DNA of 64,000 bases. Origin: Parachlamydia sp. AcF125 (lineage in GTDB: Bacteria; Chlamydiota; Chlamydiia; Chlamydiales; Parachlamydiaceae). Location: the NCBI RefSeq assembly GCF_018342475.1, contig NZ_JAEMUD010000002.1, forward strand, positions 62,001 through 126,000, given 5' to 3'. Position numbers and translations under genes: made by a program. Shown piece after piece: positions 1 to 64,000 of this stretch. The notes under the pieces are model-generated. The model searched no databases and had not been told where the DNA came from. It saw only the letters and a program-made list of their open reading frames with translations. Within the stretch, counting starts at the first letter, position 1. Every line of letters begins with the position of its first letter.

Positions 1-255
1 AGTTGCTATCATCCCTCTTCGAGCGTGTAGAAAAAATGCCAAGCCTTTTTCTTTTTAGCAACCTTTAAGGGCGTATTACAAAATGGGATAGCCGCTTTTT
101 CCTTATTTAATTCAGTAGATCATGAGAGAGAAGTAGTTTAAAAGATAAGTTATGATAATTAATGGATCAAATAAACGATATTATTGGCCTAAGCCTTTCT
201 AAAAAATATTTAAAAAATAATTTGCTAATTGGTGTTTAGTTTTTTTCCTTTGTCA
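1..255. other. AT-rich intergenic DNA, no gene seen
   Basis: No convincing open frame, RNA or repeat is visible from the left edge to the promoter of the first NACHT gene. The sequence is AT-rich with several homopolymer runs. It could hold the 3' flank of a gene lying outside the window. Confidence 0.5.
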
Positions 256-285
256 TTGACTCTTAACCTTTCCTGCAAATATAAT
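256..285 (+). promoter_or_regulatory. sigma-70-like promoter of first NACHT gene
   Basis: TTGACT (256-261), an 18-base spacer and a perfect TATAAT (280-285), with the start codon 33 bases after the -10 box. The paralog at 22695 has TTGACA-18-TATATT at the same distance from its ATG, which supports a real and shared promoter for this gene type. Confidence 0.7.
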
Positions 286-317
286 ATTTTTTCTAATAAC
301 TAGATAAGATAACTACA

Positions 318-3300
318 ATGCGCATAAATGCTAGCTTTTTAGTAAAAGCAGACCAAGTATCTGACTATATCCCTGGGTTGAGTACCATCGCTAACTTGAT
401 CGATTTATTCCACAAATGCGCGGTGCTTCCGGCAAAGCAAAAAGCAAACATTTCAAATAGCCATTATTACACCTATTTACAGCAAAAGGGCTTTTCTCGC
501 TGTGTTGTGCTGCTCATACCCGTAATAGGAAATGTTAGTGTAGCCATCTATGATTTTGCTAAAAGTAAATATAAACATAAAAACGCTGCGCTTGCGACTG
601 CGCGGCCAGTTCCTCCTTCTGCTTCCCAAGCTTCTCCAAATTGCACTCCCCCTGAATCTATTAAAGGGCTTGTTGTGGATACTGGTCGCCAGCTCGGCAA
701 GCATGCAAAAAGCTTAGTGATGAGCAAAAGAGAAGTTAGGGTGAGCAATGCAGTTCAGCAAGACTATTCTCAAGCCACCCTTATGGCAGGTTGTAATGAA
801 AAAACAGCTCAGCAATTAGCCATAGGGGTTTATGAAAAGCAATCTCAAGGAAGTAGCCCATTGGTAGAATGGTCTTCTGATAGGCCTGGCTACTGCGAAC
901 ATAGCTTTAAAGAGCCTTTTATGGCTCTTTATCCCCATTTAACCCAACCTGGGCCCCTCAAGCCTCTGGCTATTGTTAAAGATAATCAGTTAGCAGGGTC
1001 AAATTCTCACATGCATATATACTCTAGCTCTGTTATTCACTATGGGATGCGGCCCTCTAGGTTATCAGAAGCAGAGCTTCACAAAAAGCTAAAGGATTTG
1101 CAGCAACTCAGATGCCCTAGCTGCATAAAAGATTTGATTGTGCAGGGGCATAAATTTTTAAAAGAAATAGAAGAGGAAGCTGCTCTGCATGGCGTCTTTT
1201 ACCTAGCCACCGCTTATGAACTACATCTCTCCCTTAACATACAAGAATATAGTTTTGAGCGGCAAGCACTTAATCAATATCTAGGCAAGCTGGAGAACAG
1301 CTTAAAAGAAGGAGAAAGTTTACTGCATTATTTTGCGACTCATGAAAATAGAAGCATTTTTATCTATCTTTTTGCTGAAAGGCCAAATATAAAATCTCAC
1401 ATGGACACCCTAGCCGGGAACCTAGCCAAAGAAACGCCTTTACATATAGCTATTAAGAGCGGATCTATACCAATTGTGCAGTTTCTACTTGAGCAGGGAG
1501 CTGATGTAAAAAAACTAGACAGCTTACAGAATAATGCTCTGCATCACGCTTGTCAGTCAAAGAAAGATTGCGAGGATCTCGTCCGCATTTTGCTGCAATA
1601 CGAGCCTGCCCTTATGGAAGCTAAAAATGGGGATGGCCAGACCCCTTTACGCTTAGCCGCATTGACAGGCAATGAGAAAAGTGTGGAATACTTGCTAGGC
1701 CAATTTGCAGTAGGGGCTAAGCTGGATCATCAAGACAAAGATGGAAATACCCCCTTGCATTTGGCGATTATTGGAAAAGGAAGCTCTTCTAAACAGGTAG
1801 CGGGGAATTATGCCAAAATTATTGTAGCTTTAGTAAAAAAAGGAGCTAACCTCCATACCTTAAATCATAAAAAACAAACGGTCTTAGCTCTTATCCTTGA
1901 AAATAAAATTATCACAAAGGCTTTAGTTCGAGCCAAACTAAGTCCACAAATCCTGGTTAGCTTTCTTCAAGATTGTTACCTTTCTCAAGAAACCCTTTCT
2001 ATTTTCAGAATTAAAGCGCAGCAAAATTGGGAATTTAAAGTTCCTTTAGAAGAAATCTACGTGCGCTTAGGCATGATTGAGCACAAGGGAAGGAATACCT
2101 GCGACCAAATTCCGAATGGGCATTCCGAATATTTACAAGATGCTCGCATTCCGACTTATGAAACTATTCTCGAGCCCAAAGAAAAGGTTGAAATCGAACA
2201 GCTTTTTGGATACGCGCCCCCTATTAAACAAGAAGCCCGAAAAATTTACGTTCAAGGGACTGCTGGTATTGGTAAGAGTACCTTATGCCACTACATCGCT
2301 TATCGCTGGGCAAAAGGGCAACTCTGGCAAGCCTCCTTTACTTACCTTTTTTGGATTCCCCTAAGGAATTTAACTTTGAGGAAATATCCTGATCATAAAA
2401 AGTATACCGCGGTTGACCTGATAGCAAAAGAGTATGAAGGAAAAATCCCTCGTAGTGTACTTGAAGCTTGCCTAAATGATGTAAATGATGAAAGTGATAA
2501 TAGCTTTAGAAAAAAATCTCTTCTTATTCTAGATGGTTATGATGAGCTTTCTGCAGATGCCCAGGCAAACACAAGCTTAGCAGCAGCTTTCAAGCAGCTA
2601 AAAGAGTTATTTCCCAATATTTTGATCACCTCAAGGCCTGGCAGCTGTTATTTTGAGCGCTCTTGTGAGCTAGAGCTTTTAGGCTTTGATAAAGAAGGCG
2701 TTAATCGTTATATAGACAGATTTTTTAAACACGTTCAAGCCGAAGAGAAAAAAGAAAAACTCTACCATCTATTAAACGCCTCTCCCCAGGTATTAAGTCT
2801 GGCACAAATTCCTATTAACTTAACTCTTCTGTGTTGTCTCTTTAATGAAGATCCACAGATCTTTGATAATGAACAAACTGTTACGATGAGCACTATTTAC
2901 GCGCGGGTAGTTAACTGGATGTATCAATGGTTTCTTTTAAGAAGAATTGACCAACGACAATCCAGACAAACTAAAGAGCAAATTTTGGCAGAGAAAAATC
3001 TGCGCCAAAATCCAGAAGTAGCCTATATTGCGGCCGCTTTTGAAGAGATGGCCGATTTTGCGATGAAAAATAATACCCTTTATCTAAGTAAGCAAGAAAT
3101 CGAAGATTTTAGAGGTAACAAAATCTCATCTAATGAGCTTGCAGATTGCGGGCTTATGCGCATCCCCGAAGCGGAAGAAAAAGGGTATTTTATCCATTTA
3201 ACCTTCCAAGAGTTTTTAGCCGCTTCAAAAGTTGCCAATCAATATCTTACAGGAGAAAGACAGGCATGCCAAGCATTTGTACAAAATTACAAGTTTGAGC

Positions 3301-5816
3301 CCCGCTACGCTCTCGTTTTGCGCATGATTGCCGGCAGCCTTTCTCTGGCTACTTCAAATAATCGCCGCTATGGGGGGGCGCTTCAGTCTTTTTTTGACGA
3401 TCTTTTTGCTATGCCGCACGACTTAGCTATCAATAGCGAGCTTGTCTTAATTGCAGATTGTTTTGAAGAGTGTCAAGATCCTACCGTAGTGAAGCAGTAT
3501 GATGGCTTTATTGAGCTTTTGAAAGACTATATGAAGTATCTCTGTTTACAAGGCTTAGGGTTTGAACGATTTCTCAGCAATAAAAATCTCCTTAATCATC
3601 CCGAAATAGTGCGTACTATCACCGAATTGTTATTCGATCCACAGACAAATCAAAACATGCTAAAAATCTTAGTACGTACTGAGGGAGCCGGACTAAGCTT
3701 AACTTCAGAAATAATAGGAGTGATTGTTGAAGAGCTTAAGGATCCTAAAAAAGATTCCAAAGCTAAAAGGCTTGCTAGCTATATTTTAGAAGAAACAGTA
3801 AGGCAAAGAGGTGAGCTTCCGAAAGAAGCATTAGCAGCTCTCATCCAAGCCTTCCAAGAAGGCGATAGAAGGACTAAAGTTCGTATTTTTAGTGCCCTAC
3901 GAACAATAATAAACCATGTTGGTGGGCTTTCCGAAGAAGCGCTAGCGGCTCTCATTCAAGCTCTTAAAGAAGGGGACAATTTGACTAAAGATTGTGTTGC
4001 CTATGCCTTAAAAGAAGTGGCAATACAAGGAGGCAAGTTTGCTAAAGAAGCACTAGCGGCTCTTATTCAAGTTCTTAAAGAAAGTGATAATTTGATTAAA
4101 AGTTGTGCTATTAAGGCCTTAGGAGCAATGGCTATACAAGGAGGAGAGCTTGCTAGAGAAGCGTTAGCGGCCCTCATCCAAGCCTTCCAAGAGGGTGATA
4201 GCGAGATTAAAGATTGTGCTGCTAGCGCTCTAGGAACAATAGCAAAGCAAGAAGGAGAGCTTGCTAGAGAAGCCTTAGCAGCTCTCATCCAAGCCCTAAA
4301 AGAAGACGATAGAGGGACTAAAGATTCTGCTGCTAGTGCTCTAGGAACAATAGTAAAACAAGGAGGTGAGCTTTCGGAAGAAGGGTTAGCGGTCCTCGTC
4401 CAGGCCCTCAAAGAAGACGATAGAAGGACTAAAGATTATGCTGTTTTTGTCCTAAGAGCAATAGCAGAACAAGGAGACGAGTTCCCGGAAGAAGGGTTAG
4501 CGGTTCTCATCCAGGCTTTTAAAGAAGGCGATGAAGAGACTAGACGTTCTGCTGCTGGCACCCTAGGAGCAATAGCAACACAAGGAGGTGAGTTCCCAGA
4601 AGAGGGGCTAGCGGCTCTCATCCAAGTTCTTAAAGAAGAAGATAGCCTGGCTAAAGGTTATGCTGATAGTGCTCTAGGAAGAATGGGACAGCAAGAAGAT
4701 AAGCTTTTGAAAGAGGCGCTAGTTGCTCTCATCCGGGCTTTTAAAGAAGGCGATGAGGAGACTAAAAGTTCTGCTGCTGGCACTCTAGGAGCGATAGCAA
4801 GGCAAGGATATGAGCTTCCGGAAGAAGGGCTAGTGGCCCTCATCCGGGCCTTCAAAGAAGGAGATAGAAGGACTAAAGATTGTGCTGCTTTTGTCCTAGG
4901 AGCAATAGCAGAACAGAGAGGTGAGCTTCCGAAGGAAGGACTAGCGGCTCTCATTCAAGCCTTTAAAGAGGGCGATGGAGAGACTAAACGTTCTGCTGCT
5001 TCGGGTTTAAGAGAAATAACAAAACAAGGAATTGAGCTTCTGAAAGAAGGGCTAGCCGCTCTCATCCAAGCTCTCAAAGAAGGAGACAACTTGGCTAAAA
5101 GTGAGGCTGCTAGAGCTCTAGGAATAATAGCAATGCACGGATATGAGCTTCCGAAAGAAGGACTAGTGGCCCTCATCCAGGCTTTTAAAGAAGGAGATAG
5201 AAGGACTAAAGATTGGGCTACTTTTGCCCTAAAAGCAATAGCAGAACAGAGAGGCGAGCTTCCGGAAAAAGGGCTAGCGGCTCTCATCCAGGCTCTTAAA
5301 GAAGACGATAGTAATGCTCAACGCTGGGCTGCTAATGCCCTAGAAGCTATAGCAATACAAGGAGGCGAGCTTTCGAAAGAAGTACTAGCTGCTCTCATCG
5401 AAACTCTCAAAGAAGGAGATAATTTGGCTAAAGGTGAGGCTGCTAGTGCTCTAGAAACAATGGCAACACAAGGAAGTGAGCTTTCGAAAGAAGTACTAGC
5501 CGCTCTCATCGAAACTCTCACAGAAGGCGATAGAAAGACTAGAGCCTATGCTACCGATGCTCTACAAAAAGTGGATAAAGACACATTATTAAAAATGAGT
5601 CGTAAGGCCTTTGCTTTAATCGCTAAAGTTTGTTTCTTTACAAAGAGCAGCTTTTCAGTTAAAGGCCAGCGAGCGCAAATTTCCGACAAGAGAATAACTT
5701 ATGCATGCGAAGAGAGGTTAACGCTCACCTACGAGGAAATAAGGGAACAACTACCTTTGGAGCTTGCTATATGGCGGGCGCGACTAGACAGTCTTAGCCC
5801 GACTGAGGTTTCTTAA
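318..5816 (+). CDS. NACHT ATPase with ankyrin and HEAT-like repeats (paralog 1)
   Basis: 1832-residue STAND-type NTPase. The N-terminus (MRINASFLVKADQVSDYIPG) carries a hydrophobic stretch near residues 62-80 that could touch a membrane. A linker follows, then ankyrin repeats at about 370-540 (KETPLHIAI, GQTPLRLAA, GNTPLHLAI). The NACHT core has Walker A GTAGIGKST near 645-653, Walker B LLILDGYDEL near 736 and the winged-helix motif HLTFQEFLAA. Sixteen 37-residue HEAT-like repeats span residues 1166-1757, followed by a 70-residue C-terminal domain common to all four paralogs. Such proteins bind a ligand through the repeats and oligomerise on NTP binding. Whether this one is a secreted host-directed effector or an intracellular defence sensor cannot be told from sequence. 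No obvious Shine-Dalgarno; the ATG is fixed by matching paralog 4. Confidence 0.9.
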   Translation: MRINASFLVKADQVSDYIPGLSTIANLIDLFHKCAVLPAKQKANISNSHYYTYLQQKGFSRCVVLLIPVIGNVSVAIYDFAKSKYKHKNAALATARPVPPSASQASPNCTPPESIKGLVVDTGRQLGKHAKSLVMSKREVRVSNAVQQDYSQATLMAGCNEKTAQQLAIGVYEKQSQGSSPLVEWSSDRPGYCEHSFKEPFMALYPHLTQPGPLKPLAIVKDNQLAGSNSHMHIYSSSVIHYGMRPSRLSEAELHKKLKDLQQLRCPSCIKDLIVQGHKFLKEIEEEAALHGVFYLATAYELHLSLNIQEYSFERQALNQYLGKLENSLKEGESLLHYFATHENRSIFIYLFAERPNIKSHMDTLAGNLAKETPLHIAIKSGSIPIVQFLLEQGADVKKLDSLQNNALHHACQSKKDCEDLVRILLQYEPALMEAKNGDGQTPLRLAALTGNEKSVEYLLGQFAVGAKLDHQDKDGNTPLHLAIIGKGSSSKQVAGNYAKIIVALVKKGANLHTLNHKKQTVLALILENKIITKALVRAKLSPQILVSFLQDCYLSQETLSIFRIKAQQNWEFKVPLEEIYVRLGMIEHKGRNTCDQIPNGHSEYLQDARIPTYETILEPKEKVEIEQLFGYAPPIKQEARKIYVQGTAGIGKSTLCHYIAYRWAKGQLWQASFTYLFWIPLRNLTLRKYPDHKKYTAVDLIAKEYEGKIPRSVLEACLNDVNDESDNSFRKKSLLILDGYDELSADAQANTSLAAAFKQLKELFPNILITSRPGSCYFERSCELELLGFDKEGVNRYIDRFFKHVQAEEKKEKLYHLLNASPQVLSLAQIPINLTLLCCLFNEDPQIFDNEQTVTMSTIYARVVNWMYQWFLLRRIDQRQSRQTKEQILAEKNLRQNPEVAYIAAAFEEMADFAMKNNTLYLSKQEIEDFRGNKISSNELADCGLMRIPEAEEKGYFIHLTFQEFLAASKVANQYLTGERQACQAFVQNYKFEPRYALVLRMIAGSLSLATSNNRRYGGALQSFFDDLFAMPHDLAINSELVLIADCFEECQDPTVVKQYDGFIELLKDYMKYLCLQGLGFERFLSNKNLLNHPEIVRTITELLFDPQTNQNMLKILVRTEGAGLSLTSEIIGVIVEELKDPKKDSKAKRLASYILEETVRQRGELPKEALAALIQAFQEGDRRTKVRIFSALRTIINHVGGLSEEALAALIQALKEGDNLTKDCVAYALKEVAIQGGKFAKEALAALIQVLKESDNLIKSCAIKALGAMAIQGGELAREALAALIQAFQEGDSEIKDCAASALGTIAKQEGELAREALAALIQALKEDDRGTKDSAASALGTIVKQGGELSEEGLAVLVQALKEDDRRTKDYAVFVLRAIAEQGDEFPEEGLAVLIQAFKEGDEETRRSAAGTLGAIATQGGEFPEEGLAALIQVLKEEDSLAKGYADSALGRMGQQEDKLLKEALVALIRAFKEGDEETKSSAAGTLGAIARQGYELPEEGLVALIRAFKEGDRRTKDCAAFVLGAIAEQRGELPKEGLAALIQAFKEGDGETKRSAASGLREITKQGIELLKEGLAALIQALKEGDNLAKSEAARALGIIAMHGYELPKEGLVALIQAFKEGDRRTKDWATFALKAIAEQRGELPEKGLAALIQALKEDDSNAQRWAANALEAIAIQGGELSKEVLAALIETLKEGDNLAKGEAASALETMATQGSELSKEVLAALIETLTEGDRKTRAYATDALQKVDKDTLLKMSRKAFALIAKVCFFTKSSFSVKGQRAQISDKRITYACEERLTLTYEEIREQLPLELAIWRARLDSLSPTEVS
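3813..5588 (+). repeat. 16 tandem 111-bp units coding HEAT-like repeats
   Basis: Sixteen units of exactly 37 codons with the pattern ELxKEALAALIQALKEGD, then a variable stretch, AAxALxxIA and a Q-G-G-like end. The two conserved blocks look like the paired helices of HEAT/PBS-lyase repeats; residues 19-26 of each unit vary most. The regularity also makes long antisense open frames, which are shadows. Confidence 0.85.
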
Positions 5817-6501
5817 GAGTCCATCAATCAATACTAAAAGAGGTTGCTATTGCAGCTCTTAAAACATGGCGCAAAAGGTTAAGTCTTTTAATCTGAGCTT
5901 CTCAATAAAAAAGTGCCTTAAAAGTGCCTAAGCCTGTTTAAAAAATGAAAAAGGCTTGACTCAAAGTATCCTTAAAGAATCGGCATTAAAAAATAAAGAT
6001 TTTTTAAGGATATGTCAAAAGCCCATGGAAATATATTTTGTGCTACAGAGGCAATTAAATGCTAGTCTACGCAATTCTCCTCATACTAAGATGAATGAAA
6101 GCGGAAGAAATGGAAATAAAAGATATCAGCTAAATTTCCGAACAAAAAATAAAACCTAGCTCAGCTTCTAATGCCTTGTTTTGTTCGAGGAGAAGCTAGC
6201 CAAACAGCCTTGCAATGTATTTGGGGATCATCGGCAAGGCTAAGCTCAAAATACGTGGCAGCTAGCCACAGAAGCTGGCCTCCACATTTAAGGCTGTGAC
6301 TATTAGCTTTAATCTTTCCTTTTAACGTTAACAGCATCAAGCGAATCCTTGTTATTCCTATCATCAGGATGTAGGAGGGTGTATGGATAGCTCCGTTATA
6401 ATGTGAAGCTAATTCAAAAAATCTCCGGCTCCTCTATTATGGATGTACGTTTAAGTGCTGCGGTAGCAGCTCCTTTTTGACATCAGCTTCGATAATGGGA
6501 G
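5817..6501. other. intergenic, convergent gene ends
   Basis: Lies between the 3' ends of two converging NACHT genes. Short open frames of about 67 codons occur on both strands (5956-6159 plus, 6161-6364 minus), but none has a ribosome site or recognisable product. No clear terminator hairpin found. Confidence 0.4.
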
Positions 6502-9500
6502 TCATTGAGAACTTTCCCTAGAGCTAAGGTGATCTAGCCGTTTGCGCCATACAGCGAGCTCCTTAGGTAGCTTTTTTCTTATTTCCTCATAGCTAAGCAT
6601 GTGCTTATCTTCCAAGAAATAAACTTCCCTTTTGTCAGAAATTTGAACCTTTTGCTCTTTAATTGAAAAGCTATCCTCCGTAAAGAAACAAACCCTAGTG
6701 ATCAAAGGAAACGCCTCTATGGCCATTTTTAATAAAGTTTTTTTATGGATAGCCTCTAGAATAGAGATAGCCAAGCTTTTAGCATCAGAATCACCTTCCT
6801 TGAAAATTCGTATGAGAGTAGCTAGCGCTTCGTTTGGAATCTCACACTCTTGTATCGCTATTGTTCTTAGCACAAAGGCCGCATTTCCTCTGGCAACAGA
6901 ATTGCCATCCTGGAGAATTTGGATAAGAGAATCTATCCCTTCCTTAGAAAACTTTTTTTCTAGTTTTATCATTGTTGCTAAAGCATTGGCAGTATGCGTT
7001 TGAGTATCAAAATCGCTTTCTTTAAAAATGCGAATAAGAGCAACTAACGATTCTATAGGAAGCTTTCCCCCGCTTTGTATCACTTCTCCTAAGGCATGTG
7101 CAGCAAGTTTTTTTGCATTAAGGTCGCCTTCCCTGAGAATTTGGCTAAAAGCATCTATTACTTCCTTAGTAAACTCACCTTTGCTTTGCACTACTGCTTT
7201 TAAAGCATTGGTGGCACATTTTTTGGTGTTAGAATCTCCTTCTTTCAAGAAGTGGATAAGAGTATCTACGGCCTCTTTAGGAAGCTTGCACCCATTTTGT
7301 GCTGCCGCTCCTAAAGCATTAATAGCAAAATTTTTGGCTGCTACTGAATGTAGGGCATCAAGCCCACCACGATTGATGTATTGGGGAAGAACTTCCATTG
7401 GTGGAAGCTTGCCTCCGCTTTCTGGCCTATTACCTAGTGCGTGAGCGGCAGGCTTTTTGGGAGTAGAGGTGGCCTTCTTAAGGAATTGGATGAGAGCATC
7501 CACTGCTTCTTTAGGAAGCTTATCTTTCTGCTCTACTATTACTCTTAGAGTGTCGGCAGCACGCTCTTGGGCAGCAGGATCGTTTTCTTGGAGAATTTGG
7601 ATAAGCGCGCCTATCTCTTTCTTAGAAAGCTTGCCTCCTAGCCTTACCATTACTTTTAGACCATGAATGATATGCCTTTTGGTAACATATTCCTCCTCTT
7701 CGAGAAGTTTGGTGAGAGCATCTATTGCTTCTTTAGCAACCTCATCTCCTTGTGTCCCCACTGCACCAAGGGCATCAGCAGCATGCCTTTTGTCACCGTT
7801 CTGGCCCTTCTCAAGAATTTGGATAAGAGCATCTACGGCTTCTTTAGCAAGCTCATCTCCTTGAGCCCCCACTGCTCCAAGGGCATCAGCAGCATGCATT
7901 TTGTCACCATGCTCGCCCTTCTCAAGAATTTGGATAAGAGCATCTAAGGCTTCTTTAGGAAGCTTGTTTCCTAGCTTTGCCATTATTGATAAGCTCTCAA
8001 TAGCGCAACTTTTTGTAGCAGGGTGGCCTTCTTTAAGGATGGGGATGAGAGCATCTGCGGCTTCTTTGGGAAGCTTGCCTTGATTTTCTGCTACTGTTCC
8101 TAGGAGGTCGGCAGCATAGCGTTTTGTAACAGAATCCTTTTCCTTGAGAAGCTGGATGAGAACCTCTACTAATTCCTTAGTAGGCTCGCTTTCTTTTGGT
8201 ATCAGTACTCCTAGAGCATAGGCAGCAAATCCCTTGGTATAAGGATCTCCCTCCTTAAGCAGTGAGATGAAAATATTTAGCACTTCTCTAGGAAGCTTCT
8301 TCTCTTGTGGCATCACTGCTCTTAAGGCCGCCACAGCAAACTTTTTGGCCTCAAAATCGTTCTCCTTAAGAATTTGGATAAAGATGTTTACCACTTCCTT
8401 AGGAAGTTTGATTCCTTGTCCTATTATCCTTTTTAGAGTATCAACAGCAAACCTTTTGGCCTCAACATTGCCCTCCTTAAGAATTTGGTTGAAAGCATCT
8501 CCCACTTCCTTAGAAAGCTTCTCTCCTCGTTGTAACAAGGCTTCCATAGCATTCATTTTAGCTAAAGGATCGCCCTTTTTAAGAATTTGGATGAGAGCAT
8601 CAAGAGCTTTTCTCGAAAGCTCTCCACCTTGTTTTGTTATGGCCTGTAGGGCATTAGCAGCATAACCTTTAGTCCCTTCATCGCCTTCTTTAAGTGCTTG
8701 TATGAGAGCGTCTAGTGCTTCCTTAGCAATCTCGCCTTCTTGTTGTACCAATGTTTTTAGGGTATGGACAGCACCCATTCTTTCAAGAGAATTGCCTCTT
8801 TGAAGAATTTGGATGAGGGCATCTAATGCTTCCTTTGCAAGTTCCCCTCTGTTTTGTGCTACAGCTCCTATGCCATTAACAATAAATACTCCTGCAGCAT
8901 GATTCTTCTCTTTGAAAACTTGAAGAAGGGTATTTAACACTTCTTTAGGAAGCTTGTCTTTGCCTTGTGCCACTGCTCTTAGAGCATTGGTAGCAGAACT
9001 TTTGGCCTTAGAATCGCCTCTTTGAAGAATTTGGATAAGAATCTCTATCGCCTCATTAGAAAGCTGATTTTCTTGCTTGGCCATCTTTTCTACGGCACTA
9101 AGTGCATATTGTTGGGCAACAGAATCGCCATCCGGAGAGTGGAGAATTCTAATAATAGATTTCACTATTCCAGGAGCTAGCCGTTGCCCAGATCCTACGA
9201 GACTTATTAAGGTCCTTAGGATATTTTTCTTCGTCTTAAGACCAAGTAGTAATCCTCGGATAGTCCCTATTATTTGGGGATGATTAAGAAGGTTTTTATT
9301 CCTGAGCAAACGTTCAGAGCCTAAACCTAACCCAGAGAGGTGTGGTATATAGTCTTTTACAACTTCAATGAAGCTCTTATACTGCCTCACCAGAGCAGGA
9401 TTTTGGCACTCCTCAAAGCACTCCGCAATCAAATTGAGTTCACTTCTGATAGCTAGGTCTTGAGGTTCAGCAAAAAGATCGTCAAAGAAGGATTGTAGGG

Positions 9501-12500
9501 GATTTGAAACTAAATAAAGTCGATTACCTGAAGTCAAAAGAGAAATATAACCGGCAATCATGCGTAAAACTAGACTATAGCGAGGATTAGGCTTATAGTC
9601 TCTCACAAAATTTTGACATGCTTGCCTATTTTCTCCCGTAAGATATTGATTGGCAACTTTTGAAGCGGTTAAAAACTCTTGGAAGGTTAAGTGAATAAAA
9701 TACCCTCGTTCATCAGGAATGCGCATCAGTCCACAATCTATAAGCTCATTAGAAGTGATGGCCTTACCTCTAAAGTGATCGATTTCTTGCTTACTTAGAT
9801 AAAGGGTATTATTTTTCATCGCAAAATCGGCCATCTCTTCAAAAACGGCCGCAATATTGGCCACTTCTGGGTTTTGGCGCAGGTTTTTTTCTGCCAAAAT
9901 GTGTTCTTGGGTTTGATTAGATTGGCTCTGGCCAATCCTTCTTAAAAGAAACCACTTATACATCCAGTTAACCATGCGCTCATAAATGGCAGTCATCGTG
10001 ATCGATTGATCGGTATCAAACACCTGAGAGTCTTCGTTAAATAGGCAACAAAGCAGGGATAAGTTAATGGGAATATGAGCCAGGCTCAAAATCTGAGGAG
10101 AAGAGTTTAATAGATGGTAGAGTTTTTCTTTTTTTTCTTCTGCTTGAGCTTGTTTGAAAAATCTATCGATATAACGGCTGATGCCTTCTTTATCAAAACC
10201 TAAAAGCTCTAACTCACAAGAGCGTTCAAAAGAGCAGCTTCCAGGCCTTGAGGTGATCAGAATATGGGGAAATAACTCTTTTAGCTCCTTAAAGGCTTTA
10301 GCAAGACTAGTGTTTCCTTGTGCCTGTGAAGAGAGTTCGTCATAGCCGTCTAAAATAAGCAGAGTTTTTTCTCGAAAGGCAGGATCGTGTATGCAAGCTT
10401 CGATGACTCGGCGATCAATTTTGCCTTTATATTCCCTAGTAATCAGATCAGCTGGAGTATACTCTTTACTATCCGGATATTTTCTTAAACTCAAGTTTCT
10501 TAGGGGAATCCAAAGGAGATGAGAAAAAGTCCCTTGCCAAAGCTCCTCTTTTGCCCAGCGATAAGCGATATAATGGCATAAGGTGCTTTTCCCAATACCA
10601 GCTGCACCTTGGATATAAATTCTTTTAGTTTCTTTTTCTGCAAGGCTTTCGTGTTCGAAGAGCTTTTCAAGTTCAATATCCTGCTTAGATTCGAAGATGG
10701 TCTCGGAAGTTAGGATGCGACCATCTTGTAGGGAATCGGAATGTGTATGTTTACCAAGTGCTTGGTCGCGTATTTTTCTTTCTGCATTCTCGATGATCCC
10801 TAAACGCACGTAAATTTCTTCTAAAGGGACTTTAAATTCCCAATCTTGCTCTGCTTTGATTCTAAAAATTGAGAGGGTTTCGTGAGAAAGGTAAAAGCTT
10901 TGAAGAGAGCTAGCTAGAAATTGTGGACTTAGGTTTGCCTGAACTAAAACGTCTATAATAGCTTCATTTCCCTTTTTATAAGCAAGCTCTAAGGCCGTTT
11001 TTTTCTCATAGTTTAAGGCATTTAGGCTGGTTCCTTTTTTCACCAAAGCTTCCACGACTTTGCCATAGTGGTCCTTGGCTTTAGTAGAAGATTCGTTCCA
11101 CCCCAGGATCGCTAAATGCAGGGGAGTGTTTCCCTTTTTGTCTTGATGGTCCAGCTCAAGTTGTTCTTCAATTTGATCTAGCAAGTATTCCAAGCTCTTT
11201 GCATTTCCCGCAAATGCAGCCAAGTGTAAAGGTGTCTGGCCTGCGCTATTTTTAGCTTTCCTAAGGGTTGGATCATGTTGCAGTAGAAGCTCAACGATAT
11301 TGAAACAATCTTTTTGAGACCGGCAAGCATGATGCAGAGCATTATTTTGATCACTATCAAGTTTTTTGAAATCCGCTCCTTGATCAAACAGGAATTGCAC
11401 GATAGGTATAGATCCTGTCCTGATAGCCATATGTAAAGGCGTTTCTTTAGCTGTTTTTCCAGCTAACACATTCAGGCCTGATTGCGTATTTTGCCTTTCT
11501 GCAAAGAGATAGATAAAAATACTGAGATTTTCCTGGGCGGCAAAATAGTGCAGTAGGTTTTCTTCATTTACTAACCTTTCCTCCAAGCTGTCCAGGTATT
11601 CATCTAGTGCTTGCCGATCAAACTTATATTCTTGTATGTTAAGGGTGCGATATAATTCATAAGCTGTGGCTAGATAAAAGACTCCATGCAAAGAAATTTC
11701 CTCTTTTGTTTCTTTTAAAAATTTACACCCTTGCGCAATTAAATCTTTTATGCAACCAGGGCATTTCAGTTGCTGCAAATCCTTTAATCTTTTTTGAAGT
11801 TCTATCCCTGACAGCCTAGAAGTGGGCGTACCATGGTAGTGAATGACAGAGCTAGAGTGTATATGCATTTGAGAATTTGCCCCTACTAACTGATTATCTT
11901 TAACAATAGCTAGGGGCTTGGTGGGCTCAAACTTGGTTGATAAATGGGGATAAAGAACCATAAAGGACTCTGTAAGGCTATGTTCACAGCAGCTAGGCTC
12001 ATCAGAAGGCCATGGTTCCAATGAGTTACTTACTTGAGGTTGTTTTTCATAGATTCCAGTTGCTAATTGCCCTGCTATTTTTTGAGTTGCTATTTCTGTC
12101 GTTTTTAACACTACTTCTCCGGGATAACCTGCCGCAACTATAGATAGAGAGCTATCTTCCTGGGTCGCTCCACTTATGTATGTTCCTCCTTTACCCATCA
12201 CCACGCTTGTTGCATTCCCACTTAGCTGACGGTTTTTATCTATGGCCATTCCTTTTCTATCTAGAGGAACCTGTTCCTCGACAGATTCAGGAACCTTGGG
12301 TGCTACCTGAGACATTGGAGTTGGAGTAGAAAGAGGGATTGAAGATTCTCTCTCTTTCTTTTCTTCAAATTTATGTCGTAAAGGAATGCTTGGATTTTGT
12401 CCCCATAGATACCCTTTCTTGTCTAACCTAGAAGCGCAAACTAGGCCGATTAATTTAGCACTAAGTGATAAATAAAGTTTTTTTTCGTTTTCAAAGTAAC

Positions 12501-14349
12501 GCTTTTTTTCCTCTTCATTTGAGAAAGGATATAATTGTTGGATGAGCTCAAGCGTTTTTTTAGGCTTTTCGGAGTCGAAAGTCTTGCTGTCTGATTTGAT
12601 GCGATGGACAATTTTTGCTTGGTGGTTTAAAAGAGTCAACTCTTTCCCTTTCAAAGTGCTGTAAGCGTTTTGCCTTACCTGCTTAGATTTAAGATAAGTA
12701 AATTTCGGTAGATCCCTCCTTTTTTTGCCTTTTGCTAAAGCTTTTACAATCTCATCTGTAAATTCGGCATGATGCCCACTAAAAACTAGGTTAAAAATCC
12801 GCTGCCCATACTTGGCGGTATAGTAAGCCACCTCTTCGGAGGAATAGTTTTTAGCTAATTCTTTAGTATGTAAAAGCTTAAAGCCCACTTGCTGCAGGGC
12901 TGAGCCTAACAGTGTTTGTTGTGAAATAGGCTGGTGCTCACCGCTTTGCTCATTCACCACATGATATACAGCCGAGCGGCACACGTAAGCTTGGTTGGCA
13001 AACGTATTGGCTAAGATTTGTTGAAGATGGTAGTCTGTTTGCCAACGCGCTATATCTTGAATGTTTTCACGCAGGGAATTTTGCAAATCCTTGTATTTTT
13101 TTTCTAATAAAGCGCATTTCTTTTTCTTTTTGTCGATGAGTTCTTGAGTATCTTCATCGTCAATATTATGATCATATTTATTCAAGACAGCTAATTCTTT
13201 ATCTAATGCTTGCTTTACTGCCTTTAATTCCTTTACTAAAGGTTCTCCCTTACTTTTTAAAGCTAGGATCTGGTTGCGGCAGGTCGTAGATTTTTCTAGA
13301 TGCTCTACATAAAGTCTATTGAAAGCCGCACCTGGAATATCTTGTTCGCCTACCGGTAAGGGGTCTAATTGCTCTAACTCTTGAATTTTAGCATTTAGCT
13401 TTGCTAAATGGTGGTGATATAAGTTTTCCACTCCTTGAAAAATGGTGTCATAGTCCTTCTGGCAAAGTGAAATGTGGTTTTCTAAACCATCTTTAGACAA
13501 TTCGGATGTAAGCATTTTGCTTAGTTTTTTCTGAGCTTGCTCTTTAAATTCCTGCCACTCTTTTTCTTCCAAGCTATAGCGCAGAGAAAATAAGCTGGCA
13601 GCCATTTCTTGCACATGTTTTGTATATTTACACTCTTTAAATATTTTGGTAAATTCTTCCTCAGAAAAAAGCCTCTCTCCTTGAATGGAAGGGTTGTTTT
13701 CTTCGTCGTGCAAGAATTTCGGGTAGGCTTCTTGATCGTTTGCTAACGTATCGGTATAGGCATTCGAGCCTCGCTGGGAAGAAGAGGTCCTTTTAAATAG
13801 TTCTTCCGTAATTTCATAAAAGCCCTCAATCACAGCGTTGCTAATCCGCCCCTCAAAATCGGGTCCTCCATTTTTAACTCTCGCAGCTGCATGCTCAAAA
13901 AAAGAATCTTCCCCTTTAAACTCACTGTAAATAGACGTATCGATATCGGAAGTTAATTTGCGGCTTCCCGGAGCTTTAATCGCAATGATACACTTTTCGG
14001 ACTTTGGTATCCCAGTAGGTAACTGAATTGTTTTCTGTGTGACTATAAAATGATACCAGGTCGCCGTAAAGGTATACCCGCCCTGCGGAGTTTTTGCTAG
14101 AACGCCAGTAGGCTCGGCGTTTAAGTTAAAATAAGTGGCAGGAAATATTCTTAAAATCGCTTCTCGGTAGCTAGCATAGTCTACTATATCGCTATCCTCG
14201 ATATATTTTTGCATCTGCTGGGCAGCCTCTAGCTTGCACTCTCCCTCTAAACGTATAGTCATGGTGTATGCACTTTTAAGGGTTTCCCAATCGGTATCAC
14301 CTAACCTTTCAAACCGTTGGATTGCTGGAAAATCGTGTGGAATAGACAT
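6502..14349 (-). CDS. giant NACHT ATPase with ankyrin and HEAT-like repeats (paralog 2)
   Basis: About 2615 residues, the only complete copy of the MSIPHDF type. The N-terminal 640 residues form an unknown module with GSRKLTSDIDTSI near residue 130 and a charged coiled coil near 310-450. Ankyrin repeats follow at about 960-1130, NACHT with Walker A GAAGIGKST near 1247-1255 and Walker B LLILDGYDEL near 1333, then HLTFQEFLTA, 21 HEAT-like repeats and the shared C-terminal domain. I start at ATG 14349, not the upstream TTG (14355), because AAAGAG sits six bases before the ATG and directly abuts the TTG. It is divergent from a nearly identical copy at 14915. Role unknown; family knowledge suggests a ligand-gated oligomerising switch. 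Confidence 0.9.
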   Translation of the reverse strand: MSIPHDFPAIQRFERLGDTDWETLKSAYTMTIRLEGECKLEAAQQMQKYIEDSDIVDYASYREAILRIFPATYFNLNAEPTGVLAKTPQGGYTFTATWYHFIVTQKTIQLPTGIPKSEKCIIAIKAPGSRKLTSDIDTSIYSEFKGEDSFFEHAAARVKNGGPDFEGRISNAVIEGFYEITEELFKRTSSSQRGSNAYTDTLANDQEAYPKFLHDEENNPSIQGERLFSEEEFTKIFKECKYTKHVQEMAASLFSLRYSLEEKEWQEFKEQAQKKLSKMLTSELSKDGLENHISLCQKDYDTIFQGVENLYHHHLAKLNAKIQELEQLDPLPVGEQDIPGAAFNRLYVEHLEKSTTCRNQILALKSKGEPLVKELKAVKQALDKELAVLNKYDHNIDDEDTQELIDKKKKKCALLEKKYKDLQNSLRENIQDIARWQTDYHLQQILANTFANQAYVCRSAVYHVVNEQSGEHQPISQQTLLGSALQQVGFKLLHTKELAKNYSSEEVAYYTAKYGQRIFNLVFSGHHAEFTDEIVKALAKGKKRRDLPKFTYLKSKQVRQNAYSTLKGKELTLLNHQAKIVHRIKSDSKTFDSEKPKKTLELIQQLYPFSNEEEKKRYFENEKKLYLSLSAKLIGLVCASRLDKKGYLWGQNPSIPLRHKFEEKKERESSIPLSTPTPMSQVAPKVPESVEEQVPLDRKGMAIDKNRQLSGNATSVVMGKGGTYISGATQEDSSLSIVAAGYPGEVVLKTTEIATQKIAGQLATGIYEKQPQVSNSLEPWPSDEPSCCEHSLTESFMVLYPHLSTKFEPTKPLAIVKDNQLVGANSQMHIHSSSVIHYHGTPTSRLSGIELQKRLKDLQQLKCPGCIKDLIAQGCKFLKETKEEISLHGVFYLATAYELYRTLNIQEYKFDRQALDEYLDSLEERLVNEENLLHYFAAQENLSIFIYLFAERQNTQSGLNVLAGKTAKETPLHMAIRTGSIPIVQFLFDQGADFKKLDSDQNNALHHACRSQKDCFNIVELLLQHDPTLRKAKNSAGQTPLHLAAFAGNAKSLEYLLDQIEEQLELDHQDKKGNTPLHLAILGWNESSTKAKDHYGKVVEALVKKGTSLNALNYEKKTALELAYKKGNEAIIDVLVQANLSPQFLASSLQSFYLSHETLSIFRIKAEQDWEFKVPLEEIYVRLGIIENAERKIRDQALGKHTHSDSLQDGRILTSETIFESKQDIELEKLFEHESLAEKETKRIYIQGAAGIGKSTLCHYIAYRWAKEELWQGTFSHLLWIPLRNLSLRKYPDSKEYTPADLITREYKGKIDRRVIEACIHDPAFREKTLLILDGYDELSSQAQGNTSLAKAFKELKELFPHILITSRPGSCSFERSCELELLGFDKEGISRYIDRFFKQAQAEEKKEKLYHLLNSSPQILSLAHIPINLSLLCCLFNEDSQVFDTDQSITMTAIYERMVNWMYKWFLLRRIGQSQSNQTQEHILAEKNLRQNPEVANIAAVFEEMADFAMKNNTLYLSKQEIDHFRGKAITSNELIDCGLMRIPDERGYFIHLTFQEFLTASKVANQYLTGENRQACQNFVRDYKPNPRYSLVLRMIAGYISLLTSGNRLYLVSNPLQSFFDDLFAEPQDLAIRSELNLIAECFEECQNPALVRQYKSFIEVVKDYIPHLSGLGLGSERLLRNKNLLNHPQIIGTIRGLLLGLKTKKNILRTLISLVGSGQRLAPGIVKSIIRILHSPDGDSVAQQYALSAVEKMAKQENQLSNEAIEILIQILQRGDSKAKSSATNALRAVAQGKDKLPKEVLNTLLQVFKEKNHAAGVFIVNGIGAVAQNRGELAKEALDALIQILQRGNSLERMGAVHTLKTLVQQEGEIAKEALDALIQALKEGDEGTKGYAANALQAITKQGGELSRKALDALIQILKKGDPLAKMNAMEALLQRGEKLSKEVGDAFNQILKEGNVEAKRFAVDTLKRIIGQGIKLPKEVVNIFIQILKENDFEAKKFAVAALRAVMPQEKKLPREVLNIFISLLKEGDPYTKGFAAYALGVLIPKESEPTKELVEVLIQLLKEKDSVTKRYAADLLGTVAENQGKLPKEAADALIPILKEGHPATKSCAIESLSIMAKLGNKLPKEALDALIQILEKGEHGDKMHAADALGAVGAQGDELAKEAVDALIQILEKGQNGDKRHAADALGAVGTQGDEVAKEAIDALTKLLEEEEYVTKRHIIHGLKVMVRLGGKLSKKEIGALIQILQENDPAAQERAADTLRVIVEQKDKLPKEAVDALIQFLKKATSTPKKPAAHALGNRPESGGKLPPMEVLPQYINRGGLDALHSVAAKNFAINALGAAAQNGCKLPKEAVDTLIHFLKEGDSNTKKCATNALKAVVQSKGEFTKEVIDAFSQILREGDLNAKKLAAHALGEVIQSGGKLPIESLVALIRIFKESDFDTQTHTANALATMIKLEKKFSKEGIDSLIQILQDGNSVARGNAAFVLRTIAIQECEIPNEALATLIRIFKEGDSDAKSLAISILEAIHKKTLLKMAIEAFPLITRVCFFTEDSFSIKEQKVQISDKREVYFLEDKHMLSYEEIRKKLPKELAVWRKRLDHLSSRESSQ
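6733..9066 (-). repeat. 21 tandem HEAT-like repeat units
   Basis: Twenty-one units, nineteen of 37 codons, one of 34 and one of 41, giving 778 codons in all. Consensus is KLPKEALDALIQILKEGD followed by a variable part. The units are more diverged than in the other three genes, with Ile-Leu instead of Ala-Leu at the helix end. Units 11 and 12 are the most alike. Confidence 0.8.
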
Positions 14350-14490
14350 AATCAACTCTTTGGCTAAATAGGATGTTTAATGAAAAATACGCTTTAAAAT
14401 CTGAAAGGGGCCTTCATTCATTCCCGCTCTCTTGTTTATCAAAGGCGAAAAGCTAATTAAAATTTTAGTTTCATGCAAGTTTTTTTAGCT
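12250..14490 (-). repeat. left arm of large inverted duplication
   Basis: The 5' part of paralog 2 and its upstream DNA to 14490 are repeated in inverse orientation from 14775. The match is very high over the non-coding 140 bases next to the spacer and over the whole N-terminal module. Weaker similarity continues through the rest of the two genes. The outer limit given here is approximate. Confidence 0.75.
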
Positions 14491-14774
14491 AAAGTCTGAA
14501 TTTTTGATAAAGTATCTTTAACAAATCCTACTTAAAAGGATTGTAGCAATACCTGCACCTCATTCCTTCGATAAGAAAAAAAATGGAATATTCGCAGGGC
14601 TATCTGTAGAAGCTAGAAGACTTTCAACAAGATATTTAAAAAAAATGGATATATGGCTGGAAACTCAGGCAACCAATTTAAATTATCTTTTTCTTTCACC
14701 AAGCAAATGATAAGGGAACAAAAAAGGCTTTCATAAGTTTTGCTAAAGGCACTTTCTTAAGATTTTAGTTTTTC
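14491..14774. other. spacer between the arms of the inverted duplication
   Basis: 284 bases of unique DNA between two divergent paralogs, AT-rich, with promoters of both genes probably nearby. A 57-codon stretch open on the plus strand (roughly 14535-14710, reading IVAIPAPHSFDKK) has no start codon and no recognised relatives. It may be a relic of the element or gene present before the duplication. Confidence 0.4.
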
Positions 14775-17080
14775 AGCTAAAAAAACTTGCATGAAACTAA
14801 AATTTTAATTAATTTTTCGCTTGTAATGAGTAAGAGAGTGGGAATAAATGAAGGCCCCTTTCAGATTTTAAAGCGTATTTTCATTAACCATAGTATTTAG
14901 CCAAAGAGTTGATTATGTCTATTCCACACGATTTTCCAGCAATCCAACGGTTTGAAAGGTTAGGTGATACCGATTGGGAAACCCTTAAAAGAGCATACGT
15001 CACGAATATAAACCTGAAGGGAGGGGCCCAGTTAGAGGCTGCCCAGCAGATGCAAGAGCATATCGAGGATCGCGATATAGTAGATTATGCTAGCTACCGA
15101 GAAGCAATTTTAAGAATTTTTCCTGCCACTTATTTTAACTTAACTGCCGAGCCTACTGGTGTTCTAGCAAAAACTCCGCAGGGCGGGTATACCTTTACAG
15201 CGACCTGGTACCAATTTATTGTCACGCCGAAAACGATTCAATTGCCTAGAGGTTTGGAAAGGGCACAAGAGTGCAAAATTGCGATTAAAGCTCCGGGAAG
15301 TCGCAAATTAACTTCCGATATCGACACCTCTATTCTCAGCGAATTTAAAGGGGAAAACTCTTTTTTCGAGCATGCAGCCGCAAGAGTTAAAAATGGAGGA
15401 CCCGATTTTGAAGGGCGTATCACCAACGCTGTGATTGAGGGCTTTTATGAAATTACGGAAGAACTATTTAAAAGGACCTCTTCTTCCCAACGAGATTCGA
15501 ATGCCTATACTGATACTTTAGCAAACGATCAAGAAGCCTACCCGAAATTCTTGCACGACGAAGAAAACAACCCTTCCATTCAAGGAGAGAGGCTTTTTTC
15601 TGAGGAAGAATTTACCAAAATTTTTAAAGAGTATAAACAACGGAAGCACTGGCAAGAAATGGCTGCCAGCTTATTTTCCCTGCGCTATAGCTTGGAAGAA
15701 AAAGAGTGGCAGGAATTTAAAGAGCAAGCTCAGAAAAAACTAGGCAAAATACTTACATCCGAATTATCTGAAGACGACTTAGGAAGCCACATTTCACTTT
15801 GCCAAAAGGACTATGATACCATTTTTCAAGGGGTAGAGAACTTTTACCACCAACATTTAACAAAACTAAATGCTAAAATTCAAGAGTTAGAGCAATTAGA
15901 CCCCTTACCGGTACGTGAGCAAGATATCACAGTCGCGGCTCTTAACAGGCTATATGGGGAGCATTTAGAAAAATCTACGACCTGCCGTGGAAATATCCTA
16001 GCTTTAAAGAAAGATAAAGAACCTCTACTAAAAGATTTAAGGGCAACAAAGCAAGCATTAAATAAGGAATTAGCTGTCTTGAATAAATACGATCATAGTA
16101 TCGATGATGAAGACACTCAAGAACTGATCGAAAGAAAGAAAAAGAAATGCGCTTTATTAGAAAAAAAATGCAAGGATTTGCAAGGTTCTCTGCGTGAAAA
16201 TATTAAAAAGATCGCTCAATTGCAAACTGACTATCACCTTCATCAAATCTTAGCCAGCACATTTGCCAACGAAGCCTATGTGTGTCGCTCAGCGGTTTAC
16301 CATGTGGTAAATGGGCAAAGTGGTGTTAAAGACCTTGCCATCTCCCAACAAACCTTGTTGGGCTCAGCCTTGCAGCAAGTAGGCTTTAAGCTTTTGCATA
16401 CTAAAGAACTAACTCATAAAAATTATTCTCCTGAAGACGTGGCTTACTCTACCGCCAAGTATGGGCAGAGGATTTTTAACCTAGTCTTTAGTGGACATCA
16501 AGCTGAATTCCCTCAAGAGATCATAAAAGCATTAGCGAAAGGGAAAAAAAGAAAGAATCTCCCAAAATTTAGCTATCTTAAATCTAAGCAGGTAAGGCAA
16601 AACGCTTATTCCATTTTAAAAAGGGAAGAGTTAGCCCTTTTAAATAACCAAGCAGAAATTGTCCATCGCATCAAATCAGACAACAAAATTTCAGATAATG
16701 AAAAGCCTCAAAAAACGCTTGAGTTAATCCAACAATTATATCCTTTCTCAAATGAAGAGGAAAAAAAGCGTTACTTTGAAGAAGAAAAAAAGCTTTATTT
16801 ATCGCTTAGTGCTAAATTAATCGGCCTAGTTTGTGCTTCTAGATTAGACAAGAAAGGGTATCTATGGGGGCAAAATCCAAGGATTCCTTTGTTAAATAAA
16901 GAAAAAGAAAAAAAAGAAGCGGAATCTTCAGCTCCTCCTTCTAGTCCTATTTCAGCGTCTCGGGTAGCCCCCAAGGTTCCAGAATCTGACGAGAAACAAG
17001 TCCCTATAGGCAGAAAAGGAATGGCTACAGATAAAAACCGTCAGCTAGGTGGAAATGCGAAAAACGTGTTGATGAGTGAG
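14775..17080 (+). repeat. right arm of large inverted duplication
   Basis: Mirror copy of the left arm, starting with AGCTAAAAAAACTTGCATG at 14775 and running through the non-coding leader and the N-terminal module of paralog 3. Differences are scattered substitutions and a few short indels. The outer limit is approximate. Confidence 0.75.
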
Positions 17081-17206
17081 GAAGGAACCTACACAAGCGG
17101 GATAGTTCAGCAAGATGACTCCGTATCTATTGTTGGAGGAGGTTATTCCGGCGAAGTATTTTTGGAAGCCATAAAAATGGCGTATGAAAAAAAAACAGGG
17201 AAATAA
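14915..17206 (+). CDS. N-terminal part of split NACHT paralog 3
   Basis: 763 residues matching the N-terminal module of paralog 2 nearly residue for residue, including GSRKLTSDIDTSI near 128 and the coiled coil, ending abruptly at ...MAYEKKTGK. In paralog 2 the chain continues as IYEKQPQV into the ankyrin part. Here a tract of nine A (17187-17195) stands where paralog 2 has five, moving the ribosome into a frame that stops. A second +1 difference lies near 17240. With both repaired, the frame runs into the next ORF. Start chosen at ATG 14915 as in paralog 2; the upstream TTG (14909) leaves no room for a ribosome site. May be a dead 5' half or a stable lone N-terminal protein. Confidence 0.75.
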   Translation: MSIPHDFPAIQRFERLGDTDWETLKRAYVTNINLKGGAQLEAAQQMQEHIEDRDIVDYASYREAILRIFPATYFNLTAEPTGVLAKTPQGGYTFTATWYQFIVTPKTIQLPRGLERAQECKIAIKAPGSRKLTSDIDTSILSEFKGENSFFEHAAARVKNGGPDFEGRITNAVIEGFYEITEELFKRTSSSQRDSNAYTDTLANDQEAYPKFLHDEENNPSIQGERLFSEEEFTKIFKEYKQRKHWQEMAASLFSLRYSLEEKEWQEFKEQAQKKLGKILTSELSEDDLGSHISLCQKDYDTIFQGVENFYHQHLTKLNAKIQELEQLDPLPVREQDITVAALNRLYGEHLEKSTTCRGNILALKKDKEPLLKDLRATKQALNKELAVLNKYDHSIDDEDTQELIERKKKKCALLEKKCKDLQGSLRENIKKIAQLQTDYHLHQILASTFANEAYVCRSAVYHVVNGQSGVKDLAISQQTLLGSALQQVGFKLLHTKELTHKNYSPEDVAYSTAKYGQRIFNLVFSGHQAEFPQEIIKALAKGKKRKNLPKFSYLKSKQVRQNAYSILKREELALLNNQAEIVHRIKSDNKISDNEKPQKTLELIQQLYPFSNEEEKKRYFEEEKKLYLSLSAKLIGLVCASRLDKKGYLWGQNPRIPLLNKEKEKKEAESSAPPSSPISASRVAPKVPESDEKQVPIGRKGMATDKNRQLGGNAKNVLMSEEGTYTSGIVQQDDSVSIVGGGYSGEVFLEAIKMAYEKKTGK

Positions 17207-17274
17207 GCCACCTATTAGGCCCGCGCTCTCTGAAGAGCGCTGGCTGCTGCAAGCACAGTCTTAGAGAGCCTTTT

Positions 17275-20200
17275 ATGGCACTTTATCCCGATTTGCCAGC
17301 TAGGCCTGAGGCTGCCAATCCTCAGGCTATTGTTGTAAATCCCCAGTTAAAGCAAAATGCTCAGATGACTGTGCAATCTTTTGCTATGGTTCACCCTCAG
17401 GGGATGTCCACTTCTAGGTTGTCAAGGTCAGATCTTCATAAAAGGTTAGGGAATTTGCTGCAACTAAAATGTCCTTGCTGCATAAAAGATTTAATTGCAC
17501 AAGGGCACAAGTTTTTAAAAGAAGGAGAAGAGGAAGTTGCCCTGCATGGTATATTTTATCTAGCCACAGCTTATGAATTATATCGCACCCTTAACGTACA
17601 AGAATATAAGCTTGATCGGCAAGCACTAGACGAATATCTGGACAGCCTGGAGAAAAGGTTAGAAAATGAAGAAGCCTTACTGCATTATTTTGCTGCCTAT
17701 GAAAACAGAAGCATTTTTATCTATCTCTTTGCCGAAAGGCAAAATATAAAAGGTCACCTCGATGTCTTAGCCGGAACATCAGTCAAAGAAACACCCTTAC
17801 ATGTGGCTATTAGGGTAGGGGCAATATCTATCGCACGCTTTTTGCTTGAACAGGGAGCAGATTTTAAAAAGCTTGATAGCTGCCAAAATAACACTCTGCA
17901 CCATGCTTGCCAGTCTCAACAAGATTGCGTCGATATCGTCCGCATTCTGCTGCGATGCGATTCTACACTTATGGAAGCTAAAAATAGCGCGGGCCAAACA
18001 CCCTTACACTTAGCCGCATTGGCAGGAAATGCAAAGAGCCTGGAATATTTGCTAGATCAAATTGCAGACACGGCTGAATTGGGCCTACAAGATAAAGAGG
18101 GAAACACCCCCTTACACTTAGCGATTATGGGGTGGAGTGAAACCTCTATTAAAGGCAAAGATCACTACTGCAAAATCGTGGGGGCCTTGATAAAAAAAGG
18201 ATCTAACCTAACTCTCCTAAATAAGGAGAAAAAAACGGCTTTAGCGCTTGCTTGCGGAAATAAAGCTATTATACAGGTTTTGGTTCAGGCAAAACTAAGC
18301 CCACAAATTCTGGCTGGCGCTCTTCAAAGCTTTTACCTTTCTCAAGAAATCCTCTCAATTTTTAGAATCAAAGCAGAGCAAGAATGGGAATTTAAAGTTC
18401 CTTTAGAGGAAATCTATGTGCGTTTAGGGATTATTGAAAGTAAAGAAAGAAAAGCACGCGACCAAGCCCTAAATAAGCATTCCGGCTACCTTCAACATGA
18501 GCGTATTCCGACTTACGAATCTATTTTTGAGCCTAAAAAAAATATTGAAATCGAAAAGCTTTTCGAGCACGAAAGCCTCAAAGGAAAAGATCGTAAGAGA
18601 ATTTACCTTCAAGGAGCAGCGGGAAGTGGCAAAAGTACGCTTTGCCATTATATCGCTTATCGGTGGGCAAAAAAGGATCTCTGGCAGGGCCTCTTTGCTT
18701 ACCTTTTTTGGATCCCCTTAAGAAATCTTACCCTAAGAAAGTATCCTGCTGATAAAGAATACACCCCAGCTGATCTGATTGCGAAAGAGTATGCTGGCAA
18801 AGTCGATCCCAGAGTGATTAAGGCTTGTATAAGCGATCCAGCTTTCCGAAAAGAAACTTTGCTTATTTTAGACGGTTATGATGAATTATCCTCTGATGTC
18901 CAAGCAAAAACAAGCCTAGCCACAGCTTTTAAGGAGCTAAAAGAGTTATTTCCCCATATTCTGATCACCTCAAGGCCTGGAAGCTGCTCTTTTAACCGCT
19001 CTTGTGAGCTAGAGCTCTTAGGCTTTGATAAAGAAGGGATCGGCCGTTATATTGATAGATTTTTCGAACAAGTCCAAACAAAAGAAAAAAAAGTAACCCT
19101 TCATCGCTTACTAAAGATTTCTCCCGATATTGCAAGCCTTGCTCGCATTCCCATTCACTTAACTTTGCTGTGTTGCCTCTTTAACGAAGACTCAGAATTT
19201 TTTAATTCTAAACAGCCCATTACCTTGGTAGCTATTTATGAACGGATGGTTAACTGGATGTATAAATGGTTTATGTGGAGAAGGATCGACCAAGGCCTGT
19301 CCAGCCAAACCAAGGAGAAAATTCTAGAAGAGAAAAATCTTCGTCATAATCGAGAAGTCGCCAAAATTGCCAATATCTTTGAAGGCATGGCTTTTACCGC
19401 TATGGAAAGAGATACTCTTTATTTGGAGAAAGGAGAAGTTGATCGCTTGAGAGGTATCGAAATCACATCCAATGAGCTCATAGATTGTGGGCTTATGCGT
19501 ATCCCTGACGAAGAAAGAGGGTATTTCATCCACTTAACCTTCCAAGAATTTTTAACCGCTTCAAAAGTTGCCAATCAATACCTTAATAGAGAAAGTCAAG
19601 CATGCCAAGAATTTGTGCGAAATTACAAGGTTGAGCCCCGCTACGCTCTCGTCTTACGCATGATTGCTGGCTATCTTTCCTTCATTGCCTCAAGTAATCG
19701 ATGCTATTTGAATTCGAATGCTCTTCAGTCTTTTTTTGACGATCTTTTTGCTGCACCACAAGACTTAGCTATCAGTAGCGAGCTTACTTTGATTGCAGAG
19801 TGCTTTGAAGAATGCCAAGATCCTAGTTTAGTGAAGCAGTACAATGGCTTTATTGAGCTTGTAAAAGACTATATTAAGCATATCTGTTTATTAGGGTTAG
19901 GCTTTGAACGATTGCTCAGGAATAAAAATCTCTTTACCCATCCTGAAATAGTGAGTACCATCAGAGAATTGTTATCCGATTCTAAGACAACTGTAAATAT
20001 GCTAAATCCCTTAATAAGCGTTGTGAGATCAGGAATAAGCTTATCTTCAGAAATAGTAGGATTGATCGTTAAGAAACTTAAGGATCCTAAAAAAGATTCT
20101 GATGCTAAAAAGTATGCTACCGTTGTTCTATTAGAAGTAGCACGGCAAGGAGGTGAGCTCCCGAAAGAAGTGCTAACCGTTCTTATCCAAACGTTCAAAG

Positions 20201-22476
20201 AAGGCGATGCTTTGCTTAAAAAGCATGCCGTGAAGGCCCTAAAAGCAATAGCAAAACAAAGAAGTGAGCTTTCGAAAGAAGTACCAATTGCTCTTATTCA
20301 AACTTTTAAAGAAAGGGATAGCATAACTAAAGTTTGTGCTGCTAGTGTCCTAAAAGCAATGGCAAAACAAGGGGATGAGCTTCCGAAAGAGGTGCTGGCC
20401 GTTCTTATCCAAACGTTCAAAGAATGCGATGTTTTGCTTAAAGAGTATGCCGTGAAGGCCCTAAAAGCAATGATTAAACAAGGAAGTGAGCTTTCGGAAG
20501 AAGCTCTAATCGCTCTCATTCAAGCGCTCAAAGAAAGCGATAGCACAGTTAAAGTTTATGCTGCTAGTGCTCTAAAAGGAAGAGCAAAACAAGGAGATGA
20601 GCTATCGAAAGAAATGTTAGCCGCTCTTATTCAAGCTCTCAAAGAAGGTGATAGCACAGCTAAAGTTAGGGCCTTAAGAACAGTGGCAAAACAAGGAGAT
20701 GAGCTATCGAAAGAACTGTTAGCTGCTCTTATCCAAACGCTCAAAAAGGGCGATGCTTTGCTTAAAGAGCATGCTGCTATTGCTCTAGAAGCAATAGTAA
20801 AGCAAGGAAATGAGCTATCGAAAGAACTACTAGCCGCTCTCATCCAAGCTCTCCGAGAAGGTGATAGAACGACTAAACGCTATGCTGCTCGTGTCCTAAA
20901 AGCAATGACTAAACAAGGAAATGAGCTATCGAAAGAAGTACTAGCCGCTCTCATTCAAGCTCTCCAAGAAGGTGACAGTAAGATTAAAGGCCATGCTGCT
21001 CGTGTCTTAAAAGCAATGACAAAGCAAGGAAGTGAGCTTTCTAAAGAAGTGTTAGTCGCTCTCATCCAAGCTTTCAATGAAGATTATAGCGAGGCTAAAA
21101 GCTATGTTGCTCGTGCCCTAAAAGAAATAGTAAAACAAGAAGGCGATCTTTCAAAAGAAGCTCTAACCGTTCTCATCCAGGCGCTCGAAAAGGGCGATAG
21201 TAAGACTAAAAGTTATGCTGCTGAGGCCCTAAAAGAAATAATAAAACAAGAAGGCGATCTTTCAAAAGAAGCTCTAACCGCTCTCATCCAGGCGCTCGAA
21301 AAGGGCGATAGTAAGACTAAAAGTTATGCTGCTGAGGCCCTAGGAAAAATAGTGGAGCAAGGAGGTGAGCTTCCAAAAGAAGCATTAGTAGCTCTCATCC
21401 AAGTTTTCAACGAAAGTGACAGTATAGCTAAAGTTTGTGTTGTTAGAGCCTTAGAAGCAATAGCAATACAAAAAAGGGATCTTCCAAAAGAATCGTTAGC
21501 AACTCTCGCCCAAGCTCTTAAAGAAAGCGGCAGTATGATTAAAAGTTGTGCTGCCGGTGCCCTAGGAACATTAGCAAAGCAAGGAGGTGAGCTTTCGAAA
21601 GAAGCGCTAACTGTCCTTATCCAAGCCCTCAAAGAAGGCGATAGCGCAGCTAAAACTCGTGCTGCTTATTTTTTAGGAGAAATGGCAGAGCAAGAGGGCG
21701 AGCTTTCGGAAGAAGCGCTAGCAGCTCTCATCCAAGCTCTCAAAGAGGGCGATGATTGGACTAAACTTTGCGCTATTCGTGCCCTAAAAATAGTAAAACA
21801 AGAAAGTGTGCTTCTGAAAGAAATCTCAGCAGCTTTCATCCGAGCTTTCAAAGATAGTAAGCTCAAAACTTATGCTGCTAATACGCTAAAAGCAATAGCA
21901 ATACGAGGCGGTGAGATTCCGGAAGAAGTACTAGCTACCCTCATCCAAACACTCAAAGAAGATAATAATCTGATTAAACATCCTGCTGCTATTATTACCT
22001 TAGAAGCAATAGCGGAACAAAAAGGTGAACTTCCGAAAGAAGCATTAGTCGCTCTCGTCCAAACACTCAAACAAGGTAATGATCTGACTAAACGTTCTGC
22101 TGCTGAAGCACTAGAAGCAATAGCAAAACAAGGAGGTGAGCATTGTAAAGAAGCGCTAGCTGCTCTTATCCAAGGGCTCAAAAAAGGAGACAGCAGAACT
22201 AAAGATTATGCTGCTAGAGCTCTAAAGAAAGTTGATAAAGTTATTTTATTAAAAATGGGCAGCGAGGCATTTGCTTTAATCGCTAAAGTTTGTTTCTTGA
22301 CTGAGAACTGTTTTTCAATTAAAGGCCTGCAACTGCAAATTTCCGATAAAAGAGTAACTTATTTAGGCAAAGATAGATTAACGTTTACCTACGAGGAAAT
22401 AAGAGAAAAGCTACCTGAAAAGCTTGCTGTATGGCGGGAAAGCTTAGATAATCTTAGCACAATGGGAAGCTTTTAA
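17275..22476 (+). CDS. C-terminal part of split NACHT paralog 3 (ankyrin-NACHT-HEAT)
   Basis: 1733 residues read from an ATG inside the conserved CxHSLxEPFMALYP motif, so this is not the ancestral start. Ankyrin repeats at about 170-345, Walker A GAAGSGKST near 445-453, Walker B LLILDGYDEL near 530, HLTFQEFLTA, 19 HEAT-like repeats and the common C-terminal domain. All key ATPase motifs are kept, so selection may still act on it, or the break is recent. No Shine-Dalgarno precedes ATG 17275. The coding signal upstream (AGCCKHSLREPF) shows the frame was open past this Met before the indels. The NACHT core DNA is almost identical to that of the next gene. Confidence 0.8.
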   Translation: MALYPDLPARPEAANPQAIVVNPQLKQNAQMTVQSFAMVHPQGMSTSRLSRSDLHKRLGNLLQLKCPCCIKDLIAQGHKFLKEGEEEVALHGIFYLATAYELYRTLNVQEYKLDRQALDEYLDSLEKRLENEEALLHYFAAYENRSIFIYLFAERQNIKGHLDVLAGTSVKETPLHVAIRVGAISIARFLLEQGADFKKLDSCQNNTLHHACQSQQDCVDIVRILLRCDSTLMEAKNSAGQTPLHLAALAGNAKSLEYLLDQIADTAELGLQDKEGNTPLHLAIMGWSETSIKGKDHYCKIVGALIKKGSNLTLLNKEKKTALALACGNKAIIQVLVQAKLSPQILAGALQSFYLSQEILSIFRIKAEQEWEFKVPLEEIYVRLGIIESKERKARDQALNKHSGYLQHERIPTYESIFEPKKNIEIEKLFEHESLKGKDRKRIYLQGAAGSGKSTLCHYIAYRWAKKDLWQGLFAYLFWIPLRNLTLRKYPADKEYTPADLIAKEYAGKVDPRVIKACISDPAFRKETLLILDGYDELSSDVQAKTSLATAFKELKELFPHILITSRPGSCSFNRSCELELLGFDKEGIGRYIDRFFEQVQTKEKKVTLHRLLKISPDIASLARIPIHLTLLCCLFNEDSEFFNSKQPITLVAIYERMVNWMYKWFMWRRIDQGLSSQTKEKILEEKNLRHNREVAKIANIFEGMAFTAMERDTLYLEKGEVDRLRGIEITSNELIDCGLMRIPDEERGYFIHLTFQEFLTASKVANQYLNRESQACQEFVRNYKVEPRYALVLRMIAGYLSFIASSNRCYLNSNALQSFFDDLFAAPQDLAISSELTLIAECFEECQDPSLVKQYNGFIELVKDYIKHICLLGLGFERLLRNKNLFTHPEIVSTIRELLSDSKTTVNMLNPLISVVRSGISLSSEIVGLIVKKLKDPKKDSDAKKYATVVLLEVARQGGELPKEVLTVLIQTFKEGDALLKKHAVKALKAIAKQRSELSKEVPIALIQTFKERDSITKVCAASVLKAMAKQGDELPKEVLAVLIQTFKECDVLLKEYAVKALKAMIKQGSELSEEALIALIQALKESDSTVKVYAASALKGRAKQGDELSKEMLAALIQALKEGDSTAKVRALRTVAKQGDELSKELLAALIQTLKKGDALLKEHAAIALEAIVKQGNELSKELLAALIQALREGDRTTKRYAARVLKAMTKQGNELSKEVLAALIQALQEGDSKIKGHAARVLKAMTKQGSELSKEVLVALIQAFNEDYSEAKSYVARALKEIVKQEGDLSKEALTVLIQALEKGDSKTKSYAAEALKEIIKQEGDLSKEALTALIQALEKGDSKTKSYAAEALGKIVEQGGELPKEALVALIQVFNESDSIAKVCVVRALEAIAIQKRDLPKESLATLAQALKESGSMIKSCAAGALGTLAKQGGELSKEALTVLIQALKEGDSAAKTRAAYFLGEMAEQEGELSEEALAALIQALKEGDDWTKLCAIRALKIVKQESVLLKEISAAFIRAFKDSKLKTYAANTLKAIAIRGGEIPEEVLATLIQTLKEDNNLIKHPAAIITLEAIAEQKGELPKEALVALVQTLKQGNDLTKRSAAEALEAIAKQGGEHCKEALAALIQGLKKGDSRTKDYAARALKKVDKVILLKMGSEAFALIAKVCFLTENCFSIKGLQLQISDKRVTYLGKDRLTFTYEEIREKLPEKLAVWRESLDNLSTMGSF
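20155..22248 (+). repeat. 19 tandem HEAT-like repeat units
   Basis: Nineteen units, mostly 37 codons; four differ by one to three codons. Consensus ELSKEALAALIQALKEGD. The array ends at the same Val-Asp-Lys junction with the C-terminal domain as in paralogs 1 and 4. Confidence 0.85.
21140..21361 (+). repeat. two almost identical adjacent 111-bp HEAT units
   Basis: Units 10 and 11 of the array (both starting AAGGCGATCTTTCAAAAGAA, 111 bases apart) differ at only a handful of positions, whereas other units in the array differ widely. This is the mark of a recent in-frame unit duplication. Confidence 0.8.
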
Positions 22477-22632
22477 CGAACCGCAACTCGAACCTGATGC
22501 CAAATGGGCTGTTGTTAAAACATTGTCTTAAAAGACAAAGGCTTTTCGCCGATCACAAAGAGGGTAGGTTGATATCGAATCTGTCATTTTTTCTAGATAA
22601 ATCAAACTAATATTCAAGATTTTTGCTTATAA

Positions 22633-22662
22633 TTGACATTTAACCCTCTCTTTTAGTATATT
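22633..22662 (+). promoter_or_regulatory. sigma-70-like promoter of fourth NACHT gene
   Basis: Perfect TTGACA (22633-22638), 18-base spacer, TATATT (22657-22662), ATG 33 bases after the -10 box. Position and spacing match the promoter of the gene at 318. Confidence 0.65.
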
Positions 22663-22694
22663 ATTTTTTTAATTTTTATACTAAGATTATCCCA

Positions 22695-25600
22695 ATGCGT
22701 ATAAATGTTAGCTTTTTATTAAAAGCAGACCAAGTATCTGACTATATCCCAGGGGTGAGTACCATCACTAACTTGATTGGTTTATTCCAAAAGTATGTGA
22801 TGCTTTCTCTAAAGCAAAGAGGAGATGTTTCAAAAAGCCGTTACTATAAGCATTTACAGCAAAAAAGCTTTTCTCGTTGCATTGTGTTGCTAATCCCTGT
22901 GATAGGAAATATTATTATAGGAATTTATGACTTTTCTAAGAGGAAGCATACCTATAAGAATGCTGTATTTGCAGCTACTCAGCCGGTTCCTCCTTCCGCT
23001 CCCCAATCTTCTCAAAATTGCAATCCTTCTGAATCTGATATCGAAGGGCTTGCTATAGATGAAGGCCGCCAATTAGGCAAATATGCAAAAAGCTTAGTGA
23101 TAGGTAAAAAAGAAGCTAGAATAAGTAAGGTGGTTCAGCAAGGCTATTCTCAATCTACCGTTATGGCAGGTTATGCTGGAAAAGCTGCTCGGCAATTAGC
23201 AACACAGGCCTATGGGAAACAATCCAATGTAAGTGGTTCCTTGGAACTATGTTCTTCTGATGAGCTTGACAACTGCGAGCACAGCCTTACAGAGTCTTTT
23301 ATGGCTGTTGATCCCGATTTGCCAGCGAAGCCTGGGTTTGTCAATCCCCGAGCTAGTGCTAAAAAAATCCATTTAGGGAAGCATGCTCAGCTGCATGTAA
23401 ATGCTAATTATACCATTCAATGCCGTGCAGCACAGCCCTTATCTCAGGCAGAACTAGATCCTCAATATCTGATTAACTCTCTTCAAAAGCTTTATCTTTC
23501 ACAAAAAACTTTATCGATCTTTAGGATTAAAGCGGAGCAAGAGTGGGAATTTAAAGTTCCTTTGGAAGAAATCTATGTGCGCTTGGGCATTATTGAAAGT
23601 AAAGAAAGGAAATTACACGACCAAGCGCTTGATAAGCATTCTGGCTACCTGCAAGATGAGCGCATTTCGTCTTATAAAACTATTCTTGAGTCTAAAAAAA
23701 ATATTGAAATCGAAAAGCTTTTCGAGCATGAAAGCCTCAAAGGAAAAGATCGTAAGAGAATTTACCTTCAAGGAGCAGCGGGAAGTGGCAAAAGTACGCT
23801 TTGCCATTATATCGCTTATCGGTGGGCAAAAAAGGATCTCTGGCAGGGCCTTTTTGCTTACCTTTTTTGGATCCCCTTAAGAAATCTTACCCTAAGAAAG
23901 TATCCTGCTGATGAAGAATACACCCCAGCTGATCTGATTGCGAAAGAGTATGCTGGCAAAGTCGATCCCAGAGTAATTAAGGCTTGTATAAACGATCCAG
24001 CTTTCCGAAAAGAGACTCTGCTTATTTTAGACGGTTATGACGAACTATCCTCTGATGCCCAAGCAAACACAAGCCTAGCTACAGCCTTTAAGGAGCTAAA
24101 AGAGTTATTTCCCCATATTCTGATCACCTCAAGGCCTGGAAGCTGTTCTTTTAACCGCCCTTGTGAGTTAGAGCTCTTAGGCTTTGATAAAGAAGGGATC
24201 AGCCGTTATATCGATAGATTTTTCGAACAAGTCCGCATAAAAGAAAAAAAAGCAATCCTTTATCGCCTATTAAATAGTTCTCCCGACATTGCAAGCCTTG
24301 CTCGCATTCCCATTCACTTAACTTTGCTGTGCTGCCTCTTTAATGAAGACCCAGAATTTTTTAATTCTAAACAGCCCATTACCATGACGGCTATTTATGA
24401 ACGGATGGTTAACTGGATGTATAAATGGTTTATGTGGAGAAGGATCGACCAGGGTTTGTCCAGCCAAACCAAGGAGAAAATTCTAGAAGAGAAAAATCTC
24501 CGTCATAATCAAGAAGTCGCCAAAATTGCCAATATCTTTGAAGACATGGCTTTTTCGGCCATGGAACGAGATACTCTTTATTTTGAGAAAGAAGAAATTG
24601 ATCGCTTGAGAGGTACCAAAATCACATCCAATGAACTCACAGATTGTGGGCTTATCCGCATCCCAGAAGAAAAAGGGTATTTTATCCATTTAACCTTTCA
24701 AGAGTTCTTAACCGCTTCAAAAGTTGCCAATCAATATCTTACGGGAGAAAATAGGCAAGCATGCCAAAGCTTTGTGCGAGAGTATAAGCTTGAACCTCGC
24801 TATAGCCTAGTTTTACGCATGATTGCTGGCTATCTTTCCCTCGCTATCTCATGTAATCGGTGCTATTTGAAGTCGAATGCGCTCCAGACTTTTTTTGACG
24901 ATCTTTTTGCTAATCCGCAAGATTTAGCTGTCAGTGGCGAGCTTACTTTGATTGCAGAGTGCTTTGAAGAGTGCCAAGATTTTAAGAGGGTGAAGCAGTA
25001 CGATGGCTTTATTGAGCTTGCAATAGACTATGTTAGGCATCTCTGGCTACTAGGTTTAGACTATGAAAAATTGTTTAGGAATGAAAATTTCCTTAATCAT
25101 CCCAAAATAGTGCGTACTATCGAACAATTATTATCCGATCCTAAAACAAGAAAAAATATGCTAAGCATCCTAATAAGCGTTGCGAGCACAAGAGTAAGAC
25201 AGAGCTTAACTTCAAAAATAATAGAATTGATTGCTGAGGAGCTTAAAAGCCCTGAAAAAGTTTCTTTTTACAAGCGGCCTATTATCCATATTTTGAAAGA
25301 AATAGCAAACCAAGGAGGTGAGCTTTCTAAAGAAGCGCTAGCAGCTCTCATCCAAGCTCTTAAAGAAGGCGATAATCAAACTAAAAGTTATGTTGCTAGT
25401 AATCTAGGAGCAATGGCCCAACAAGGAATTGAGCTTTCTAAAGAAACGTTAGCTGCTCTCATTCAAACTCTTAAAAAAGCCGATCCTCGGTCCAAAGGTT
25501 CTGCTGCTAATACTCTAAGAGAAATGGCAAACCAAAGAGGTGAGCTTTGTAAAGAAGCGTTAGCTGCTCTCATCCAAGCTTTTAAAGAAGGGGATTTTTG

Positions 25601-27350
25601 GTCCAAGAATTCTGCTGCTAATGCTCTAGGAGAAATGGCAAACCAAGGAGGCGAGTTTTCTAAAGAATCGTTAATTGCTCTCATCCAAGCTCTCACAGAA
25701 GGGGATAGTATGACTAAAGGTTGTGCAATCCGTGTCCTAGGAGAAATAGCAAACCAAGGAGGTGGGCTTTCTAAAGAAGCGCTAGCTGCTCTCATCCAAG
25801 CTCTCACAGAAGGGGATAGTATGACTAAAGGTCGTGCAATCCGTGTCCTAGGAAAAATGGCAAACCAAGGGGGCGAGTTTTCTAAAGAAGCGCTAGCAGC
25901 TCTCATCCAAGCTCTCAAAGAAGGGGATAGTATGACTAAAGGTTGTGCAATCCGTGTCCTAGGAGAAATAGCAAGCCAAGGAGGTGAGCTTCCGAAAGTA
26001 GTACTAGACGCTTTCGTCCAAGCTCTTAAAGAAGGCGATGCTCGAATTAGGATCTCTAGCGCGTGCGTTCTATTTTTAAGAGAAATGACAAACCAAGGAG
26101 GCGAGCTTTCTAAAGAAGCGTTAGCTGCTCTTATCCAAGCTTTTAAAGAAGGCGATAATGCAACTAAATTTTGTGCTGCTAGGGCTCTAGAATCGATAGT
26201 AAAACGAGGAGGTGAGCTCCAGGAAGAAGAGCTAGCTGCTCTTATGCGTGCTTTTAATGAAGGCGACAACACAACTAAAAGTTCTGCTGTATGCGTTCTA
26301 GGAGCAATATCAGAACAAGAAGGTGAGCTTCGGGAAGAAGCGCTATACGCTCTCATCCAAGCCGTCAAAGAAGGTGATAGAAAGGCTAAGCATTATGCAG
26401 CTAGGGTTTTAGGAACAATAGCAAAACAAGGAGATGTGCTTCCGAAAGAATCGCTAGCCCTTCTCATCCAAGCTTTCAAAGAAGGGGATGCTACGACTAA
26501 AAGTTCTGCTGCTCATGTCCTAAGAGCAATAGTGGAACAAGGAGATGAGTTTTCTAAAGAAGGGCTAGTTGCTCTCATCCAAGCTCTCAAAGAAGGCGAT
26601 AATGAAACTAAATGCCATGTTGTTGCTCCCCTAGAAGCGATAGTGAAACAAGGAGGTGAGCTTTCTAAAGAAGCATTAGCTGCTCTCATCTATACACTTA
26701 AAGAAGGTGAGGAGCTGACTAAAGATTATGCTGCTAGAGCCCTAGGAACAATAACAATGCAAGGAGGTGAGCTTTCTAAAGAAGCACTAGATGCTCTCAT
26801 CCATGCCCTTAAAGAGGGCGGGACTAGATCTAAGTGTTCCTCTGTGTATGCCTTAAGAGAAGTAGTAAGGCAAGGAATTGGGCTTCCTAAAGAAGTGCTA
26901 GCTCCTCTCCTACAAGCTCTCAAAGGAGGCGATGAAGAGACTATGCATGGGGCTGTTTGCGTCTTAGAAGTAATGGCAAAACAAGGAGTTGAGCTTCCTA
27001 AAGAAGTACTAGCTCCCCTCATCCAAGCCCTCAAAGAAGGCGATATTGTGACTAAAAAATTTGCTGCCAAAGCTCTAAAAAAATTTGATAAAGCCACATT
27101 ATTAAAAATGAGCAGTAAGGCATTTGCTTTAATTGCTGAAGCTTGTTTCTTTATGAAATATAACTTTTCAGTTAAAGACCTGCGATTGCAAATTTCCGAT
27201 CAAAGAATAACTTATACATGCGAAGATAGTTTAACACTCACCTACGAGCAAATAAGAGAAAAACTGCCTAAGAAGCTTGCTGGATGGCGGAAAATGTTAG
27301 ATGATATTAGCACGGCAGGAAGTATTCCAAGCCCTGTAGATCGAGTCTGA
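22695..27350 (+). CDS. NACHT ATPase with HEAT-like repeats, ankyrin block deleted (paralog 4)
   Basis: 1551 residues. The N-terminus (MRINVSFLLKADQVSDYIPG) matches paralog 1, but the protein passes directly from LSQAELD to PQYLINSLQKLYLSQKTL, skipping the roughly 290 residues that hold the ankyrin repeats in the other three. NACHT follows with Walker A GAAGSGKST near 357-366, Walker B LLILDGYDEL near 442 and HLTFQEFLTA, then 16 HEAT-like repeats and the common C-terminal domain. Its NACHT DNA is near identical to that of the split gene upstream, so the gene is a mosaic of paralog-1 head and paralog-3 core. Own promoter. Function unknown; the variable repeats probably decide specificity. Confidence 0.9.
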   Translation: MRINVSFLLKADQVSDYIPGVSTITNLIGLFQKYVMLSLKQRGDVSKSRYYKHLQQKSFSRCIVLLIPVIGNIIIGIYDFSKRKHTYKNAVFAATQPVPPSAPQSSQNCNPSESDIEGLAIDEGRQLGKYAKSLVIGKKEARISKVVQQGYSQSTVMAGYAGKAARQLATQAYGKQSNVSGSLELCSSDELDNCEHSLTESFMAVDPDLPAKPGFVNPRASAKKIHLGKHAQLHVNANYTIQCRAAQPLSQAELDPQYLINSLQKLYLSQKTLSIFRIKAEQEWEFKVPLEEIYVRLGIIESKERKLHDQALDKHSGYLQDERISSYKTILESKKNIEIEKLFEHESLKGKDRKRIYLQGAAGSGKSTLCHYIAYRWAKKDLWQGLFAYLFWIPLRNLTLRKYPADEEYTPADLIAKEYAGKVDPRVIKACINDPAFRKETLLILDGYDELSSDAQANTSLATAFKELKELFPHILITSRPGSCSFNRPCELELLGFDKEGISRYIDRFFEQVRIKEKKAILYRLLNSSPDIASLARIPIHLTLLCCLFNEDPEFFNSKQPITMTAIYERMVNWMYKWFMWRRIDQGLSSQTKEKILEEKNLRHNQEVAKIANIFEDMAFSAMERDTLYFEKEEIDRLRGTKITSNELTDCGLIRIPEEKGYFIHLTFQEFLTASKVANQYLTGENRQACQSFVREYKLEPRYSLVLRMIAGYLSLAISCNRCYLKSNALQTFFDDLFANPQDLAVSGELTLIAECFEECQDFKRVKQYDGFIELAIDYVRHLWLLGLDYEKLFRNENFLNHPKIVRTIEQLLSDPKTRKNMLSILISVASTRVRQSLTSKIIELIAEELKSPEKVSFYKRPIIHILKEIANQGGELSKEALAALIQALKEGDNQTKSYVASNLGAMAQQGIELSKETLAALIQTLKKADPRSKGSAANTLREMANQRGELCKEALAALIQAFKEGDFWSKNSAANALGEMANQGGEFSKESLIALIQALTEGDSMTKGCAIRVLGEIANQGGGLSKEALAALIQALTEGDSMTKGRAIRVLGKMANQGGEFSKEALAALIQALKEGDSMTKGCAIRVLGEIASQGGELPKVVLDAFVQALKEGDARIRISSACVLFLREMTNQGGELSKEALAALIQAFKEGDNATKFCAARALESIVKRGGELQEEELAALMRAFNEGDNTTKSSAVCVLGAISEQEGELREEALYALIQAVKEGDRKAKHYAARVLGTIAKQGDVLPKESLALLIQAFKEGDATTKSSAAHVLRAIVEQGDEFSKEGLVALIQALKEGDNETKCHVVAPLEAIVKQGGELSKEALAALIYTLKEGEELTKDYAARALGTITMQGGELSKEALDALIHALKEGGTRSKCSSVYALREVVRQGIGLPKEVLAPLLQALKGGDEETMHGAVCVLEVMAKQGVELPKEVLAPLIQALKEGDIVTKKFAAKALKKFDKATLLKMSSKAFALIAEACFFMKYNFSVKDLRLQISDQRITYTCEDSLTLTYEQIREKLPKKLAGWRKMLDDISTAGSIPSPVDRV
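25320..27101 (+). repeat. 16 tandem HEAT-like repeat units
   Basis: Sixteen units of 37 codons, one of 39. Units 4-6 (about 25650-25980) share long identical stretches with GDSMTKG(C/R)AIRVLG, which again points to recent unit amplification. Confidence 0.85.
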
Positions 27351-27638
27351 TGCCAAATGGACCGCTGCTGCTCAGCAAGAGCAATCGGAGATTCTTAAGA
27401 GGGCAAGACTAAATAGCCCTTCTCCGTTCTTCCCAGCTTTTCTTATATAGGATGGAATAGGAAGCCCTAGCGATAATGGAGAAATTAGAGGCAATAGGGG
27501 AGCCATTGCTCTCCGTATGGGTAAATAAGGGCAGCAGCCCAAGCCGAATTCTCTTAGTAGCTCAGTCGTTGGCTATTTATAATTATTGTAAAAGTTTTAA
27601 CTTATCGGCGGGTATTTGGCTAAATGATTAAATTCTTA

Positions 27639-28151
27639 TCAGAATAAATGCTCTTCGAAATTAGGGGGGAGGAAAGCTGGAGGCTCATGTGGGCTGTGTC
27701 CCAGGGCGCGTATAGCATCAAATTGCTCATGCTTAATAGGTATGATCGATAGCCTAGAGCCTTTATTTAAAAGGACTATTTCCTGAAGTATCAGAGAGTC
27801 TTTAAGGTCCATAAGAGAAACAAAATAAGGGAATTTTTCCACATATTCAACCTCCACCGTAGCCCAAATTGGATTTTTAAGGGTGGCGCGTTTGTCATAG
27901 TAAGGGCTTGCAGGATCTAAAGCAGTTAAATCAAATAGCCCTGTTTTGCAAATGCGGCAAATCCCTGCCACGCCTGGGGGGGCTACATTTGAATGGTAGA
28001 AAAGCGCTAAATCACCTACCTCCATTTCATCTCGCATATAATTGCGCGCCTGATAGTTACGAACGCCATCCCATAGCGTAAAGCCGTCTTGCTTTAAATT
28101 ATCAATAGAATAAACAGAGGGTTCAGATTTCATCAGCCAATATTTTATCAT
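27639..28151 (-). CDS. EVE-domain protein
   Basis: 170 residues, the usual length of single-domain EVE proteins. The start MIKYWLMKSEPSVYSIDNL, the WDGVRNYQARNYMRDEM motif and the segment GDLALFYHSN are hallmarks of the EVE fold, a relative of PUA, ASCH and YTH domains that bind modified bases in RNA or DNA. Bacterial members are often simply conserved; some accompany modified-DNA restriction, but no such gene is adjacent here. It is upstream of nothing on its strand and is followed by the NACHT cluster, so it is probably its own transcript. Confidence 0.9.
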   Translation of the reverse strand: MIKYWLMKSEPSVYSIDNLKQDGFTLWDGVRNYQARNYMRDEMEVGDLALFYHSNVAPPGVAGICRICKTGLFDLTALDPASPYYDKRATLKNPIWATVEVEYVEKFPYFVSLMDLKDSLILQEIVLLNKGSRLSIIPIKHEQFDAIRALGHSPHEPPAFLPPNFEEHLF

Positions 28152-28211
28152 TGCTGCTTACCCTGTAGGTTAATCGTTATTATTCCCACTATACATTTTC
28201 ACTTTTTAACG

Positions 28212-31041
<2,830 letters not shown>

Positions 31042-31280
31042 AAGAGGCCCGACCTTATTTTTTAGCATTTAAAGGATCATACACGATTTGAGCCATTCCT
31101 TCAATTATTAGTTATTTAAAATTAAATATTTATGGGGTATTAGAATGTTGCGAACGTAGCTTGAAAATTGGGGAGAGTTTTAGCTGCATCGCACACTCCC
31201 CAACGAAAATGTTCCCTTAAAAGCTAGGGAGCATCCCTTTGAAAGAGAATAGAGATTATCTTTTGACGATAAAATTCGAG

Positions 31281-31315
31281 AAAAGTAAAAAGCCTCTTTG
31301 ATAGCGTTAGAGGGC
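31281..31315 (-). terminator. hairpin with T-run, terminator of the 31452 gene
   Basis: Read on the minus strand, GCCCTCT and AAGAGGC pair around a ten-base loop and are followed by TTTTT. It sits 140 bases past the stop of the unknown gene at 31452. The rest of 31069-31451 holds no gene and should include the kdsB promoter. Confidence 0.45.
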
Positions 31316-31451
31316 CCCTCTTTTAGTCGTTTGATTAAAAAAGCTTTGAAATTAGAGCCTTCGTAGCTTTTTGTAGGCTGTTCCAGCCATGCTGCTACTC
31401 AACATAGCGAAGGAAAATAGAAAGGGTTTCCAATTTTTAGGCTAATGCTTT

Positions 31452-32105
31452 TTAGTTTGCTCTAATCTGGCTTTGAATTAAGCACAGCTGTGCTTCCGCC
31501 CTTTGAAAATCTTCTTGCGCTATCAACTCTTTAAGTTCTACCACACTTGCATAAATCTCGGTTTTTAATCGTTTAGATAAAGAGGGGAATAATTCTAAAT
31601 AGGAGGGAAGAGCTTCTTCAATAAAAGGCTTCAATTCCTTTTCCACCAAAAGGTGAGCCTGAGTATGAAGGTTTTTCACAATCTGATTGCAAGCAAATAA
31701 AAGATCTTGAATATGCATGCTCGCCTCGAGCAAGCCTGCGGAATTCTTTGAAGATTCTTCAAACTGTGCTCTCCAAATATCTCGCTCTAAGGAAGAGGCT
31801 TGAGAGGAATGCGGGGTAGAAGAATGAGAGCTTTCTTGGTTTTTCAATATAGAAGCGCGGAGGGTCGTAATTTTTTTGTCTAAATAAGTGATAAATTGGC
31901 GCCGCACGAGGCGAAATTCAGGAGCTTCACTACGTCTAAGAGCTTGGCGGCGATCATTTTCTAGCCATTTGTAAATGATCTTGGACCTTAAGCCCGTTTT
32001 TTTTAAATAAGCATTAATAATATCTAACTGGTCGAGGTTGAACTCTTCAGCTAGGGTATTTTTCATTTTTATTAAAAAATTTAATTGGGAAGGAAATAGA
32101 TTCAT
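31452..32105 (-). CDS. hypothetical protein, helical, charged
   Basis: 217 residues, not recognised. Starts MNLFPSQLNFLIKMKNTLAE; rich in Lys, Arg and Glu with likely long helices. The segment NAYLKKTGLRSKIIYKWLEN could be a small helix-turn-helix, but I cannot confirm it. Four bases separate it from the truncated gene upstream, so the two were co-transcribed. Base use resembles the surrounding chromosome. Confidence 0.55.
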   Translation of the reverse strand: MNLFPSQLNFLIKMKNTLAEEFNLDQLDIINAYLKKTGLRSKIIYKWLENDRRQALRRSEAPEFRLVRRQFITYLDKKITTLRASILKNQESSHSSTPHSSQASSLERDIWRAQFEESSKNSAGLLEASMHIQDLLFACNQIVKNLHTQAHLLVEKELKPFIEEALPSYLELFPSLSKRLKTEIYASVVELKELIAQEDFQRAEAQLCLIQSQIRAN

Positions 32106-32109
32106 ATTT

Positions 32110-32348
32110 TTATTTTCCTTTTGCTGCGTTGATCAAGTTGATAGAAAAAATTTTACATTTTTTCTCCCCCATGTGTTCGACTATGTGTACTAAATTTAAT
32201 AAACGAGCGAGAGGGGATTGGGTTATATAATTAGGTATCTCCACATTAAATTCAAAAATTGAAAGTCCCGAGATTCCAAGTGGCCTAAATTTAACCTTAA
32301 CGCGCTTTTTAAAACATTGCTCAAGTGCAGGTTCAGGGCTAAGCCTTG
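32110..32348 (-). pseudogene. 3' remnant of a gene cut by an IS256-like element
   Basis: The open frame seen on this strand extends to 32484, but everything beyond 32348 is antisense to the insertion sequence. Only the last 79 or so residues (from about LSPEPALEQCFKKRVKVKFR to NLINAAKGK) belong to the host gene. The product is not recognised. Its stop is four bases before the next gene, so the insertion has probably removed the promoter and head of a two-gene operon. Confidence 0.55.
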
Positions 32349-33740
32349 GAGATATGATCAAAAGTTGTGTATGAGGTAAAAAAAAAGAGAGCGCATCCTT
32401 AAAATGTTTTTTACCACAAAAAAATAGAAAGGAGTGCGCCCATGGAAGATTTTCGTTTTTCTTCAAAAAAAATGCTATCGACAAATGAGCAAAGTAACCC
32501 TCTCGAAGAAATTCTTCGTAAAGGGGCTCAAAAATTGTTGCAACAAGCTGTTGAACTTGAAGTACAAGAGTATCTAGAACTTTACAAACAATCTAAGAAA
32601 TCTACTCATCAATCCCTAGCTGTAAGAAATGGTTATTTACCAGAAAAAAAACATTCAAACAGGCGTTGGTCCAATTGCGATTCGCCAACCTAGAGTAAGG
32701 CATAGAGGCGATGGCAAGTTCACAAGCGCAATTCTGCCACCTTATTTGAGAAGGACACAAAGTATAGAGGCCGTTATTCCTGTATTGTATCTTAAAGGCA
32801 TATCCACCCTGGATTTTCCGCAAGCTCTAGAGGCAATTTTGGGAGAAAATGCTAAAGGACTATCGCCTACAAATATCGTTAGATTGAAAGATTCATGGAC
32901 AACAGAATATCAAAATTGGCTCAAAAGTGATTTATCCGCAAAAAAGTATGCTTATATCTGGGCAGATGGGATTTATTTTAACATTCATTTAGAAGAAGAT
33001 CGACCTTGTGTTCTGGTTCTAGTAGGTGCTTTAGAGAATGGAAATAAAGAAACTATAATGATTTATGTTGGTCAACGAGAAAGCAATTTGTCTTGGAAAG
33101 AAGTTCTACAAAATTTAAAGCATCGAGGTCTTAAAGAAGGGCCAAAACTTGCAATTGGAGATGGAGCACTTGGCTTTTGGGCTGCTTTAGAGGAAGAATT
33201 TCCAGCAACAAAGCAGCAATGATGTTGGGTACATAAAACAGCCAATATTTTAGATAAAATGCCAAAGAGTGTTCAAAAATATGCCAAAGAAATCATTCAT
33301 GAAATTTATATGGCTCCAAGAAAAATGGATGGGCTAAAGAAGTTCCTTGGAACGTACGAATCAAAATATCCAAAAGCCTGTGAAGGCTTAAAAAAGGACA
33401 AAGATCAACTATTTAGTTTTTATGATTTTCCAGGCATTCATTGGCAACATATAAGAACAACAAACCCAATTGAATCAACATTTGCAACAATTAGACATCG
33501 CACACGACAAACTAAAGGGTGTGGATCGAGAACAGCGACTCTTGCAATGGTTTACAAAGCTATCCTTAGAAGCACAAAAACAATGGCGAAAATTAAAAGG
33601 TCACGAATTGATTAGCAAACTGATTTTGGGTGTGCCTTTTAAGGATGGAGAAGAAGTTTTTGATATGAAAAATACAGCTTAATTTTTTAAAGGTTGGATG
33701 CGTGTTTAGACGTTCAAAACACAACTTTTGACAATATCTC
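32349..33740 (+). mobile_element. IS256-family insertion sequence, decayed
   Basis: About 1.39 kb bounded by 22-base inverted repeats with two mismatches: GAGATATGATCAAAAGTTGT at the left (32349) and its counterpart ending at 33740. No clear 8-base target duplication is visible, so it is either old or rearranged. One transposase gene inside, broken in at least four places. Confidence 0.8.
32442..33682 (+). pseudogene. IS256/mutator-type transposase, multiply broken
   Basis: Frame 1 reads MEDFRFSSKKMLSTNEQSNP to AVRNGYLPEK. An eight-A run near 32645 then carries one A too many; with it removed the sequence continues NIQTGVGPIAIRQPRVRHRG. At 33220 a TGA replaces the Arg codon expected before CWVHKTANILDKMPKSVQKY. 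Near 33560 one extra base follows AMVYK, after which the other frame gives LSLEAQKQWRKLKGHELI and VPFKDGEEVF. Mutator DDE motifs such as AYIWADGIYFNIH and IGDGALGFW remain readable. Good ribosome site AAAGGAG at 32428. Confidence 0.85.
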
Positions 33741-33832
33741 TCGCATGTATTCTAAATTCATAAGCAAGGCGTCTTCCAGGCTAAGCTTCTTTTTCCTGCC
33801 GCTATTAAAATTTCTGCTTTTTATAGATTGCT

Positions 33833-33928
33833 CTAAATGTTTACCATCTTATTGAATGTAGAGCGTTTAACACCTGTTAGACGACGAAATTTTTCATCGT
33901 CTAGGTCCTTCACTATTTCAAATTTCAT
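33833..33928 (-). pseudogene. N-terminal fragment of an IS5-type transposase
   Basis: 31 codons reading MKFEIVKDLDDEKFRRLTGV then KRSTFNKMVNI and a stop. This is the helix-turn-helix start of DDE transposases of the IS5/Harbinger-like group. The catalytic part is gone. The remaining DNA of 33741-34041 shows no other gene. Confidence 0.55.
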
Positions 33929-34041
33929 TGCACCTCGCTCCCCTAAAATAAAAGGAGTATACCAAAAGAATTTAATTTCGAAAGAGTTCTAATGAAAAAA
34001 ATAGGCTTTCAATTAATTAATAGCAAGCTTATGAAGAATGA

Positions 34042-34908
34042 TCAATCGTCAAAAAAATGACTTGTTTGCTTTGACAGCGCTAAAACGACCTCTTCAAACT
34101 TAACTTGCTGTTTACCCATAGCAGAAAGGAAGTTATTCCAACGTTGCTGGGTTTCTTTTGCTTCATAAAATGCTCGCGTGAATGCAATTGGGCGCTGTAA
34201 AGGGGTTTTGCGATTTGCAAACACTTCGTGGATGGCAATGATTAATTTTTCAGATTTAATTTCATAAGCTCTTAAGATAGTCCATAGATCGTAAAAGTCT
34301 TTCATTCGAGTATTTACAAGAGCAAGTTTTACAATTGATTCTAGTTTTTCTGCTATAACAGTTTCTAAAGTGTAGCCTAGCAAGATTGGTTTTGGCATTT
34401 CAAGAAGTGTTGGATATTGAATTCGTTGAGGTTTAGGAATAATGACATCATTAAATCCAATGTCAATAAGAACAGGCATTTTTGTTGTGAATAACTTTGC
34501 CGAGAAACTACTACTTATACCATTGTAGTCCCCACCAGTTTGTGTATTACGAAGAATGAGTTTTTGCGCGTCAAAAATAATACCATCTTCTTCACAGGTC
34601 ATTTCTGAAACTTCTGTAATGATACGTTTTAAATTATCAATCTGGTTAGAAGTTCTAGCAAGCAGATCGATATCCATAGTGGCACGATGATCGGTTGAAT
34701 CCCAAACCTTCAATATGAGACCACCTTTAAGAAAAAATTTGTCGGCATACGGGCTAAGGCTAAGACGGTATAAAAATCGCTCCATAGCATAATAACGGAG
34801 GATTTCATCAAAGGGTCGATTTCTTTTTTCCGATAGATTTTTTAATCGCTGACGTATCGATTCACCAAGATTTTTTTTAGATTTTCCAACTAATTTATTC
34901 ACTGACAA
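34042..34908 (-). CDS. abiEii: AbiEii-type nucleotidyltransferase toxin
   Basis: 288 residues. KFFLKGGLILKVWDS followed by RATMDIDLLAR is the GG...DID signature of the DNA-polymerase-beta-like nucleotidyltransferase that defines AbiEii toxins; GYTLETVIAEKLESIVKL and RMKDFYDLWTILRAYEI are the conserved C-terminal motifs. Known relatives bind GTP or transfer nucleotides to tRNA and halt growth, aborting phage infection. Its start overlaps the abiEi gene by 14 bases, so the pair is co-translated. It lies between decayed transposons, suggesting gain by transfer; all visible motifs are intact. Confidence 0.9.
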   Translation of the reverse strand: MSVNKLVGKSKKNLGESIRQRLKNLSEKRNRPFDEILRYYAMERFLYRLSLSPYADKFFLKGGLILKVWDSTDHRATMDIDLLARTSNQIDNLKRIITEVSEMTCEEDGIIFDAQKLILRNTQTGGDYNGISSSFSAKLFTTKMPVLIDIGFNDVIIPKPQRIQYPTLLEMPKPILLGYTLETVIAEKLESIVKLALVNTRMKDFYDLWTILRAYEIKSEKLIIAIHEVFANRKTPLQRPIAFTRAFYEAKETQQRWNNFLSAMGKQQVKFEEVVLALSKQTSHFFDD

Positions 34909-35509
34909 TTGTCTCCATAATCGGCTTTAAAATCTTTTCAACTCGAAATAATTTTGCATATTCAAAAAGCTTATCTAAGTTCGTTTTTCTGCTATGCCAG
35001 TACATCTTCAATGCTTCAAGAACGACATCCATTCCGATTTTATTGCGGAACTTTACGCAGTCGACAAGGGTTTTTTCAACATCAAAAATCATAACCTTGC
35101 ATCCATCGATTGCGTGTTTCTGTACACCTGTTGTCAATAGCCTTTGGCTGTACCAAAAATAACGCATGGGAGGGTAAGAGATCACAGGCTTGTGAGCTTG
35201 ACTTGGCAGAGCAACATAGACGAAGTGAGGAATTTGTGTTGTAATTTCATGGAATGCCAAAGCTGAAATGAGACAAATAACCCCGCGGGGGATCTTTTTA
35301 GCTACTGGAATAAAGTCTGGCAATGAAGGATCTGGCATTTCAATCAGCCTATATAACCCTCTACTAATGACTTCCAAATCTCCTCTATCTCGAAGAGCAT
35401 AAAGTTCTCGGCGATGTATGCCTAGTGCTATCGCCTCAGACATTGTGAGAATACCCCCTGCTTTTCGGAATTCTGCAACAGCTAGCTCAAGCTTTGATTT
35501 TTTTTGCAT
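34895..35509 (-). CDS. abiEi: AbiEi-type antitoxin and repressor
   Basis: 204 residues. The N-terminal winged helix GGILTMSEAIALGIHRRELY followed by RGLYRL is typical of AbiEi, and DVEKTLVDCVKFRNKIG is the family's C-terminal signature. In studied type IV systems this protein neutralises AbiEii and represses its own promoter through inverted repeats. A perfect 8-base inverted repeat lies ten bases before the ATG here. No good Shine-Dalgarno; a short leader is likely. Confidence 0.9.
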   Translation of the reverse strand: MQKKSKLELAVAEFRKAGGILTMSEAIALGIHRRELYALRDRGDLEVISRGLYRLIEMPDPSLPDFIPVAKKIPRGVICLISALAFHEITTQIPHFVYVALPSQAHKPVISYPPMRYFWYSQRLLTTGVQKHAIDGCKVMIFDVEKTLVDCVKFRNKIGMDVVLEALKMYWHSRKTNLDKLFEYAKLFRVEKILKPIMETIVSE

Positions 35510-35518
35510 GGAACAAAC

Positions 35519-35546
35519 TTGCGGATTATTTTATCTATATCCGCAA
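35519..35546 (-). promoter_or_regulatory. candidate AbiEi operator (perfect inverted repeat)
   Basis: TTGCGGAT (35519-35526) and ATCCGCAA (35539-35546) are exact inverted repeats separated by 12 bases. The element covers the expected transcription start between the -10 box and abiEi, which suits autorepression. It has no T-run, so it is not a terminator. Confidence 0.65.
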
Positions 35547-35547
35547 T

Positions 35548-35574
35548 ATTGTACCAAAATACTGAAAATGTCAA
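35548..35574 (-). promoter_or_regulatory. abiE promoter with extended -10
   Basis: On the minus strand TTGACA (35574-35569), 15 bases, then TGGTACAAT with TACAAT at 35553-35548. The spacer is short, but the TGG before the -10 box is an extended -10 that can compensate. Confidence 0.5.
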
Positions 35575-36119
35575 AAGGATTACGACAAAAAGGATAAATT
35601 AGTTGGGGCTGACTTAAGATAAAATTTTTCCAAAAAATAGTTGCGCTTAGGAACTTTTTGGGAGTTTTTATTTTCTATGGGGGTAATTTTTCGAAAAAAT
35701 ACCAAATTCGCCTCTTAAAATAACGTCAGTTCTCTAATTGCGCTTTAAGTCAACTCTTTTTTATTTTTCAATTCTCAATGTTTAAGTTCAAGCCTTCAAG
35801 TTCAAGTCTCAAAAGTCTCAAGGTTCTCTTTCTTTATTTTTTTTCTTCTCCTCACCTAAGCATGGTAGAGGCAAAAAAATAAAGAAGAGCAGCCTAAAAA
35901 TTCACTTCTTTCACCGTATACTTTAAAAATAAAACTTCCACGGTTCTCTACGGGATCTATTTGAAAGCTTTTTTCGCAGGCTTTCGTCCCATTATACTTG
36001 GCGATCGAATTAGGTGGACAATGTTCGAAGCGAACTCTTAAGGTTCAACTGACGTTTCGTCCTTGCCTATCCTATGCGGTGTTATTTAAAATAATGTTAA
36101 ATAATTAATTGAAGTTTTT
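35575..36119. other. intergenic, no gene seen
   Basis: AT-rich DNA with repeated short motifs (TTCAAGTTCAAG, AAGTCTCAA near 35790-35825) but no open frame with coding character. Probably decayed mobile DNA between the abiE operon and the insertion sequence remnants. Confidence 0.4.
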
Positions 36120-36270
36120 TACGGCTGTGTTGAAAAATTCTCTCTAGCATCTTGCTAAAACCCCTTGAAAAAAAGAAACTCCTTGTGTTTTCCGACCAAA
36201 GAAAAAGACCAAGGAGTTTCTGATGCGCGAACGCAACTGGCAACAGTATAACAAACAACTCATTAATTGA
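36120..36270 (+). mobile_element. left end of an IS5-like element with transposase start
   Basis: The region begins with a GGCTGTGTTGAAAAATT-like end. A perfect 11-base inverted repeat GAAACTCCTTG (36175) / CAAGGAGTTTC (36210) follows, then 15 codons MRERNWQQYNKQLIN and a stop (36223-36270). The peptide matches the usual start of IS5-group transposases. The hairpin would hide the AAGGAG ribosome site in read-through transcripts. Confidence 0.5.
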
Positions 36271-36271
36271 G

Positions 36272-36332
36272 GGCCGTGAAGACTCAGCCCAGCCGCCATC
36301 TAAGCGGCTGGGGTGGGCTGATGCGAACGGCC
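36272..36332 (+). repeat. imperfect 60-base palindrome
   Basis: GGCCGT...TCAGCCCA.GCCGC pairs with GCGGC.TGGGCTGA...ACGGCC around a short CATCTAA loop. It is GC-rich in an AT-rich setting and lies exactly between the IS5-like remnant and the IS481-like transposase, so it is probably the sub-terminal part of the latter element. Confidence 0.55.
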
Positions 36333-36351
36333 TAATCAAAGGAGTATCAGA

Positions 36352-37424
36352 ATGTCAAATGTAGCCACACATCAGAAAATCATAAAAAATAAATTAGGAC
36401 TCTTAAAGCTAGCTGAAACTCTCGGAAACGTCTCCCAAGCATGTAAAATGATGGGGTATTCTAGGGATAGCTTTTACCGATATAAAGAACTATATGAAAC
36501 AGGCGGCGAGCTAGCACTTCAAGAGATGACTCGTAAAAAGCCTTGTTTAAAAAATAGAGTGGATGAATCTGTCGAAAAAGCTGTGGTTAATTTCGCTTTT
36601 GAAAAACCAGCTTATGGACAGTTAAGAGTGTGCAATGAGCTCAAAAAACAAGGCATTTTAATTTCTCCAGGAGGCATCCGTTCTGTTTGGCTTAGATATA
36701 ATCTTGAAACTTTTCAAAAGCGCCTTAAAGCCTTGGAAGCCAAAATGGCTCAAGAAAACATAATCCTGACAGAGGAGCAGCTCAAAGCTTTGGAAAAAGC
36801 TAAAGAAGAAAAACAAGCCTGCGGTGAAATTGAAACAGAACACCCCGGATATCTACTATCCCAGGATACTTATGATGTAGGCACTATCAAGGGATAGGGC
36901 GCATCTACCAACAAACAGTCATCGATACTTATACTAAGGTGGCTTTTGTTAAGCTCTATGATAGGAAAAATGCGCTTGTGGCCGCAGACATGCTCAATGA
37001 TAAGGTAATGCCTTGGTTTGAAGAGCAAGAAGTCCGCGTGCTGAGGGTTTTGACAGACCGCGGCACAGAATACTGTGGAGCAAGAGAGCATCACGAGTAT
37101 GAGTTGTATCTAGCCATCGAGGATATTGACCACTCTCGTACAAAATCCAAGCATCCCCAAACGAATGGAATTTGCGAAAGATTTCATCAGACTATCCAAA
37201 ACGAATTTTATGCGATAGCCTTTAGAAAAAAAGTGTTTAAAAGTATACAGGAGTTACAAGAAGATGTAGATAAATGGATGAATGAGTATAATAACGACAG
37301 AACTCATACGGGAAAATACTGTTTTGGCAGAACGCCTTTGCAAACATTCTTGGAGTCAAAACTTCTTGCCCAAGAAAAAATGTTAGATAAGTTACAACCA
37401 ACAGATCTAGCAACCGTAAGATAA
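36352..37424 (+). pseudogene. IS481-family transposase, frameshifted
   Basis: 181 residues in the first frame (helix-turn-helix MMGYSRDSFYRYKELYETGG, then KKPAYGQLRVCNELK-like region) run to QDTYDVGTIKG and a stop at 36896. One missing base near 36893 explains it: the other frame resumes with IGRIYQQTVIDTYTKVAF and holds the rest of the DDE core (VLTDRGTEYCG, HSRTKSKHPQTNGICERFHQ). Ribosome site AAAGGAG precedes the ATG. The right end TTTGTCAGGTCAAGTATTGT at 37432 resembles IS481 termini; the matching left end was not found. Confidence 0.8.
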
Positions 37425-37777
37425 CTCGTGTTTGTCAGGTCAAGTATTGTCTAGGACAATTTAAAGTAGCTCCAGAAAGTGAGGCTAGGCCTCTTCGTAA
37501 ATAGCTTAATATCTTTACTTTTTTCTTGAATGTTGACAATATCTTATTTTTTTCTTTAAAAAGAAATAATCACCCGCGTATGCTTGCATGAGGTTTGGGG
37601 GATTTTCAATCACTTAAATGGCCAAAAAATGGTTATAAAGCTATCTAGGGTTTCTTGTGAAAGCGTTTGCTTGCTTTTCGCAAAAGGCTTTTATTCTTAT
37701 AATCTTTTTTACTAACCAAATAATTAATTTTCTTTTGAAATAAACGAGATTTAGCAAACGACAGTGGAAGGTTAGGG
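37425..37777. other. intergenic, right end of IS481-like element and kinase leader
   Basis: The first 50 bases look like the terminus of the insertion sequence. The rest is AT-rich without a gene and must contain the promoter of the kinase gene; no confident -35/-10 pair was picked. Confidence 0.4.
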
Positions 37778-39877
37778 ATGAGGATATGGGCAATATACCA
37801 GGCAGGCTACTTAATATTCAAAAATATAGACACTGGGCAAAATTCCATTCGGGTGCCTTCCCTTATCGAACGCATTTTTTTTAGCACCCTAGAAGTAAAA
37901 ATAGAGCTGGAGAACGGCAGAGAGCTTTTTTGGTTAAAGAAGGGCGATCTCACCGATTTTTTGGAAAAAAACGAGATTAACATTTCTCCTTATGCCTCTG
38001 AAACAGAGCTAACAGATCTATTTCACCAGTTTGTCCGCTATCCCCAAATTGTAAAAGCAAAACATAGGCCTCAACTCCTCTTAGGAAAGTACTTAGGAGG
38101 AAGAATTAAGCTCGATATTTGGAGGCTAGATTCAAATGACCAAGGGATTAAAGAGGCGAGCCTTTTTGAATGGCTGTTTACCAAGACGGTTAAGCTTCCA
38201 ATTTGGAACGGGAAAAACATTTTTACCTACTACGTTAAAAAAGAAGAACTCATTGAAAAATTAAAAATTCATCAAGTGAGAGTAGATGCCCAGATCTCCA
38301 ATGAAAATCTACTGGATAAAATTAGAGCGCTAGCGATTCTCCCTCTGAATGCTTTTAAAAATGGTTTAATCATGAATGAACTGCTTGGGGATTTTTTTTA
38401 CACCCACTCTGCCGAATCTTATACAAAGGCAGGCAAAAAAATTGAGGGAACGGCAAAGAATAAATTACATTTTATTTCAAAATGGGCCCCTTCTCCAAAA
38501 CTTGCTTTAAAAACTTATGAGGGCTTGGAAGAAAAAGAATTCGCTAAAAACCTTCTTTTAATCCAAGTTTTCCAAAAAAAATATCAACTTTCTACCTATA
38601 TCGACGCCGATGCGCTTGCCCAACGCTTCCATCTTCCCTTGGAAGAAGTTAAAGCAAGCGCAAAGAAAGGGGAGTTGGAGGCTTACTTAAGGTCTAAAGA
38701 AGCTCACCTGGCAAACCTGGAGGTGATGCTTTCTAACTACGCACGTTTATTTGAAAAACAACGGTTCTTCGAGAAATCGGGCTTAACTCCAGAAGTGCTA
38801 ATGAAAATGATCCGCGCTTTTGCTAAAAGAGGACGTGAAGGGAGAAATCCCATTTTAGAAAAAAAGCCTTATTTGAACGGGCAAAAATATATTGGCTTAT
38901 TTCGAGGAGAAAAACTGTATATGGCCAATATCACCGCTCTAAAAAGAATTAACGAAGGGGCTTTTATCGCAGCAACGAGGGTGTATAATCCTATCTCGCG
39001 AAGAGAAAAGGTTTTAAAAATCACTAAAACTCACCATTCCGAAATCGGCCAAGCGCAACAAGCTTTAAAAAACGAATACGACTTTCTGCACAACCTTCAC
39101 AGGGGATTTCCTGGAAGAAAAATTCCAGGCATTCAAAAAGCTCCCTATGCCATGATTAACTGTGAGCAAGGCAGAGAAAAACAAGGCTTTTTGTTGGCTC
39201 CCAAGTATATAGGGGATACTTTTGATTACGACTACGCGAATATCATGAGTGACGAAGAAGTCATTCATGCTCTTTATAAGCTGCTGAAAGGTTTTGAATA
39301 TTGCGTTAAGAAAAAAAACTTAGGACACGGAGATATTAAACCCGAAAACCTCCTCATCAGAAAAGTAGGGCAAACCTACGAAATAGACTTATCTGATTTT
39401 GGGGGTGCGCGTATTTTGGGACATGATCAAAGCCTAGGAACATTTACGCCCAATTATTTCCCTTATAACGATCTTTTTCTCCTGCAGGAGTATGGCACAG
39501 GGGATCCAGATAATCAAGAGCTATTTGATTATTATTTTAAATTAAGAGATGCCTATGCTTTGGGAAGTTCCATGTATTTTATTTTATCAGGTGGACATGA
39601 ACCCTATCGATTAAAAGAGTATGATCAAACTGCTTACTGTCCCTATGGAGAAGAGTTGATCGCTCGAAGCGAGACTTTTGCACCTGGAAGGCACCCTCCG
39701 CCTGAAGCAGATTTCGATCGGGAGACCCTGCAACTAAAAGGAATCTCCCCTGAAATGATTGAACTTATAGAAAGGATGGTCCAATTAAATCCTAATGAGC
39801 GCATTGATATTCATCAAGCAGCGAAGAAATTTGATGCTTATATGGCGCTTAAAGGAAATATGCTTAAATTGTATTAA
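37778..39877 (+). CDS. eukaryote-like Ser/Thr protein kinase with duplicated N-terminal module
   Basis: 699 residues. The C-terminal half is a protein kinase: VLKIT with the ATP-binding Lys at 414, HGDIKPEN at 517-524 (catalytic Asp in HGD instead of HRD, a common variant) and DFGGA at 540. The motif LNPNERIDIHQAAK closes the domain. Two similar modules sit in the first 200 residues, starting SLIERIFF (about 26) and SLFEWLF (about 127), each ending in a Lys-Lys-x-[DE]-L helix. No signal peptide or membrane segment. Kinases of this kind in intracellular bacteria are often secreted effectors; that is inference. It stands alone between transposon debris and an unknown gene. Confidence 0.8.
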   Translation: MRIWAIYQAGYLIFKNIDTGQNSIRVPSLIERIFFSTLEVKIELENGRELFWLKKGDLTDFLEKNEINISPYASETELTDLFHQFVRYPQIVKAKHRPQLLLGKYLGGRIKLDIWRLDSNDQGIKEASLFEWLFTKTVKLPIWNGKNIFTYYVKKEELIEKLKIHQVRVDAQISNENLLDKIRALAILPLNAFKNGLIMNELLGDFFYTHSAESYTKAGKKIEGTAKNKLHFISKWAPSPKLALKTYEGLEEKEFAKNLLLIQVFQKKYQLSTYIDADALAQRFHLPLEEVKASAKKGELEAYLRSKEAHLANLEVMLSNYARLFEKQRFFEKSGLTPEVLMKMIRAFAKRGREGRNPILEKKPYLNGQKYIGLFRGEKLYMANITALKRINEGAFIAATRVYNPISRREKVLKITKTHHSEIGQAQQALKNEYDFLHNLHRGFPGRKIPGIQKAPYAMINCEQGREKQGFLLAPKYIGDTFDYDYANIMSDEEVIHALYKLLKGFEYCVKKKNLGHGDIKPENLLIRKVGQTYEIDLSDFGGARILGHDQSLGTFTPNYFPYNDLFLLQEYGTGDPDNQELFDYYFKLRDAYALGSSMYFILSGGHEPYRLKEYDQTAYCPYGEELIARSETFAPGRHPPPEADFDRETLQLKGISPEMIELIERMVQLNPNERIDIHQAAKKFDAYMALKGNMLKLY

Positions 39878-40246
39878 GGTTGCCAGCAATCTTTTTCTGT
39901 AGGCTGAAAGTGTTATGCCCTTTATTAAAAATTTTGGAAGTTCTAAATAAAAAAACATGCTTAATCTGGGTATGTGTCCTGCAAAAGAAAGTAAAGAGCT
40001 ATTTAATATAGCCTCTCTTAAAAATCTATACTTTATCTCCCTAGTTTGTTATTTATCAAAATTAACACAGGATTTTTACTTTCGAATTGACATCAACTAA
40101 ACCTCTTTTTAAATTGCCATTTAATGCCCCATAATTCCCCTTTAAAATCTCTTTCCTTTTGGACTATGGGATTTGTTAAGGTTCCAAGGTTTTTTTATCT
40201 ATGTGTTGACTAAACTAAGTTTTCAACTTCATAATTAGGAGGCCTT
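39878..40246. other. intergenic leader of the 40247 gene
   Basis: No gene. Contains a plausible TTGACA-17-TAAATT promoter at 40087-40115 and the ribosome site AGGAGG at 40231. A second TTGACT near 40206 lies too close to the start codon to be useful. Confidence 0.4.
40087..40115 (+). promoter_or_regulatory. possible promoter of the 40247 gene
   Basis: TTGACA at 40087-40092, 17-base spacer, TAAATT at 40110-40115. It leaves an untranslated leader of about 125 bases. Confidence 0.35.
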
Positions 40247-41485
40247 ATGTTTACCCCTGCTGTTTCTGCTCCCAGATCTGCTACTACTATCAGAGAAAAA
40301 CCTTCCACCTTCCCTGTGAAATGGAATGAGCTGGATCTTCGGGCGGGCAAATTACCAACCACTATTATTAACAGTATTGTTACAAATCAATACTTGAAGG
40401 GCTCCCAACTTTCGTGCGTTACGGGCACAGAAGCCGGACAATGGAAAAACCGGAAAATTTTTATAGAAAAAGTGGCGGCGGACATTATTGCACAGTGCCC
40501 CAAAGATGAACCGCTAGTTTTTATTTCTCTAGGTGCTGATCGTCTGCTTACCGAATATATTTTAGGAAAAACGCTCATTGAAAATGGATTTGGTCAAATT
40601 TCCTTTTTGCTTGTGGATCCTGCCTATATTTTTTCGGAGAGAGAAGAGCTAAAAGTGAGGAGGCAGGTTTTAAAAGATTTTCGAGAGAAGATAGAGTCTG
40701 TTTATTTAAGGACTTATCAAGAGCATTTCGCGAAAGAACGGATACACTACCTTCCAAGAAGCCAAAATATTGCTAAGCATTTTCCTTCCTCTGCTAACGT
40801 TGTGGTGATTGAAAGCCTTCCTCCCTATGCTGAAATCATGAAAGATATACAAAAATATCACATGGAGGAGAAAGAACCAAAGGATCTTTTGGCGGGAAGT
40901 CGTATCACCCCACCCAGCCATGCAAACGCTGTCGCATTTATTCCCGCATCCTACGTAAGACAGTTAAAGCAAGTAGGAGTTACGCTAAGAGATTCTCTAC
41001 CCCTAGCAATTTTTGAATCTGTTCAATCCTATTTTTACATGGATTGGGGCTGTAAAATTCAGCCAGATGGCACTTATCGGTTAAGTTTTTCGGGAGAAAA
41101 GCATTATCTTGAAGGGATGGGGATTTCTAAAAACGACAAAATTCAGCTTGAATCAGGAGAAATCATTCAAGCTGGACAATGGGTACCTATCCTAAGAACC
41201 GCCTTAGAAAAAAAACTTTCTGAACAAATCGAAAGGATTAAAGAGGGTAACCTCCAAAAAAGATTATCGCCAGAAAATTTAACGATGCTTTTAGAAAAAG
41301 TAAAAGAAGTTGCCACATTGTACATGGCGGGAATAGGCTGTTTTTTCTTAGCAGATTATATGCTAGATCGAGAGGAGGCCATGGAATTTATTGCCTCTCA
41401 TGCGGGTCACCATTATCGTAAGGCGTTTTCTCTTTTAGCGGATGCAAACACGGGTTATAAAATTAGTGTAAATGAGATCAGTTAA
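40247..41485 (+). CDS. hypothetical protein, 412 residues
   Basis: Not recognised. Strong ribosome site AGGAGG seven bases before ATG. The N-terminal 40 residues look disordered (MFTPAVSAPRSATTIREKPS). A Rossmann-like stretch EPLVFISLGADRLLTEYILG followed by ISFLLVDPAY suggests a nucleotide- or SAM-binding fold. FIPASYVRQLKQ and a C-terminal helical part (LSPENLTMLLEKVKEVATLY) follow. No membrane segment. Single gene with its own leader; downstream lies the convergent typA. A lineage-specific effector is possible but unsupported. Confidence 0.7.
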   Translation: MFTPAVSAPRSATTIREKPSTFPVKWNELDLRAGKLPTTIINSIVTNQYLKGSQLSCVTGTEAGQWKNRKIFIEKVAADIIAQCPKDEPLVFISLGADRLLTEYILGKTLIENGFGQISFLLVDPAYIFSEREELKVRRQVLKDFREKIESVYLRTYQEHFAKERIHYLPRSQNIAKHFPSSANVVVIESLPPYAEIMKDIQKYHMEEKEPKDLLAGSRITPPSHANAVAFIPASYVRQLKQVGVTLRDSLPLAIFESVQSYFYMDWGCKIQPDGTYRLSFSGEKHYLEGMGISKNDKIQLESGEIIQAGQWVPILRTALEKKLSEQIERIKEGNLQKRLSPENLTMLLEKVKEVATLYMAGIGCFFLADYMLDREEAMEFIASHAGHHYRKAFSLLADANTGYKISVNEIS

Positions 41486-41668
41486 AGCCTTTCCGCGCAG
41501 TCGGCTTCTTTTAAAAGAGGATTGGATGCGTCTTAGGGTGTTTATTCATGGAACTTTGGGAGGCTACGCAACTTTTATCTTCAAAAAAACTTTGTTGTGG
41601 CAATAACCAGGCTTGATGACACGAAAAAGATTAGCTTATGTAAAAGACAATAAAAATGAGGAAGTTCC

Positions 41669-41704
41669 AAAAAGAAAGCTCCCAGCTTTGCTAAAGCAGG
41701 GAGC
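41669..41704 (-). terminator. typA terminator
   Basis: On the minus strand GCTCCC and GGGAGC, extended by GCTTT/AAAGC in the loop, are followed by TTTCTTTTT. Lies just after the typA stop and is a good rho-independent terminator; it may also serve the converging gene at 40247. Confidence 0.7.
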
Positions 41705-41713
41705 TTTTCAGGC

Positions 41714-43546
41714 TTATTTAGATTTTCTTTTGCGTTCGTTTTCAGTGAGTAAACGTTTGCGCATGCGGATGAAATGAGGTGTTACTTCAATCAGCTCATC
41801 ATCTTGAATATAGTCGATGGCTTGCTCAAGAGTAAAGCGGCGGGCAGGAGTTAAAATGATGTTTTCATCGCTGCCTGAAGCGCGCACGTTGGTTAGCTGC
41901 TTTCCTTTGATGACGTTAACAACAAGATCGTTTTCTCGGCTGTTCTCACCGACGATCATCCCTTCGTAAACATCATCTCCTGGGCTTGTAAATAGAACGC
42001 CCCGATCTTGCAAGTTAAAGCAGGCATAGCCGTTTGTTTTACCTGCGCAGATAGAGATTAAGACGCCACGATGTCTACTTGGAATGGCTCCTTTCCAGGG
42101 GGCAAAATCTTCAAATACCGAGGTTAGAATCCCGAGCCCACGTGTGACAGTCAAGAAATCATTGCGGTATCCCATCAACCCGCGCATGGGAATTAAAAAC
42201 TCGATGGAGGTGATTCCATGTTCATTGGTGTGTAAGTGTTGTAATTCGCCACGCCTTTTAGAAAGCTCTTCAATGACTGTGCCCGAATATTCTTCGGGGA
42301 CTTCGATATGGACCCTTTCCACAGGTTCGTGTTTTACGCCATCAATTTCTTTCACAATCACTTGAGGCTTTGATACGCTAAATTCAAAGTCTTCACGGCG
42401 CATCGCTTCGATTAAAACCGAAAGGTGGAGCTCTCCGCGCCCTGCCACCGTGATTTTATCTTGCTCGTCTTCTGATTCTGTAATACGGAGAGAAATATTC
42501 GCCTTTTTCTCTTTTTCTAGACGTTGACGGATTTTGTTCATGGTTACATGTTTTCCATCTTGTCCGACAAAAGGGCTATTATTAACAGTAAAATCTACGG
42601 ACACAGTGGGTTCATCCAATTTAATGCGTGGGAGGCGCACGATTTTTTTGGGATCACATAAGGTATCTCCAATGGTGATCTCAGGAATTCCTGAAATACA
42701 CACAATGTCGCCCACACCCGCTTCATTCATCTCCACTTTTTCAAGACCCAGATAGCCTTCAATACGGGTAACAGTGCAGCGCGATTCGGTGCCATGTTCA
42801 TTAATATGGATAATCGGATCGCCTTTGCGGATGGTACCTTCTAAAATGCGCCCACAAGCTTGTCTACCGACATAGTCGTCATAAGAAATAGTGGCAGCTT
42901 GCATTAAAAACGGGTTTTCTAAACTTCCTTGAGGAGCTGGCACAGCGGAAACAATTAATTCAAATAGGGGCTTCATGTCTTTGCTTTGCTCATTTAGATG
43001 GTGCATGGCAAAGCCTGAAAGGCCAGAGGCATAGCAATAGCGAAAATCGAGCTGGTCATCTGAAGCGCCAAGCTCGGTAAAAAGATCAAAAGTTTTGTCC
43101 AGGACGCCATCGGGGTTTGCATGGGGGCGGTCAATTTTATTCAACACCACGATTGGGCGCAGTCCCATTTTGAGAGACTTTGAAAGTACAAACCGCGTTT
43201 GAGGCATGGGGCCATCTTGGGCATCAACCAGCAAAAGCACAGAATTAACCATTCCTAAGATCCGTTCCACTTCGCCAGAAAAGTCGGCGTGGCCGGGCGT
43301 ATCGATCACGTTGATTTTGTACTCTTCCTTTGTCACATCGTCTAAAAAGTACAAAGAGGTGTGTTTGGCGAAGATTGTGATACCGCGCTCTTTTTCCTGA
43401 TCATAGCTATCCATAACCCGTTCGGGAACGTGCTGGTTTTCACGGAAAATGTTAGACTGCCGAAGCAAACTGTCTAGCAAGGTTGTTTTTCCGTGGTCGA
43501 TGTGGGCAATAATGGCGATATTTCGAATTTTTTCAGGTGAAAACAT
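41714..43546 (-). CDS. typA: GTP-binding protein TypA/BipA
   Basis: 610 residues, normal for the family. AHIDHGKTTLLDSLL is the G1 loop, DTPGHADF G3 and NKIDRPHA G4, followed by EF-G-like domains and the TypA-specific C-terminus (GRGELHLSVLIEAMRREDFE, MRGLMGYRNDFLT). A ribosome-binding translational GTPase that helps 50S assembly and stress growth. Single gene with its own terminator, transcribed away from mgtE. Confidence 0.97.
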   Translation of the reverse strand: MFSPEKIRNIAIIAHIDHGKTTLLDSLLRQSNIFRENQHVPERVMDSYDQEKERGITIFAKHTSLYFLDDVTKEEYKINVIDTPGHADFSGEVERILGMVNSVLLLVDAQDGPMPQTRFVLSKSLKMGLRPIVVLNKIDRPHANPDGVLDKTFDLFTELGASDDQLDFRYCYASGLSGFAMHHLNEQSKDMKPLFELIVSAVPAPQGSLENPFLMQAATISYDDYVGRQACGRILEGTIRKGDPIIHINEHGTESRCTVTRIEGYLGLEKVEMNEAGVGDIVCISGIPEITIGDTLCDPKKIVRLPRIKLDEPTVSVDFTVNNSPFVGQDGKHVTMNKIRQRLEKEKKANISLRITESEDEQDKITVAGRGELHLSVLIEAMRREDFEFSVSKPQVIVKEIDGVKHEPVERVHIEVPEEYSGTVIEELSKRRGELQHLHTNEHGITSIEFLIPMRGLMGYRNDFLTVTRGLGILTSVFEDFAPWKGAIPSRHRGVLISICAGKTNGYACFNLQDRGVLFTSPGDDVYEGMIVGENSRENDLVVNVIKGKQLTNVRASGSDENIILTPARRFTLEQAIDYIQDDELIEVTPHFIRMRKRLLTENERKRKSK

Positions 43547-43824
43547 GGATCTCTATGGGTTGTACGTTTTTGGATTTTCCTATTCTGCCTGGGCGTGAAT
43601 GGATTTTTTTCAAAATCTCAAATCTCCATCCAGCCGCATGAAAGGGAATTTTGAACTTAAAAATCATTTCTTTGGAGTGCTTAGAATACCTTTTTATTAC
43701 ATTTAAATCAAGAATTAACTAAATTAGTTTTTCAATAATTAATTTTCTTGAAAAAAGATAAGAAAACGGCTAAGCTCCTCTTGTTCAGAGTTTAAAAACC
43801 GAAACTTGCTTTTGAGCTTATAGA
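43547..43824. other. intergenic between divergent typA and mgtE
   Basis: AT-rich and without a gene before the micro-ORF at 43825. It should hold both promoters; TTAATT/TAATTA-rich stretches near 43710-43745 are suggestive but not conclusive. Confidence 0.35.
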
Positions 43825-43878
43825 ATGGCCCGTCGATCGAGAAAGAGTCGCTCGAGAAAGAAATGCAAGCCCAGGTGA
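43825..43878 (+). CDS. possible 17-residue protamine-like leader peptide
   Basis: An ATG frame reading MARRSRKSRSRKKCKPR, with nine Arg/Lys in the first twelve residues, ending 38 bases before the mgtE start. No strong ribosome site is seen. It could be a leader peptide controlling mgtE, a tiny nucleic-acid-binding protein, or chance. The high proportion of basic codons in a short frame is unlike the AT-rich surroundings. Confidence 0.3.
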   Translation: MARRSRKSRSRKKCKPR

Positions 43879-43916
43879 AGCCAAGTGTGAAAGTTGACTG
43901 TTTTATGGAGGTTTAG

Positions 43917-45416
43917 GTGAATAGAGACAATCAGGACCAAGAGCATAAAACAGAGGGATCTCATTATCCGCAGGGGCATCTGCTAGATTCTAAAATCAGT
44001 CACGTAGATGATGTATTAAACGAAAAGTTGGAAAGAGCCTTTCACAAAGAAACCGCTCAAGTTTTGCTGCATGACGTGGCTAAAATTGCAAGTGAACACG
44101 ACCCCATTGACTTAGCTTACGCGGTGAGTCGCCTTCCCCCACATGCAAGGGTGGTGGTTTATGAAAATTTGCCTGACCTCGCGGCAAAGATTATTTTCAT
44201 GATTAATACGGGAAGTAGCACCCGCTCAGTTATTTTTCGAGAAATTGACGACGATGAAATTTTACAGTTGATCTCGGGCATGCCCCCTGACGAAGCTGTA
44301 TGGATACTGGACGATATGTCTGATCGTCGCATTCGCAGAATTTTAGATCTTTTGGAACCGAAAAAAGCTTCCCGAATTCGAGACTTACAAAAGCACGATC
44401 GACATAGTGCTGGACGCTTGATGAGCAACGAATTTTTTGCTTTTCATATGAACACGACAATCGGAGAAGTCGCTGTTTGCATCCGCAATAATCCAGGCAT
44501 TGAATTTTCCCGTAGCATTTTTGTGTTAAATGATGCAGGAGAGCTAGCAGGCTTCGTACCAGGGAGAAATTTGATCATTAATCCTGATGAAGTGCAGCTT
44601 AGGCAGATCATGGGGCCTGTGTTGCATAAAGTGACTGTAGATACTCCTCGAGACGAAGTTGTGGATTTGGTCGAAAGATATAAAGTTCCTGCTTTACCGG
44701 TAGTGAATCAAGACAATCATTTGGTGGGGGTGATCACTTATAATAACGTGGTGGAGGCCCTGGAAGATATCGCCGATGAAACCATTGCCAGCATTGCGGG
44801 AACGGCAGAAAGTGTGAGTGAACATGAACCTGTCTTTAAACGCTTTATGTGGCGTGCTCCTTGGTTATTGGTCACCCTATGCGCAGGGCTTGTGACCTCT
44901 ACAGCCATGTCGCATTTTAACGATCGTATTTGGTTTGCATTCGTTCCTTTTTTTGTGCCCTTAATTACCGGGATGTCTGGAAATGTGGGGATTCAGTGCA
45001 GTACCATTTTAGTTAGGGGAATGTCCACGGGTGAGTTATCTCCAGGGAGCCGGGGAGAAGCGATCGGCAATGAAATGGGGATAGGCACTTTGATTGGTTC
45101 AATCTTTGGTTTAATTTGTGGCTTGGTTGTTTTTTTGCTTCATCATTTTGGGTTTCACGATTTGGGAACAGATCCTTTGATGCTTTGTATGACTGTCAGT
45201 TTTGGGGTTTTAGGAGCTTGTTTAACAGCCACGATATTGGGCACACTCTCTCCCTTTTTCTTTGTAAGACTCGGGGTGGATCCGGCGGTTGCTTCCGGTC
45301 CTATTGTGACAGCCTTTAATGACGTGCTGTCAACCCTGATGTTCTTTCTTGTCGCGAGGATTACAAATGTCTTGTATTCCCATTTTTATTATGCCACCAA
45401 TGAGCCTTTATTTTAG
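43917..45416 (+). CDS. mgtE: magnesium transporter MgtE
   Basis: 499 residues. The order is the usual one: a cytosolic helical N domain (LAYAVSRLPPHARVVVYENL, MPPDEAVWILDDM), a CBS pair at about 190-290 (GELAGFVPGRNLI, VPALPVVNQDNHLVGVITYN), then five membrane helices from about 310 with the pore signature GMSGNVGIQCSTILVRG. Imports Mg2+ and closes when cytosolic Mg2+ fills the N/CBS sites. The start is GTG at 43917, set by GGAG ten bases upstream; the nearby ATG 43905 is closed by a stop after three codons. Confidence 0.96.
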   Translation: MNRDNQDQEHKTEGSHYPQGHLLDSKISHVDDVLNEKLERAFHKETAQVLLHDVAKIASEHDPIDLAYAVSRLPPHARVVVYENLPDLAAKIIFMINTGSSTRSVIFREIDDDEILQLISGMPPDEAVWILDDMSDRRIRRILDLLEPKKASRIRDLQKHDRHSAGRLMSNEFFAFHMNTTIGEVAVCIRNNPGIEFSRSIFVLNDAGELAGFVPGRNLIINPDEVQLRQIMGPVLHKVTVDTPRDEVVDLVERYKVPALPVVNQDNHLVGVITYNNVVEALEDIADETIASIAGTAESVSEHEPVFKRFMWRAPWLLVTLCAGLVTSTAMSHFNDRIWFAFVPFFVPLITGMSGNVGIQCSTILVRGMSTGELSPGSRGEAIGNEMGIGTLIGSIFGLICGLVVFLLHHFGFHDLGTDPLMLCMTVSFGVLGACLTATILGTLSPFFFVRLGVDPAVASGPIVTAFNDVLSTLMFFLVARITNVLYSHFYYATNEPLF

Positions 45417-45434
45417 GCCTATCAAGAGGCTCAC

Positions 45435-46118
45435 ATGGATGAAGGCTCGGACACTTATTGGCAGCTTTTACAGTTGAATCTTAAAGTCAAATACCGCAAT
45501 TTTAAAGAATTTTGTACGGTTGTGAAGCGTTACTATGGTAACCGTCAATTTTTTCAATGCGATCTTCTTCTTTTATGCCAGTATCTTTGGCAAAATCCCT
45601 TTGCAATTAGCAAGAATTTTTTAATGCGCAAAGAAGAGAAAGAAATATATGCTTACGGAGAAACCCCTTTAACCAGCCTGGAAAAAATCGCGGCGGCTTG
45701 CCAGATCACTTCAAAGGATGTCGTGTATGAACTGGGGTGTGGACGAGGAAGAAGCTGCTTCTGGACGCATTGCTTTTACCAATGTTCTGTAATCGGCATT
45801 GATTTTGTTCCTGCTTTTATCCAAAAGGCAGAAAAAGTAAAAGCCAAATGTCATCTTCAAGCTATCGAATTTAGATGCGAAGATATGCTACAAACAGATT
45901 TTTCTAAGGGGACCTTATTTTATCTTTATGGGACCTGCTTAGAAGAGGACTTAATTAAAAAACTTCTCGAAAAATTCAAGTCATTACCTGCCGGAACAAA
46001 AATTGTGACAGTTAGTTATCCCTTAACTGATTATTCCCCTGATTTTGCTCTTATCAAAACTCTTTCTGTACCGTTTACGTGGGGAGAGGGGGATGTTTAT
46101 ATTCAAGTCAAATTGTAA
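45435..46118 (+). CDS. class I SAM-dependent methyltransferase-like protein
   Basis: 227 residues. Motif I is VYELGCGRGRSC near residue 95, followed by VIGIDFVPAFIQKAE (motif II acidic residue) and FRCEDMLQTDF; an extended helical N-terminal part (first 70 residues) precedes. Substrate unknown. It starts 18 bases after mgtE on the same strand, so it is probably co-transcribed. The layout recalls DOT1-like or small-molecule methyltransferases, but nothing decides. Confidence 0.75.
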   Translation: MDEGSDTYWQLLQLNLKVKYRNFKEFCTVVKRYYGNRQFFQCDLLLLCQYLWQNPFAISKNFLMRKEEKEIYAYGETPLTSLEKIAAACQITSKDVVYELGCGRGRSCFWTHCFYQCSVIGIDFVPAFIQKAEKVKAKCHLQAIEFRCEDMLQTDFSKGTLFYLYGTCLEEDLIKKLLEKFKSLPAGTKIVTVSYPLTDYSPDFALIKTLSVPFTWGEGDVYIQVKL

Positions 46119-46238
46119 TAACGGGTAGGACTTGAAGGTTTAGCATAGACTTGCTGGCTTTCGCAAAATTAAACAGAATTGGAAGACAGCTATATCATTT
46201 CAAAAAGCAAAAAAAAGGTTTTTTGCCTTCTCCTGTAA

Positions 46239-46505
46239 ATGCCATGGAAACATTTATCGCTGGATGAAGTAACTAAACCTTTTCTTATGAGGCTTGAAGT
46301 AAATTTTTATCCCCATGCGGATGGCTACGGTCGCCTTTATCAAAGAGGTGCGAATTTAAAAAGCCATCTGTTGATTGGATCAGATATTGATGAGAAGCTG
46401 ACGGTTGTAGATAAGCTAACGAGGGAAGTGCTAATCGGTCAGAAGCAAAAGCTTCTGGCCTGGAAGGATAAAGCTCTTGCTCATCTGGGTATTTTGCCCA
46501 GGTGA
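46239..46505 (+). CDS. small hypothetical protein
   Basis: 88 residues, MPWKHLSLDEVTKPFLMRLE to LAHLGILPR, not recognised. No convincing ribosome site before ATG. Composition is protein-like (balanced charges, hydrophobic periodicity), and it follows the methyltransferase on the same strand. It might be the tail of a decayed gene. Confidence 0.35.
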   Translation: MPWKHLSLDEVTKPFLMRLEVNFYPHADGYGRLYQRGANLKSHLLIGSDIDEKLTVVDKLTREVLIGQKQKLLAWKDKALAHLGILPR

Positions 46506-46760
46506 GAATTAAACGTTACTGCCCATTTCTTTTAGGTTTGCGCTTGGACTTGCTCTTATAAATTAGATCCACAAGCATAGTACCCGTTTAAAGGTCCCAT
46601 CATATGCTTGGGACCTGTCGTTTTGGTTCGGTATCCCTTTGTCATCTCTACTCGCCAAGGCCTTTAGGGCAGAGTTTTTATCAGTCTTGCAGAGTATTTC
46701 TAGCCTTAATAAAATAGCTTAAAGCGAGCCAAATGGCTTTTATATTGCTGGGAGGAAATA

Positions 46761-47849
46761 ATGGCTATCAATTTTAGAAGGGCTGGAGGATCTGCTCAAG
46801 TGCCTCAAAACCCAATGCATAGTCAATATAAAATCCAAGAATATGAGCAATCTGGTGACTATGCGTCTGCTTTAAAGATAGCGCGAAATACCTATGAGGG
46901 GTTACTAAGGCAGGGATTCTCACAAGAAGCGGCGAAGACTTCCAAAACAGTCGAACGTCTAGAAGAAAAACTTTTAACTTTAGGATCGTTAAGGCTTCTT
47001 TTTGATGAAAATTATCAACCAAGAGGCAAGCTTCGGCAACTTTTAGAACTTGTAGGGATGGAACCCTTAAGCCAAGCAGAAAGCGCAATCGTGCAAATTA
47101 ATCATTGGGCACAAAAAAATCTTCTGCGGCAAGGCGAGCGGTGGCAAGAGCAAGCAAGCAGGTTTGAAGAATTAAAAACGGCGATAAAGCCCCTGCTAAG
47201 TGAATTAGGATTTATAGAGGCTACCCTCCCACATTTTAAGAAATACGAAGGGGCTATTGTGCATGGGAGTCTCTTGCTAGAAGTACGCATTCGGCTTTAC
47301 TATCTTGTAGAACAATGGTGCCAAGGTGTTAGATTCCCTTATCTTTATTTCTTAAGCGGGGAGCGCCCTTTAGAAGGGCAACATGAAAATATCGCTACTC
47401 TTATGCAAGAAGGTAAATCGCTATTAAAAATAAGAAAAGAGGGGGGGGAGCCTTTAAGATTTCCAAAAACAGAAGGCGAAATGGTTCGTCTCATTTGGGA
47501 GCAATCGGAGATTCCAGAGGAGATGCGAAAAGAAGTAAAAGTCCATTTTATCAATGCTCCCATGAAAAAAGATCTAAAAGATGGAAAATTTCTTCGGCCT
47601 ACCACGAGTGATGCTGTAGAGGCTTGGGTAAAAGCTGTACCTCCTATTGGACGTTATTTAGCTATCACAAACGCTCCATATATTAATCGGCAGGGCCTAA
47701 TTGCGCGAACAATTGCTCCTAAAGTGTATTGTTTTGATACAATCGGCGCGGAAGCAAATGAACAAGAAGAAGTGGCTATTTTTCTCGATGAGCTTGCTAG
47801 GTTCATTTTTCAGATCAAGCAAAATTACGACAATAAATTATCTACCTAA
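46761..47849 (+). CDS. conserved-looking hypothetical protein, 362 residues
   Basis: Excellent ribosome site GGAGG. Residues 20-80 look like helical hairpins of TPR type (YEQSGDYASALKIARNTYEG). The C-terminal two thirds has alternating strands and helices: KYEGAIVHGSLLLEVRIRLY, PYLYFLSGERPLEG, TEGEMVRLIWEQS, GRYLAITNAPYINRQG, VAIFLDELARFIFQ. This arrangement (a GAIVHGS strand, a SGERP loop, a closing catalytic-like strand) reminds me of DUF218/YdcF-like proteins, but that is only an impression. No signal peptide or membrane helix. Confidence 0.7.
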   Translation: MAINFRRAGGSAQVPQNPMHSQYKIQEYEQSGDYASALKIARNTYEGLLRQGFSQEAAKTSKTVERLEEKLLTLGSLRLLFDENYQPRGKLRQLLELVGMEPLSQAESAIVQINHWAQKNLLRQGERWQEQASRFEELKTAIKPLLSELGFIEATLPHFKKYEGAIVHGSLLLEVRIRLYYLVEQWCQGVRFPYLYFLSGERPLEGQHENIATLMQEGKSLLKIRKEGGEPLRFPKTEGEMVRLIWEQSEIPEEMRKEVKVHFINAPMKKDLKDGKFLRPTTSDAVEAWVKAVPPIGRYLAITNAPYINRQGLIARTIAPKVYCFDTIGAEANEQEEVAIFLDELARFIFQIKQNYDNKLST

Positions 47850-48852
47850 CTGTGAACTTTATTATCCAAGCTAAAAATGTAATTAGTTTTCAGTATTTTA
47901 AGAATGTCCTTAAAAAGGAGAGGATTTCTTAAAGACTATCTACAAAAAGCTAGCTTAAGTTACTTAACCTCTTAGATATCTTCTACATATTCTCAACTAA
48001 ACACTCGTAAATCTGGTATCTGTAATTGACTCGTCCTCCTTGCTTAACCGTCGAGATTTTCCTAGCCACACAAAAGTTCTTTCCATAATCTATCTTTGGG
48101 GTGCTATCCCAAATTTTTTTTAATTTTCTCCAACTGTCTCCCGCTCAATTTTCTATAATCAAAGTTTATTTCTGCTCTCATTCCCACTATCCAGAGGCTC
48201 TAATCTATCACGCTCCGTACAGCTTGTCGCATTAACTTTGTCACTGATCCTCAGGCTAAGGGGGCCACCTATTTTTAACTGCTTTTTTACGCTTTGGAAA
48301 TCAACTATTTCAACTGAAGTGTTGCCGTTTCTGCCTAATGCCTCGGGCGAAATGTACTTTCCAAGGATCGCGGATGGTTACAGATAGAGCGCCTTTTTCT
48401 TCAAAGGCATGAAGGGGATGTTCACAGCTCTTCATGGAGGAGAATCGGGGATATGTCTCTTCCTTGGCATCGCGTGGGTAAAATATAAACAAGGTATTCA
48501 ACCTTTCTCGCCTGCAAAATTGAGCTTGGTTCTGGGATCCGCCATGGATCTCTCATTTGAACAAATGTGCTATCCTATTCCCTTCATCTTCAGATAAATC
48601 GCTCGGATAGCCAGGCCTTTCCTCATATTTTATAGTATTTTTTGCTGAGAAAACTGTTAATAAAGTTTAATTAAAATTTTACTGTATATTTTATTAAGGC
48701 TTTGACCTTTAAAAATAAGGATAGCTAAAAGCCTGCTTTTTTACTTATGAGGTTTTTAATTTATATTTTTTAAAAAATAATTATATTGTTATTATTTAAA
48801 TATGCCCCTTTTATTGTATTAATATTAACTCATATAAAAAATGAGGTGATCT
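47850..48852. other. 1-kb gene-poor region with a possible coding relic
   Basis: No complete gene. On the minus strand 47983-48144 is open for 53 codons without a start (SWRKLKKIWDSTPKIDYGKN to YQIYECLVENM), which looks like the tail of a lost protein. A 62-codon plus frame at 48409 has no support. The last 200 bases are very AT-rich and should carry the promoter of the next gene. Confidence 0.4.
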
Positions 48853-49905
48853 ATGGAACCTCTTGGTCACGCCCATATACAGCCTAATAGCGCCGAACCT
48901 GAAAAATTAAGAAGTTTAGCGCCTAAGGGCAGCAAGAGTGAACAACGTGTTCAACAGTACATTCAAAAAACCTTAGAAGCTACAAGCCACCAAAAAGAAG
49001 TTGAAGTTGGAAAAGTAAAAAGTGCTTTCGCTGAAGAAGCAAAGCTGAGCAAATACCGGGAGGAGTCGGTAAAAAAATTTCAAAAAGTTGGTGAGCATTA
49101 TGGCGGAACTAAACTTCTTAACCTTAAAGGAATGACTTTTGTAGTTCCACTAGATGCAGAAAAAGTGGAACAGGGGTATCAGGAAAAAAAACAGGAAATT
49201 GCTTCACGCATTTCAATTATCGAAGATAGGGAGCATATCCAACAGGCTAGAAGCTGGCAAAATTCAAGCACCACAGTCGCAGATCTGCTTAAAGATGCCG
49301 AGTCTTTAAAGGGAACATATGCCGGGTTTTTAAGAGAAATTGCCTTCCAAAATAATGGTGAGGCGCATTTTGGCCCTGATGATATGTTCATTACCAAAAG
49401 CGAAAGCAGTTTGAGACGCAAAGTGAATGACGATATGAAAATATTGGGTAAAACAGAAGAACAATGTACCCAACAAGCGGGAGATTCCTTGCGGGGAACG
49501 GTTGTATTGGAAAAGCCTGAGAATATTACAGGTTTCGTAAGAGCATTCCAAGAAAAATGCCAAGAAAAAGGCTATGATGTCACATTTAAAAATGTCTGGA
49601 AAGAGGACAGATCTACTGGATATGTGGGTGTGCATGCTAAAGTAAAAATGGTGACGGACCAAGGAAAGACGGTGCTTGCCGAATTACAGCTTCACCTGCC
49701 GCAGATCTATGACGGGACCATTGCTTGCGTCAAAGAACAAAGCCACCATATCTATGAATATGCTAGAGAGGCCTACGGTCCAGGAAGCGAGGAAACAAGA
49801 AAGCCGCAGCCTCCTTCTTTCGCCAATGGAATAAGCAAGCTACAGTTTCTTAGTCACATGCTGGATATACAAAGAAAACCCTCACAAATAGGAAAAGTCT
49901 TATGA
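48853..49905 (+). CDS. RelA/SpoT-like nucleotidyltransferase-domain protein (candidate toxin)
   Basis: 350 residues. The first 170 are helical and charged. The second half carries the pattern of the RelA/SpoT synthetase fold: TKSESSLRRK at 181-190, DSLRGTVVLE at 211-220, GYVGVHAKVKM at 256-266 and AELQLHLPQIYDG at 276-288, corresponding to the basic ATP-binding loop, the first acidic strand, the G-Y-x-x-x-H strand and the E-x-Q strand. No HD hydrolase, TGS or ACT domain, so not a housekeeping Rel. Related small proteins make (p)ppGpp or (p)ppApp, or pyrophosphorylate tRNA, and act as toxins. Ribosome site AGGTGAT. Its stop overlaps the next start (ATGA), as in toxin-antidote pairs. Confidence 0.65.
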   Translation: MEPLGHAHIQPNSAEPEKLRSLAPKGSKSEQRVQQYIQKTLEATSHQKEVEVGKVKSAFAEEAKLSKYREESVKKFQKVGEHYGGTKLLNLKGMTFVVPLDAEKVEQGYQEKKQEIASRISIIEDREHIQQARSWQNSSTTVADLLKDAESLKGTYAGFLREIAFQNNGEAHFGPDDMFITKSESSLRRKVNDDMKILGKTEEQCTQQAGDSLRGTVVLEKPENITGFVRAFQEKCQEKGYDVTFKNVWKEDRSTGYVGVHAKVKMVTDQGKTVLAELQLHLPQIYDGTIACVKEQSHHIYEYAREAYGPGSEETRKPQPPSFANGISKLQFLSHMLDIQRKPSQIGKVL

Positions 49906-50144
49906 ACAGTCATGCAAACAATTACAATTATCTTTATTTAGAGCCGGGTTATTACGCACGTTTTAACAAGGATGTAGGAAATAGCCAGCTGGAAATCTAC
50001 CGTCCAAATACGAAAACCTGGGTAGCAGAAAACAACCCCAAAATGATCAGGCGTTTTAATCAAGATGGCTCCCAAATTAGCTATCAGGAATTTTTAGAAC
50101 ATAATAATGAAAAAAATAACCCATCCTTTGTGTCTAAGACTTAA
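49902..50144 (+). CDS. small protein coupled to the RelA/SpoT-like gene (candidate antitoxin)
   Basis: 80 residues, no recognised domain; aromatic-rich start (NYNYLYLEPGYYARFNKD) and a conserved core SQLEIYRPNTKTWVAENN and MIRRFNQDGSQISY. The start overlaps the upstream stop by four bases. A paralog about 75% identical stands alone at 51477. Size, coupling and duplication fit an antidote or immunity protein, but there is no direct evidence. Confidence 0.6.
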   Translation: MNSHANNYNYLYLEPGYYARFNKDVGNSQLEIYRPNTKTWVAENNPKMIRRFNQDGSQISYQEFLEHNNEKNNPSFVSKT

Positions 50145-51476
50145 GAGCCTGATTGTCCTCCTAGCTTGGCATTAAACGTTAGGAGTTGGCTTAAATGGCA
50201 AGGCTTAGCCATCGGCAAGGGGATACTCCTGCTGATGGCTACTAAGTCTGGCATTCTGCTGAAAAAGTAAGCCTTAATGGCTTAAAATAAGGGGAAGACA
50301 CAACCGCTCTCTTTTCAGCGCATGTGGCTGTAGTGGCCAATTTACGCCTCCTACATGAGGCATCTTTCTCCTATTATCGTAAGGTTGAGCAAGCGTTCGC
50401 GATTAGCGTCAATTATTTTCCTCTTAGTTGATTTTTAAGGGGGAATCAGGGTGGCAGGAAAGCACATTCAAAAAGAAGAGGAATACAGAAGGACTAGCAG
50501 AATTTATCCATCCTCTTTACTTGTTTTTGGATGGTCCCAATCATTTGGTAAAAATGAGTTGGGGATGAGTCTAGCAATAAGATTTTGAGTCAGCCTTTGA
50601 TGAGATAGCTTTACATCCTTTCCACCAAATTTGCACAAGGGCAGCACTAAAAAACTCCCAAATTCCAACAACAGAAGATAGCTATCGACGCCCCTTTCTC
50701 AGGCTATACTTAAAATAGCTGCCTTGATTCTTGTATATCCTAAAATTTTTTATTTTTAATTTTCCGATAGGCCTTTATTCTCGTGAAATCTAAGGGGTAT
50801 TAACTTAATAAAGCCTATCCAGCCATTAAATAGCCAATAAGAGATAAATTGAATTTCAATTCAGTTGAGTCTTTTTATATATCCATTATTTCAAAAAATG
50901 CTGAGGCACTTTTGCTATCCTTCCCTTAGTGAAGAGTTGCTTTTTTTTCAAGCGAAGGGGGTTCCCTCATTGCCTCTCTCGATTTTGCGCTAAGATAGAG
51001 AGGGCCTAGCTTACTGAGAAAAAAAATATTCGCCGTAGGTTGCGGCCCATTAAAGAAAATATCGACTATTTTTTAATTTCCCCTGCAAAGTTAAAGAGGT
51101 TGCCAAAATATTGAGCAAAATAGAAGGAGAAGATATAAAAAAAGGGTAGAGGTTTCATGAGAAGAACTGTTGTGTGGAAATCCCTAGAAGATATCGGGCA
51201 TTTCATAAAACATTGCGCGAAAAATAAGAGGTTACCGTTAAAGAAACCAGGACAAGTTAGAGATATGGTGGTGATGGAGCGTTTACATTCGCTTAAGAAG
51301 GATGGTCGAAGAAGAAAAAGCAATGCTTGTCCAGCTGTATAGCTCTCTTTCTCACAGATTTGTAAGGATACCTTATTAGTATCCAAGAATAAAGCCACTT
51401 TATCTATCAACATACCCTTTTTGCAGCTAGTTAGTATAGATAGAGGGAAAGAATCATTAAAATAAGGAGCGTTCAA
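50145..51476. other. 1.3-kb region without a convincing gene
   Basis: Several weak frames: GTG at 50451 (46 codons, MAGKHIQKEEEYRRTSRIYP, GGGGG ten bases upstream), ATG at 51157 (61 codons, very basic) and a 136-codon minus frame (51066-51476) antisense to it. None is supported by ribosome site plus composition. It may be the scar of a second copy of the toxin-like gene whose partner survives at 51477. Confidence 0.4.
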
Positions 51477-51683
51477 ATGAATTATAATTATCTTTATTTA
51501 GAGCCAGGCTATTATGCACGTTTTAGCAAAGATATAAAAAATAGCCAGTTGGAAATCTATCAACCAAATACGGGAATTTGGGTAGTAGAAAACAACTCCC
51601 GAATGATCAGGCGTCTTAATGAGGATGGCTCACAAATTAGCTACGAAGATTTTTTAAAATATATAAATGGCAAAAATGATTAA
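51477..51683 (+). CDS. orphan paralog of the candidate antitoxin
   Basis: 68 residues, MNYNYLYLEPGYYARFSKDI to INGKND, matching the protein at 49902 over its whole length apart from a shorter head and tail. Clear ribosome site AAGGAG at 51464-51469, so it has its own translation signal instead of coupling. No RelA/SpoT-like gene precedes it. Retained solitary antidotes are known from toxin-antitoxin and immunity systems, which is the basis for the suggestion. Confidence 0.6.
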   Translation: MNYNYLYLEPGYYARFSKDIKNSQLEIYQPNTGIWVVENNSRMIRRLNEDGSQISYEDFLKYINGKND

Positions 51684-52269
51684 TCATTTGGAAAACTCTG
51701 ATGCTGATCCTAACTTTCCATTAGACTCCGGTGTTGAGTTTTAAATGGCAAGCTACAGCTAGAATTCAAGGGCGATTCCCTTGCACTAGCTGTGAATAGC
51801 CAATCTTTGAATAAAAAGCTTTGTGCTTATTTATTGCTGCTTCTCTGCCTAAATCCAAATTAAAGCCCTCGTTAGCTAAGAAAAAATAACCAGACCAAAA
51901 TATAAACGTCTTATCGGTCTATCTCTTCTTTGTGATATCTCGAGAAGGTAGTTAAAGTCTGGGCAAAAGAGCTTGCACAAGATCAAACGGTTAAGAGGGG
52001 AGCCAGAAAAGAAATAAGTGGAAGAATGGCTAAAAGAGATGAAAAGTAGGCAGCGTCCTTCACCATTCCACGAAGGACTGGAAGGATGTTTATAATGAAT
52101 ATATAGAGAATCGTTTAAGTTAGTTTAAATACAAGTCAGCAAAAAAACTTGCAGTAAGAGCTGAAAAGATAGGAAGTAATCATTGGCACTTAATTTAAAA
52201 CTGTGTACACCTTTTAATTGCACCGAGTTTTTCTAGTAGTTGCATAAACCGAACAAAGGAGATTTCCTT
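51684..52269. other. intergenic, leader of NlpC/P60 gene
   Basis: No gene recognised. Short basic open stretches near 51960-52050 are likely chance. The ribosome site AAAGGAG at 52256 marks the start of the next gene. Confidence 0.4.
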
Positions 52270-53133
52270 ATGACAAGTTTATTTCTTGCTTTCTTGCCTT
52301 TATTTTATTACATCAACTCGCCCGTGATTGAAATGCGAGAACAACCAAACCAAGAGTCAGAAATCGTTTCTCAGGCGTACTTTGCTGAAGGAATTAAGGT
52401 TCTTGAAGAGGCGCACGACTGGATAAAAATTGAAACCACCGTGGATCATTATAAAGGGTGGATCAAAAAAGGCTCGCTTTGCCAAAGGCAAGATTCTTTC
52501 CTATCAAATTCCTCCACAACGTTTGCAAAGGTCAATCGATGTGCAGCCCATCTTTATAGCGTACAAGACACTGTCTATGGGCCCATCTTAACGTTGCCTT
52601 TTGAAAGCAAGCTAGAAGTTTTAGAGCCTAAAGAAGAATCCAATAGCCGTTGGATCAAAGTCTCCTTAGTCGATGGGCGTGAAGGGTATATTCAACGAGG
52701 GGATGTGGCGGTTAATCCAACTTTCGTAGGTCGTGAGCAAATGTGCAACTTAAGTTTGCAGTTTTTAGGCTTACCTTATACTTGGGGAGGCCGCTCTAGC
52801 TTTGGATATGATTGCTCTGGTTTTGTGCAAATGTTATATCGCCAAATGGGAATCTATCTGCCACGCGATACAAAAGATCAAATTAATTGGAAAGGCCTTA
52901 CAGCTATTTCAGTAGAGGAGCTGTCGCCAGGAGATTTGATATTCTTTGGTTTAGCAGAGGATAAAATCCGCCACGTAGGCCTGTATCTAGGTAATAATCA
53001 ATTTATCCATGCGACTGTCGCTGAAAATTTACCTTACATTCGTATCAGTAAACTATCAGATCCTGAATGGAACGGTTCGGGTAGGTTTATCTATCGTGCA
53101 GCCCGTAAGTTAAAAGTTATGAGCGAGGATTAG
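52270..53133 (+). CDS. NlpC/P60-family cell-wall peptidase with SH3-like domains
   Basis: 287 residues from MTSLFLAFLPLFYYINSP; I use this Met instead of the one ten codons upstream because AAAGGAG lies at the right distance. The hydrophobic head is probably a signal peptide or anchor. Two bacterial SH3-like segments follow (about 20-75 and 95-155), then NlpC/P60 with the nucleophile in SFGYDCSGFVQ and the His in IRHVGLYLG, plus a third polar site near FIHATV. Cuts peptide stems of peptidoglycan; chlamydiae keep such an enzyme to remodel their thin septal peptidoglycan. Single gene. Confidence 0.88.
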   Translation: MTSLFLAFLPLFYYINSPVIEMREQPNQESEIVSQAYFAEGIKVLEEAHDWIKIETTVDHYKGWIKKGSLCQRQDSFLSNSSTTFAKVNRCAAHLYSVQDTVYGPILTLPFESKLEVLEPKEESNSRWIKVSLVDGREGYIQRGDVAVNPTFVGREQMCNLSLQFLGLPYTWGGRSSFGYDCSGFVQMLYRQMGIYLPRDTKDQINWKGLTAISVEELSPGDLIFFGLAEDKIRHVGLYLGNNQFIHATVAENLPYIRISKLSDPEWNGSGRFIYRAARKLKVMSED

Positions 53134-53564
53134 CGAACAACGCTTTATGCCTACCCTCGATCGTTACAAATGAGCGAAAGGAGTGGAAGATTTCCTCCTT
53201 TCTATTGCCGATCAAACTTTCGAGCAAATATCTGGTTTTTGGAATGATGAGGAGCCTATTTCGGTCCCGGATTTATGGAGAAATTCAATGAGCCATTTGG
53301 GAATTTAACGAGGATCTTGTGACAGGAAAAAATACGAAAAAAGCTCGAAAGTGGAGCTAAGAGCATGAATGTATAAGTTGAGTTTTACTCTATTTGCCAA
53401 ATCTAATAAGACGTGAATCTCGATTCAAGTTTGTGCTCATGACTACAAATGGCTGCAAGTAACGAATCAGGGCGTTGCTATTGGGGCTACGATTTCACTC
53501 ATTCTCAGTGTTGCCTTAGCTTGCCACGGATGAGGACTGTTGTAAAATGAACTCCAGAGGAAAA
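53134..53564. other. intergenic, no gene seen
   Basis: Between the converging NlpC/P60 and glycosyltransferase-like genes. Short frames only; one near 53440-53540 reads a hydrophobic GVAIGATISLILSVALA, but it lacks a start and a ribosome site. Confidence 0.35.
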
Positions 53565-53604
53565 TTAGCCTCACTTAAAAATAAAAATTTATAAGTGAGG
53601 CTAA
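53565..53604 (-). terminator. hairpin terminator after the 53653 gene
   Basis: TTAGCCTCACTT pairs perfectly with AAGTGAGGCTAA around a 16-base AT loop. On the minus strand the stem is followed by TTTTCC, and on the plus strand by no T-run, so it serves the minus-strand gene. Confidence 0.65.
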
Positions 53605-53652
53605 TATAAAAAAAGCCTTAAGCCATTAGTTTAAGGAGACAGACCTTTCGAG

Positions 53653-54830
53653 TTATCGCATTACTTTAGACGAAATAAACGCCCTAATTGCTTCTTCGAG
53701 TACCACGGGCCAGTCTTCTCGAATCCCTAATTTGCTTAAAATAAAATCTTTTTGGGGCTTTTCTTTAATCTCTTCTTCTAAGTTTTTAATCTCACGGGTG
53801 AGTTGAATGGCATCCGTGACTGTGGGAGCCAAACCATTTCTCACAAGAACATCCTCATATGTCTCGTGACCAATCTGGATGGTTGGAATACCAGCTAAAA
53901 TAAATTGTGGCCCCATACTCGTTTGGTAATAGAAGGCCGCATCGGCTATTATTTGCGCATCGTCAGAGGAAAAATCTGATAGGATGATTTTGGCCCTTGT
54001 GCTTTTTGGCTATGCTCTGCTAACCATGCTGACACTTGTTGCCCATCTTGATTTTCTACTTTTGCTGAGGGGTGTTGTTGAATAATGACTACTATATTGC
54101 TAAGGTCTGTTATTTCCGATGCCTGAGATAAAAAAGAAAGAAAGGCGGGGAACGCTTCCTCAAAGTAGTCTTTGTTATTTCCTCCAAAATAGACCCATAT
54201 TTTTTGCCCTTTGTCTTCAATTCCCTTTCGCCTTAAAAATTCTGAGCGCCTGCTGTCATGATCCGTTCTTCTTTGTTCGGCTACTTTTTCTGCTTGGCTA
54301 ATGGGATAATAGCCAATTCCTAGGCGTGGTTTGCCCGCAAAATCTATTTCTTCATTTTTCTTACTATAAATCTTAGCATGAGCTAAAGCCTCATTCGCAA
54401 ATAAGATGCCTTCTGCAGCTCGCATGACTTCAGCGGCAATCGAAGAATAGTTTCCCGGCACCAAAGGTTCTGGATTATCATAATAGGCAAGGCGGGGTAC
54501 TTTAGCTGCATACGTGGCCAATGCTTTTTGGATTTTAATGTCGAATTCGTCCCCCACATCGGTAAGCACGAGAGAAGCCGTAGAACAAACTTTAGCTATT
54601 TCCTTAGCCAAATTGTCTTTTTCTTCTGAGTTTAGGTTTTTTAAATCAAAAGAAGATTTAACCGCAATGCCTCGTGCTCGCAATTTATCTAATGCGGCTC
54701 CTGTTGCTGCGTGAATTTGAACGTCAAATTGTTGCTCGGTTAATACTTTAGCATAGGTTGCAAAATGATCTGCTGGTGCTCCATGACAAGAAATGAAGCA
54801 TATTGTAGCTACGGGTATAGAAACTGACAT
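53653..54830 (-). pseudogene. GT-B-like glycosyltransferase family protein, frameshifted
   Basis: The first frame starts MSVSIPVATICFISCHGAPA (ATG 54830, with GGAG eight bases before it; an upstream Met at 54866 is less likely) and stops at 53949 after SYQIFPLTMRK. The other frame gives SSDDAQIIADAAFYYQTSMG and runs to 53653. A run of five T at the join should be six, so one T is missing. The whole would be about 390 residues with a GT-B-like fold: N-terminal GHGAP-type glycine loop, KIWVYFGGNN at the hinge, and the C-terminal AGIPTIQIGHETYEDVL donor-site helix. Substrate unknown. The loss may be real, phase-variable or a sequence error. Confidence 0.65.
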
Positions 54831-55429
54831 AAATAAATCTCCATAATTAAAGGTTAATTTATGCATTTAAACCCCTTTTATAAAGAGTTAATATAAGGAT
54901 TAATTAATCACTTATCTAATATCAAGATAAATAAAATGTGATCGCAATATAATTATTTCCTTATTACGCTAATCATGGGCTAATTCATCGATGACTTTTT
55001 AATTTTTGCTATTGTTTTTTGGCTTTCATTTTAAGTTTATAAACTCTGGCAAATGAGGCCGGGTTCGCTCTATATCTCTTCAGTCGGGTGCAGCTACCGG
55101 ATGTTGTCCAATTAACTTACAAAATATCTACGAGCTTTGTTTAGCAAAATACCGTATGACTGTCACCACTCTCTCCAAAGGAAGCTTAAGAACTCGAGTA
55201 TAAAAAAAGGGGGGGGCTCTTTGCGATGACGTATCCTAAACTCAAGACCAGCGCTCAGGGAACAGGTTATGCGGACGATACTAGTTAAGTTGAACATCCA
55301 TTCTGTGCTTTTTACAGCTAGAAGGGGGGAGAAAAAGCGCATAATTTTTTCTTTTTTTGATTTAATTATTGCAAAAAAAATCGACGAAGGGATAAGATTT
55401 CTTCTTTAATTAAGCGTGAACGACATTGC
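54831..55429. other. intergenic before tRNA-Gln
   Basis: 600 bases without a gene, AT-rich next to the minus-strand gene and with short G and A runs near 55207-55345. Must contain the tRNA promoter; no unique candidate chosen. Confidence 0.4.
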
Positions 55430-55501
55430 TGGGGTGTAGCCAAGCGGTAAGGCAGCGGTTTTTGGTACCGCCATGCGAGGGTTCGAATCCTTCCACCCCA
55501 A
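55430..55501 (+). tRNA. tRNA-Gln (TTG anticodon)
   Basis: 72 bases. The acceptor TGGGGTG pairs with CACCCCA. The D arm has GCCAAGCGGTAAGGC, the anticodon stem GCGGT/ACCGC encloses TTTTGGT with TTG in the middle, and the T arm has GTTCGAATC. CCA is not encoded beyond the acceptor. It lies 27 bases before prs. Confidence 0.95.
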
Positions 55502-55528
55502 TTACGACTTAAATACTGGAATAGTTAA

Positions 55529-56491
55529 ATGCCCAGTCAGTCATCGCACTTGCTTTTATTTTCCGGTTCATCGCATCCGGTTTTAGCTCAGCAAGTTGCT
55601 GATTACCTGGGAGTTAAGCTTGGTCAAGTTCAGTTAGAGCGTTTCCCAGACGGAGAAATATCCGTTCAAGTTCTGGAAAATGTGCGCGGGCGAGATACTT
55701 TCGTCATTCAACCCATCGCTCTCGATCCTAACAATTACTTGATGGAGCTGCTAATTATGATCGATGCTCTTAAGCGAGCATCTGCCCACAGCATAGCAGC
55801 CGTTATCCCTTATTATGGGTATTGTCGGCAAGACCGCAAAGATAAACCTCGCGTTCCGATTACAGCTAAGTTAGTCGCAAACCTCTTAGTTGACGCCGGA
55901 GCAACGAGAATCTTAACGATGGATTTGCATGCTGGGCAACTTCAGGGTTTTTTTGATATCCCTGTTGATAATTTGCAAGCGCGACCCCGTTTAGGGGAAG
56001 CCTTTAACGATTTGATGCCAAATGATTTTGTTGTGGTGGCCCCTGATGTAGGAAGCGTCAAACTCGCAAGAGATTACGCCCATCAGTTGGGAGTGGATTT
56101 AGCCATCGCAAGCAAGCATCGCATCAATGCGTCACATGTGCAAGTTGCGACTTTATTTGGGAATGTCAATGGAAAAGATGTACTTCTCGCTGATGATATG
56201 TGTTCCACCGCTGGAACGCTAGTGTCAGCTGCGAAAGCGTGCCAAGAGAAGGGAGCCCGTCGGATTTTTGCTGCAATTACGCACGGTTTATTTATTGGAG
56301 ATGCCGTCGCAAAAATTGAAGAAAGTCCCATTGAGACGGTGCTCGTAAGTAATACGATCCCTTACACAGATCGACTTAGTTCATCAACTAAAATTAAAAT
56401 CGTTTCTGTGGCAAGTCTCTTAGGCCAAGCAATTAGCTGTATTTTATCACGGCAGTCCATCTCTTCTTTATACGAATTTAACGAAGCGTAG
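55529..56491 (+). CDS. prs: ribose-phosphate pyrophosphokinase
   Basis: 320 residues, the standard class I length. Recognisable parts are FSGSSHPVLAQQVADYLG at the head, RFPDGEISVQ, the ATP loop YGYCRQDRKDKPR, DLHAGQLQGFFDIP, and the PRPP loop LLADDMCSTAGTL. Makes PRPP from ribose-5-phosphate and ATP for nucleotide synthesis. It may be co-transcribed with the tRNA upstream and the ribosomal genes downstream. Confidence 0.96.
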   Translation: MPSQSSHLLLFSGSSHPVLAQQVADYLGVKLGQVQLERFPDGEISVQVLENVRGRDTFVIQPIALDPNNYLMELLIMIDALKRASAHSIAAVIPYYGYCRQDRKDKPRVPITAKLVANLLVDAGATRILTMDLHAGQLQGFFDIPVDNLQARPRLGEAFNDLMPNDFVVVAPDVGSVKLARDYAHQLGVDLAIASKHRINASHVQVATLFGNVNGKDVLLADDMCSTAGTLVSAAKACQEKGARRIFAAITHGLFIGDAVAKIEESPIETVLVSNTIPYTDRLSSSTKIKIVSVASLLGQAISCILSRQSISSLYEFNEA

Positions 56492-56593
56492 CATTGAGCG
56501 ATAGCTAAACTTAGCGCTTTGCTTGCAGCAGGTTCAGAAATTTACAGGGGAAACCTGTCTGCTTTTCACTTAACTTAGGTTTTTGGAGGATCC

Positions 56594-57154
56594 ATGAAAC
56601 TCAAAGCTTTTAAACGAAATGTTGAAAAAAAATGTAGCGTCAAAAAGCTGCGTCGCGAAGGAAAGATTCCTGCAGTTATTTATAAAAAAGGAAGTTCAGG
56701 CGAAGAACTCTCCATAGATGGTCAAATGTTTACAGCTGCTCTTCGTAAAGTTGAGCCAGGCCATCTTTCGACTACGGTATTTATCCTTGAAGAAGAAGGA
56801 AGAGCCGAGAGACAAGTCATTGTTAAAGAAATCCAGTATAACGTCACAAACTACGATGTGATCCACTTAGATTTCGAAGAATTAATCGAAGGCACACCTG
56901 TCAATGTAAAAATACCTATTGAAATTGTCGGCGCTGCTGATTGCCCAGGAATTAAATTAGGGGGCGTTCCACGCCAAGTTATTCGCGCGATGAAAGTCCG
57001 ATGCTTGCCAAAGGATATCCCAGCATCCTTCCCGGTTGATATTTCGACTTTGTCGTTGGGAGAATCAAAACGACTTTCCGATTTGCAGATTGCAAACACG
57101 ATTCGTCCTTTGATGAATTTGAGTGAAGTTGCGGTTGCCATCGTTAAACGTTAA
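56594..57154 (+). CDS. rplY: 50S ribosomal protein L25 (long CTC form)
   Basis: 186 residues. The N-terminal L25 domain (KLRREGKIPAVIYKKGSSGE) binds 5S rRNA; the C-terminal TL5/CTC domain (GTPVNVKIPIEIVGAADCPG, SFPVDISTLSLGES) marks the long form. Ribosome site GGAGGA. First gene of a block rplY-pth-rpsF-rpsR-rplI-ispE, an order I recall from Chlamydia. Confidence 0.95.
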   Translation: MKLKAFKRNVEKKCSVKKLRREGKIPAVIYKKGSSGEELSIDGQMFTAALRKVEPGHLSTTVFILEEEGRAERQVIVKEIQYNVTNYDVIHLDFEELIEGTPVNVKIPIEIVGAADCPGIKLGGVPRQVIRAMKVRCLPKDIPASFPVDISTLSLGESKRLSDLQIANTIRPLMNLSEVAVAIVKR

Positions 57155-57164
57155 GGATTGAATT

Positions 57165-57761
57165 TTGGAAGAAGTGTCCAAGCAGTACCTTTTTGTAGGA
57201 CTGGGAAATCCAGGGAAAAAGTACGAGATGACTCGCCATAATATCGGGTTTCTTGTCATTCAAACTTTTGCCCAGCAGTTTGGATTCACACTTGTACCAG
57301 ATAGCAAATTTAAAGGAGTGGTAGCAAAAAAGAAGTTTCACTTAGGAGAAATTCACCTTTTGTTACCCACCACTTTTATGAATGAAAGTGGGCAAGCTGT
57401 TAAACGTTATGTGGATTTTTATAAAATTCCCCTTTCGGCCATGACAGTTGTTGTGGACGATGCAGATCTTTCCTTTGGAGCCATACGCTTAAGATCGCAA
57501 GGAAGTGCAGGTGGGCATAACGGACTTAAAAGCTTAATTAGCCACTTAGGAACTACCCAATTCGTCCGATTACGAATGGGAATTGGTCGTCCAGCTCCAA
57601 AAAGTTCACTGGATGATTTAGCAGATTATGTATTAGATAACTTTTCACAAGATGAGATGCCTCATTTAGTCCCTTTTTTGCAACAAGGGACTAGCGTTTT
57701 AGAGAGATTATTGACTCAAGATGTGGCAACAGCCATGAACTTTGTCAATAAAAATTCTTAA
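57165..57761 (+). CDS. pth: peptidyl-tRNA hydrolase
   Basis: 198 residues. GLGNPGKKYEMTRHNIGF contains the catalytic His in TRHN; MNESGQAV, VVVDDADLSFG and GSAGGHNGLKSLISHLGT are the other family blocks. Frees tRNA from dropped-off peptidyl-tRNA. The start taken is TTG at 57165, spaced from AAGGA in the rplY stop region; a GTG three codons on (57174) is an equal alternative. Confidence 0.95.
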   Translation: MEEVSKQYLFVGLGNPGKKYEMTRHNIGFLVIQTFAQQFGFTLVPDSKFKGVVAKKKFHLGEIHLLLPTTFMNESGQAVKRYVDFYKIPLSAMTVVVDDADLSFGAIRLRSQGSAGGHNGLKSLISHLGTTQFVRLRMGIGRPAPKSSLDDLADYVLDNFSQDEMPHLVPFLQQGTSVLERLLTQDVATAMNFVNKNS

Positions 57762-57765
57762 GGCA

Positions 57766-57806
57766 TCTCACCAAACTTTATGAGGCCATCACATGTGGCC
57801 GGGAGA
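57766..57806 (+). promoter_or_regulatory. possible S6:S18 autoregulatory leader hairpin
   Basis: Before rpsF, TCTC (57766-57769) can pair with GAGA (57803-57806) and GGCC with GGCC inside, leaving CCG next to the stem. In other bacteria the S6-S18 complex binds a hairpin with an exposed CCG in this very leader and represses the operon. The match here is by eye and loose. Confidence 0.3.
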
Positions 57807-57813
57807 ATAAGCA

Positions 57814-58158
57814 ATGAGTGAAAAAAAGCAACATTTATATGAGGGGATGTACGTCATCAGCGCGACATTAAGCGATGAGGCACGTAAAAAAGCCCTGGAG
57901 AAAATTCAAAATGGAATTACTGAACATGGAGGAGAAATCCTAAAAGTTCACGACCAAGGAAGACGCCGATTGGCCTATCAAATTAATGGGCATCGTGAAG
58001 GGTATTATTATTTACTTTATTTTCATGTCAATCCAGCCGCCATTTCTGAACTTTGGCATGATTATCATTTAAACGAAGATCTGATCCGTTTTATTACCTT
58101 GCGAACAGATAAAGTAATGGAAAAAATTGAGTTTAAATCTTTGGTTGAAGCACAGTAA
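57814..58158 (+). CDS. rpsF: 30S ribosomal protein S6
   Basis: 114 residues, usual length. [20 protein letters not shown] at the head and the [11 protein letters not shown] strand near the end are characteristic. Forms a dimer with S18 in the platform of the small subunit. GGGAG ribosome site; the stop is 13 bases before rpsR. Confidence 0.96.
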
Positions 58159-58171
58159 GGAGTATTTAAAT

Positions 58172-58429
58172 ATGTCAACAAGAAACACAAGGCGTGGGCA
58201 TTCAAAAGATCAACGCGCACGTAAGCGTAAAACATGTCCTTTTACTGCTGCGGGGATCACTGAAATTGATTACAAAGATGTGAATACCCTCAGCAAGTTT
58301 ATTACAGAGCGAGGTAAAATTCTACCGCGCCGCATTACTGGTGTCTCAGCCTATCACCAAAAACGTTTAGCAGAAGCCATCAAGCGAGCACGTCATATCG
58401 CTTTGTTGCCATTTGTGGCTGAAGTATAA
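58172..58429 (+). CDS. rpsR: 30S ribosomal protein S18
   Basis: 85 residues from [20 protein letters not shown]. Earlier in-frame codons exist, but AAGGAG at 58157-58162 fixes this ATG. The block [22 protein letters not shown] is the S18 core, and [20 protein letters not shown] the rRNA-binding end. Partner of S6, encoded in the same operon. Confidence 0.97.
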
Positions 58430-58454
58430 GATTAAAAGATTAGGAGATAGTCTC

Positions 58455-58955
58455 ATGGCACACAAATTGCTATTAATTGAAGATGTAGAAAACCTTGGAC
58501 GCAGTGGAGACCTTGTATCCGTTAAACCTGGATACGCACGCAATTTCCTTTTACCCCAAGGCGTTGCCGTTCTTGCTGATAAACGAGCCCTTAGAATGCG
58601 TGCGCGTTTGCAAGAAGAGCGAGAAAAGAAAGCTGCTATTGACAAATCTGAATCAGAAAAAATTGCAGCTCAATTGGCGGGAGTCACTTTAACGTCTATT
58701 GTAAAAGTAGACCATGAAGGACATATGTATGGTTCTGTGTCTATTACAGATATTGTCCATCTACTCTCGGCAGAGCATCAAATTGAATTAGAGAAGCGTT
58801 CTGTAGGCTTAAAACACCCTATTAAAGCACTTGGAGTTTATACGCTTCCAGTAAAGCTTAAGGAAGGGGTCACAGGATCATTTACTTTGAAAGTGATTTC
58901 AGAAGAAGCTAGCCAGCAAGCAGCAGAAGCTGACAACGCTGAAAAGAGTGAATAA
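58455..58955 (+). CDS. rplI: 50S ribosomal protein L9
   Basis: 166 residues starting MAHKLLLIEDVENLGRSGDL, set by TAGGAGAT upstream; an in-frame Met 14 codons earlier is in the rpsR tail. GYARNFLLPQGVAVLADKRA is the N-terminal rRNA-binding signature, a long helix joins it to the C-terminal domain. The last 20 residues are Ala/Glu-rich. Confidence 0.96.
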   Translation: MAHKLLLIEDVENLGRSGDLVSVKPGYARNFLLPQGVAVLADKRALRMRARLQEEREKKAAIDKSESEKIAAQLAGVTLTSIVKVDHEGHMYGSVSITDIVHLLSAEHQIELEKRSVGLKHPIKALGVYTLPVKLKEGVTGSFTLKVISEEASQQAAEADNAEKSE

Positions 58956-58970
58956 GATCTCGAGTTTTTA

Positions 58971-59002
58971 CTACAAAGAGCCCAGCGATGAGCTCTTTGT
59001 AG
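58971..59002 (+). terminator. hairpin after rplI
   Basis: CTACAAAGAGC and GCTCTTTGTAG form a perfect 11-base stem with a ten-base loop. There is no long T-run after it (only TATTTCC), so it may attenuate rather than fully stop transcription into ispE 30 bases further. Confidence 0.5.
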
Positions 59003-59031
59003 TGGCTATTTCCTACCTTTAGAGCTTATTT

Positions 59032-64000: not shown

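What the first reader, a model, noticed from the sequence alone, without database searches (positions are those of the whole stretch)
48853..50144. RelA/SpoT-like gene coupled to a small partner: candidate new toxin-antidote module
Seen: four spaced motifs of the synthetase fold (TKSESSLRRK, DSLRGTVVLE, GYVGVHAK, AELQLHL), no HD, TGS or ACT domain, a helical N-terminal half, and an ATGA overlap with an 80-residue partner that has no known domain. Known: single-domain RelA/SpoT-like enzymes occur as toxSAS toxins and as secreted antibacterial toxins with dedicated antidotes; Chlamydia, as I recall, lacks a stringent-response Rel. Inferred: this is a growth-arrest or host-directed nucleotide enzyme whose antidote family is new.
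Basis: partly seen in the sequence, partly recalled or inferred. Interest (0 to 1): 0.85.

Follow-up and report, generated by a model that had tools for sequence, protein, structure and literature searches.

The report
RelA-type toxin gene with antidote partner
A bacterium that lacks the usual starvation-alarm enzyme carries a gene for a toxic-looking relative of that enzyme next to a small gene that probably encodes its antidote, and the pair recurs, reshuffled and with damaged toxin copies, in related bacteria.

Summary
48853-49905 encodes a 350-aa protein with a C-terminal RelA/SpoT synthetase domain. No Pfam model reaches its cut-off, but a profile of 13 relatives matches the exported alarmone synthetase SaEAS (E 4.8e-8), and an AlphaFold2 model matches SaEAS and the T6SS toxin Tas1. 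D211, R214, E277 and Q279 are invariant in 13 of 13. The domain resembles the end of XopAD effectors and is fused to prohead protease in viral contigs. The 80-aa partner matches no family tested. Of 13 long domain matches in the phylum, 10 lie beside a partner homologue, once upstream and once convergent; three have none. Two other genomes show the same (toxin broken, partner open), as expected of an antidote. The genome has no PF04607 Rel and no HD_4 hydrolase. Best reading: a secreted-toxin-type RelA/SpoT pyrophosphokinase with a new antidote family. Toxicity, substrate, export and binding are untested. The toxin kind is known; the antidote family and setting look new.

The parts
48843..48849 (+). 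Shine-Dalgarno-like GAGGTGA before the toxin gene
   Evidence: read directly
48853..49905 (+). RelA/SpoT-fold toxin candidate, 350 aa; residues 1-130 helical at low model confidence, matched over most of their length only in L020 (from residue 29), in others from about residue 60-100 on or not at all
49243..49902 (+). C-terminal synthetase domain and tail (residues 131-350); model block means pLDDT 78-95 for residues 131-240 and 261-280, lower elsewhere
49902..50144 (+). small partner (candidate antidote), 80 aa, start overlaps the toxin stop (ATGA)
51085..51413 (+). decayed second toxin copy (two collinear matches, 69% over 144 nt and 81% over 32 nt; no toxin-length open frame)
51477..51683 (+). 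second, intact partner gene, 68 aa, 74% identical to the first in the alignment

Best explanation
The long gene encodes a toxic pyrophosphokinase of the toxSAS / exported-alarmone-synthetase type: it would move pyrophosphate from ATP to a 3'-OH of a nucleotide (making (p)ppGpp or (p)ppApp) or of a tRNA end, and so stop growth of whatever bacterium it acts in. The overlapping 80-aa protein is its dedicated antidote, translated with it, binding the domain and blocking one of its two nucleotide sites so that the producer survives. The module belongs to an effector/toxin class in which one C-terminal domain is attached to varied N-terminal parts (signal-peptide-like, AAA, a shared ~430-aa region, phage prohead protease), so the protein is probably delivered out of the cell. 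Shown: fold (predicted), conserved active site, varied N-termini, gene pairing kept through rearrangement, toxin decay beside intact partners, no PF04607 Rel or PF13328 hydrolase in the genome. Inferred: toxicity, substrate, binding, export route and target.
For: Profile of 13 homologues hits SaEAS (8vx3) at E 4.8e-8, YwaC at 2.6e-5, and two more small synthetases at 0.0036 and 0.009. The AlphaFold2 model (window plus four viral relatives) has block means of pLDDT 78-95 over residues 131-240 and 261-280; Foldseek's top hits are Tas1 (1.9e-6) and SaEAS (2.5e-6), and the 32 hits at E<=0.001 are RSH-type enzymes; VIA Z 12.4 to SaEAS, rmsd 6.2 over 184 residues, against about 7 for polymerase-type folds. 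SaEAS active-site positions named in PMC12691689 map to D211, R214, K246, H261 (N in SaEAS), E277, Q279. Six of 12 members match the XopAD effector model at E<=1, best 8.1e-8; for the window protein the match is positions 1977-2097 of 2133. A partner homologue lies beside 10 of 13 long domain matches, including two not used to build the partner profile and lying in other orientations (L028, L030). Toxin remnant before an intact partner: window (41 bits; maximum 29.2 in 200 shuffles), G083 (56% identity over 39 aa, E 6e-11), G034; G089 has a domain lacking its first motif, with an intact partner. No PF04607 and no PF13328 in the genome.
Against: Three of 13 long domain matches have no detectable partner, including the closest homologue (L020, 44% identical; genome 63% complete). 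The genome-wide partner search missed G228 and G202, whose partners were seen only in the smaller locus search (E 1.7e-5 and 4.8e-7). The set overlap (8 genomes, where 14 and 12 of 232 carry each; P 7e-9) is partly built in, since 8 of the 10 rows of the partner profile came from toxin loci of other genomes. Two orphan partners (G221, G091:C81) show no toxin remnant. The window protein has no signal-peptide-like stretch and no known export domain, so export is argued from relatives. [quoted passage not shown] dN/dS between the two window partners is 0.26 by NG86 but 0.88 by YN00. Correlation of toxin and partner distances is r 0.79 for 10 pairs (0 of 5000 permutations as high), 0.56 without L025 (26 of 5000) and 0.30 without L025, L028 and L030 (370 of 5000). 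L028 and L030 have D at the position of H261, and K246 is replaced in 7 of 13. Foldseek superpositions of the whole model are loose (rmsd 8-11).
Confidence: 0.55

Rival explanations
1. A cytoplasmic toxSAS toxin-antitoxin module that is never exported: the partner is a type II antitoxin and the toxin is released by stress or phage infection to arrest the cell itself.
For: The overlapping two-gene layout with a dedicated small partner resembles bicistronic toxSAS operons such as faRel2 (PMC11782079 passages); the window protein has no export signal by hydropathy; VIA also aligns CapRel, Z 9.1-9.4.
Against: No PADLOC match of the window pair; several homologues have signal-peptide-like or large N-terminal parts, and the nearest named sequence relatives are an exported enzyme and injected effectors. 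Toxin-first gene order is, as I recall, usual in toxin-immunity pairs but also occurs in TA operons.
Confidence: 0.2
2. A host-directed effector (type III secretion) that alters nucleotides or tRNA in the amoeba or other eukaryotic host; the partner is an escort or inhibitor that keeps it silent before export.
For: Shared domain with the XopAD/PRK09169 effector models; the genome has an FHIPEP-family export gate (PF00771, E 1.9e-226; the family also covers flagellar gates); PMC3482391 notes that intracellular bacteria such as Waddlia hold many toxins and hardly any immunity proteins (passages).
Against: A conserved dedicated partner, and partners kept where toxins decay, fit an antibacterial toxin better; no secretion signal could be predicted with the tools at hand; T3SS chaperones are, as I recall, larger (about 120-160 aa).
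Confidence: 0.17
3. A replacement regulator: a small alarmone synthetase that serves the cell's own starvation response, with the partner as its regulatory subunit.
For: The genome lacks a PF04607 Rel, so a signalling niche is open; active-site residues are kept.
Against: Patchy presence (14 of 232 genomes), not found in the other listed genome of the genus, G097, decaying copies, no HD_4 hydrolase to reset a signal (other hydrolase families not tested).
Confidence: 0.05

Closest known systems
SaEAS, exported alarmone synthetase of Streptomyces albidoflavus (PDB 8vx3; PMC12691689)
   Same: Best solved match by sequence profile (E 4.8e-8) and by VIA Z (12.4); the same D, R, E, Q residues, and K in the window protein
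   Different: SaEAS has a Sec signal peptide and no immunity gene (PMC12691689); the window protein has no signal-peptide-like stretch and has a partner
Tas1/Apk1 with immunity protein Tis1 (T6SS, PDB 6ox6)
   Same: Top Foldseek hit (1.9e-6); a toxin with a dedicated protein inhibitor
   Different: No PAAR domain found by Pfam; no Tis1 row among the 60 of 78 rows shown for the partner profile
XopAD / PRK09169-type effectors with RelA/SpoT domain near the C-terminus
   Same: Residues 178-308 align to positions 1977-2097 of the XopAD model (E 4.5e-7; 6 of 12 members match at E<=1)
   Different: 350 aa against a model of 2133 positions; only its end is matched
FaRel2/ATfaRel2 and CapRel toxSAS modules
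   Same: Two-gene layout (FaRel2, PMC11782079) and synthetase fold (CapRel Z 9.4)
   Different: No PADLOC match; YxxY motif of ATfaRel2 absent from the window partner
Apk2, MuF-fused phage toxin with IapK (PMC12226406, passages)
   Same: RelA/SpoT-type toxin domain attached to phage head proteins; the L021 domain matches phrog_7625, 'head morphogenesis' (E 2.2e-4)
   Different: In the viral relatives found here the domain follows a prohead protease (PF04586; L077 and L078 scanned), not MuF

Membership tests
RelA/SpoT homologue (RSH) synthetase fold | SYNTH fold | tested here: met
   Foldseek: the 32 hits at E<=0.001 are RSH-type enzymes; VIA Z 12.4, rmsd 6.2, 184 aligned residues to SaEAS; model from 5 sequences, mean pLDDT 61
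RelA/SpoT homologue (RSH) synthetase fold | catalytic D, E and nucleotide-binding residues | tested here: met
   D, R, Y, E, Q in 13 of 13 rows; K182 in 12 of 12 that cover it; K246 in only 6 of 13
RelA/SpoT homologue (RSH) synthetase fold | Pfam PF04607 at its gathering score | tested here: not met
   No match for the window protein; 1 of 12 members, E 0.072
toxSAS / toxic small alarmone synthetase | single synthetase domain without HD, TGS, ACT | tested here: met
   Pfam scan of the window protein at E<=1
toxSAS / toxic small alarmone synthetase | toxic pyrophosphokinase activity | not testable with these tools
   needs expression and nucleotide/tRNA assay
toxSAS / toxic small alarmone synthetase | co-encoded antitoxin or immunity protein | tested here: inconclusive
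   partner gene beside 10 of 13 long domain matches; neutralisation not tested
Exported alarmone synthetase (EAS) | export signal or export domain | tested here: inconclusive
   window protein: none by hydropathy or Pfam; two relatives (L022, L027) have signal-peptide-like N-termini by hydropathy; SignalP and type III predictors not available
XopAD-type effector | full-length XopAD architecture (curated cut-off 2000 bits) | tested here: not met
   27.5 bits, only positions 1977-2097 of 2133 matched
Tis1 / ATfaRel2-type antidotes (partner) | sequence or fold match, or YxxY motif | tested here: inconclusive
   no Tis1 or ATfaRel2 row among the best 60 of 78 rows of the PDB profile search; low-confidence model (pLDDT 62) without a fold match below E 1; no YxxY in the window partner, 6 of 15 partners have one

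The most novel reading that the evidence does not exclude
Intracellular bacteria that have lost the stringent response use exported RelA/SpoT toxins with a new small immunity family to fight other bacteria inside the same host cell; antidote copies outlive their toxins as protection against kin.
Probability: 0.2. Interest if true: 0.85.

Novelty: new variant of a known kind. Interest (0 to 1): 0.6.

Why it matters
Toxic alarmone synthetases with antidotes are known, but not, in the papers read and searched here, with this partner family or in a phylum recorded as having no RelA/SpoT homologue (15 taxa, PMC3153485, passages). If true, it shows that bacteria without a stringent response still use its chemistry as a weapon, adds an antidote family that could be tested at once, and gives a natural series (intact pairs, rearranged pairs, toxin remnants with open partner genes) for how antidotes outlast toxins.

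Tried and rejected
Own Rel or Rel remnant: rejected, no PF04607 in the genome, domain profile closest to SaEAS. Phage or plasmid cargo in named records: no tblastn match of the window protein in 72,556 plasmids or 50,697 phages, nor of the L021 domain in plasmids or the L077 domain in phages. Partner as a kelch protein: the PDB profile hits are short stretches summed over kelch blades and its model gives no fold match below E 1; not accepted as homology. Partner as an alarmone hydrolase: too small, no such family found. A fold other than RSH: polymerase and TdT rows appear only at lower Z, about 7. Chance matches in the domain profile search of the PDB (dynein light chain E 0.067, FANCL 0.26) were set aside. 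Mirror-tree correlation not used as proof. dN/dS between partner copies inconclusive. Third partner copy on contig C4: broken, no toxin remnant found near it. Promoter and terminator scans gave no more than shuffles. No paper found that joins this pair to Chlamydiae in five full-text searches, listings only (10 of 23 papers were listed); supplementary sequence lists of PMC12691689 could not be read, so chlamydial members may be listed there.

Full report
What is there. The window carries an open reading frame at 48853-49905 (350 aa, ATG, Shine-Dalgarno-like GAGGTGA) whose stop overlaps, as ATGA, the start of an 80-aa frame at 49902-50144. The window lies on a 2.58 Mb, 12-contig genome estimated 99.96% complete.

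The enzyme. No Pfam family matches the 350-aa protein above its cut-off (best E 0.12) and phmmer finds no PDB relative. Searching 232 genomes of the phylum gave 13 genomes with homologues by single sequence and 14 by domain profile. The alignment of 13 domains shows invariant D211, R214, N247, G256, Y257, E277, Q279, H281, G288, H298 and S328 (window numbering). K182 and S186 are in the 12 rows that cover them and K190 in 11 of 12. A profile of this domain hits the solved exported alarmone synthetase SaEAS (8vx3) at E 4.8e-8, YwaC at 2.6e-5, and further small synthetases at 0.0036 and 0.009. Using the SaEAS residue list in PMC12691689 (section 5), D121, R124, K154, N169, E182 and Q184 map to D211, R214, K246, H261, E277 and Q279. 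K246 is replaced in 7 of 13 rows and H261 by D in two.

Structure. AlphaFold2 on the window protein with four viral relatives gave mean pLDDT 61 overall, but block means of 78-95 over residues 131-240 and 261-280. Foldseek's best PDB hits are the T6SS toxin Tas1 (E 1.9e-6) and SaEAS (2.5e-6), and the 32 hits at E<=0.001 are RelA/SpoT-type enzymes; whole-model superpositions are loose (most rmsd 8-11). VIA gives Z 12.4 to SaEAS (rmsd 6.2, 184 residues) and 9.4-10.5 to small alarmone synthetases and Tas1. The N-terminal 130 residues are predicted helical at low confidence; nothing can be said of their fold.

Kinship with delivered toxins. Six of 12 full-length members match NCBIfam's XopAD type III effector model at E<=1 (best 8.1e-8); for the window protein the match lies at positions 1977-2097 of 2133. 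PMC3482391 (passages) had already described RelA/SpoT toxin domains in ESX polymorphic toxins, XopAD and MuF proteins. PMC12691689 (abstract, sections 5, 9 and 28, and passages) surveyed 1,369 Apk1-like sequences and reports SaEAS, VpEAS and AaEAS to inhibit growth in the bacterial cytoplasm; its main text does not mention chlamydiae. In the present set the same domain follows different N-terminal parts: signal-peptide-like (L022, L027; hydropathy only), an AAA domain (L024, PF13401 at 28.5 bits, cut-off 27; below cut-off in L029), and a ~430-residue region shared by L021 and L023. In viral contigs it follows a prohead protease (PF04586, E 5.6e-28 in L077 and 8.7e-28 in L078) near the major capsid gene (scanned in L077); L079 has a frame of the same length that was not scanned, and in L080 the contig end cuts off what precedes the domain. 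Such modularity is typical of delivered toxins; the window protein itself has no recognised export part.

The partner. The 80-aa protein has no accepted match in Pfam, NCBIfam, PHROGs or PADLOC (two partners scanned in PHROGs and PADLOC, ten in Pfam and NCBIfam; scattered single-member hits at E 0.001-0.14 were not accepted). A profile of ten homologues finds it in 12 of 232 genomes at E<=0.01, two of these weak (0.003 and 0.009). There are 13 long domain matches, one of which (G089) lacks the first third of the domain. A partner homologue lies directly downstream in 8 (window, both G091 loci, G100, G093, G095, G084, G089), upstream on the same strand in one (G202, L030 8405-8641) and convergent, stop codons 1 nt apart, in one (G228, L028 6776-7018); it was not found in three (G080, G042, G090; in G090 the contig ends 224 bases upstream). 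The G202 and G228 partners were not in the profile and were missed by the genome-wide search, but score E 4.8e-7 and 1.7e-5 in the search of fetched loci. Of three further toxin fragments, one (G034) has a partner and two (G211, at contig starts) show none. Toxin and partner genome sets overlap in 8 where 14 and 12 of 232 carry each (P 7e-9), but this is partly built in, as 8 of the 10 rows of the partner profile came from toxin loci of other genomes. The partner's AlphaFold2 model, from two sequences, is poor (pLDDT 62: five short strands and a C-terminal helix) and gives no fold match below E 1.

A second, half-dead module. At 51477-51683 lies an intact 68-aa partner copy, 81% identical in DNA over 211 nt. 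Upstream of it, 51085-51225 and 51382-51413 align collinearly with the toxin gene (69% over 144 nt, 81% over 32 nt). The best score, 41 bits, exceeds 200 of 200 dinucleotide shuffles (maximum 29.2) and the same-strand best of 45 other tiles of the window (maximum 26.5). No toxin-length open frame remains. The same pattern recurs in G083 (toxin C-terminal remnant 6470-6586 of L065, then intact partner), in G034 (fragment 7912-8202 of L032, then intact partner) and, less clearly, in G089, where the domain starts after motif 1 and the assembly has 8% contamination. Losing the toxin and keeping the partner is the order expected of an antidote. Two orphan partners (G221, after a gene that looks by eye like DegP; G091:C81 near a contig end) show no toxin remnant. 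dN/dS between the two window copies is 0.26 or 0.88 by method, so constraint is not proved.

Setting. PF04607 finds no Rel in this genome (the control search rings in 12 of 14 genomes); in the phylum 5 of 232 genomes match at E<=0.01 and 3 are over the cut-off. PMC3153485 lists zero RSHs in 15 Chlamydiae (passages). The HD_4 hydrolase family is also absent from this genome; other hydrolase families were not tested. An FHIPEP-family export gate is present. In the other listed genome of the genus, G097, neither toxin nor partner was found, and DNA similarity was found only up to 46441 of 43900-55000 (40 of 58 candidates scored), so the module seems to lie in a variable stretch.

Mechanism. From anatomy and relatives, the enzyme should transfer pyrophosphate from ATP to a 3'-OH acceptor. 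The acceptor cannot be read from sequence. PMC11782079 (passages) proposes that antidotes block the acceptor site of (p)ppApp makers and the donor site of tRNA modifiers. The window partner lacks the donor-site YxxY motif of ATfaRel2 (6 of 15 partners have a YxxY), so I do not assign a site. With no Rel and no HD_4 hydrolase found in the genome, a protein inhibitor is the likeliest protection (inference).

Verdict. The toxin kind is known; the partner family, its persistence through rearrangement and toxin decay, and its home in a lineage without Rel are the new points.

Noticed in passing
L077 3618-5642, L078 3918-5642 (also L079 753-2477, L080 3-680): In viral contigs of ~65% GC the RelA/SpoT toxin-type domain is fused to the C-terminus of a prohead protease (PF04586; L077 and L078 scanned), close before the major capsid gene: a possible capsid-delivered toxin parallel to MuF-Apk2. 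I did not see it in the passages read.
   Followed up: partly
   Followed up: yes
G000:C4:2956-3142 (L004, L005, L033): Third partner copy in the genome, broken, with stops.
   Followed up: partly
L065 6470-6887; L032 7912-8454: Toxin C-terminal remnants directly before intact partner genes in two other genomes.
   Followed up: yes
L067 7307-7534: Orphan partner homologue about 18 nt after a gene that looks by eye like DegP/HtrA, followed by two tandem copies of an unknown ~295-aa gene.
   Followed up: no
L029 3380-3757 minus: A second, divergent partner-like frame (E 1.1e-5) on the opposite strand just after the toxin-partner pair.
   Followed up: no
L021 and L023, N-terminal ~430 aa: Shared region without a Pfam match over its cut-off; the stretch around 'SQSGHYKPE' recalls, from memory only, plant IQM proteins.
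   Followed up: no
G073:C15, G105:C282, G005:C64 (L072-L074): The three genomes of 232 in the phylum with a PF04607 match over the cut-off; contamination or transfer not separated.
   Followed up: no
window 53653-53916 and 53949-54866, minus: Two adjacent frames on one strand that look by eye like one gene interrupted near its 3' end.
   Followed up: no
window 37778-39877: 699-aa frame with a weak C-terminal match to the MAD6 defence kinase model (E 8.6e-7, 27.8 bits against a cut-off of 460).
   Followed up: no
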